Assembly (NCBI GenBank): GCA_022865355.1
Contig: JALHST010000246.1
Location: 1 to 34,193 of the forward strand
DNA length: 34,193 nucleotides
Direction: 5' to 3'
From: Maribacter sp.
GTDB lineage: Bacteria > Bacteroidota > Bacteroidia > Flavobacteriales > Flavobacteriaceae
Part shown: piece by piece, positions 1 to 34,193 of the stretch
Layout: each line of letters starts with the position of its first letter
Numbering within the stretch: position 1 is the stretch's first letter
The notes under the pieces: generated by a model
Database searches by the model: none
Told to the model about the DNA's origin: nothing
What the model saw: only the letters and a program-made list of their open reading frames with translations
Program-made: the position numbers and the translations under genes

Positions 1-206
1 GGAATGAAATATTCCTTGCTAAAATCGTGAATAGGGGCCTGGGAATAATCGACCTTAAAGAGATAGGAAATAATCGCGGGGATGACATAGGCAAGCAGAA
101 TGGCGGGGACCCAGTCGAAAAGCGATTTTATATGGCGATTCTCCCATAGATCTAGAAAATAAACCGCAATAACCGTAAACAAGGCAATTCCCCAAGGTAT
201 GAACAT
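1..206 (-). CDS. DUF819 family membrane protein, N-terminal part only
   Basis: The reading frame starts at the ATG complementary to 204-206 and runs off the left edge, so only the first 68 codons are present. They begin MFIPWGIALFTVIAVYF and continue with a tryptophan-rich stretch containing FDWVPAILLAYVIPAI and then HDFSKEYFI. This pattern of a first membrane helix, a short loop, a WVPAILLAYVIPA-like second helix and an aromatic loop is what I recall from the N-terminus of DUF819 (YjcL-like) proteins. These are polytopic inner-membrane proteins of about 400 residues with no established substrate. The assignment comes from remembered family similarity over a short fragment. The gene lies just downstream of rsmI on the same strand, 37 bp after its stop. 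Confidence 0.6.
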   Translation of the reverse strand, partial: MFIPWGIALFTVIAVYFLDLWENRHIKSLFDWVPAILLAYVIPAIISYLFKVDYSQAPIHDFSKEYFI

Positions 207-243
207 GGTGTCAGTTTAAGGTGTTTGCATGGTTAATTTCCTA

Positions 244-915
244 TTATTTCTTCCCGCCAACGATGATTACAATTTCGCCTTTGGGTGGTTTTTGGGAAAA
301 ATGTTCCAAAACTTCCGCAACGGTCCCCCGAATCGTTTCCTCATACATTTTTGTCAGCTCTCGGGAAACTGATATCTGCCTTTCGGATCCAAAGTATTCT
401 AAAAATTGTGTTAGGGTCTTAATAAGTTTATGGGGCGATTCATAGAAGATCAGGGTTCTTGGGTCTTCGGCCAACAAAAGCAATCGCGTTTGCCGACCTT
501 TTTTAACGGGAAGAAATCCTTCAAAAACAAACTTATCGTTGGGCAAGCCGCTATTGACCAAGGCAGGCACAAAAGCCGTTGCCCCCGGGAGACAATCTAC
601 TTCAATATGTTGTTCGATACAGGCGCGCGTCAATAAAAACCCTGGGTCGGAAATGCCCGGAGTTCCCGCATCGGAAATCAAGGCAATCGATGCTCCGCCT
701 AGTAGCCTTTTTACGATTGCATCGACCCTTTTATGTTCATTATGCATATGGTGGCTTTGCATAGGTGTTGCAATATTGAGATGCTGCAAAAGCTTGCCAC
801 TTGTGCGGGTGTCTTCGGCCAAAATGACGTCGACTTCCTTGAGGACACGTATGGCCCGTAAAGTGATATCCTCTAAATTACCGATCGGGGTCGGTACCAA
901 AAATAATTTTCCCAT
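244..915 (-). CDS. rsmI: 16S rRNA 2'-O-methyltransferase RsmI
   Basis: This 223-residue protein is RsmI, which uses S-adenosylmethionine to methylate the ribose 2'-OH of C1402 in 16S rRNA and so tunes the decoding centre. It has the tetrapyrrole-methylase fold. The N-terminus reads LFLVPTPIGNLEDITLRA, the family signature, followed by AEDTRTSGKLL, LISDAGTPGISDPG and the SAM-binding PGATAFVPALVNSGLP. The C-terminal part has FYESPHKL, SRELTKMYEE and KGEIVIIVGG. It is shorter than the E. coli enzyme (286 residues) because it stops after the methylase core, which I believe is usual in flavobacteria. A strong hairpin separates it from the upstream gene, so it probably has its own promoter. Confidence 0.96.
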   Translation of the reverse strand: MGKLFLVPTPIGNLEDITLRAIRVLKEVDVILAEDTRTSGKLLQHLNIATPMQSHHMHNEHKRVDAIVKRLLGGASIALISDAGTPGISDPGFLLTRACIEQHIEVDCLPGATAFVPALVNSGLPNDKFVFEGFLPVKKGRQTRLLLLAEDPRTLIFYESPHKLIKTLTQFLEYFGSERQISVSRELTKMYEETIRGTVAEVLEHFSQKPPKGEIVIIVGGKK

Positions 916-931
916 TTGTTAAAAATAAGAA

Positions 932-959
932 GCCGGAAGTTAGTTTAGCAACTTCCGGC
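932..959 (-). terminator. Intrinsic terminator after the 988-1677 gene
   Basis: A perfect 10-bp stem (GCCGGAAGTT at 932-941 pairing with AACTTCCGGC at 950-959) has an 8-nt loop. On the minus strand it is followed by TTCTTATTTTTAAC, a U-rich tract. It lies 29 bp past the stop of the minus-strand hypothetical gene and just before rsmI, so it should end that transcript. Confidence 0.75.
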
Positions 960-987
960 CTAAATTTTCATTGAAGAAATAGGATGG

Positions 988-1677
988 CTACGAAAATCTT
1001 CGAGAGATTAATTCCATAAATCGATTTTCGTATTCTTCCTTTCCTTGCCAATTGTTATAATCAGGCTTTACCATATTCGTAATAAAAGCAATGGACCGTT
1101 CCTCTGTTTTAATTGTATTTAATTGGGAAAGTACCCGATTGTAGTCTTCACTGCTGCCATTGAAGAGATGCTTTACAAAAGCCAATCGATTGTTCAAATC
1201 TATTTTTATATGGGTATGGGCCAGTTTATCGTTCAAAGATTTCGGTTTCGCTTCTTCCGTTGCACTTTTTCCTGAAAGGGGCATAAATAATTCCTTGTCG
1301 TTCTTCATCAGATTGGGTCTTGATAAAAATTCACTCAACACCTCATCGACAGGAGCGCTGTTCGGCATCTCCGATACCATGCCTTTTATGGTATCGATGC
1401 CAGGAATCATGATATCCTCATCATGTGGATTACTTTCTGGCACCGAAGCATTGGCACTCAGTACCACATTCGCCATTTTTTCAAATTTTGCAGCGATTAC
1501 ATTTTTTGAAACATCTACTTCAATATCATGGAGTTTTTCCTCGATGAACTTTAACACCGCCAATTTTTCATAAAGATCTTTGGACGCTGTATATAGATCC
1601 GTGATATCTTTTAAATCGCGGGACGTAATTATATCGGTAGATAACTTTCGCAGTTCTTCTTTCAATTTTCTTTTCAT
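988..1677 (-). CDS. Conserved hypothetical protein, helical, Bacteroidota-type
   Basis: A 229-residue soluble protein with no signal peptide or membrane segment. Residues 1-75 are strongly charged and helical, likely coiled coil. The middle (about 80-155) is low in hydrophobic residues and probably flexible. The last 75 residues form a compact domain with KIDLNNRLAFVKHLFNG, then an ITNMVKPDYNNWQGKEEYENRFMELI-type ending. I recognise that ending as a conserved motif of hypothetical proteins found beside tdk in flavobacteria, but I know no function for it. The gene is divergent from tdk across a 358-bp spacer and is followed by a strong terminator, so it appears monocistronic. Confidence 0.8.
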   Translation of the reverse strand: MKRKLKEELRKLSTDIITSRDLKDITDLYTASKDLYEKLAVLKFIEEKLHDIEVDVSKNVIAAKFEKMANVVLSANASVPESNPHDEDIMIPGIDTIKGMVSEMPNSAPVDEVLSEFLSRPNLMKNDKELFMPLSGKSATEEAKPKSLNDKLAHTHIKIDLNNRLAFVKHLFNGSSEDYNRVLSQLNTIKTEERSIAFITNMVKPDYNNWQGKEEYENRFMELISRRFS

Positions 1678-1902
1678 TCGTTCAATTCTTTTATATCAAT
1701 TGAAAATACATCCATTAAAAACATCGGCCTCCACAATTGCTCGAGAATACCGTGGTGCATGGTACAAAGTGGTTAAAATTCAGTTCGCCCCAAAATGCCC
1801 AATGATTTTCAACGTTGTTTTAATTGGTTGCTCAAAACCTTTGCTATTGTCAATAAGTTCGTGTAATGTGACCGTTCCGGGTTTTGGCAATAATAAAATA
1901 GC

Positions 1903-1926
1903 ATGCCATAAAACCGTGTATGGCAT
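1903..1926. repeat. Inverted repeat ATGCCATA-N8-TATGGCAT
   Basis: The two 8-bp arms are perfectly complementary. T-rich sequence flanks both sides (TTTTATTTTATT on the plus strand, CTATTTTATTATT on the minus strand). It lies about 55 bp upstream of the putative tdk -7 element, between divergent genes, where a terminator is not obviously needed. It could be an operator or the end of an unannotated short transcript. Confidence 0.45.
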
Positions 1927-1979
1927 TTGATGGCTTTTATTTTATTCTATTACAAAAGGTGTGCCTTTTTTACTAATTT

Positions 1980-1987
1980 TAAGTTTG
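1980..1987 (+). promoter_or_regulatory. Putative -7 element for tdk (TAAGTTTG)
   Basis: TAAGTTTG matches the Bacteroidota -7 consensus TAnnTTTG exactly. It would place transcription start near 1994 and leave a leader of about 40 nt before the tdk ATG at 2036. I do not see a clear -33 TTG at the expected 17-23 bp spacing, so support rests on the -7 match and its position. Confidence 0.4.
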
Positions 1988-2035
1988 CCTATAATTAGAA
2001 CGGAAAAACACCTTATTTTCGTCTAAAATTACAAA

Positions 2036-2680
2036 ATGTTTCTCGAAAACACCGTTAATCATAAGGAACAATTCGGTTGGATAGAAGTAATCTGTGGTTC
2101 GATGTTTTCCGGAAAGACCGAGGAATTGATTCGAAGATTGAAACGGGCCCAATTTGCCAAACAAAAGGTGGAAATCTTTAAACCTATGGTCGATACCCGT
2201 TATAATGAGGAAATGGTGGTTTCACATGATGCCAATGAAATACGGTCAACCCCTGTGCCAGCGGCTGCCAATATTCGAATTTTAGGCGATACCTGTGATG
2301 GTGTCGGTATTGATGAGGCCCAGTTTTTCGATGATGAGATCGTTACCGTATGCAATGATTTGGCCAATAAAGGCGTGCGGGTGGTGGTAGCCGGACTCGA
2401 TATGGATTTTAAGGGCAATCCTTTCGGGCCTATGCCAGCCCTCATGGCCACTGCGGAATATGTGACCAAGGTGCATGCCATATGTACGCGAACGGGCAAT
2501 TTAGCCAATTACAGCTATCGAAAGTCAAACAATGATAAATTGGTCTTATTAGGTGAAATCGAGGAATACGAACCCTTGAGCAGGGCCGCTTTCTATAAGG
2601 CCATGCTCAAGGAAAGGGTACGGGGAATCGATGTCGAGTCTGAGGAAGTACCTCCAAACACAAAACGATCCAATGCCTAA
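2036..2680 (+). CDS. tdk: Thymidine kinase
   Basis: A 214-residue TK1-type thymidine kinase, which phosphorylates thymidine to dTMP with ATP in the pyrimidine salvage pathway. The Walker A motif is at residues 21-28 (GSMFSGKT), the catalytic glutamate follows in DEAQFF (E94), and the nucleoside-binding region is near 160 (NYSYRK). The lasso subdomain that normally binds structural zinc through four cysteines keeps only C150. The other three positions read T153, S182 and A185 (CTRTG and EPLSRAAF), so the zinc site is absent. I believe this variant is common in flavobacteria. The stop overlaps the start of alr by 8 bp, which suggests translational coupling. Confidence 0.96.
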
Positions 2681-3782
2681 AGTCAAAGAGACCGTCCTCG
2701 AGATCGACCTAGAAGCACTGGCACATAATTATCGATTTTTAAGGTCAAGGCTTCATTCGAACACCCTATTTTTAGCCGTCGTAAAAGCTTTTGCCTACGG
2801 CAGCGATGCTTCAAAAATCGCCAGAAAATTAGAAAGTTTGGGCGTCGATTATTTTGCCGTAGCCTATGTAAAGGAAGGCGTTGCCCTGCGCGAGGCGGGC
2901 ATCACGAAGCCTATCTTGGTACTGCACCCGCAGGCGGTCAATTTTGATACCCTGATCGAACGTTGTTTGGAGCCCAGTATCTATTCGCCTAAAATCTTAC
3001 GGGAGTTTTTGGAGGCGGCCCGCCGACATAAACAAAAAGGATATCCGATACATATTAAGTTCAATACCGGTTTAAATAGATTGGGGTTTGGGGAAAACGA
3101 TGTGGCCTATATTATGGAGCAAATCAGGGGAAGAAATGAGGTCAAGGTTGCCTCGATTTTCTCACATTTGGCGGCATCCGAAGATTTGAATGAAAAGGCA
3201 TATACGAAGAAACAAATTGCGTGCTTTGATACCATTGGTAAGTCTTTCGATGCCACCCTGGGCTATCCCACGTATAAACATATTCTGAATACCTCGGGAA
3301 TCATCAATTTTCCGGAAGCGCAATATGATATGGTCAGAAGTGGGATCGGGTTATATGGTTTTGGCAACGATACGGCGATAGATTCGCAATTGCGCCCGAT
3401 CGTTTCCTTAAAAACCGTCATTTCCCAGATCCATAAAATAGCACCGTGGGAAACCGTGGGGTACAATCGTGCCTTTACCTCTCCCAATCAAAAGGTCACG
3501 GCCACCTTACCCTTGGGCCATGCCGATGGCATTGGACGGCACTATGGAAACGGCAAGGCCTATGTAAATGTCCACGGAAAGTATGCTCCTATTATTGGGA
3601 ATGTTTGTATGGACATGATCATGATCGATATCACCGGAATTCCATGCCAAGAAGGCGATGAAGTCCTTGTCTTCGGGGCAGCTCCCAATGCCGAAACATT
3701 TGCCGCATTTGCCGGAACGATATCCTATGAGCTGCTTACCGGTATTTCCCAAAGGGTAAAGCGAATTTTCATTAACGACTAA
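2673..3782 (+). CDS. alr: Alanine racemase
   Basis: A 369-residue PLP-dependent alanine racemase, which supplies D-alanine for peptidoglycan. I choose the ATG at 2673, inside the tdk stop region, because the family's conserved N-terminus ([15 protein letters not shown]) begins a few residues later. An in-frame ATG 42 bp upstream would add residues with no family similarity. The PLP lysine is K38 in AVVKAFAYG; the usual aspartate of the VKADAYG motif is phenylalanine here. The second catalytic base is the tyrosine in TVGYNRAF, and the C-terminal domain has [13 protein letters not shown]. The 8-bp overlap with tdk implies co-transcription. The protein is cytoplasmic. Confidence 0.95.
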
Positions 3783-3789
3783 TTTCATT

Positions 3790-3804
3790 TTAACATTCTG
3801 TTAA
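3790..3804 (+). terminator. Weak AT-rich hairpin after alr, possible terminator
   Basis: TTAACA and TGTTAA pair across a 3-nt loop 7 bp after the alr stop, and a run of eight Ts follows 8 nt later (ACTTTTTTTTATT). The stem is short and AT-rich and the T run is displaced, so termination would be inefficient. The same sequence could instead be part of the mscL promoter region. Confidence 0.3.
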
Positions 3805-3865
3805 GGAATACTTTTTTTTATTACATTGCATCGCACCAATTAGTAACCAACTAAATCATTCAAGT

Positions 3866-4270
3866 ATGTTAAAAGAGTTTAAGAATTTTATCATGACCGG
3901 GAACGTCATCGAATTTGCGGTGGCGGTTATCATGGCGGTTGCCTTGGGCGCCGTAATCAATGGCTTTGTTACCGATATTGCCATGCCCTTCGTGGGGTAT
4001 TTTTCAGGTGGTGTCGATTTTGCCAACCTATTCTATGCCATGGACGGACAGGAGTATGCTACCTTGGCCGCAGCCAAAGAAGCAGGTGGAGCCGTTATCG
4101 CATATGGTAACTGGATCAATACCATCATCAATCTGATCATTGTAGGTTTGGTAATGTTCATTATCATTAAGGCATATCAAAAAACAAAAACGCCACCGCC
4201 ACCACCTGCACCGGCAGGACCGACCCAAGAAGAACTCTTGACCCAAATCAGGGACCTCTTAAAAAAGTAA
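3866..4270 (+). CDS. mscL: Large-conductance mechanosensitive channel MscL
   Basis: A 134-residue MscL, the homopentameric inner-membrane channel that opens under membrane tension and releases solutes during osmotic downshock. The N-terminal helix (LKEFKNFIMTGNVIEFAVAV) leads into TM1 with the small-residue gate stretch AVIMAVALGAVI. A periplasmic loop follows, then TM2 around residues 88-110 (IINLIIVGLVMFIIIKA). A proline-rich linker (TPPPPPAPAGP) precedes the short C-terminal helical bundle (EELLTQIRDLLKK). Length and order match the family. A strong terminator follows, so the gene is probably expressed alone. Confidence 0.97.
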   Translation: MLKEFKNFIMTGNVIEFAVAVIMAVALGAVINGFVTDIAMPFVGYFSGGVDFANLFYAMDGQEYATLAAAKEAGGAVIAYGNWINTIINLIIVGLVMFIIIKAYQKTKTPPPPPAPAGPTQEELLTQIRDLLKK

Positions 4271-4317
4271 GCCATCAAATCATAGGATTAACTTTCAAAT
4301 AGACCAACTAAACCAGT

Positions 4318-4344
4318 AAACCCCTGCCCATCGGCAGGGGTTTT
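4318..4344 (+). terminator. Intrinsic terminator after mscL
   Basis: A perfect 8-bp GC-rich stem (CCCCTGCC at 4321-4328, GGCAGGGG at 4333-4340) with a CATC loop is followed by TTTTG and preceded by AAA. It sits about 50 bp after the mscL stop. Confidence 0.85.
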
Positions 4345-4420
4345 GCATTTTGGAATCGAAGGTTCGCAATTTATTTTTTATAACATTTTGTTATATTTTT
4401 ATATAAATATAGATCGGTCC

Positions 4421-4451
4421 TTGTTCGCTATGCTTTGTTGAAGTACCTTTG
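4421..4451 (+). promoter_or_regulatory. Putative promoter of asd (TTG-N20-TACCTTTG)
   Basis: A TTG at 4421-4423 lies 20 bp before TACCTTTG at 4444-4451, which matches the Bacteroidota -33/-7 arrangement in both sequence and spacing. Transcription would start near 4458 and leave a leader of about 95 nt before the asd ATG at 4553. An AT-rich inverted repeat (TATAAC/GTTATA, 4379-4395) lies just upstream. Confidence 0.5.
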
Positions 4452-4552
4452 CCTTCCGAATTTAATCTGCAAATCGGTCGGCAGTCTGACAGTCCATTCG
4501 ATTATTGCATGGCATATCGAAATAGGTAGTATTCATAACTAAATTGTAACAA

Positions 4553-5542
4553 ATGAAAGTAGCGGTAGTAGGCGCCACGGGAATGGTGGGGGAAGTAATG
4601 CTCAAGGTCTTGGCAGAACGCAATTTTCCCTTAACGGAATTGTTTTTGGTGGCCTCGGAGCGATCAGCAGGTAAGAAGCTCGCCTATAAGGGTGCCGAAT
4701 ATACGGTCATCGGTTTGGCTGAAGCCGTGGCCGCCCGTCCCCATATTGCCATTTTCTCCGCAGGTGGCGATACTTCTTTGGAATGGGCGCCCAAATTCGC
4801 CGAAGTAGGCACAGTCGTTGTCGATAATTCCTCCGCTTGGCGCATGCATCCCGAAATAAAACTCGTGGTGCCTGAAATTAATGCCCATGTATTGACGTCC
4901 GACGATAAAATTATTGCCAATCCCAATTGTTCGACCATACAATTGGTCATGGCCCTGGCTCCCTTGCACAAAAAATATAAAATGAAACGGGTGGTGGTTT
5001 CTACCTACCAATCGGTTTCCGGGACAGGCCTAAAAGCGGTTCAACAATTGGAAAATGAGATAGCCGGTGTTCAAGGAGAAATGGCCTATCCATATCCAAT
5101 CAGTCGGAATGCCTTGCCCCATTGCGATGTTTTCCTAGAAAATGGGTATACGAAGGAGGAAATGAAATTGGCCCGTGAACCTCAAAAAATATTGGATGAC
5201 CGCACTTTCTCGGTAACCGCGACCGCCGTGCGCATTCCAACGGCAGGTGGACATTCCGAATCGGTAAATGTGGAATTCAAAAACGACTTTGAATTAACTG
5301 AAGTACGAAAATTATTGGCCGCTACCCCAGGAGTGACCGTACAGGACAATCCGGATACAAATACCTATCCGATGCCCATGTATGCCCACGGGAAAGATGA
5401 GGTTTTTGTAGGCCGCATCCGACGGGATGAAACCCAACGAAATACCCTTAATATGTGGATCGTGGCCGACAACCTGAGAAAAGGCGCTGCGACCAATGCG
5501 ATACAGATAGCCGAATATTTGGTAAAAAAAGGTTTTGTCTGA
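4553..5542 (+). CDS. asd: Aspartate-semialdehyde dehydrogenase
   Basis: A 329-residue enzyme that reduces aspartyl-4-phosphate to aspartate semialdehyde with NADPH. This is the branch-point step to lysine/diaminopimelate, threonine and methionine. The NADP-binding N-terminus reads VAVVGATGMVGEVML. The catalytic cysteine is C126 in NPNCSTIQLV and the catalytic histidine is H234 in PTAGGHSESV. Length fits the family. It begins 282 bp after mscL, behind the mscL terminator and a consensus-like promoter, and is followed by its own hairpin, so it looks monocistronic. Confidence 0.96.
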   Translation: MKVAVVGATGMVGEVMLKVLAERNFPLTELFLVASERSAGKKLAYKGAEYTVIGLAEAVAARPHIAIFSAGGDTSLEWAPKFAEVGTVVVDNSSAWRMHPEIKLVVPEINAHVLTSDDKIIANPNCSTIQLVMALAPLHKKYKMKRVVVSTYQSVSGTGLKAVQQLENEIAGVQGEMAYPYPISRNALPHCDVFLENGYTKEEMKLAREPQKILDDRTFSVTATAVRIPTAGGHSESVNVEFKNDFELTEVRKLLAATPGVTVQDNPDTNTYPMPMYAHGKDEVFVGRIRRDETQRNTLNMWIVADNLRKGAATNAIQIAEYLVKKGFV

Positions 5543-5563
5543 ATGCAAATAACTTAAATTGTT

Positions 5564-5599
5564 AAACCTTCGGAATCGTTTTATTTTGAAGGTTTTTTA
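5564..5599 (+). terminator. Probable terminator after asd
   Basis: AAACCTTC (5564-5571) pairs with GAAGGTTT (5588-5595) across a 16-nt loop. The right arm runs into further Ts (GGTTTTTTAA). It lies 22 bp after the asd stop and before the peptidase start at 5634. Confidence 0.5.
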
Positions 5600-5633
5600 A
5601 TGGTATTTTTAGGGCATCAACCAGAAATATCCA

Positions 5634-7790
5634 ATGAAAAAAATAGCAATTCTTGTCACGTCAATACTGATCTTGCTTTCATGTCGCACCGAACCTAAAC
5701 CCGAACCCATCGCCGTAACCTATCCCACCACCGCAAAAGCCGATTCTGCCGATACCTATTTTGGAACTCAGGTTGAAGACCCCTACCGTTGGCTTGAAGA
5801 TGATCGAAGCCCGGAGACCGAAGCATGGGTCAAAACCGAAAACAAAGTAACTTTCGGGTATCTTGACAAGATACCGTTTCGGGCATCCCTAAAGAAACGA
5901 TTGGAAAAATTATGGGATTATGAAAAATTGGGGGCACCCTTCAAGGAAGGTGCCTATACCTATTTTTATAAAAATGACGGTCTTCAAAACCAATATGTGG
6001 TCTATAGACAACAGGGGAGTGGCGAGCCTGAAGTTTTTTTAGACCCCAATACCTTTTCGGAAGACGGGACGACTTCCTTGGCAGGTCTAAGCTTTACGAA
6101 AGATGGTTCCCTTGCCGGGTATCTCATATCGGAAGGTGGCAGTGACTGGCGCAAGGCCATAGTTTTGAATGCTAATACCAAGGAAATCATAGAAGACACC
6201 TTGATCGATATCAAATTCAGCGGCATTTCATGGAAAGGAAAGGATGGGTTCTATTATTCGAGTTATGACAAGCCGAATGGAAGTGAGCTTTCGGCAAAGA
6301 CCGATCAACACAAATTATATTACCATACATTGGGTACGCCTCAAAATAAGGATGTTGTGTTATATGGTGCGACTGCTTCCGAAAAACATCGTTATGTTGG
6401 TGCGCAGGTTACCGAGGACAATAGGTATTTGGTTGTCTCTGCCTCTAATTCGACTTCTGGGAACAAACTTTTTATTCAAGACCTGACCCGACCCGACAAC
6501 AAGATGGTTACCATCCTTGGCAATGAGGACACCGATAGCTACCTTATCGAGAATGTTGGCTCTAAATTGTATATAGTTACCAATAAGGATGCCCCGAATC
6601 AAAAAATCGTAACGGTAGATGCTTCCAGCCCTGGTCCGGAGCACTGGGTCGATTTTATCCCCGAGACCGAAAATGTGCTATCACCGAATACCGGTGGGGG
6701 TTATTTTTTTACGGAATATATAGTCGATGCCATTTCGAAGGTATTTCAATATGATTATGACGGAAAGTTAATTCGCGAGGTAAAGCTTCCGGGGTTGGGA
6801 AGTGCCGGTGGTTTTGGTGGAAAAAAGGAGGATACCGAATTCTATTTTTCGTTTACAAATTATATTATACCGGGCTCATCCTACAAGTACAACGTTAAAA
6901 CGGGATCCTATTCCCTGTATTGGAAACCGAAAATCGATTTTAATTCGGAAGACTATGAATCAAATCAAATATTTTATACCTCCAAGGACGGCACAAAGAT
7001 CCCCATGATCATAACTCACAAAAAAGGACTGAAACGAGATGGTAAAAATCCGACCTGGTTATATGGTTACGGTGGCTTCAATATCAGTTTAACGCCCAAT
7101 TTCAATATCCCCAATTTAGTTTGGATGGAGCAGGGTGGTATCTTGGCCGTCCCCAACATTCGGGGCGGCGGGGAATACGGTAAGGAGTGGCACGACGCCG
7201 GTATTAAGACCAAAAAGCAAAATGTATTTGATGATTTTATCGCCGCAGCCGAATATCTTATCACCAACAAGTATACGTCCCCGGATTATTTGGCGATACG
7301 GGGTGGGAGTAACGGAGGACTCTTGGTGGGGGCCGTGATGACGCAACGCCCTGATCTGATGAAAGTGGCCTTGCCTGCCGTTGGGGTATTAGACCTGCTT
7401 CGCTACCACACATTTACCGCGGGTGCCGGTTGGGCATATGATTATGGGACCGCCCAGGACGGCAAGGAGATGTTCGATTACCTGCTAGGCTATTCCCCTG
7501 TGCACAATGTCAAGGAAGGTACCTCTTATCCAGCGACACTGATCACGACCGGGGATCATGATGATCGGGTAGTGCCTGCACACAGCTTTAAATTAGCCGC
7601 TGAGCTTCAAGCAAAACAAAAGGGCCCTAATCCGATTTTGATCCGTATCGAAACAAATGCGGGGCATGGCGCCGGAACCCCAGTAAACAAGACTATCGAT
7701 CAATATGCCGATATTTTTGGCTTTACCTTCTACAATATGGGTTTTGAGCAACTTCCCAATACCGCGATTTTAAAAAATTTTAAAGAATAG
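5634..7790 (+). CDS. Prolyl oligopeptidase family serine peptidase (lipoprotein)
   Basis: A 718-residue S9A-type prolyl oligopeptidase, which cleaves short peptides after proline. The N-terminus ([19 protein letters not shown]) is a lipoprotein signal with a lipobox ending in Cys17, so the enzyme should be exported and lipid-anchored. Mature-domain residues [20 protein letters not shown] are the family's N-terminal signature. A beta-propeller domain covers roughly 80-430, and the hydrolase domain carries Ser559 in GGSNGGLL, the aspartate of GDHDDRVVP (residues 640-648) and His678 in NAGHGAG. The full triad is present and length is typical. The gene may be co-transcribed with the ABC ATPase 80 bp downstream, although a 12-bp palindrome lies between them. 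Confidence 0.95.
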
Positions 7791-7816
7791 TATCTTGATA
7801 ATAGCATAATTTATGA

Positions 7817-7828
7817 TAACGGCCGTTA
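7817..7828. repeat. 12-bp perfect palindrome TAACGGCCGTTA
   Basis: A perfect 12-bp palindrome in the 80-bp spacer between the peptidase and the ABC ATPase. It has no loop and no T run, so it resembles a dimeric-regulator site more than a terminator. No bound factor can be named. Confidence 0.35.
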
Positions 7829-7870
7829 CAAACGTAAGCATCTACTTTCTTTTCAATTATTGATACTAAC

Positions 7871-8845
7871 ATGCTTCAAATAGATAATGTAACATTTGCC
7901 TATGCCAAAGACCCGGTACTTGAGGATATCAGTCTACAAGTGGCCAAGGGAGAGCACGTCTCGATCATTGGTGAAAGTGGCTGTGGGAAGAGTACGCTTT
8001 TGAAAATCATCTACGGCAAATTACCGGTAACCACCGGCAAGGTATTTTGGGAAGAGTTTCCCATCCTGGGCCCTTTATATAATCTTGTCCCCGGGGAACC
8101 CTATATGAAATATTTGGCCCAAGATTTCGATTTGATGCCATTTACGACGGTGGCCGAAAATATTCGCGAATATCTGTCCGTTTTTGATCCAGAAGCCATG
8201 CGGTCCCGAACTGACGAACTCTTGGAAATGATCGAAATGGTCGCATTTGCAAAGACCAAGGTAAAGAACTTGAGCGGTGGGCAACAACAACGGGTGGCCC
8301 TCGCCAGGGTATTGGCACAACAACCTGAAATACTCTTGTTGGACGAACCCTTTAGCCATATTGATAATTTCAGCAAAAACAGTCTTCGTAGGAATCTTTT
8401 TGCCTATTTGAAAAACAAAGGGATCACCGTGCTAACCGCAACCCATGATCACCATGATATGCTCCCGTTTGCAGACAGGGTAATCGTTCTAAAGGACCGA
8501 CAAATTATCGCTGAGGACCACCCCAAACACCTCTTTGAACATCCTAGGAATCTCTACATTGCATCCTTGTTCGGGGAAGCCAATAGGATCCCCATCAACA
8601 TCATTAAATCCTATGCCGATACGAAAAGGCAGATTATTGTTTATGCCCATGAATTAAGGGTTTCGGGCAATTCGGGGCTTCAGGTAGCCGTTACCCATTC
8701 GTATTATATGGGCAGCCATTATTTGATCATTGGCGATTATGAAGGGCAACCCATCTATTTCAACCATGGCACGGCCTTGGAAAACGGTAAAAAAGTTTTT
8801 CTTAATATTGCCATCGAGGTCATCAATCAGCGGTTGAACCTCTAG
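7871..8845 (+). CDS. ABC transporter ATP-binding protein with C-terminal regulatory domain
   Basis: A 324-residue ABC ATPase. Walker A is at 34-42 (GESGCGKST), the Q-loop glutamine at 84 (AQDFDL), the signature at 134-141 (LSGGQQQR), Walker B at 154-160 (EILLLDEP) and the H-loop histidine at 192 (ATHDHHD). The last 80 or so residues (YAHELRVSG, then a beta-rich segment) resemble the TOBE-like regulatory domain of PotA/FbpC-type importers. No permease or binding protein is adjacent, so the transported substrate cannot be inferred and the membrane partner must be encoded elsewhere. The start codon of arfB lies 5 bp beyond its stop, which indicates co-transcription. Confidence 0.85.
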   Translation: MLQIDNVTFAYAKDPVLEDISLQVAKGEHVSIIGESGCGKSTLLKIIYGKLPVTTGKVFWEEFPILGPLYNLVPGEPYMKYLAQDFDLMPFTTVAENIREYLSVFDPEAMRSRTDELLEMIEMVAFAKTKVKNLSGGQQQRVALARVLAQQPEILLLDEPFSHIDNFSKNSLRRNLFAYLKNKGITVLTATHDHHDMLPFADRVIVLKDRQIIAEDHPKHLFEHPRNLYIASLFGEANRIPINIIKSYADTKRQIIVYAHELRVSGNSGLQVAVTHSYYMGSHYLIIGDYEGQPIYFNHGTALENGKKVFLNIAIEVINQRLNL

Positions 8846-8850
8846 GAAAA

Positions 8851-9255
8851 GTGGAAAAAGAAGAATTACGGCAAGAACTTCAATTCAAGGCCATACGAAG
8901 CAGTGGTGCCGGGGGGCAGCATGTCAACAAAGTCTCCTCGAAAATCGAACTGGCCTTTGATGTGTCGAATTCAAAGGCGCTTTCGGCCTGGGAAAAGGAA
9001 CGCTTGTTCGTAAAACTAGGCAATCGATTGACCAAAGAAAACATTCTTCTACTACTTTGTGATGAAACCCGGAGCCAACACAGAAACAAAGGTTTGGTCA
9101 TTGATCGATTTTTCGAAATTTTGGAGAAGGCCCTGAAACCAAAAAAAAAGCGCAGAAAAACCAAGCCTTCGAAATCGGCTATAGAAAAAAGATTAAAAAG
9201 CAAGAAAAAAGAAGCCTTGAAAAAGATAAGGCGCTCGAAACCTCCTATGGAGTGA
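8851..9255 (+). CDS. arfB: Ribosome-rescue peptidyl-tRNA hydrolase ArfB
   Basis: A 134-residue ArfB (YaeJ), which releases nascent peptides from ribosomes stalled without a stop codon. The catalytic GGQ motif sits in RSSGAGGQHVNKVSSKIEL near residues 16-35, as in release factors. After about residue 100 there is a long lysine/arginine-rich tail (KKKRRKTKP, KSKKKEALKKIRR), which in this family inserts into the mRNA entry channel of the empty ribosome. The start is the GTG at 8851; no in-frame ATG is available before the GGQ domain. It is 5 bp downstream of the ABC ATPase gene and probably depends on that transcript. It converges with the phosphatase gene, whose stop is 19 bp away. Confidence 0.93.
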   Translation: MEKEELRQELQFKAIRSSGAGGQHVNKVSSKIELAFDVSNSKALSAWEKERLFVKLGNRLTKENILLLLCDETRSQHRNKGLVIDRFFEILEKALKPKKKRRKTKPSKSAIEKRLKSKKKEALKKIRRSKPPME

Positions 9256-9274
9256 ATAATAAGGCACTTTCGGT

Positions 9275-10366
9275 TTACTGTGAAATAACATGGATCGGAC
9301 GGCCCTCCATGATTTTCGGGTCTATCTTCAATTGCAAAATTTCTACTATGGTGGGCGCAATCTGGTTGGTACGGTAGGACTCTTTTGAATTGACCTCCCC
9401 AAGTATCTTCACATTATTTCCAAAGACCAGAAGCCATACCTGTCCGGAATCCTCAACCGTGCTTCCATGGTCCCTCCAGGTTTTTAAGGGCCGTGTGCCC
9501 CTACCATGATCCGTAGTCACTATGAAAATGGTGTTCCCTTTATAAAATGGGTCTTGTTGGGTGAACTCCCAAAGGCCTTTGATGAAGGCATCTGCCGAGT
9601 GGGCCGATTTCAGATACGCCGCATAATCGCCATCATGGGCAAAATCATCGGTTTCGCCGAAGGCGATATAGAGCAGTTCGGGATGCTCCCGTTTCATATA
9701 TTCGAGCGCATAGTGATAGGTAAAGGCATCGAGACGTACACTGCCCCACGGACTCGGGATTTGGTCCTGTAATTCGTTTAGAAAGTTCTCGGTTTCTGTG
9801 AGATCGCTGCCCTTGGCCTTCCTAAAACCGGCATTAACGGGAACTCCTGATCGCTTTTCGTTTACTATAAACGGAAAAACGTCCCAACTCCCAAAGACAG
9901 CGACCTTGCCATGGTATTTTGGCGAGTTGTTTGCAATTTCAAGAAGGGTGGTGTTTGGGTTATTTACTTTATCGTTGCTATCTATTCGTTCGTCATCGGC
10001 CTTACCGCTTAGGATTTCGTTGTACCCCGGATAGGAAAACCACCTAGTATTGGTCAAGTCTACCGTATTCCCCAACTTGCGATTGCCATACATTTGACCC
10101 ATTTTTACGGCCTCATTCCAAAAAAAAGGCATTAAGGCCTTACGGCATTCGGTCGGGGTCTTGCGCCAAAAGTCATTTAATAGTTCAGAGTGGTCTTTTA
10201 CATAGGTTTTGTTCGATATCAACTGGGAATCGGCACCAGTGAATACCTCTTGCCAGCGCATGCCGTCCAAGGTGATCAAGATTACTTTGGGCGTGTTCAC
10301 CGTCTGTGCCGCTGCGTATAAAAGGTTTAGGAACAGAATGACGATGAATGTGCCACTATTTCGCAT
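9275..10366 (-). CDS. Secreted alkaline-phosphatase-superfamily phosphodiesterase/phosphatase
   Basis: I start this 363-residue protein at the ATG complementary to 10364-10366, because MRNSGTFIVILFLNLLYAAAQT is a clear Sec signal peptide. The upstream extension of the open frame is arginine-rich and not protein-like. The mature part begins PKVILITLDGMRW, the first metal-binding aspartate of the nucleotide pyrophosphatase/phosphatase superfamily. The nucleophile position is a serine in WFSYPGYNEILSG. Further metal ligands are in FGETDDFAHDGDY, TTDHGRG and WRDHGS. These metalloenzymes hydrolyse phosphate mono- or diesters in the periplasm or outside the cell; the substrate is unknown. The gene follows the GreA-like gene by 26 bp, so both may share a transcript. 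Confidence 0.85.
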   Translation of the reverse strand: MRNSGTFIVILFLNLLYAAAQTVNTPKVILITLDGMRWQEVFTGADSQLISNKTYVKDHSELLNDFWRKTPTECRKALMPFFWNEAVKMGQMYGNRKLGNTVDLTNTRWFSYPGYNEILSGKADDERIDSNDKVNNPNTTLLEIANNSPKYHGKVAVFGSWDVFPFIVNEKRSGVPVNAGFRKAKGSDLTETENFLNELQDQIPSPWGSVRLDAFTYHYALEYMKREHPELLYIAFGETDDFAHDGDYAAYLKSAHSADAFIKGLWEFTQQDPFYKGNTIFIVTTDHGRGTRPLKTWRDHGSTVEDSGQVWLLVFGNNVKILGEVNSKESYRTNQIAPTIVEILQLKIDPKIMEGRPIHVISQ

Positions 10367-10392
10367 GTTGTTTTCTTTTGACTTGTCCCGCG

Positions 10393-10851
10393 TTAGATTA
10401 CGGCGGTAATACGGATGGATTCCCCATTGAATACGACGACATCGCCGACCGATTTGCCAAGCAACAATTGACCCATGGGGGTCCCGATCGAAATACAATA
10501 GACCGCCAAATCGTCCTCCTTGTATAGCCCTGCCGAAACGGCCAAAAAATAGTTGCTCTTGGAGGTCTCGACCAAATTCCCGAGTCCGACCGTCGAATGA
10601 ACCGATTTGATATTTACCTTATCAAGTACATCCTCCATTTTTTCTGCTTCCGCAAGCTGTTGTCCCAAATTTTCGAGTTCAAGCTGCAACATGGCGCGAC
10701 CTGTCTCGTGTTTGTCTCCGGCGGTATTCTTGTCCTCGGAATCCAACGATTCGCGTACGTCCCGTATATTGCCCTGAATTCCCGCAATCCTCTTATTTAC
10801 AAAGGCCTCGCAGAATTTATAAAGTACTCCTTTGGTATTATTCGCGCTCAT
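10393..10851 (-). CDS. GreA/GreB-family transcription elongation factor-like protein
   Basis: A 152-residue protein with a helical N-terminal half (about 1-75) containing RAMLQLELENLGQQLAEAEKMEDVL, and a C-terminal GreA/GreB domain (about 78-152). The latter has VGLGNLVETSKSNYFLAVSAG, the ISIGTPMGQLLLGKSVGDVV core and an ITAVI end. The SP(L/M)xxALxGKxxGD pattern of Gre factors appears here as TPMGQLLLGKSVGDVV. The N-terminal coiled coil lacks an obvious pair of acidic tip residues like the DE of GreA, so transcript-cleavage stimulation is uncertain. Related flavobacterial proteins are often labelled GreA/GreB-family or hypothetical. It lies between a lipoprotein gene and the phosphatase, all on the minus strand. 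Confidence 0.8.
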   Translation of the reverse strand: MSANNTKGVLYKFCEAFVNKRIAGIQGNIRDVRESLDSEDKNTAGDKHETGRAMLQLELENLGQQLAEAEKMEDVLDKVNIKSVHSTVGLGNLVETSKSNYFLAVSAGLYKEDDLAVYCISIGTPMGQLLLGKSVGDVVVFNGESIRITAVI

Positions 10852-10920
10852 GCGATAAAAGTATGAAATCCCGGATCGGTTTTAGAAATTAACTATGAAA
10901 TTGAAGTCTGACAAGCAAGC

Positions 10921-11562
10921 TTAATTTTCAAAATGATAGAGATCGGCCAGTTTATAGACTAAATAATTCACTATCGTACTTTGATTTTCGCCTCTTTGGT
11001 ACATTTCATAGACCTTGTTTTTATTTTCTTCCTTAAAAAAATCAAGATCGTCGGTACCATATTCACTAAATACATCCCAGGATTTAAGTCCTTCCAACAT
11101 CGCCCGATGTGCATGGAACCTTTTGTTGACCAATTCTAATTCCTGTCGCTGTCTTTTAACCCCATTATGGGAGACACTTTGATTGCTTGCGTTCCTTAGA
11201 TTATATTCACGTTCCAGCCGTGCATCGGCTGCTTCGGCTTCGGCAATTATCTTCGCATAGGCCCTATACACCAAGTTCGTATATTCGGTAAGAAATAGTT
11301 CGGCGGAATGGGAGGTAAAGGTCGTTTCGTCAGAGAACCCGGCATCCTCGGTACTTGCATAAAAATTAGTGTTTATAGAGGTCCTTGGTTCATTTTTGTT
11401 TTCCAAGGCATCTTTCCACGCCTGCGACTTTATCATTTCCTTCCACACTTTGTTATACCGCCTTTTATAATTTGTCTTAGCGGTAGAGCAACTGCTCAGC
11501 ACGAGAATAAAGGCCAGCAGTAAAAGCCGAAAGCAATGTACGCTTAATGTACGTATTTCCAT
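10921..11562 (-). CDS. Putative lipoprotein of unknown function
   Basis: I take the ATG complementary to 11560-11562 as the start. From there the 213-residue protein opens with MEIRTLSVHCFRLLLLAFILVLSSCSTAK, a lipoprotein signal with lipobox LSSC. The upstream 44 codons of the open frame look non-coding. The mature part is charged and mainly helical, with an alanine/glutamate-rich coiled-coil-like region (YAKIIAEAEAADARLEREY), then ELELVNKRFHAHRAMLEGLKSW and a C-terminal QSTIVNYLVYKLADLYHF. I do not recognise the family. It lies 69 bp upstream of the GreA-like gene, with no obvious terminator between. Confidence 0.7.
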   Translation of the reverse strand: MEIRTLSVHCFRLLLLAFILVLSSCSTAKTNYKRRYNKVWKEMIKSQAWKDALENKNEPRTSINTNFYASTEDAGFSDETTFTSHSAELFLTEYTNLVYRAYAKIIAEAEAADARLEREYNLRNASNQSVSHNGVKRQRQELELVNKRFHAHRAMLEGLKSWDVFSEYGTDDLDFFKEENKNKVYEMYQRGENQSTIVNYLVYKLADLYHFEN

Positions 11563-11833
11563 AGGTGCTTCTTGGTCATTAATTAAAACCGATGTGAGGG
11601 AACGTCGTATAAAGATCGTTTCTCGATCACTGGTACCAAATAGCATACGGAAGAGACGGGGTGTCGTCAAATATCCCAAGGAGGTTCTATTCAAAAATCA
11701 AACTAGGCCTGGTGCCCGGGACAATAGTATCAAGACTTTGAACTTCATTTCAGGGGAAGCCAATATAGTAAAAAATTGTTTTCCTTGCTTGAAACATAGG
11801 TGTTCGACCTTAAAAATCGGTTGAAGTAGATTT

Positions 11834-12955
11834 TTATGATTCACCGACCATATCGGCCAAATCCCTGCCTACAGCACTACCGATGGCAATACCCATGCCG
11901 CCTAGGCGCACCCCACAATACACATTTTTTGAAAGTTGCTTCAGGATCGGTTGCTTATGATCGCCTACGCCCATGATGCCGCTCCAACGGCTTTCGATTT
12001 CAAAGACGGTTTTAGGCAGGATTATTTCCCGCAGCATTTTTTCGAGCTGATTTTGAATCCCCTCGGTTTCACCAAATTCGGAGGTTTCTTCCCCTTTAAA
12101 GTCTAGATTTCTTCCGCCGCCAAGGAGAATCCTATTATCGATATTCCTAAAATAGTAGTAGCCTTCCTCAAGATGAAAGGTTCCCTTGATACGAAGGTCT
12201 AATATGGGTTTTGTGATCAATACCTGCGCCCTGGCAGGTTTCACTTCCTCAATGCCAAATTTCCTCGCAAAGCCGTTGGTAGCGATGAATAGGTGCTTTG
12301 CTTTAAATTCAAAGAGGTTCGTCTGAACGGTTACCTCGTTATCATGGGCCTCAAAGGCTTCGACCGTAATCGCGTTTAGAACTGTTATCCCCATTTTCTG
12401 CACCTTGCCTAAGAGTGCCGACATCATTTTTCCCGTATCAATTTGTGCCTCAAACGAATTGGTAATATACATTTTCTGAATACCATTAAAATGGAAGCTA
12501 TTTTCATGGGGTTGAAAGGGGTCATTTTTAAAAATGGGACGTAATAAGCCATTGGTTTCCGTCAATTTTTCAAGGCAATGCTGGTATAATTCTTCGGCAT
12601 TGTCGAGGAACAATTCATGCCCCCCGTAATTTTGGTAGCCGATTTGCTCATCGCCAAGGGTCTTTCGCAACAATTTTATGCCCTCCCACCGTTTTTTGAC
12701 CAATTCAAAGACCGCTTCGTCGGTGTGGGTCTTCAAATCGGCAATGATTTCGGAAATGCTTCCGAAACAGGCAAATCCTGCATTCTTTGAGCTAGCGCCC
12801 TGGGGAAAAATGCCTTTTTCGAGTACTAATATCTTGGCTTTGGGAAACTTATATTTTAACTGTAGGGCACAATTAAGGCCCACAATGCCACTGCCTATTA
12901 CGGCAAAGTCAATGTTGGAAAGCCAAGTTTTATATTCCCAATAGCTGAGGTTCAT
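11834..12955 (-). CDS. FAD-dependent oxidoreductase (D-amino-acid oxidase-like fold)
   Basis: A 373-residue flavoprotein of the DAO family. The dinucleotide-binding motif is FAVIGSGIVGLNCAL near residues 17-32, then ILVLEKG closes the Rossmann element that binds the ribose. ASSKNAGFACFG resembles the flavin-contacting region of glycine/sarcosine oxidases. The C-terminus has SRWSGIMGVGDHKQPIL and VYCGVRLGGMGIAIGSAVGRDLA, the second FAD-binding segment. The substrate is probably an amine or amino acid, but nothing in the sequence decides which. It follows accC by 49 bp on the same strand and may be read from the fabH-accBC transcript. The functional link to fatty-acid synthesis is unclear. Confidence 0.83.
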   Translation of the reverse strand: MNLSYWEYKTWLSNIDFAVIGSGIVGLNCALQLKYKFPKAKILVLEKGIFPQGASSKNAGFACFGSISEIIADLKTHTDEAVFELVKKRWEGIKLLRKTLGDEQIGYQNYGGHELFLDNAEELYQHCLEKLTETNGLLRPIFKNDPFQPHENSFHFNGIQKMYITNSFEAQIDTGKMMSALLGKVQKMGITVLNAITVEAFEAHDNEVTVQTNLFEFKAKHLFIATNGFARKFGIEEVKPARAQVLITKPILDLRIKGTFHLEEGYYYFRNIDNRILLGGGRNLDFKGEETSEFGETEGIQNQLEKMLREIILPKTVFEIESRWSGIMGVGDHKQPILKQLSKNVYCGVRLGGMGIAIGSAVGRDLADMVGES

Positions 12956-13004
12956 GGCATAGAAAAGCTAGACCCGCAAGGGGGGCCTGCAAGATCGGAT
13001 TGCA

Positions 13005-14357
13005 TTATTCTTGTGGAGGTGGATTCATTACGAAACTTTCCATAAATTTCGTCGTATAATTTCCGGCCAAATAATCAGGATGATCCATTAGTTGTCTGTG
13101 AAAAGGTATGGTAGTCTTTACCCCTTCGATGACGAACTCGTCCAACGCCCGTTTCATCTTATTAATGGCCTCTTCACGTGTTTGTGCCGTTGTAATCAAC
13201 TTGGCGATCATGGAGTCATAATTGGGTGGAATGGTGTACCCGCTGTACACGTGGGTATCCATACGCACTCCGTGACCTCCGGGAATATGAAGGGTCGTAA
13301 TTTTTCCAGGGGAGGGCCTAAACCCATGATAGGGGTCTTCGGCATTGATACGGCATTCTATGGAATGCAATTTCGGAATGTAGTTCTTGCCTGAAATCGG
13401 TACCCCGCCGGCAACCAGTATTTGTTCGCGGATCAAATCATAGTCGATCACCTGTTCGGTAATGGGATGTTCTACTTGAATGCGGGTGTTCATCTCCATA
13501 AAATAGAATTTTCGATGCTTATCGACCAAAAATTCAATGGTTCCCGCCCCTTCATATTTTATGTATTCGGCTGCCTTTACGGCCGCATTCCCCATGGCTT
13601 CCCGCAACTTATCGGTCATAAAGGGGGAAGGGGTCTCTTCGGTGAGTTTTTGATGTCTTCGTTGGATCGAACAGTCGCGTTCCGAAAGATGGCAGGCTTT
13701 CCCGTATTGATCGCCAACGACTTGAATCTCGATGTGGCGCGGTTCCTCAATGAGTTTTTCCATATACATGCCACCATTGCCAAAAGCAGCCGTAGCCTCT
13801 TTTACGGCACTGTTGAACAACTCTTCCATATCCTCTTCCTTCCAGACGGCCCGCATTCCTTTCCCGCCGCCCCCAGCCGTCGCTTTGATCATCACGGGAT
13901 AGCCCATTTTTTTGGCGACCTTAATGGCATCCGGCACATCTTTTAGAAGGCCATCAGACCCAGGAACACAAGGTACGCCCGCTTTTTTCATGGTTTCCTT
14001 GGCGGTTGCCTTGTCGCCCATTTTGTCGATTTGGTCGCCCGAGGCCCCAATAAATTTAATGTCGTGTTCGGCACAAATTCTTGAGAACTTTGCATTCTCC
14101 GAGAGAAAGCCGTATCCGGGATGAATGGCGTCGGCATTGGTGATTTCGGCTGCGGCAATGATATTCGGTATTTTCAGATACGACTCGCTACTAGCTGCGG
14201 GCCCTATGCAAACGGCCTCATCCGCAAAACGAACATGTAGGCTTTCTTCGTCGGCCTTCGAATATACGGCGACGGTTTTGATTCCCATTTCCTTGCAGGT
14301 GCGAATGACACGCAGTGCTATCTCTCCCCTATTCGCTATCAATATTTTTTTGAACAT
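13005..14357 (-). CDS. accC: Acetyl-CoA carboxylase, biotin carboxylase subunit
   Basis: A 450-residue biotin carboxylase. It uses ATP and bicarbonate to carboxylate the biotin on AccB, the first half of malonyl-CoA formation. The N-terminal domain starts [20 protein letters not shown]. The ATP-grasp glycine-rich loop is GGGGKGMR and [12 protein letters not shown] follows. The catalytic motif [15 protein letters not shown] carries the Mg-binding glutamate and the arginine/glutamate pair. Length is standard. It lies 96 bp downstream of accB with a hairpin between them. The carboxyltransferase subunits AccA and AccD are not in the window. Confidence 0.95.
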
Positions 14358-14382
14358 AACCCTTTGAAAATTTCAAATTCCA

Positions 14383-14400
14383 CCCCGATGGTTATCGGGG
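14383..14400 (-). repeat. Hairpin between accB and accC
   Basis: CCCCGAT (14383-14389) and ATCGGGG (14394-14400) form a 7-bp GC-rich stem with a 4-nt loop. On the coding (minus) strand no T run follows, so it is not a standard terminator. Its arms share CCCGAT/ATCGGG with the palindrome at 25361-25378. It could affect mRNA processing or the relative level of AccB and AccC. Confidence 0.55.
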
Positions 14401-14453
14401 CCAGATTCCAAAACCCAGTTTCAGAATCCGACCCTTTATATCGAGGATCAATA

Positions 14454-14942
14454 TTATGACGGATCTACCAAAAATAACGGCTGATCAAATTCGACCGGGG
14501 ATGAATCCTCGACCAATACCTTGACAATCTTGCCCGAAACTTCAGATTCAATATCATTGAACAATTTCATGGCTTCAATAACACAGAGAACGTCCCCTTT
14601 ATGTATTTCACTACCTACTTCTACAAATGACGGTTTGTCGGGCGAAGGTTTTCTATAAAACGTCCCTATGATCGGCGATTTGATGGTCAGATATTTTGCC
14701 TCATCGTCCTTGGCCTCTTTGGCCGGGGTCGGTTCCGCGGCCGCGGGAACGGCTTGGTTGGTTGGGGATTGTTGAATGGTAGGTTGTCCGACCGGCAGGT
14801 GCTGCACATAGGTCGTCTCGGGATGGTGTTCCCCTGAGGATGTTTTTATGGTAATCTTCAGATCCTCCATTTCGAGTTTTACCTCACTTGCCCCGGATCT
14901 GGCCACAAACTTGATCAAGCTTTGAATTTCTTTAATATCCAT
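14454..14942 (-). CDS. accB: Acetyl-CoA carboxylase, biotin carboxyl carrier protein
   Basis: A 162-residue biotin carboxyl carrier protein. The N-terminal MDIKEIQSLIKFVARSGASE segment is typical of AccB. A flexible Pro/Ala-rich linker covers about 45-80 (QPTIQQSPTNQAVPAAAEP). The biotinyl domain has the attachment lysine K126 in VIEAMKLFNDI, with the family 'thumb' sequence PIIGTFYRKPSPDKPSFVEVG before it. It lies 20 bp after fabH and 96 bp before accC, so fabH-accB-accC is one transcription unit that supplies malonyl-CoA and starts fatty-acid chains. Confidence 0.96.
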   Translation of the reverse strand: MDIKEIQSLIKFVARSGASEVKLEMEDLKITIKTSSGEHHPETTYVQHLPVGQPTIQQSPTNQAVPAAAEPTPAKEAKDDEAKYLTIKSPIIGTFYRKPSPDKPSFVEVGSEIHKGDVLCVIEAMKLFNDIESEVSGKIVKVLVEDSSPVEFDQPLFLVDPS

Positions 14943-14962
14943 AGAATTTGAATTTGTTTAGA

Positions 14963-15958
14963 TTAGTTATATGCCCATTTTAAGTAGATGGACCCCCATG
15001 TAAATCCACCACCAAACGCGGCGAAAACAAGATTATCCCCTTTTTTGAGCTGGTCTTCATAATCGCTTAACAGCAACGGCAATGTGGCCGAAGTGGTATT
15101 CCCGTACCTCTGTATGTTCATCATTACCTTTGAACCATCGAGTCCCATTCTATTGGCCGTAGCATCAATAATCCTTTTATTGGCTTGATGGGGTACCAAC
15201 CAAGCAATATCGGTATGGTCTAGATTATTGAGTTTCATTATCCGTTCGGCAACATCAGCCATATTCGAAACGGCAAATTTAAATACGGTTTTACCATCCT
15301 GATAAATATAATGTTTTCTATTCTTGACGGTTTCCAGGGAAGCGGGAAGCAAAGACCCACCGGCATCCATGCCAAGATACGGTCTTCCAGAACCATCGGC
15401 CCTTAAATACTCGTCCTGCAATCCCATGCCTTCGGTATTGGGTTCAAAAAGAACGGCCCCGGCGCCATCGCCGAAAATTATACAGGTCGTTCTATCGGTA
15501 TAGTCAATGATCGATGACATTTTATCGGCACCTATCAACAAAACTTTTTTGTATCGGCCCGATTCTATATAGCGTGCCGCGGTCGACATTCCGAATAAAA
15601 AACTCGAACAAGCTGCCAACAAATCAAAGGCAAAAGCATTCGTGGCCCCGATTTCGGAAGCTACAAAGGCAGCCGTTGAGGCAACGGTACTATCGGGAGT
15701 CGCTGTTGCGACAATTACGAGTTCAATTTCACTAGGGTCGACTTCTTTCTTGCTGAGCAGGTTCTTAACGGCTTTGATGGCAAGATACGAAGTGCCTTCT
15801 CCTTCTTCTGGCTTCAGAATTCTTCTTTCTTTGATTCCGGTTCGGGTCGTTATCCATTCGTCATTTGTATCTACCATACCTTCCAACATTTTGTTGGTTA
15901 GTATAAATTTCGGAACATAAGCCCCTACAGCTGTAATGGCTGCCGATAGTTTCCCCAT
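14963..15958 (-). CDS. fabH: 3-oxoacyl-ACP synthase III (FabH)
   Basis: A 331-residue beta-ketoacyl-ACP synthase III, which condenses acetyl-CoA (or branched acyl-CoA primers) with malonyl-ACP to start fatty-acid synthesis. The catalytic cysteine is C117 in DLLAACSSFLFGM. The catalytic histidine is in WLVPHQANKRIIDA and the asparagine in RYGNTTSATLPLLL. DEWITTRTGIKERR is the family's N-terminal signature. Length is standard. It is the first gene of the minus-strand fabH-accB-accC unit. The 240 bp upstream hold the rpmF terminator and presumably the operon promoter, but I found no good TAnnTTTG element there. Confidence 0.96.
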   Translation of the reverse strand: MGKLSAAITAVGAYVPKFILTNKMLEGMVDTNDEWITTRTGIKERRILKPEEGEGTSYLAIKAVKNLLSKKEVDPSEIELVIVATATPDSTVASTAAFVASEIGATNAFAFDLLAACSSFLFGMSTAARYIESGRYKKVLLIGADKMSSIIDYTDRTTCIIFGDGAGAVLFEPNTEGMGLQDEYLRADGSGRPYLGMDAGGSLLPASLETVKNRKHYIYQDGKTVFKFAVSNMADVAERIMKLNNLDHTDIAWLVPHQANKRIIDATANRMGLDGSKVMMNIQRYGNTTSATLPLLLSDYEDQLKKGDNLVFAAFGGGFTWGSIYLKWAYN

Positions 15959-16148
15959 TCTAAAGTTGATTTTGTGTCAAAAAGTCCTCAAAATGACTCA
16001 AAAGTTGTGAAAATTAATGATTTTTTGTGACTTTAGGCCTAAAAAGCTGTCTTTTTCAGGAATACCGATGATCCCGAAAATATTCCCGCAATATAAAAGT
16101 AATAGCCTCGAAAAGTCGCATTCGTATCAGCGTAACCCTATCAAAAAC

Positions 16149-16181
16149 AAAAAATCCCACTATTTCCAGTGGGATTTTTTA
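16149..16181 (-). terminator. Intrinsic terminator after rpmF
   Basis: ATCCCACT (16154-16161) and AGTGGGAT (16168-16175) form a perfect 8-bp stem with a 6-nt loop. On the minus strand it is followed by TTTTTTG and flanked by As on the other side, so it is nearly bidirectional in form. It lies about 24 bp past the rpmF stop and separates rpmF from fabH, which are adjacent in one operon in many other bacteria. Confidence 0.85.
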
Positions 16182-16198
16182 TAAATACGATTGCAGGG

Positions 16199-16396
16199 CT
16201 ACGCCTCTACGGTCTCAGTTTTGTCGATCAGCACTTGGCCCTTGTAGTACAATTTCCCTTCATGCCAATGTGCTCTATGGAATAGGTGCATTTCTCCGGT
16301 AGTCGGGTCGGTTGCCAAAGTGGGGGCCACAGCCTTGTAATGTGTTCTTCTTTTATCCCTTCGGGTCTTTGAAATTTTTCTCTTAGGATGTGCCAT
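16199..16396 (-). CDS. rpmF: 50S ribosomal protein L32
   Basis: A 65-residue L32 of the large ribosomal subunit. The N-terminus [19 protein letters not shown] is the family signature, followed by the short domain with [18 protein letters not shown]. There are no cysteines, so this is the zinc-independent form and lacks the CxxC pairs of the zinc-ribbon version. It follows the DUF177 gene by 6 bp, a pairing conserved across bacteria. Confidence 0.97.
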
Positions 16397-16402
16397 GGTA
16401 AC

Positions 16403-16930
16403 TTATTTGTCCGTTAATAATTTTTTTAATGCGTCCCATCTGGGATCGATATCTTTGTTTTCCTTCGCTTCTTTTGGTTGTAGCTCCTTTAATTTATCGA
16501 GTACTTCCGATTTGAGGGTACCCGCGGCAATTCCTGGATGAATCCTTTTTTGAGGCACGGCCAACACCAACATCTCATACATATACTGCGCCACATTTAT
16601 TTGATGTTCCCCATACGGGATGATTAAGATCTCATCGTCCTCGTCGTTGTATGCCTCCCCGAATTTGACCACCAGCTCCAGTTCTGATTCAATTTCTTGA
16701 TCATAGGGTTCACTGGTAATATCACAATTCACGTTCACCGTGCCAGCAGCCTCAAATTGCAGTTCCAGCATGGTACTCGTCTTGTTCAGGAAAATCGTTA
16801 CCGCAACATTTGCCCCGTTAAACTCATCATACCCAAAAGATTCAAAGAACTTGTTGTTGATTACGTACTTGAATTCGTGTTTTCCTTGCTTCAATCCTGA
16901 GAAAGGAATTATATATTCCTTATGCTTCAT
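16403..16930 (-). CDS. DUF177 (YceD-family) protein
   Basis: A 175-residue DUF177/YceD protein, the conserved gene immediately upstream of rpmF. In plants and E. coli this family has been connected to 23S rRNA accumulation, though its mechanism is unclear. The sequence shows EYIIPFSGLKQGKHEFKYVI at the start. The middle has VNVNCDITSEPYDQEIESEL, the strand-rich core in which other members often keep a CxRCL motif; here only one cysteine of that motif remains. The C-terminus has a DPRWDALKKLL ending, close to the DPRWAxLxxL consensus. It forms a two-gene unit with rpmF behind a good promoter. Confidence 0.9.
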   Translation of the reverse strand: MKHKEYIIPFSGLKQGKHEFKYVINNKFFESFGYDEFNGANVAVTIFLNKTSTMLELQFEAAGTVNVNCDITSEPYDQEIESELELVVKFGEAYNDEDDEILIIPYGEHQINVAQYMYEMLVLAVPQKRIHPGIAAGTLKSEVLDKLKELQPKEAKENKDIDPRWDALKKLLTDK

Positions 16931-17017
16931 CTTTTACAACACTGATTAAACGTAACCCCTTATATTAAAGGCCCACCGTTAAGCGGGCTTGCCAGGCCAT
17001 TCCAGTTCCGGCGGGTG

Positions 17018-17047
17018 CAAAGATACTATTATTTTGATAAAAGCCAA
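17018..17047 (-). promoter_or_regulatory. Putative promoter of DUF177-rpmF
   Basis: On the minus strand, TTG (complement of 17045-17047) is followed after 19 bp by TATCTTTG (complement of 17018-17025). Both elements and the spacing fit the Bacteroidota housekeeping promoter. The start would be near 17011, with a leader of about 80 nt before the DUF177 ATG at 16930. Confidence 0.6.
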
Positions 17048-17123
17048 TCTTTGATGTGAAATATATCGAATTATAAAACCCTATCTAAAAAACTTATAAA
17101 AAAAGTACTTTGGCCCGCTCGCG

Positions 17124-18170
17124 TTATCGCCGAACCTTCTGCTTCTGCAACTGATTCTCAATAAGTTCCTTATATTCTTCCCGCTTCCTGAAAATGCTGA
17201 TAGCCATGAAAACGGCTTCTTCAAAGGAGCTAGGGTCTGCGACGTTTTTTCCCGCAATTTCGAAAGCAGTGCCATGATCTGGCGAGGTGCGCACTTTTGA
17301 AAGACCCGCCGTAAAGTTTACGCCCCTTCCAAAGGAGAGGGTTTTGAAGGGTATGAGCCCTTGATCATGATAGGCCGCCAAAATGGCATCAAATTTCCTA
17401 TAGGTATCCGAGCCGAAAAAACTATCGGCTGCATAGGGCCCATAGACCAAATGCCCGGCATCCGACATTTCCTTGATTACCGGTTTTAAGATTTCCTCGT
17501 CCTCTTTGCCAATTAGGCCATTATCCCCGCTATGGGGATTTATGCCCAGTAAGGCAATTTTAGGTCTCCGGATGCCAAAATCCATCATCAACGATTTTTC
17601 CATGGTACGCACTTTGGTGCGGATCAAGATCGGATTGATGGCCGCGGGGGCATCCTTCACCGCAACATGATCGGTCAGCAGCCCGATCTTCAGATCATCG
17701 GTGACCATGAACATAAGACTTTCGCCCTCGAGCTCCTTGGCCAGGTAATCGGTATGGCCCGGAAACTTAAAATCTTCCGACTGAATCGTATTCTTATTGA
17801 TCGGGGCGGTTACCAACACATCAATTTCATCGTTCTTTAAAGCTTTTACGGCAGCTTTTAAGGAATTAAGAGCAAACGACCCGCTTTCAGGCGTAGCCTC
17901 CCCAAAATTAAACTCCGGGGATTCCTTCCAAACATTGACCACATTGATCTTATCATCCAGTGCTTTGGTGGCATCGGGAATGCCGTTGAAATTGATGTCA
18001 ATCCCAAAATGGTTTTTTTGATGGGTTATGGTTTTGTTCGAGGCAAAAATAATGGGGGTACAGAAATCCAACATCCGTGGATCTTCAAAGGTTTTTAAAA
18101 TCACTTCACAACCGATCCCGTTGAGGTCCCCTATGGATATCCCCAGTTTTATTTTCGTGTTTTCCTCCAT
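17124..18170 (-). CDS. pdxA: 4-hydroxythreonine-4-phosphate dehydrogenase PdxA
   Basis: A 348-residue PdxA of the DXP-dependent vitamin B6 pathway. It oxidises 4-phosphohydroxy-L-threonine to the intermediate that PdxJ condenses into pyridoxine phosphate. I start at the ATG complementary to 18168-18170 (MEENTKIKLGISIGDLNGIG), since the 19 upstream codons of the open frame overlap the promoter region. The three metal-binding histidines are in FPGHTDYLA, INPHSGDNG and AAYHDQGLIPFK. The substrate-binding TSPDHGTAFEIAG is near the C-terminus. It is divergent from ribE across 57 bp, with a -7-like element for each gene in the gap. Confidence 0.95.
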   Translation of the reverse strand: MEENTKIKLGISIGDLNGIGCEVILKTFEDPRMLDFCTPIIFASNKTITHQKNHFGIDINFNGIPDATKALDDKINVVNVWKESPEFNFGEATPESGSFALNSLKAAVKALKNDEIDVLVTAPINKNTIQSEDFKFPGHTDYLAKELEGESLMFMVTDDLKIGLLTDHVAVKDAPAAINPILIRTKVRTMEKSLMMDFGIRRPKIALLGINPHSGDNGLIGKEDEEILKPVIKEMSDAGHLVYGPYAADSFFGSDTYRKFDAILAAYHDQGLIPFKTLSFGRGVNFTAGLSKVRTSPDHGTAFEIAGKNVADPSSFEEAVFMAISIFRKREEYKELIENQLQKQKVRR

Positions 18171-18178
18171 TATATCTT

Positions 18179-18186
18179 TACCTTTG
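18179..18186 (+). promoter_or_regulatory. Putative -7 element for ribE (TACCTTTG)
   Basis: TACCTTTG is an exact TAnnTTTG match in the 57-bp pdxA-ribE gap. Transcription would start near 18193, about 35 nt before the ribE ATG at 18228. A clear -33 TTG is not seen; it would fall inside the first codons of pdxA. Confidence 0.4.
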
Positions 18187-18202
18187 TGTCTGATCTTGGA
18201 TG

Positions 18203-18210
18203 CAAAACTA
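18203..18210 (-). promoter_or_regulatory. Putative -7 element for pdxA (TAGTTTTG on minus strand)
   Basis: CAAAACTA on the plus strand reads TAGTTTTG on the minus strand, an exact TAnnTTTG match. The predicted start is near 18196, about 26 nt before the pdxA ATG. With the ribE element it makes a compact divergent promoter pair whose start sites nearly coincide. Confidence 0.4.
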
Positions 18211-18227
18211 CTTAATTTAAACGACAC

Positions 18228-18818
18228 ATGTTTACAGGGATAATCGAAACTTTGGGCACGGTGGACCAGCTGAAACCCGAAGGGGGCAACCTACACATTA
18301 CCATGCATTCTCCCCTTGCCAAAGAATTGGAAATCGATCAAAGTGTGTCCCATAATGGCGTGTGTTTGACGGTCGTTGGTATCACCGACACGGGCTATAC
18401 CGTTACGGCCGTCGATGAGACCCTTCAAAAAACAAATCTTGGAGAACTAGTGGTGGGCGATGCCGTCAACCTGGAACGTGCCATGATATTGGGAGCGCGA
18501 TTAGACGGCCACATTGTGCAGGGTCATGTTGATCAGACTGCTATTTGTACGGCCATTGAAGAAAAAGAGGGCAGTTGGGTTTTTTCCTTTGAATATACTA
18601 CCGGGCAAGGAAATGTGACCATTGAAAAAGGCTCGATAACGATTGACGGGGTGAGCCTAACGGTCGTAAATTCAGGAAAAAATTCGTTTAGCGTAGCCAT
18701 TATCCCCTATACTTATGACCATACCCGTTTCAAAACCTATATGATCGGAACGCGGGTCAATCTCGAATTTGATGTTATCGGGAAATATGTGGCCAAGTTG
18801 ATAAAAGACAGCTTTTAA
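18228..18818 (+). CDS. ribE: Riboflavin synthase, alpha subunit
   Basis: A 196-residue riboflavin synthase, which dismutates two molecules of 6,7-dimethyl-8-ribityllumazine into riboflavin and a pyrimidinedione. The protein consists of two homologous lumazine-binding barrels. The first starts MFTGIIETLGTV and contains DQSVSHNGVCLTVV. The second starts near GHIVQGHVDQTAICTAIEE and contains EKGSITIDGVSLTVVNSG. The N-terminal MFTGII and the paired SxxxxGVxLTVV motifs are diagnostic. There is no FMN-riboswitch-sized leader; the gap to pdxA is 57 bp. It converges with the ATP-grasp-like gene. Confidence 0.96.
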   Translation: MFTGIIETLGTVDQLKPEGGNLHITMHSPLAKELEIDQSVSHNGVCLTVVGITDTGYTVTAVDETLQKTNLGELVVGDAVNLERAMILGARLDGHIVQGHVDQTAICTAIEEKEGSWVFSFEYTTGQGNVTIEKGSITIDGVSLTVVNSGKNSFSVAIIPYTYDHTRFKTYMIGTRVNLEFDVIGKYVAKLIKDSF

Positions 18819-18906
18819 GTTCGGTTTGATTGAATGGGTTCCCGAGGGATTCGGAGGATTGCCGCGTCGCCAAGGGCTCATCGCAATACCATTTCAATAA
18901 TCCCAA

Positions 18907-20103
18907 CTAATCCTCAAAAAAGCTGATCGAAGATCCGATCCAGGTATCGGCATTTTGATGGGATACATTGATTAGTCCGCCCTTTCCCATTCGGGTCAGG
19001 TTGATGACCGGTTTTAATTTGTTGCTTTCGGAATCAAGAACAAAGAGAATACGCAACTCCACCTTGGAGTTCTTATCGGTATTTGTCTTGATGATCGGGG
19101 CATAGTTGACCTTCCGCTGTAAAAGAAAGTTCGTCTTATCGGTGATTTTGGAAATGCTTTCCAGGGTCGGATTCAAATCGATCCCATGCCCGGCAAACGA
19201 AAATAGCGGCTTTAAGACAAAATCGCTCAGTTGAAGATCTGGGGGGAAGTCATTCAAATAGTATGATTGGGGAATGAACTCATGCCGCAACATGGGCATG
19301 ATACACTTTGAGATCATAAAAAACCAATCGGGATGGGTAATCCAATCTACATCGACCTCGTCGAAAAGATTAAAATTGGTTTGAACATTTTCAAGGCGTT
19401 GCATGTCATCAAAAATGACCCGGTTGTATATGCGGTGGATCGGAATTCTTTTGCCGTCCTTTTCATAGAAAAGTTTTTTGCCTTCCTTGATGACTTTGGT
19501 GATGCATACAACTTCAATACCCGAAGCCTGTTTTGTGGCCCAAAAGTCGATACGCGTCTTTTGTTTCTCTGGAAAAAGTTCCATAAGGATCACATTTTCA
19601 GGGTTTTCATCACCCAGAATTACCTTGTTCACCGTTTTCAGATAGCTGGTCTCGTCGAGATTGCCAAAGAAATAATGAAGTCCTGTCGGGTCAAGATTCG
19701 GGTAGTTATGCAGAAAAGCCTTTCCCAAAAAAGGTTGGTAATACATGAGCGACGGAAAGGCCTGCAGTTCGATCAATTGCGGGGAAATGTTGCCATCGGC
19801 ATCATCGCACAACCCAAAATCGATCGCCAAAAAATGGGGTTTTCCCAATGGACTTGGCGATTGCAAATGCTTCGGCATAAATCGTTGCCGCACAGCATCC
19901 ATATCGAGTTGCCAAATCTGATCCAAAATCGAAGCACTGGCTTCCAACACTTTCTCCTTGATCTCTTTGCTGATAAAAACCGGGGTTTCGGAGATTCGAA
20001 AAGCGCAGGGTTCCCCAAGGGTTTCGGTCACATAGTTTTGGAGATTTTCATAATACTCCTGTTTGAAGCCTTTGTTAAAGGCTTCCCTTCGTTCTGGAAT
20101 CAT
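18907..20103 (-). CDS. Putative circularly permuted ATP-grasp-like ligase
   Basis: A 398-residue soluble protein that I cannot assign with certainty. Several segments resemble circularly permuted ATP-grasp / glutathionylspermidine-synthetase-type proteins. They are a charged strand with AIDFGLCDDADGNISPQLIEL (about 93-113), RIDFWATKQASGIEVVCITKV (184-204), an EKDGKRIPIHRIYNRVIF stretch (214-231), a KPLFSFAGHGIDL loop (K298 onward) like the KPxxSxxGxGV nucleotide-binding loop, and FLLQRKVNYAPI with a later VELRILFVL (327-356). If right, it joins a carboxylate to an amine using ATP. Its ATG overlaps the stop of the amidotransferase gene (ATGA), so the two are translationally coupled, and the amidotransferase could supply ammonia or process its product. 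Confidence 0.65.
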   Translation of the reverse strand: MIPERREAFNKGFKQEYYENLQNYVTETLGEPCAFRISETPVFISKEIKEKVLEASASILDQIWQLDMDAVRQRFMPKHLQSPSPLGKPHFLAIDFGLCDDADGNISPQLIELQAFPSLMYYQPFLGKAFLHNYPNLDPTGLHYFFGNLDETSYLKTVNKVILGDENPENVILMELFPEKQKTRIDFWATKQASGIEVVCITKVIKEGKKLFYEKDGKRIPIHRIYNRVIFDDMQRLENVQTNFNLFDEVDVDWITHPDWFFMISKCIMPMLRHEFIPQSYYLNDFPPDLQLSDFVLKPLFSFAGHGIDLNPTLESISKITDKTNFLLQRKVNYAPIIKTNTDKNSKVELRILFVLDSESNKLKPVINLTRMGKGGLINVSHQNADTWIGSSISFFED

Positions 20104-20936
20104 GCCGAAATAAGTTTAGATCGATCAATAGATTCGGCCCCCAATTGCAGAAATCGTGGGATAATGGTATGGTTGGTCTTCATGATTTTGTCGTCATCGT
20201 CTAAGTGTTCGATCATTTCCAAGTATTTCTTCTTGCCAAAATGCTTTACAATTTTCTTGCGCATATCGGGTCTTTGAAAATAGTGCAACATCCCCACCGA
20301 ATCTGCTTCGGGATGAAATTGTACCCCAAAGATTTCCTTACTGAATCGGATGGCCATTACGGCCCTTTCCAAAGGAACATGGTCCCGTATTTTTTCCCTA
20401 CAGAGCACTTTTCCGTCCAAGGTGTCCAACTTCCATTCATGGGGGCCCACCACCTGATAGTCCCGGGAATCGACCGCATAAAACGGATCAGGCAAACCTT
20501 CGAAAAGTATTTCCCGCTGCCCGCTAAGGGTCTTGTAGATGGGTAAAATTCCGAAAGAAGTAGACCTTCTTTTGGTGACTTTCGCCAAATCCCAGTGAAG
20601 ACAGGCCAATTGAAAGGAGTGACAAATAAGAAACAAGTGCTTCTTGACAGGCTGTGATAAATTATGGTGCAAAATGGCATCCAACATGCCAAAATACTTG
20701 CCCTCCCAAGCTGCTCCCGAAATCAGGGGGGAACCAGGCCCTCCCGAGGAAATAAAAATATCATAGTCTTCGACTTGGGGCACCTGTGCTTCCAATCGAA
20801 CTTCAAAAACATCAAAATTGCCTTGAACGCCCTCCTTGGCCAAAAATTCGGCCACCAATTCCTTGATACAGCGTAAGCCCTCATTGGGATTTCCAGCATT
20901 CAAGTCTAAAACCGCAATTTTATAGGTATTTTGCAT
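20100..20936 (-). CDS. Class I glutamine amidotransferase-like protein
   Basis: A 278-residue stand-alone class I glutamine amidotransferase domain of GMP-synthase type. The oxyanion strand is FISSGGPGSP (61-70). The nucleophile is C105 in LICHSFQLA, where most family members have CxGxQ. The remaining triad is H208 and E210 in GVQFHPEADSVGM. So the glutaminase triad is intact. About 60 C-terminal residues extend past the domain (MRKKIVKHFGKKKY...). Known relatives release ammonia from glutamine for a partner synthetase, or hydrolyse gamma-glutamyl bonds. Its 4-bp overlap with the downstream ATP-grasp-like gene points to that protein as its partner. Upstream lies a 222-bp repeat-rich spacer. 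Confidence 0.85.
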   Translation of the reverse strand: MQNTYKIAVLDLNAGNPNEGLRCIKELVAEFLAKEGVQGNFDVFEVRLEAQVPQVEDYDIFISSGGPGSPLISGAAWEGKYFGMLDAILHHNLSQPVKKHLFLICHSFQLACLHWDLAKVTKRRSTSFGILPIYKTLSGQREILFEGLPDPFYAVDSRDYQVVGPHEWKLDTLDGKVLCREKIRDHVPLERAVMAIRFSKEIFGVQFHPEADSVGMLHYFQRPDMRKKIVKHFGKKKYLEMIEHLDDDDKIMKTNHTIIPRFLQLGAESIDRSKLISA

Positions 20937-21012
20937 TTTTTTTCTTCTTCCGAGGTGCCTTGCGCCACGCGCTTCGTACCTATAGTCTTCTTAAAATCGT
21001 CTTTATTTCAGT

Positions 21013-21055
21013 TCGCTTCGACTTCAGCCCCGTTCACTGAACACGGTCAAAGCGA
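21013..21055. repeat. REP-like imperfect palindrome in the amidoligase cluster
   Basis: TCGCTTCGAC (21013-21022) pairs with GTCAAAGCGA (21046-21055) with one mismatch. An inner palindrome GTTCACTGAAC flanked by CCG and CGG extends the fold. It lies between the GCS2 ligase and the amidotransferase gene. It resembles short palindromic repeats I have seen scattered between flavobacterial genes. No strong T run follows on either strand. Confidence 0.5.
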
Positions 21056-21063
21056 GTGTCGGT

Positions 21064-21107
21064 GAAGACCCTGTTATCGTATAAGGAAGACCCTGTTATC
21101 GTATAAG
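21064..21107. repeat. Perfect 22-bp tandem duplication
   Basis: Two identical 22-bp copies stand head to tail, 21064-21085 and 21086-21107. Each starts GAAGACCC and ends GTATAAG. There are only two copies with no spacer, so this is not a CRISPR array. It directly follows the REP-like palindrome in the spacer upstream of the amidotransferase gene. Confidence 0.9.
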
Positions 21108-21158
21108 AACGTTCGAAAATGACAAATCATATGTCGTTCAGAAGCGGTATCCAGATAC

Positions 21159-22256
21159 TCAGAGTCCTTTTGCCGTCTGCTGCACAATATAATGAACTAC
21201 TTGTTTTAAGTCATTAGTCTCCTCAAAAAGCTTGAGCTGCCTATCGGCACCCGAACCCTGTTCGAGCATCTGATACACATAATTCACTTCGGTTCGGCAG
21301 CCGAGTTCATCGACCACATCATCGATAAATTCAAGGAGTTCCTGTATCAAAAGGGCAAAAGGTACTTCCTCTTCCTTGCCGAAATCGATAAGCTTGGCCT
21401 CCACTCCCCAGCGTGCCGCGCGCCATTTGTTCTCATTGATCAAAATTCGGCGATACGATCGAAAACTCTGGTTTTTTTGATGCAATGCGCTCAGCTTGGC
21501 GATGATGCATTGCATGAGTGCCGCAATGCAGACCACCTCGTCAACAGTCATGACCATGTCGCAGATCCTGAATTCTACCGTAGGATAGAAGGGGTGGAGT
21601 CGGATATCCCACCAAATCTTCTTGCCATTGTCGATACAATTGGTCTTAACGAGCAACTCTATAAACTTGTCATACTCCCCCACACTGGCAAAATAAGGGG
21701 GAATCCCGGTTCGTGGAAACTTGTCGAATATTTTAGATCGATATGATTTGAATCCCGTCTCGCGGCTTTCCCAAAAGGGCGAATTGGTAGATAATGCATA
21801 TAGGTGTGGCAAAAAATAGCGTGCAATGTTCATAATCTGCAGGCCTTCCTCCCGATTGGGAATGCCCACATGCACGTGCATCCCAAAGATCAAATTGGAG
21901 CGCGCCACATCCTTCATTTCCGCAATCAGCTGATCGTAGCGTGGGTTTGGTGTTATCAATTGTTCGCTCCAATGGGAAAACGGGTGGGTGCCCGAGGCGG
22001 CGACCTTCAAATCTTCCTTGGCCGCCAGTTCGATGACCTGTTTACGCAAATAGGAAACCTCGTCCCGGGCCTGATTGATGTTCTCACAAACATTGGTGCC
22101 CATCTCGACCACCGACTGGTGCATCTCTTCCTTGATGCGTTCCTTCAGGATTACTTTGCCACCATCGATAATCTTCGACATCTGCGAATGGAGCGTTAAC
22201 GCCCCGCTATCCAGAATTTGAAATTCTTCCTCTATTCCCAGTGTGAACTTATGCAT
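21159..22256 (-). CDS. Carboxylate-amine ligase, GCS2/YbdK type
   Basis: A 365-residue member of the glutamate-cysteine ligase family 2 (YbdK-like). The N-terminal FTLGIEEEFQILD (4-16) carries the metal-binding glutamates. VVEMGTNVCENI (49-60), FGMHVHVGI (124-132) with the conserved histidines, and WWDIRLHPFYPTVEFRICDM (215-234) are the other core motifs. Family enzymes form an amide bond between a carboxylate and an amine using ATP; E. coli YbdK has only weak glutamate-cysteine ligase activity, so the true substrates are open. It is 21 bp downstream of the H1-tailed ATP-grasp gene, so the two are co-transcribed. Length agrees with the family. Confidence 0.92.
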   Translation of the reverse strand: MHKFTLGIEEEFQILDSGALTLHSQMSKIIDGGKVILKERIKEEMHQSVVEMGTNVCENINQARDEVSYLRKQVIELAAKEDLKVAASGTHPFSHWSEQLITPNPRYDQLIAEMKDVARSNLIFGMHVHVGIPNREEGLQIMNIARYFLPHLYALSTNSPFWESRETGFKSYRSKIFDKFPRTGIPPYFASVGEYDKFIELLVKTNCIDNGKKIWWDIRLHPFYPTVEFRICDMVMTVDEVVCIAALMQCIIAKLSALHQKNQSFRSYRRILINENKWRAARWGVEAKLIDFGKEEEVPFALLIQELLEFIDDVVDELGCRTEVNYVYQMLEQGSGADRQLKLFEETNDLKQVVHYIVQQTAKGL

Positions 22257-22277
22257 ATCGACGCTTGAATTAGGCCC

Positions 22278-23600
22278 CTATTTCGTTTTTTTAGGGGTGT
22301 TTTTTGCTTTTGCGGCAGGCTTTGTGACGGGTTTGGCTTTCGCCGCATCCTTTTTTACCGCCGTTGTTTTGGCTTCGCCTATCGCTTTTGTCGCAACTTC
22401 CCCTTTGGTCGGCGCCTTCTTGATGGCAACTGGTTTTGCCTTTGTTATCGGATTGGCTTTTTTGGCAGGAACCGCCTTGGTCTTAACGGCCTTCGGTTTC
22501 ACGATACGGGCTTTTTTGGGAGCGGACTTTTTGGCGACCGGAGACTTTGCCTGGGTTGCTTTCGGTGATGCCCCTTTGGTCTTTTTAGGAGCCGCTTTGG
22601 TTACGACCGGCTTTTTCACCGCCGTCTTTTTGGATTTCGGTTTTGATGGGGCCACCGCATTTTGCACAAAAGTACCCCAAGAGGTATTGTTCTGTTTTAA
22701 TATATGTGCATTTGCTTTTTCAACGGCATACTTAGCCGAATGCTCTACGATCCAATCAAAATTGGCCTGTCCGACCGAATTGACATCGGCATCGGGAGCA
22801 GGGTTGCAAAAGTCGATGGCATAGGGCACCCCGTCGCGGATAGCGAACTCTACGGTATTAAAATCATAGCCCAAGGCCTTGTTCAGTCGCAGGGTAAAAT
22901 CATAAATGGTGCGCATCAGCTTGGTGTGTTCCTCTCCACTGGTCTTTGGTTCGGTGGCATACCGCAAGTGCGGTTCGTTCCTAGGTTCGTAGGGCATGAT
23001 GTGAATATATTTTTGTCCTAGGCAGTACACCCGGTAATAATCATCAAAAACGATTTCTTCCTGCAGCATCATCACCAATTGACCGGTTTCCTCGAGTTTT
23101 GCAAAAAGATCATCCGCATTATCAACACGATAGACACTTTTCCATCCGCCGCCCGAGTGTGGTTTCATATAGGCCGGAAAACCGATGTAGTCGAAGATAT
23201 AATTCCAATCCAAAGGCGCTTTTAAATTCCGGAACGATTTTTCGGCAGTGTCCTCAGGGCGTTCCTTCGAAGGCAGAAGCACGGTCTTGGGTACGGGAAC
23301 CCCCACCTCCAACGCCAAACAATTGTTAAAGAATTTTTCGTCGGCACTCCACCAAAACGGATTGTTGATGACCGCGGTTCCTTTTAATGCGGCATTTTTC
23401 AGATACGCCCTATAAAAAGGTACTTCCTGCGATATGCGGTCGATAATCACATCGTACCCATAATCAATGCCCTGCTGTACCTTATCAATGCTCACGGCCT
23501 CGGCAACTACCTTGCCATTTCCCAAAGCGTTCACCTTATCTATGAAAGCCCAGGGAAAGGTGTCTTCCATCCCGAATAATATTCCTACTTTTTTAACCAT
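22278..23600 (-). CDS. ATP-grasp protein with histone-H1-like Lys/Ala/Pro tail
   Basis: A 440-residue protein in two parts. Residues 1-315 look like a RimK/D-Ala-D-Ala-ligase-type ATP-grasp enzyme. VGILFGMEDTFPWAFIDKVN opens a Rossmann-like N-terminal domain, PAYMKPHSGGGWKSVYRV (142-158) provides the ATP-binding lysine and glycine-rich loop, and MMLQEEIVFDDYYRVYCLG and NTVEFAIRDGVPYAIDFCNPAPD (about 248-270) provide the metal-binding acidic residues. Residues 316-440 are almost only Lys, Ala, Pro, Thr and Val in KKxxVxKAAPKK-like repeats, as in bacterial histone-H1-like tails. The tail could bind DNA, RNA or polyanions, or itself be modified. It lies 25 bp after the esterase gene and 21 bp before the GCS2 gene. 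Confidence 0.8.
   Translation of the reverse strand: MVKKVGILFGMEDTFPWAFIDKVNALGNGKVVAEAVSIDKVQQGIDYGYDVIIDRISQEVPFYRAYLKNAALKGTAVINNPFWWSADEKFFNNCLALEVGVPVPKTVLLPSKERPEDTAEKSFRNLKAPLDWNYIFDYIGFPAYMKPHSGGGWKSVYRVDNADDLFAKLEETGQLVMMLQEEIVFDDYYRVYCLGQKYIHIMPYEPRNEPHLRYATEPKTSGEEHTKLMRTIYDFTLRLNKALGYDFNTVEFAIRDGVPYAIDFCNPAPDADVNSVGQANFDWIVEHSAKYAVEKANAHILKQNNTSWGTFVQNAVAPSKPKSKKTAVKKPVVTKAAPKKTKGASPKATQAKSPVAKKSAPKKARIVKPKAVKTKAVPAKKANPITKAKPVAIKKAPTKGEVATKAIGEAKTTAVKKDAAKAKPVTKPAAKAKNTPKKTK
22281..22655 (-). repeat. Low-complexity DNA encoding the Lys/Ala/Pro tail
   Basis: This stretch encodes residues 316-440 of the ATP-grasp protein and is built of AAA/AAG, GCC/GCG/GCA and CCT/CCC codons in a loose periodic order. 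The repeats are degenerate at the DNA level, so the tail appears to be maintained by selection on composition and not by recent slippage. The opposite strand gives a long, artificially hydrophobic open frame. Confidence 0.7.
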
Positions 23601-23625
23601 CTGTTTTATATATTAAATTTTGTTA

Positions 23626-24336
23626 TTAAAAATAACGGCCTATATAATCCGGAAAAACCATTTTCCAGAGGGGCCAATCGTGTTCAATCCATTTTTTTTC
23701 ATCGTACCAATAGGGGATGCCCTTGGCCTCTAAGATTCCTGCCATATGTTGGTTCTTGGGCATACAACTGTCCCAATCCGACGTGCTTAGAACGATCTGC
23801 ATGTGGTGGTATTTCCAGCCTTCCTCATTCTGCATAAACTCATCGGGGCAATTGTAATAAATACGGATATCATCCGATAAGGGGGTCATATTGCGGATAT
23901 TGAATACGCCGCTCATAGAGAACAAGTGCGAAACCAGATCGGGAAATCGAAAAGCGGTATTGGCAGCGTGGTAGCCCCCAAAGCTAACTCCGGCGGTTCC
24001 GATCCTATGGGTGTTGCACTCCCCTTGCATATAGGGTATCAGTTCGTCCTTTAAAAATTGCATGAAGAGTTCATAATTATGGATCTTCGTTCCCGAATCC
24101 ATCCCATCATTATAAAAACTAAGCATGTCCAACGATTCCACATTATATAGCTTAATACGTCCTTCCTCGATAAATTGCATCACCGAACCCGTTAATCCAA
24201 AATCGGTATTCTGTGTGAATTGGCCCCCGGAAGACGGGAACATCAAGATGGGGTACCCCCAGTGGCCGGTAACTTCGAGATTGATATTTCGACCGAGGAT
24301 GTTAGAATAGTATGGTATATGCTGCACGGATGCCAT
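23626..24336 (-). CDS. Putative esterase (alpha/beta hydrolase, esterase D-like)
   Basis: A 236-residue cytoplasmic alpha/beta hydrolase. The nucleophile elbow is GVSFGGYHA with S118. The acid is likely in the STSDWDSC region (185-191) and the histidine is H219 in WIEHDWPLWKM. The early strand WGYPILMFPSSGGQF carries the oxyanion loop. There is no signal peptide. Such enzymes hydrolyse esters or thioesters, and some act on peptides. As the first gene of the minus-strand amidoligase unit (25 bp before the ATP-grasp gene), it may remove a protecting or carrier group from the product. I cannot infer the substrate from sequence. Confidence 0.85.
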   Translation of the reverse strand: MASVQHIPYYSNILGRNINLEVTGHWGYPILMFPSSGGQFTQNTDFGLTGSVMQFIEEGRIKLYNVESLDMLSFYNDGMDSGTKIHNYELFMQFLKDELIPYMQGECNTHRIGTAGVSFGGYHAANTAFRFPDLVSHLFSMSGVFNIRNMTPLSDDIRIYYNCPDEFMQNEEGWKYHHMQIVLSTSDWDSCMPKNQHMAGILEAKGIPYWYDEKKWIEHDWPLWKMVFPDYIGRYF

Positions 24337-24384
24337 AATTATAAATATACTTAAAATGATTAATTCTCAATCTTTTAAAGCCGG

Positions 24385-24392
24385 CAAATGTA
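24385..24392 (-). promoter_or_regulatory. Putative -7 element of the esterase/amidoligase unit
   Basis: CAAATGTA reads TACATTTG on the minus strand, an exact TAnnTTTG match. It lies about 48 bp before the esterase ATG at 24336, so the leader would be about 42 nt. No -33 TTG is evident. On the opposite strand TATACTTG (24435-24442), one mismatch from consensus, could serve the divergent esterase gene. Confidence 0.4.
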
Positions 24393-24461
24393 ATTTATTT
24401 TTTAGATGCCTATGTAATTTTTTTACGGATTCGCTATACTTGCAGACCCGTAGCAAAAAAC

Positions 24462-25274
24462 ATGCATTTTCAGACCGATTTTATCAGCCTCAAGGGCAGT
24501 TTTCATTCCAAAAACCTGGAAAGAAAGGTAGCCTTCCGATTGATGGCCCCTCCCAATTACAAGGATTCGGAAAAACATTATCCGGTGCTATTGATGAACG
24601 ACGGCCAGGATTTTTCGGCCCTGCAATTGGAACAGACTCTGGTCTCGTCATACAAATCAAAGGCCCTGGCGCCCTTTATCTATATCGGTGTTGAATGCAA
24701 CAAAGACCGCATCCAGGAATACGGGACGGCCTCTTCGGCCGATTTTAAGGGGAGGGGTAGTAAGGCGGCCGATTACAGCCGATTTATCATGGAGGAATTT
24801 ATCCCCTTTCTGAAGGGCGAGTTCAAGGTATCGCACCATGGACCCGACTGGGTTTTTTGTGGCTTGTCATTGGGTGGGTTATCGGCCTTGGATATCGCCT
24901 ATACGCATGCATCCCATTTTGGTAAGATCGGGGTCTTTAGTGGCTCCTTTTGGTGGCGGAAAAAAGCCTATGTCAAAAAAGATCTGCTCGACCGCAGCAG
25001 GATCATCCTTGACGTGGTCAAAAAGGGCCACTTTACCCCGCATCTAAAATTCTGGTTTCAGTGCGGTACCGAGGATGAGACGGCGGATCGCAATCATAAC
25101 GGGGTGATCGATGCCATCGACGATACCTTGGACCTCATCAAGGAACTTGAATTAAAGGGCTATTCCTATCCCGGCGATATCACCTATGTTGAGATCGAAG
25201 GCGGAAAACATGACTTGCCCACCTGGGCGGCCATTTTTCCGGAATTCATATCCTGGGCTTTTCACAAGAAATAA
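24462..25274 (+). CDS. Putative esterase with an EF-hand-like calcium loop
   Basis: A 270-residue hydrolase of the esterase D / Enterochelin-esterase-like (PF00756-type) family. The early MAPPNYKDSEKHYPVLLMNDGQD is typical of that family. The nucleophile elbow is CGLSLGGLSA with S136, and the histidine is H250 in EGGKHDLPTW. Residues 209-221 read DRNHNGVIDAIDD, which fits the DxNxNGxIDxxD calcium-binding loop. It sits just after the CGTEDE strand where the catalytic acid is expected. There is no signal peptide. The gene diverges from the amidoligase unit across 125 bp, so a second hydrolase may belong to the same pathway. Confidence 0.85.
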   Translation: MHFQTDFISLKGSFHSKNLERKVAFRLMAPPNYKDSEKHYPVLLMNDGQDFSALQLEQTLVSSYKSKALAPFIYIGVECNKDRIQEYGTASSADFKGRGSKAADYSRFIMEEFIPFLKGEFKVSHHGPDWVFCGLSLGGLSALDIAYTHASHFGKIGVFSGSFWWRKKAYVKKDLLDRSRIILDVVKKGHFTPHLKFWFQCGTEDETADRNHNGVIDAIDDTLDLIKELELKGYSYPGDITYVEIEGGKHDLPTWAAIFPEFISWAFHKK

Positions 25275-25323
25275 CTGGGCAAGAATAATTCGGGGAATTG
25301 GGAAAAAGATCAAAGTTTTAAAA

Positions 25324-25391
25324 CTCCCCGGTCCCGCCGTTTTAGGCGGGGACACCCCGCTCCCGATAGCTATCGGGACTAATGAGGGGAG
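25324..25391. terminator. Branched palindromic structure between convergent genes
   Basis: An outer stem CTCCCC (25324-25329) / GGGGAG (25386-25391) encloses two hairpins. These are CCCGCC (25333-25338) / GGCGGG (25345-25350) with a 6-nt loop, and the perfect 18-bp palindrome TCCCGATAGCTATCGGGA (25361-25378). It lies between the esterase stop and the stop of the convergent acyltransferase gene, so it could end both transcripts. There is no long T run. The nested arrangement also fits a REP-type repeat cluster. Confidence 0.55.
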
Positions 25392-25420
25392 CTGACTCTG
25401 AAATTATAGGAACTGGGTAA

Positions 25421-26509
25421 CTACACTTTGATAAATATCCCTTTTTTGTACAGCACATAGGCCAACAGAACATAAAAGGCCACCACCGTCAAGGCATATA
25501 GGAGCGAGGACAGTTGTAAGGGCATAAAGTCATGCACATACAGGGAGTTGAAAAGCCAGGCATGTAAGGACATAGCATCGGCTACCTTGATCATCCCCAT
25601 GATCTTCCCGATAAAACTGGCCGAAAAATAGACCACAATGGCATTGGCCCCAGCGTATCGGAAAATACTCCCGAACTGGATGCCTTTCACATCGGTCAAA
25701 TAATAGATCAATGCCAAGATCATGTTCGCCCAGCCTGCGGTAACCAGCACAAAACTACTTGTCCACAAGGCCTTATTGATAGGGAACACCATATCCCAGA
25801 GCGAACCGATGATCAAAAAAACACCCCCGATACCAATCAACAAGGTCGTCTTTTTAGATTGTTGCGACGTCAGGACCAGGCCGGTAAAAATCCCTAACAA
25901 TGCACTGCAGATGGCAGGCAACGTACTCAAGAGGCCCTCAGGGTCATAATCGGGCTTCCACATATGGGTGCCCAATACGTGCAGATCGACATAGTTCGCG
26001 AGGTTATTCGGGGCCCTATCAAAAGTGGAAGCCATTCCGTTTACAGGAACAAACCACATCAATAACCAATAGCCGATTAATATCGCTACGCAAATGCCGA
26101 TCAAGGTCTTCCAATTAAAATTGATAAAGAGGAGGGCCGCAAAAAAGAAGACCAGCCCGATGCGTTGCAAAACGCCCGGAAAGCGGATGGCAGCAAAATC
26201 TTTGATAAAGGGGAAGGTCAGGGTAAATGCTCCCAGAAACAAGCCCAGCCCGATCAATTTAAGGCTACGGATGCCTATTTTTTTATAGGTTTCCGCATTC
26301 GCCACTTTGTTCTTGTAAGCAAATACGATCGACGTGCCCACGATAAAGAGGAAAAACGGAAAAACCAGATCGGTCGGGGTATACCCATGCCAGTCGGCAT
26401 GCAAAAAAGGGGCATAGACACTCGACCAAGTACCCGGCGTATTCACCAGGATCATCAGGACGATGGTAAGTCCCCTAAAAATATCAACGGAGAGGATTCT
26501 GTCTTTCAT
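25421..26509 (-). CDS. NagX/HGSNAT-like membrane acyltransferase
   Basis: A 362-residue polytopic membrane protein of the family that includes DUF5009, NagX and human heparan-alpha-glucosaminide N-acetyltransferase. The N-terminus RILSVDIFRGLTIVLMILVN is the family signature. HADWHGYTPTDLVFPFFLFIVG follows with the conserved histidines/aspartates near the membrane face. About ten hydrophobic helices follow. Known or proposed members acetylate amino sugars across the membrane. It is 12 bp downstream of the sodium:solute symporter gene and therefore co-transcribed with it, which suits a sugar or amino-sugar uptake role. Confidence 0.88.
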   Translation of the reverse strand: MKDRILSVDIFRGLTIVLMILVNTPGTWSSVYAPFLHADWHGYTPTDLVFPFFLFIVGTSIVFAYKNKVANAETYKKIGIRSLKLIGLGLFLGAFTLTFPFIKDFAAIRFPGVLQRIGLVFFFAALLFINFNWKTLIGICVAILIGYWLLMWFVPVNGMASTFDRAPNNLANYVDLHVLGTHMWKPDYDPEGLLSTLPAICSALLGIFTGLVLTSQQSKKTTLLIGIGGVFLIIGSLWDMVFPINKALWTSSFVLVTAGWANMILALIYYLTDVKGIQFGSIFRYAGANAIVVYFSASFIGKIMGMIKVADAMSLHAWLFNSLYVHDFMPLQLSSLLYALTVVAFYVLLAYVLYKKGIFIKV

Positions 26510-26521
26510 TGAAAAATGACG

Positions 26522-28333
26522 TTATAGTAAATGCCCTTTCATTCGATTCCATGCCTTGATAAGTAGGAAGCCGGAAACGAAGGCGATTACCGTTAGCACC
26601 ATGGCCTGGGGCGTTCTGCCATAGATCCAATAGCCCGTGGCGAACATGATCGAATAGATCAGGACACAGCCCAAAAGCATGGCGGTAATTCCCGAGGGCA
26701 CGCTCCATTTTTCCTTGGTATTGACAATCTGTACGTTATCTGCATTCGCCTCGTTCACTACCTTCGACCACCCAGGACCGCCCGGTTGTATTTTTTTGTA
26801 AAAAGACCGCAGGGTTTCTTTGGATTCCGGTTGGGTAACATAGGTGGCGATCAACCAAATAACGGACGTTACCACCACTACGAACGGATATTCGGCCCAA
26901 TCGGGCAATACACCGGTAGCAGGGTCGAAAAGAAACGGTTTCAAAGAGGTAAATGCCAGAACCATCGATAAAATTCCCGAGGCGAACATGGCCGCGATCT
27001 CACTCCAGGCATTGATACGCCACCAAAACCAGCGCAAGATGAAAATCAAACCGGTACCCGCACCAAAGGTCAATAATATGGCGAAGATCTGTAGGGCATT
27101 TTCCAATAATAGGGCGAACAGCGCACTCAATACCATAAGAACCACGGTCGAGAGCCGTCCCACGGCCACCATTTGTTTTTCAGTGGCTTTCGGATTGATC
27201 TGTTGTTTGTAAAAATCAAAAACAATGTATGAAGAGCCCCAATTCAACTGCGTCGAAATGGTGCTCATATAGGCGGCAACTAGGGAAGCCAACACAAGGC
27301 CTAGGAGGCCGCTTGGCAGTTTGGTCAACATGGCCGAATAGGCCAGGTCATTCCCCAATTTACTTTCCGCAATGTTCGGAAAGGCCTCGTGGATACTAGC
27401 AATATCGGGATAGACCACCAAAGAGGCCAGGGCGACCAAAATCCAAGGCCAGGGACGCAAGGCATAGTGCATAATATTAAAAAAGAAGGTCGCACCAATG
27501 GCGTGGTTCTCGTTCTTGGCGGCCAACATCCGCTGGGCGATATACCCGCCCCCACCAGGTTCTGCGCCCGGATACCACGAACTCCACCACTGCACCGTCA
27601 AGGGAATGATGAACAAGGTCACCAAGGCTTTTTTGTTACTGAAATCGGGCAGGATATTGAGTTTCGAGGCGACTGCTTCATGCTGCATAAGGGCGTGGAT
27701 GCCACCCACTTCGGGAATATTGACCAAATAGTAGGCGGCGCCGATGGCGCCGGACATGGCCACAAAGAACAGGATAAAATCGGTATAGACAACGCCTTTG
27801 AAGCCGCCCAAGGCGCTAAAGGAAACCGTAATCAAACCAGCGCCTACCACCGTCTCCCAAGGCTCGAGCCCTAACATGATGCCTCCGATCTTGATGGCGG
27901 CCAAAGTTACCGAAGCCATGGTAATGATATTGAAAAGGCCCCCCAAATACACGGCACGGAATTTTCGTAAAAAGCTTGCCGTCGCACCGCCATAACGCAT
28001 CTCGTAAAATTCAAGATCGGTATGCACGTTGGATCGTCGCCAGAGCTTCGCATATACGAAGACGGTCAATAGCCCTGTGAGCAAAAAGGCCCACCAGACC
28101 CAGTTGCCCGAAACCCCGTTGGTGCGCACGATATCGGTGACCAAATTCGGGGTGTCGGTAGAAAAAGTGGTCGCTACCATCGAGAGGCCCAAAAGCCACC
28201 ATGGCATGGTTCGGCCCGAAAGAAAATATTCGTTGGCGTCTTTCCCCGATTTTTTGGAAACATAGATCCCGATGCCCAGAACAACGGTGAAGAAGACAAT
28301 GATAAAGCTATAATCGAGGATGCTGAATTCCAT
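26522..28333 (-). CDS. Sodium:solute symporter (SSS family)
   Basis: A 603-residue sodium-coupled symporter. I start at the ATG complementary to 28331-28333 (MEFSILDYSFIIVFF), because the 77 preceding open codons are arginine/proline-rich and overlap the divergent gene. About 14 membrane helices are visible. ANEYFLSGRTMPWWLLGLSMVATTFS is the characteristic first-helix/loop signature of the family, and GGGYIAQRMLAAKNE lies in the mid-region. Substrates in this family include sugars, sialic acid and amino acids. The neighbours favour a sugar. The start codon is only 20 bp from that of the TauE/SafE gene on the other strand. Confidence 0.92.
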   Translation of the reverse strand: MEFSILDYSFIIVFFTVVLGIGIYVSKKSGKDANEYFLSGRTMPWWLLGLSMVATTFSTDTPNLVTDIVRTNGVSGNWVWWAFLLTGLLTVFVYAKLWRRSNVHTDLEFYEMRYGGATASFLRKFRAVYLGGLFNIITMASVTLAAIKIGGIMLGLEPWETVVGAGLITVSFSALGGFKGVVYTDFILFFVAMSGAIGAAYYLVNIPEVGGIHALMQHEAVASKLNILPDFSNKKALVTLFIIPLTVQWWSSWYPGAEPGGGGYIAQRMLAAKNENHAIGATFFFNIMHYALRPWPWILVALASLVVYPDIASIHEAFPNIAESKLGNDLAYSAMLTKLPSGLLGLVLASLVAAYMSTISTQLNWGSSYIVFDFYKQQINPKATEKQMVAVGRLSTVVLMVLSALFALLLENALQIFAILLTFGAGTGLIFILRWFWWRINAWSEIAAMFASGILSMVLAFTSLKPFLFDPATGVLPDWAEYPFVVVVTSVIWLIATYVTQPESKETLRSFYKKIQPGGPGWSKVVNEANADNVQIVNTKEKWSVPSGITAMLLGCVLIYSIMFATGYWIYGRTPQAMVLTVIAFVSGFLLIKAWNRMKGHLL

Positions 28334-28353
28334 AATATTGGTTTTTTGGTCGC

Positions 28354-29166
28354 ATGATAAAGATATTATTTTTTGGCATACTTTTGAGCTTTGACCACGA
28401 AACCTCTTATGTGACCTTATCCATCGCCTCCGAACCTTCCTTGACCGCTTGGGTGCTTGCCTTTGCCTCCGCCTTTGTGTTGGGGGTGACCAAGGCCGGA
28501 TTAAAAGGGATCGATGTGCTATTGGTAACCTTGATGGCCTTGGCCTTTGGGGCCAGGGAATCAACGGGCATCATCGTACCCCTATTGATTACGGGCGACA
28601 TTTTCGCAGTCATCTACTACAGCCGCCACGCCCAATGGAAATATATTTTTAAGTTTCTTCCCTGGATGCTGGCCGGGGTCTTGGTCGGCGTACTCATCGG
28701 CAAAGACCTCGATGAACACACCTTTAAAATCGGAATGGCCCTGATCATCCTGTTGAGTGTCGTCATCATGTTCGGATGGGAAAAAAGAAAATCGCAATCG
28801 GTGCCCACACATTGGGCCTTTGCAGGTTTTATGGGTATCATGGCGGGGATTACCACGATGATCGGCAATCTGGCCGGGGCTTTTGCCAATATCTTTTTTC
28901 TTGCGATGCGCTTCCCGAAAAATGAATTTATCGGTACCGCGGCCTGGCTGTTCTTTATCGTCAATCTTTTTAAGCTCCCCTTCCATATTTTTGTTTGGGA
29001 AACCGTTACCCCCCAAACCCTGCTCCTCGATCTAAAACTCATCCCGGGGGTGCTCCTCGGATTGTTCGTCGGGGTACGCCTGGTGAAGATCATCAAGGAA
29101 GGGTTTTACCGAAAAATGATCCTGGTGCTCACCGCCCTAGGGGCGATTTTGATCTTGTTCCGATAG
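28354..29166 (+). CDS. TauE/SafE (TSUP) family membrane exporter
   Basis: A 270-residue protein with about eight hydrophobic helices. The family repeats are visible in the first half (AFVLGVTKAGLKGIDVLLVTLMALAFG) and second half (AGITTMIGNLAGAFANIFFLAMR). TSUP proteins move sulfite, sulfoacetate, taurine-related or other small organic anions. Substrates are hard to predict. The start ATG at 28354 lies 20 bp from the start of the divergent symporter, so its promoter must be inside the symporter's 5' end, or the two share very compact control. No later in-frame ATG would keep the first helix intact. Confidence 0.88.
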   Translation: MIKILFFGILLSFDHETSYVTLSIASEPSLTAWVLAFASAFVLGVTKAGLKGIDVLLVTLMALAFGARESTGIIVPLLITGDIFAVIYYSRHAQWKYIFKFLPWMLAGVLVGVLIGKDLDEHTFKIGMALIILLSVVIMFGWEKRKSQSVPTHWAFAGFMGIMAGITTMIGNLAGAFANIFFLAMRFPKNEFIGTAAWLFFIVNLFKLPFHIFVWETVTPQTLLLDLKLIPGVLLGLFVGVRLVKIIKEGFYRKMILVLTALGAILILFR

Positions 29167-29205
29167 GGAGTTTGTGGTTTATGGAAAAAAATGAAGAAAG
29201 AGGAA

Positions 29206-29233
29206 AGAAAATAGAAAATAGAATATAGAATAT
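29206..29233. repeat. 7-bp tandem repeat (AGAAAAT x2, AGAATAT x2)
   Basis: Four consecutive 7-bp units (29206-29212, 29213-29219, 29220-29226, 29227-29233) occupy the spacer downstream of the TSUP gene. They are preceded by purine-rich DNA. The first two units and last two units differ by one base, as expected for local duplication after mutation. I recall similar heptamers between flavobacterial genes. Confidence 0.75.
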
Positions 29234-29290
29234 AGACAAAAGATGGAAGAAAAAAGAACGGTTTGCTACAAAGGCACATTTTCAATCATG

Positions 29291-29324
29291 TTGTTTTCAA
29301 ATCCGACAACATTGCGTAGCTTTA
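29291..29324 (+). promoter_or_regulatory. Putative promoter of the AGE-family gene
   Basis: TTG at 29291-29293 is followed after 23 bp by TAGCTTTA (29317-29324), one mismatch from TAnnTTTG. It lies about 28 bp before the ATG at 29352. Spacing is at the upper limit, so this is a weak prediction. Confidence 0.3.
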
Positions 29325-29351
29325 GTATCCAACGAATTCAATCGCATTCCG

Positions 29352-30755
29352 ATGAAGCTATTTCCACCAAATAATACAATGCCGGGATATTGGCTGTTTC
29401 TGGTCGTATTACTCCTTGTTTCCTGCAAACAGAAAGCCAAGGTAGCAGACCTATCCCAAGAAGAACTGCTGCCCACCATAGAAATTGCCCTGCATGACCT
29501 GGCAACGGACTGGTATCCAAAGGCCCTTGATACGGTGTATGGTGGGTATTGGTCCGATTTCAATTACAAATGGGACAAAGTAGGGAAGCAGGACAAAATG
29601 ATCGTAAGTCAGGCACGTCACATCTGGACGGCCTCCCAGCTAGCCCTTTTTTATAAGGACGAACGCTATGTGAAAATCGCCGCCCACGGCTACCACTTTC
29701 TGCGCGACCAGATGTGGGATAGCCTGAATGGTGGTTTTAACACCTTAATGGGCATTGAAGGCACGAACTTAAAACGTCTTTCAACGAATAAAAGCACCTA
29801 CGGCAATGCCTTTGCCATCTATGCCCTTGCTACCTATTCGCAGATTTCAAAGGATACAGCCGCCCTGGAACTTGCCAAAAAGACATTTTATTGGCTTGAG
29901 GAGCACGCCCATGATCCCGTTTACAAGGGCTATTTTGATGTGTTACAACAAGACGGTGCCTGGATGCTCGATGTCACCGACAACGACAACCACTATGATA
30001 ATTTTATTCGAAAGGATTGGAAGGACCAGAACTCCTCGATCCATCTTTTGGAGAGCTTTACCGCACTTTATGGGGCCTGGCCCGATCCTTTGGTACGGGA
30101 ACGATTGGAGGAGCTCTTTTACTTGATCCGCGATACGATCACCACCGAAAAGGGCTATTTGACCTTACACTTGCAACGGGATTGGACGCCCGTCTCGCTT
30201 CGCGATTCTTCGGAAGTTTACAGAAAACAGAATTTCTATCTTGACCATGTGTCGTTTGGCCATGATGTGGAGACCGCCTTTTTGTTATTGGAAGCGTCGC
30301 ATGCCATGGGCCTACAGCATGACACGATTACCGCCAGAAAAGCGAAAAAAATGGTCGATCACGCCCTCGAATGGGGCTGGGATTCCCAGAAAGGAGGGTT
30401 TTATGATGGCGGATACTATCAGGATGAGGATTCCCGTACCATTGAAAACAAGGAAAAAGTATGGTGGGCGGAAGCAGAAGGGCTTAACTCTTTATTGTTG
30501 CTATCGCAATTATACCCTCAAGAGGCCCGCTACTACGACCTGTTCAAAAAGCAGTGGGCCTATATCGATACCTATCTGATCGATCACGAGTACGGGGGCT
30601 GGTACGAAGCCGGCCTAGACATCAGTCCGGAGGCCAAAAAGCGGCCCAAGGCCCAGATTTGGAAGGCGAACTACCACGATGGCCGCTCTATGATGAACGT
30701 GATTCGTATGCTTAAAGGGGAATTTCCATTGACCGAGAGCCATAAAAGGGATTGA
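29352..30755 (+). CDS. AGE-family sugar 2-epimerase (lipoprotein)
   Basis: A 467-residue member of the N-acylglucosamine 2-epimerase / cellobiose-mannobiose 2-epimerase family, an (alpha/alpha)6 barrel. Motifs include ARHIWTASQLALFY near 85-100, TDNDNHYDNFIRKDWKDQNSSIHLLES mid-protein with the substrate-binding histidines, and DHVSFGHDVETAFLLLEA carrying another conserved histidine. WWAEAEGLNSLLLL lies near the C-terminus. A lipoprotein signal (PGYWLFLVVLLLVSC) ends at Cys25. An alternative ATG at codon 10 (29379) would give a more usual signal peptide. Family enzymes are usually cytoplasmic, so a lipid-anchored exported version is notable. It stands between a TSUP exporter and a GH43 gene. 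Confidence 0.85.
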   Translation: MKLFPPNNTMPGYWLFLVVLLLVSCKQKAKVADLSQEELLPTIEIALHDLATDWYPKALDTVYGGYWSDFNYKWDKVGKQDKMIVSQARHIWTASQLALFYKDERYVKIAAHGYHFLRDQMWDSLNGGFNTLMGIEGTNLKRLSTNKSTYGNAFAIYALATYSQISKDTAALELAKKTFYWLEEHAHDPVYKGYFDVLQQDGAWMLDVTDNDNHYDNFIRKDWKDQNSSIHLLESFTALYGAWPDPLVRERLEELFYLIRDTITTEKGYLTLHLQRDWTPVSLRDSSEVYRKQNFYLDHVSFGHDVETAFLLLEASHAMGLQHDTITARKAKKMVDHALEWGWDSQKGGFYDGGYYQDEDSRTIENKEKVWWAEAEGLNSLLLLSQLYPQEARYYDLFKKQWAYIDTYLIDHEYGGWYEAGLDISPEAKKRPKAQIWKANYHDGRSMMNVIRMLKGEFPLTESHKRD

Positions 30756-30772
30756 GCCTCAAGGTTAATTTG

Positions 30773-30793
30773 TTCAAGGTTCAAGGTTCAAGG
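30773..30793. repeat. 7-bp tandem repeat TTCAAGG x3
   Basis: Three perfect consecutive copies of TTCAAGG lie between the convergent AGE and GH43 genes. A degenerate partial copy (CCTCAAGGTT) lies 15 bp upstream. The unit length equals that of the AGAATAT-type repeat on the other side of the epimerase gene, though the sequence differs. Confidence 0.8.
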
Positions 30794-30843
30794 TAAGCAG
30801 TGGGTGCAGTGATTTACCCTCGATTGGGCGAAATTGGAAGTCC

Positions 30844-32604
30844 CTACTCCACGCTTACCACTTTCGTCCTTGGGGAAATGCCATTGTTGTTGAACGCCTC
30901 GATTTGAAAATAATACCGGTCGGTTCGGTCCATGCCGGTAAAGAAATAATCGTTTTGGCCATAGACCATTATACTGCCATACAGCTTGTCGGGCGATTTG
31001 CCAAAATAGATGACATAGCCATCGGCCCGATCGTTCTGTCGCCATTTTAACCAGACACTGCGCCGTTCGCCATACTTTTTGGGATCGGCACGCAGTACCA
31101 CGAAATCGTCGACGTCCAAGGGAGCCTCCCCATGGCCTTTGCCGAAGACCCGGAACCCACTCAGGGCGAACTTGCCGGAAGGCATTTTTAGGTTTTCAAG
31201 TTTTAGATAGCGTGCCTTCGCAGGGGCGGCCAATTCAATATAGTCATGGGGCACGTCGGTGGTAGTTTGGCTTTTATCGACCAGCACCTTCCATTTTTTC
31301 CCATCGTTCGAGGCCCAGATTTTGTATTGGTGATAGACCCCTAGGCTCTTACCCAAAAATTCGGCGTCCTGATCGGCATAATTTATTTGGATGGCATGAA
31401 GGGTCGAAATTTCTCCCAGATCGGTCTGCAACCATTCCCCTGTATTGCCGGTCTTCGCCGACCAATAGGTCTTCATCTCCTCATCGACCGCAAAGTTGGG
31501 CTGAAACCCGCCCAAGGTCGAGGATACCTGCACGGGTTTGTTGTAGTTGAGCAACATCCACCCCGAAAATTGTCCGTTTAAATGGTCTGCTTTTTCATGC
31601 GGTAAATAGGTAGGATAATCGCCATAGGCCGTATTGCAATACAGTACGTCATCAGCATCGAACCCGGCAGGCCAGATTCCGATCCGCCGTTCGAAATTGT
31701 TCTTTTGGCCCAAAGCGATCGTAGAAACATGCCACCAATTCCCAAAAGCATCTTGATAGGTCGCCCCATGGCCCGCGCCGCGCGTAAAGCCGCCGGGTTT
31801 GTATGAAAACGGATTGTGTGCTTGATAGCTAAAGCCTCCGAGGGGTTCCTCGCTCACATAGACCCCATCGGCATAACCGCTGAATTCGGTGGCCGGCGCG
31901 CCATACTGTAAATAGTATTTGTCATGGTATTTGGTGACCCAGGCACCCTCCATAAAGGGCTGCAAAAAGGTATTGTCGTTGTATTCGCCAAATCGTTCCC
32001 ACCCATGATCCTCGGGGTGCAGCGAAAGCAAGGGCTTGACATACCCATCTGATTGCAGGGTCTTGGTATTTAATTCGGTACCGAGTAGGGGAAATTCATT
32101 GCTGGAGCCCCAGTACAGGAACAACTTGTCTTTTTCTTCATCATAGAGGATGCCCGGGTCCCAGGCACCCACTTTGAGCGAATCGACGGCGATCTCCCAG
32201 TCGTCGACCGTGGGGTTTTTGCTTTTCCATATAGGAAAGGTGGGGCCGTGGGTGGAGCCGATGACATAGAGGGCATCCTTCATGGCGAAGACGGCCGGGG
32301 CACAGAGTTCATCGTATACCTGGTGTTGTGGCAGGAGAAATCTACGGGACACAAAATTCCAGTGCAGCATATCATCGCTCCACCAATACCCCCATTGGTT
32401 GGTCGAAAAAAGAAAGTATTGGCCCTTAAATTTGACGATGACGGGATCGGCCGTCGCCCGATGCTTGCCCTGGATGGCGAAATTGGGGATGGGGGTATAC
32501 CCATAATCGATGTTGATCGGGTTGCAATAGGTTTTTTGCTGAGCTAAAAGCTCGGCCGAGCAAAAAAGAAGCAGGGAACCGCTTAGAAGGATAATTTTTA
32601 GCAT
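30844..32604 (-). CDS. Secreted GH43-family glycoside hydrolase with discoidin-like and FN3-like modules
   Basis: A 586-residue multidomain enzyme. Residues 1-21 are a Sec signal peptide (MLKIILLSGSLLLFCSAELLA). Residues about 25-340 form a five-bladed GH43 propeller with the three expected acids: D53 in ATADPVIV, D149 in GAWDPGIL and E219 in PFMEGAWV. Residues about 355-490 look like a discoidin / F5/8 type C (CBM32-like) domain (WSAKTGNTGEWLQTDLG, YKIWASNDGKKWKVL, ARYLKLENL). Residues about 495-586 resemble a fibronectin type III module (SVWLKWRQNDRADGYVIYF, YYFQIEAFNNNG). Such enzymes act on arabinan, xylan or galactan side chains; specificity is not clear. There is no SusC/SusD pair nearby. 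Confidence 0.88.
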   Translation of the reverse strand: MLKIILLSGSLLLFCSAELLAQQKTYCNPINIDYGYTPIPNFAIQGKHRATADPVIVKFKGQYFLFSTNQWGYWWSDDMLHWNFVSRRFLLPQHQVYDELCAPAVFAMKDALYVIGSTHGPTFPIWKSKNPTVDDWEIAVDSLKVGAWDPGILYDEEKDKLFLYWGSSNEFPLLGTELNTKTLQSDGYVKPLLSLHPEDHGWERFGEYNDNTFLQPFMEGAWVTKYHDKYYLQYGAPATEFSGYADGVYVSEEPLGGFSYQAHNPFSYKPGGFTRGAGHGATYQDAFGNWWHVSTIALGQKNNFERRIGIWPAGFDADDVLYCNTAYGDYPTYLPHEKADHLNGQFSGWMLLNYNKPVQVSSTLGGFQPNFAVDEEMKTYWSAKTGNTGEWLQTDLGEISTLHAIQINYADQDAEFLGKSLGVYHQYKIWASNDGKKWKVLVDKSQTTTDVPHDYIELAAPAKARYLKLENLKMPSGKFALSGFRVFGKGHGEAPLDVDDFVVLRADPKKYGERRSVWLKWRQNDRADGYVIYFGKSPDKLYGSIMVYGQNDYFFTGMDRTDRYYFQIEAFNNNGISPRTKVVSVE

Positions 32605-33000
32605 TCTATTGAAATTAAATAAATCGGTGTTTTTTCGCTTGCATCAGGTTTATGTCTTTTCGGCAACAAAATAGAAATCCGAAAAAGGCCCATGCAAGAA
32701 CCCTAAAAGAGCGCCATGCTTTTGTTGAATAGCGCCTGCCCAATACATCGATTCATATGGGATTACTAATTTACGAATCCTGTCGAACTCCGCCCTTCCA
32801 ATATTTTTAAAGATACTATTTATCAGATTATGATTTTTCCGGGTACTTTTTAAACAACCCGAATTCAAAAAGTTCACGACCATTTTAAACGGCCTCTGCA
32901 GCTTAGGAGGTTATGGTGCAGGGAATCGGCGAAGGATCGTCAAAGCTTCGGGGCGATGGTACATTGAATTCCTAAGTAACGAAGGACCTTTCATAAAGAA

Positions 33001-33025
33001 AAAAACCGATGAAGACATCGGTTTT
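33001..33025 (-). terminator. Orphan intrinsic terminator
   Basis: AAAACCGATG (33002-33011) and CATCGGTTTT (33016-33025) form a perfect 10-bp stem with a 4-nt loop. Read on the minus strand, the stem runs into seven Ts then C, a canonical terminator. Read on the plus strand it has only four Ts. Neither strand has a called gene ending here. Confidence 0.7.
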
Positions 33026-33104
33026 AGCTAAACTAACTCAACTATTTTTAAATAAGAACGTTTCCCTGGGCCGTAAGGATGTTCAAAAATAGGCATAGCG
33101 GCCC
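33001..33104 (-). ncRNA. Candidate small noncoding RNA ending in an orphan terminator
   Basis: On the minus strand a GGGCCG/CGGCCC stem (33104-33068) is followed about 45 nt later by a terminator hairpin with a T run. No protein gene on either strand would be ended by that terminator. The TATTTTTG (complement of 33084-33091) inside the loop of the first stem is an exact TAnnTTTG match. So either a short RNA of about 75 nt starts there, or the element is coincidental and the stem is part of a longer RNA. The exact 5' end cannot be fixed. Confidence 0.25.
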
Positions 33105-33263
33105 GTTCAGCGTGTTACGTTAGTATAAACAATTCGTTAAGTCTTGGGATTATACAGGCTCTCGAATGGGTATTTTTTCAAAAAGGCCCTATTTTAAGGA
33201 CCTCTTCGTGCTATTTGGTCAAACGGATTTATTTTTTTATTTTTCAAGGCTAATTCATCCACG

Positions 33264-33512
33264 ATGCAAATCAATTGGTTGCGCACCACAAAAAAAAAGG
33301 AAGAGGATATTCGATCCTTGATCATGGAGGAATATAAATTCAGGTTGCGCGTAACCAAATTACTATTGAACAGGATGAAAGACCATGAAGAAGCCGATTT
33401 GGACAGTATCAGCTTTGATTTCGATACCGTGACCAAATCGTTTACGCTTTCAGAATCGACTCCGGAACCTATGTATTCCCGCTTATTGGAAATCCGCAAC
33501 TTATTAGATTAG
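33264..33512 (+). CDS. Small hypothetical protein, helical and charged
   Basis: An 82-residue soluble protein without signal or membrane helix. The first half is highly charged and helical (RTTKKKEEDIRSLIMEEYKFRLRVTKLLLNRMKDHEEADLD). A short beta-like segment SISFDFDTVTKSFTLSE follows, then MYSRLLEIRNLLD. The composition and hydrophobic spacing are protein-like, while the overlapping opposite-strand frame is serine-rich and unlikely. I do not recognise a family. No neighbour suggests a function. Confidence 0.5.
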   Translation: MQINWLRTTKKKEEDIRSLIMEEYKFRLRVTKLLLNRMKDHEEADLDSISFDFDTVTKSFTLSESTPEPMYSRLLEIRNLLD

Positions 33513-33677
33513 CACTACGTATTAAAAAATTGCAAGGCTTTGCTATTCATGCCATTTCCGTACACTACCGATTTTTATCTTTTTGCAAAATGTCAAGGCA
33601 GAATACCCTGTGATCTCATTCGTTCGGCCGCAACCCCGATTTCCCTCGCTTGAAGTAATCTGTTACATAGCGCATCG

Positions 33678-33860
33678 ATGGCCTTGGAAGCCCTAAATCA
33701 AATTCGAATAAAAAGCACAAAAAAAGTATCTTTATACTGGGCACTAGGTTGCGGGCACGTCTTCGCAAAAAAGGAGGATTTTAAAAACGTGTTAGGTAAC
33801 TTCAGCAATCCCATATATAATGGCGGGAAAAACCCAAAAGGCGATTACATAATTGGCTAA
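33678..33860 (+). CDS. Possible very small hypothetical protein
   Basis: A 60-codon frame beginning MALEALNQIRIKSTKKVSLYWALGCGHVF and ending GGKNPKGDYIIG. It lies just upstream of the membrane protein gene at 33870 on the same strand, separated by 9 bp, so translational coupling is conceivable. It has no recognised motif and no clear promoter, and its length is within what random sequence produces. Confidence 0.25.
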   Translation: MALEALNQIRIKSTKKVSLYWALGCGHVFAKKEDFKNVLGNFSNPIYNGGKNPKGDYIIG

Positions 33861-33869
33861 AATAAAGCA

Positions 33870-34136
33870 ATGAAAACGGGGAAAACGGTTCTGTATTGGT
33901 TGCCACGTATACTGGGTATCCTAGCCATTCTATTTATCAGTTTATTTGCTATGGATTCCTTCGGGCCCCGTTTGACTTTTTGGCAACAGCTCGGTGGCTT
34001 TCTAATGCATCTTATACCATCGTTCCTATTACTGGCCCTGCTGCTTGTGGCATGGAAATGGGAATATCTTGGGGGCGTCCTATTTATTATTGTGGGCCAT
34101 TTTAAGAAAAGTGGCCAAGACCCGACCAAAAAATAG
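33870..34136 (+). CDS. Small membrane protein, DUF7670-like, possibly shortened
   Basis: An 88-residue protein with three hydrophobic helices: PRILGILAILFISLFAMD (about 12-29), FLMHLIPSFLLLALLLVAW (44-62) and LGGVLFIIVG (67-76). The pattern YWLPRILGILAILFISLFAMDSF and the later WKWEYLGG resemble small Bacteroidota/archaeal membrane proteins now listed as DUF7670, which as I recall are usually longer with a full last helix. Here the third hydrophobic stretch stops abruptly in a polar HFKKSGQDPTKK end. This could be natural variation or truncation. Function unknown. Confidence 0.65.
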   Translation: MKTGKTVLYWLPRILGILAILFISLFAMDSFGPRLTFWQQLGGFLMHLIPSFLLLALLLVAWKWEYLGGVLFIIVGHFKKSGQDPTKK

Positions 34137-34193
34137 TCCATGATGTCCTTTTTATAAAATGCAGTCACTTTTTCACATTAGTCCATTCAACAA

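Follow-up and report, generated by a model that had tools for sequence, protein, structure and literature searches.

A conserved cluster of three predicted amide ligases, an amidotransferase-like protein and two esterases in Maribacter and other Bacteroidota

What might a bacterium make with three different amide ligases encoded beside a glutamine-amidotransferase-like protein and two esterases? Such a set of genes lies in the window, by which we mean the whole 34,193-nucleotide stretch of Maribacter sp. DNA analysed here, and the original prediction saw in it either the route to a metabolite, peptide-like or gamma-glutamyl in nature, or a protein modification. In the open reading frame listing of the window, the six genes have the coordinates first given for them:

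EstB, 24462..25274, plus strand, 270 aa: diverging esterase, PF00756
EstA, 23626..24336, minus strand, 236 aa: alpha/beta-hydrolase esterase, PF00756
RIMK, 22278..23600, minus strand, 440 aa: ATP-grasp ligase with a predicted RimK fold; TIGR00768 at 8.4e-7, below cut-off
GCS2, 21159..22256, minus strand, 365 aa: YbdK-type carboxylate-amine ligase, PF04107 at 9.5e-62
GCS2-GAT gap, 20937..21158, minus strand: 222 bp, containing a tandem repeat
GAT, 20100..20936, minus strand, 278 aa: class I glutamine-amidotransferase-like protein, PF00117 at 3e-7
AGB, 18907..20103, minus strand, 398 aa: ATP-grasp ligase with a predicted glutathione synthetase / YgiC / glutathionylspermidine synthetase fold

The spacings of 25 bp between EstA and RIMK and 21 bp between RIMK and GCS2, and the 4-bp overlap of GAT with AGB, are likewise as first described, while the 222-bp gap that separates GCS2 from GAT was absent from that description. 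A perfect 22-bp tandem repeat occupies positions 21064–21107 of the gap; none was seen in the equivalent gap of relatives. The window gives no Rfam match at gathering scores, and an identity as an anti-phage defence system was dropped, none of the six proteins having a match in PADLOC-DB.

The order EstB< EstA-RIMK-GCS2-GAT-AGB is kept in all 13 named flavobacterial loci, the named carrier genera being Maribacter, Aureibaculum, Dokdonia and Leeuwenhoekiella. The ligases are present in roughly a third or more of 148 sampled Bacteroidota genomes (AGB 49, GCS2 52, RIMK 60), GAT is present in 41, and the genes keep company: AGB and GCS2 share 47 genomes (phi 0.90), RIMK and GCS2 50 (phi 0.83), AGB and RIMK 48 (phi 0.82), and RIMK and GAT 40 (phi 0.72). 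AGB occurs without GCS2 only in G037 and G064, and without RIMK only in G144. Runs were counted in 47 of the 49 AGB genomes, leaving aside G107, whose locus L044 has the full six-gene order and resembles L038, and G125, where AGB is part of a frame of 867 residues that stayed unclustered. In 30 of these 47 loci AGB closes an unbroken run of cluster genes (two of them with an M29 peptidase just before AGB), RIMK and GCS2 being side by side in 25 of the 30 and the gaps within runs mostly below 100 bp. AGB stands alone in the other 17, one of which (G066) is scored so although contig ends cut its cluster, and the same genomes still carry GCS2 (17/17) and RIMK (16/17, the exception being G144). 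Beyond the core, no gene family occurs in more than 10 compared loci.

The picture is therefore not one of homologues scattered without adjacency, and the conserved co-occurrence with varied flanking genes that the original prediction proposed to look for is found. Since the order recurs in 13/13 named loci and across the phylum, its recurrence is, as far as gene order can tell, much more than chance, and on the same kind of evidence the six genes are one functional unit. Trees built by quick search for AGB, GAT, GCS2 and RIMK, each with 21 rows drawn from fetched loci that contain all four genes and with five of the 13 named loci included, each group G142, a genome of family f1, with G076 and G111 of family f8 (SH-aLRT 100, 99, 99 and 99). 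Since it is one and the same genome that each tree groups outside its family, this shared misplacement is best read as one joint transfer. In the window's own family, no AGB match was found in 11 of 15 sampled genomes, the window's genome counted among the 15. The cluster is a conserved and apparently mobile unit, probably biosynthetic. A scan of genome contigs with a single protein found close relatives only; on plasmids, GCS2 has homologues in 71 records, every one below 60% identity, RIMK, GAT and AGB have none at 1e-3, and no relative of RIMK was found on viral contigs.

A second layout is found among the 12 genomes with RIMK and no AGB, two of which (G007 and G087) have only distant RIMK matches: in all seven loci fetched from the remaining ten, AGB is missing and a circularly permuted ATP-grasp protein (PF14403) takes its place, so the product may differ there. 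A kinship of AGB with the PF14403 proteins by profile comparison was unusable (E 0.0064, but probability 5.9%).

The window's AGB has no Pfam or NCBIfam match at 0.001. Its predicted model (mc21821c89a06, mean pLDDT 80.0) matches solved structures with a Foldseek E of 3.3e-13, most closely YgiC 7uk8 (Z 23.2, rmsd 3.7, 337 aligned), with the GspS entries at Z 21.1–21.4 (2io8: Z 21.4, rmsd 4.2, 341 aligned), glutathione synthetases at Z of about 18–22.5 and Cp1B 9cjn at Z 19.6. The first 25 rows of the ranking all belong to the glutathione synthetase/GspS/YgiC group (Z 17.9–23.2), and the next, 3k1t, falls to Z 11.1. At the level of profiles, AGB matches YgiC at E 0.0052, and PF03738, at an E threshold of 1, picks up 19 of 50 AGB proteins (best 3.7e-5), the window's own protein not among them. 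By its predicted structure, AGB is a member of the glutathione synthetase / YgiC / glutathionylspermidine synthetase fold, which bears out the ATP-grasp-like ligase first proposed for the protein at 18907–20103, by way of the suggested comparison with glutathionylspermidine synthetase. D95 and E112 are present in all 61 aligned rows. Position 114 is Gln in 61/61, and position 93 is mostly A, Q, V or T, these sites being matched to Cp1B by spacing only; the chemistry of AGB may differ from the standard for the fold, because the Arg and Asn that are important in Cp1B, expected at 93 and 114 by that spacing, are not conserved.

GCS2 is, by domain and signature, a GCS2/YbdK carboxylate-amine ligase. 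It matches PF04107 with 209 bits and NF010039 (“carboxylate-amine ligase”) with 546 bits against a cut-off of 371, lies above the TIGR02050 cut-off, matches YbdK 1r8g at 3.9e-50, and carries the GhExE signature as G7-I-E-E-E11, with G7, E9 and E11 each in more than 95% of 41 rows. A GCS2 protein and a glutathione-synthetase fold are the gene pair of glutathione synthesis, and YbdK has gamma-glutamyl:cysteine ligase activity, according to a title cited in PMC2588565. The cluster could serve a low-molecular-weight thiol pathway, in which GCS2 would make gamma-Glu-Cys, AGB would be the glutathione synthetase, GAT would trim conjugates and the esterases would act on S-acyl thiols. Ordinary glutathione synthesis, a clear assignment of GCS2 to which would have spoken against a new pathway, is not supported: GCS2, the sole PF04107 match in the Maribacter genome, reaches the cut-off of none of the glutamate-cysteine ligase models among its NCBIfam matches, and the search for bacterial GshB, made with PF02955 only, found in the 319-contig assembly a single match at the E threshold of 0.001, on C39, a protein above the cut-off for RimK PRK10446 and below those of the glutathione synthase models. 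Nearly every carrier has an alternative route to a thiol, since 147 of the 148 genomes, cluster or not, have a match to the bacillithiol gene bshC. The four genomes without an above-cut-off bshC (none in G109; below cut-off in G059, G086 and G136), three of them of one family, do all carry AGB, RIMK and GCS2, which counts slightly in favour of a thiol pathway. Such a pathway has no obvious role for RIMK, and we consider it unlikely.

RIMK scores 28.6 bits against TIGR00768, far below the curated threshold of 143.4 for RimK alpha-L-glutamate ligases. A predicted model of residues 1–320 (m99e09927bbfd, with a mean pLDDT of only 68.9) matches RimK 5zk6 (Z 16.7, rmsd 4.2, 238 aligned), PsnB (Z 16.0) and MdnB/MdnC (Z 14.7), and RIMK has, as modelled, the RimK/LysX/graspetide-ligase fold. 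R2K ATP-grasp families give weak Pfam matches in 18 of 35 RIMK members (best E 0.0019), which we do not count as evidence. The first ~310 residues are highly conserved. The “H1-like” tail of the original prediction (about residues 313–440) is real by composition, with 31% K/R, 34% A/P and three acidic residues; because it is short or absent in many families of genomes, the system does not depend on it.

A RimK-like fold, together with a basic tail that may serve to bind acidic targets or RNA, would suit a modification of proteins or ribosomes in which RIMK and AGB attach amino acids or amines to protein and the hydrolases act as erasers. The shortness of the tail in many families argues against this, as does the separate true RimK (PRK10446) that the genome already has elsewhere. 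Moreover, a search of 41 loci for precursor or tag genes (open reading frames of 20–75 aa within 1.5 kb) found none common to more than one family of genomes, the widest groups being three Maribacter loci and three loci of family f3, and a ribosomal peptide or a Pup-like tag was rejected on this ground. The protein-modification branch of the original prediction has gained no support, and we regard it as quite improbable. The lack of a common precursor bears equally on a graspetide-type ribosomal peptide cluster with RIMK as macrocyclase, for which the structural scores against PsnB and MdnB/MdnC, little below that against RimK, would speak. The gaps inside runs, mostly below 100 bp, also speak against it, GCS2 and AGB would have no obvious role, and this already disfavoured reading is very improbable.

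GAT matches PF00117 with 30.7 bits (cut-off 22.8) and has Cys105, His208 and Glu210 in 34/34 aligned rows; by this score and triad it belongs to the class I glutamine amidotransferase domain. It is absent from 18 of the 46 genomes that have AGB, RIMK and GCS2, which speaks against a general need for ammonia from it. The gene directly upstream of AGB is GAT in the majority of complete clusters and in 20 of the 47 counted loci overall (with the 4-bp overlap in seven), Amidohydro_3 in nine (three of the nine checked by Pfam search, five with a 4-bp overlap), GCS2 in eight, an M29 peptidase in two (L071 and L077) and some other gene in eight lone-AGB loci (L049, L060, L065, L075, L084, L085, L087 and L089), a symporter in the two of these searched by family. 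Where they overlap AGB, GAT and the amidohydrolase do so by the same 4 bp. The loci with GCS2 or another gene upstream speak against any general rule that a hydrolase stands beside AGB.

Both esterases exceed the PF00756 cut-off of 22 bits, EstA with 34 and EstB with 94, and a sequence search found no solved structure for EstA at E up to 0.01 or for EstB at E up to 1e-8. The candidate triad of EstA, assigned by conservation (S118, D189 and H219), is kept in 15 of 18 aligned cluster proteins, three copies (rows of family f14) having lost Ser and His. EstB has G-x-S136-x-G and H250, with S136 and H250 in 6/6 aligned rows. A diverging EstB homologue is present in all 13 named flavobacterial loci, and across the phylum EstB adjoins only six of the 30 runs that end in AGB.

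GAT-like hydrolases act as gamma-glutamyl hydrolases in the Puu putrescine route, and the hydrolases of the cluster could have such a role in catabolism or detoxification of amines or amino acids, with the ligases capping and the hydrolases uncapping. An amidohydrolase or M29 peptidase beside AGB, and a sodium:solute symporter in a single frame with AGB in one genome, would fit uptake and breakdown. However, three different ligases exceed the needs of a cap-and-uncap route, and the core genes being the only ones common among the compared loci, there is no general oxidase or dehydrogenase, the minor families being annotated in part. This reading is rather improbable.

We hold it slightly better than an even chance that the cluster is one pathway making a small peptide-like metabolite by ATP-driven, non-ribosomal amide ligation, and its product is best read as a peptidyl-amine metabolite or gamma-glutamyl peptide, deblocked by an exchangeable hydrolase. 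What the analysis shows is which genes are present, their predicted folds, the conservation of candidate active-site residues and the joint inheritance of the genes; the steps that follow, and their order, are inferred. GCS2 would cap the substrate by linking an amine to the gamma-carboxylate of glutamate, and RIMK would add an amino acid or a second acid or amine unit. AGB would convert a free carboxylate to an acyl phosphate and couple it to an amine, by analogy with its closest solved relatives, which use polyamines, glycine or amino acids. With its triad, GAT would hydrolyse a gamma-glutamyl or amide bond and thereby remove or recycle the cap, and would not serve to supply ammonia; in some other families the M29 peptidase or the amidohydrolase takes its place. 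EstA and EstB may release, mature or recycle the compound by cleaving an ester, a thioester or an amide. More tentatively, the cluster is possibly one form of a modular pathway, present across the phylum, that makes a cofactor or signal of peptidyl-amine type. RIMK would work in it with swappable partners (GCS2 and AGB, or PF14403), GAT, M29 and amidohydrolase would be exchangeable deblockers, and AGB would represent a new glutathione synthetase-fold subfamily with an E-x-Q metal site. Of the original prediction, the single conserved system with varied flanks and the amide-ligase fold of AGB have held up; its gamma-glutamyl or peptide-like product, and an unmasking of that product by the esterases, stay hypothetical, and the protein modification has gained no support. 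The window's RIMK and AGB, despite the wide occurrence of their families, have no above-cut-off match in Pfam or NCBIfam, and the cluster offers a direct target for metabolomics, with six proteins, a defined gene order, and carrier genera with relatives in which AGB has no match.

We found no description of this cluster in the literature covered, which did not extend to the amidoligase survey of Iyer et al. (2009), nor in the available parts of PMC4431377, PMC12568646, PMC2588565 and PMC8939145. The ligases of the YbdK/GCS2 type are close to the window's GCS2 in full-length match, signature and model scores; the latter, however, belongs to a five- to six-gene cluster. With the peptide-spermidine ligases YgiC and YjfC and with E. 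coli GspS, AGB shares its predicted fold over nearly the full length, but only 13–15% identity, and unlike them it has GCS2 and RIMK as neighbours. In GspS the synthetase is paired with an amidase, which is a Cys enzyme; for AGB, the gene overlap provides a coupling to GAT, which resembles Cys hydrolases. YgiC and YjfC are peptidylpolyamine synthetases, and Cp1B, of the same fold as AGB, makes an acid-amino acid amide in the E-64 pathway, according to the part of PMC12568646 available. Cp1B is, like the predicted ligase AGB, a stand-alone enzyme for amide ligation, and its pathway is small and non-NRPS, but fungal, with an oxygenase, a decarboxylase and an adenylate-forming enzyme as partners (same part of PMC12568646). 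Matched by spacing and not by residue-level structural alignment, AGB has E-x-Q (112, 114; 61/61 rows) where Cp1B has E-x-N, and lacks a conserved Arg two residues before D95, unlike the R-x-D of Cp1B. The same logic of a carboxylate-amine ligase adjoining a GAT-like peptidase appears in the neighbourhoods of Iyer et al. 2008 (PMC2588565, available part), where a GS-fold ligase and a “glutamine amidotransferase-like thiol peptidase” were predicted to produce peptide metabolites, whether related to glutathione or not; the ligase there is of another family, in proteobacteria and firmicutes, and the part seen names no RIMK or AGB partner.

Six genes very probably form a single amide-ligase pathway, the best supported of our claims, because of their order in 13 named loci, their co-occurrence among genomes and their gene trees. 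All six of the predicted genes are open frames in the window, five reading along the minus strand and EstB diverging from them (RIMK, AGB, GAT, EstA and EstB are our labels for the window proteins and their homologues):

23626-24336, minus strand, EstA, esterase
22278-23600, minus strand, RIMK, predicted ATP-grasp protein
21159-22256, minus strand, GCS2-type ligase
20100-20936, minus strand, GAT, predicted class I amidotransferase
18907-20103, minus strand, AGB, predicted ATP-grasp-like ligase
24462-25274, plus strand, EstB, second esterase

The spacings noted in the original prediction, gaps of 25 and 21 bp in the first three genes and a 4-bp overlap of GAT with AGB, are correct, and the open frames leave 222 bp between GCS2 and GAT. 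That gap holds a 22-bp perfect tandem repeat in two copies (window 21064-21107), which did not turn up between GCS2 and GAT in relatives. Pfam and NCBIfam searches with the window proteins matched GCS2 to PF04107 and NF010039, GAT to PF00117 and both esterases to PF00756; RIMK matched RimK only below threshold, and AGB gave zero matches in either collection.

The 13 named loci, from one AGB scan of genome contigs (three metagenome-assembled), belong to Maribacter, Aureibaculum, Cerina, Pricia, Dokdonia and Leeuwenhoekiella. Conserved co-occurrence goes with varied flanks, the pattern named beforehand as one that would support a single system: order and orientation of the six genes are kept in 13/13, with AGB and EstB each split in two frames in locus L041 and GCS2 split in two in L042. 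Beyond AGB the window has riboflavin synthase and PdxA, also found in loci L034-L037, L041 and L042; L039 has riboflavin synthase, cut, L031, L032, L033, L040 and L043 have neither gene within about 9 kb beyond AGB, and the sequence of L038 stops 198 bases past AGB. Beyond EstB, the window has a NagX-like protein (score under its family cut-off) and a sodium:solute symporter. Cluster flanks vary from family to family of genomes, and since those of the window are kept in some relatives only, the six-gene block is the unit and its surroundings are not part of it.

Among 148 sampled Bacteroidota genomes, matches were found for AGB in 49, RIMK in 60 (including two distant ones, G007 and G087, at 33-34% identity), GCS2 in 52 and GAT in 41 (including one weak match, G134, 23.6 bits). 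AGB and GCS2 have 47 genomes in common (phi 0.90), AGB and RIMK 48 (0.82), RIMK and GCS2 50 (0.83), RIMK and GAT 40 (0.72), GCS2 and GAT 32 (0.56) and AGB and GAT 30 (0.53); Fisher values for these pairs ignore shared ancestry and are not usable as probabilities. All four genes are present in 28/148 genomes, and GCS2 occurs without AGB in five. EstA-RIMK-GCS2-GAT-AGB is contiguous in 12 of the 47 AGB loci, with EstB diverging alongside in six of these 12, and the order EstA-RIMK-GCS2-AGB is found in 5/47. AGB ends a run of cluster genes in 30/47 loci and stands alone in 17/47, the lone-AGB genomes having GCS2 elsewhere in 17/17 and RIMK in 16/17 (G144 is without it); genome G101 (family f22) has RIMK, GCS2 and AGB at three separate places.

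The AGB, GAT, GCS2 and RIMK trees (quick search, no bootstrap; 21 rows each, all four genes in one locus) all group G142, a genome of the window's own family, with two f8 genomes, G076 and G111 (SH-aLRT 100, 99, 99 and 99). On the simplest reading of these trees, the block would have moved between families as one unit.

The AlphaFold2 model of AGB, built from 13 window-like sequences, has a mean pLDDT of 80.0, with residues 1-9 and 375-398 under 50. The 21 Foldseek matches at E up to 0.001 comprise glutathione synthetases, homoglutathione synthetase, glutathione-synthetase-like effectors, glutathionylspermidine synthetases, YgiC/YjfC and Cp1B. The model thus supports the predicted ligase assignment, with VIA-align 2 giving Z 23.2 against YgiC (rmsd 3.7, 337 aligned, 15% identity), 22.4 against human glutathione synthetase 8fbz (rmsd 3.8, 354 aligned) and 21.4 against GspS 2io8 (rmsd 4.2, 341 aligned); these rows are nearly tied, so no closest member is singled out. 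Independently of the model, a profile built from 50 AGB sequences had YgiC as its sole solved-structure match (E 0.0052), and 19 of the 50 reach PF03738 at E no higher than 1. AGB D95, E112 and Q114 are kept in 61/61 rows, with position 93 variable. In Cp1B, the part of the source consulted reports that changes at R139, D141, E163 or N165 abolish or much reduce activity (PMC12568646); if positions are paired by spacing alone, AGB would keep the Asp and Glu and have Gln for the Asn.

GAT Cys105, His208 and Glu210 are kept in 34/34 rows. GAT overlaps AGB by 4 bp in 7/20 loci and is absent from 18/46 genomes with AGB, RIMK and GCS2, two of which (G055, G093) have an M29 metallopeptidase at its position. 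The gene just before AGB encodes an Amidohydro_3 protein in nine loci from families f22 and f25, and in five of these loci the two genes overlap by 4 bp. A tenth copy, of the same protein family, lies at:

L059:11137-12966, minus strand, Amidohydro_3 protein between GCS2 and GAT

Pfam searches gave the Amidohydro_3 call for the L059 copy and for three of the other nine; clustering gave it for the rest. Because three unrelated hydrolase types adjoin AGB, we suggest that it works with a hydrolase rather than an ammonia supplier. Two observations speak against this: the gene immediately preceding AGB is GCS2 in eight loci (among them those of f14 genomes, which have GAT elsewhere, and of f10 genomes, without GAT), and in eight lone-AGB loci it is of another kind. 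In one f26 genome AGB shares a single open frame of 867 aa with a sodium:solute symporter, and in another genome the gene of a symporter 53% identical to that one stops 18 bp before AGB (L084:7637-10240, plus strand; L087:9290-11869, minus strand); the window symporter (26522-28564) is only 21% identical to this AGB-linked symporter.

EstA carries a motif resembling G-x-S-x-G, and its S118, D189 and H219 are conserved in 15/18 rows; in L067, L074 and L083 (f14 clusters) the gene is in place and the candidate catalytic Ser and His are lost. EstB keeps S136 and H250 in 6/6 rows and adjoins 6/30 runs only.

The RIMK model is weaker than that of AGB (mean pLDDT 68.9), its best structural matches being RimK (Z 16.7), PsnB (16.0) and LysX/ArgX (15.6). 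Conservation is very high over the first 310 residues. Past alignment position 312, the basic tail shrinks to 5-20 residues in families f2, f10, f14, f17, f28 and f32, and likewise in two f8 genomes, G142 (f1) and L059 (f4); the window's family and some others have a long tail. Three RIMK frames (G086:C1, G113:C67, G030:C1) have one reported internal stop, with assembly error or decay as candidate causes. A second layout occupies 7/7 loci fetched from genomes with strong RIMK and without AGB: RIMK comes first, then an ATP-grasp of circularly permuted type (a PF14403 match for the single protein searched, the others being 52-91% identical to it), then GAT; another esterase follows in 5/7, and EstA precedes in 4/7. 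RIMK and GAT are thus the core common to both layouts, with a variable second ligase.

Ordinary glutathione synthesis, raised beforehand as the competing assignment of GCS2, is not supported: GCS2 fails the glutamate-cysteine ligase equivalogs, and a PF02955 search for GshB in the 319-contig assembly matched one protein, RimK PRK10446. A thiol role for the cluster is weakened by near-universal bshC in the sampled genomes, although AGB, RIMK and GCS2 are all present in the four that lack a bshC match above threshold. This bacillithiol gene looks close to universal in Bacteroidota, matching 147/148 genomes (144 over cut-off); the single exception, G109, carries cluster genes. A small-ORF search of 41 loci (20-75 aa, within 1.5 kb) for a precursor or tag gene near the cluster found none common to more than one family of genomes; only the three f3 loci L055, L057 and L061 share, close to the cluster, a small ORF that is Cys-rich and membrane-like (about 40 residues shown). 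The six cluster proteins gave zero matches to the defence families of PADLOC-DB.

The families involved make a gamma-glutamyl peptide or peptidyl-amine the candidate product, since GCS2-type enzymes usually ligate the glutamate gamma-carboxylate (in the portion consulted of PMC2588565) and solved relatives of AGB join a peptide or an acid to a polyamine or an amino acid (PMC12568646, likewise in part). Pairs of a ligase and a GAT-like peptidase were proposed earlier, from comparative genomics, as peptide-metabolite systems (PMC2588565); set against what that part of the source describes, the cluster would therefore be a new, more complex form of those systems rather than a separate kind.
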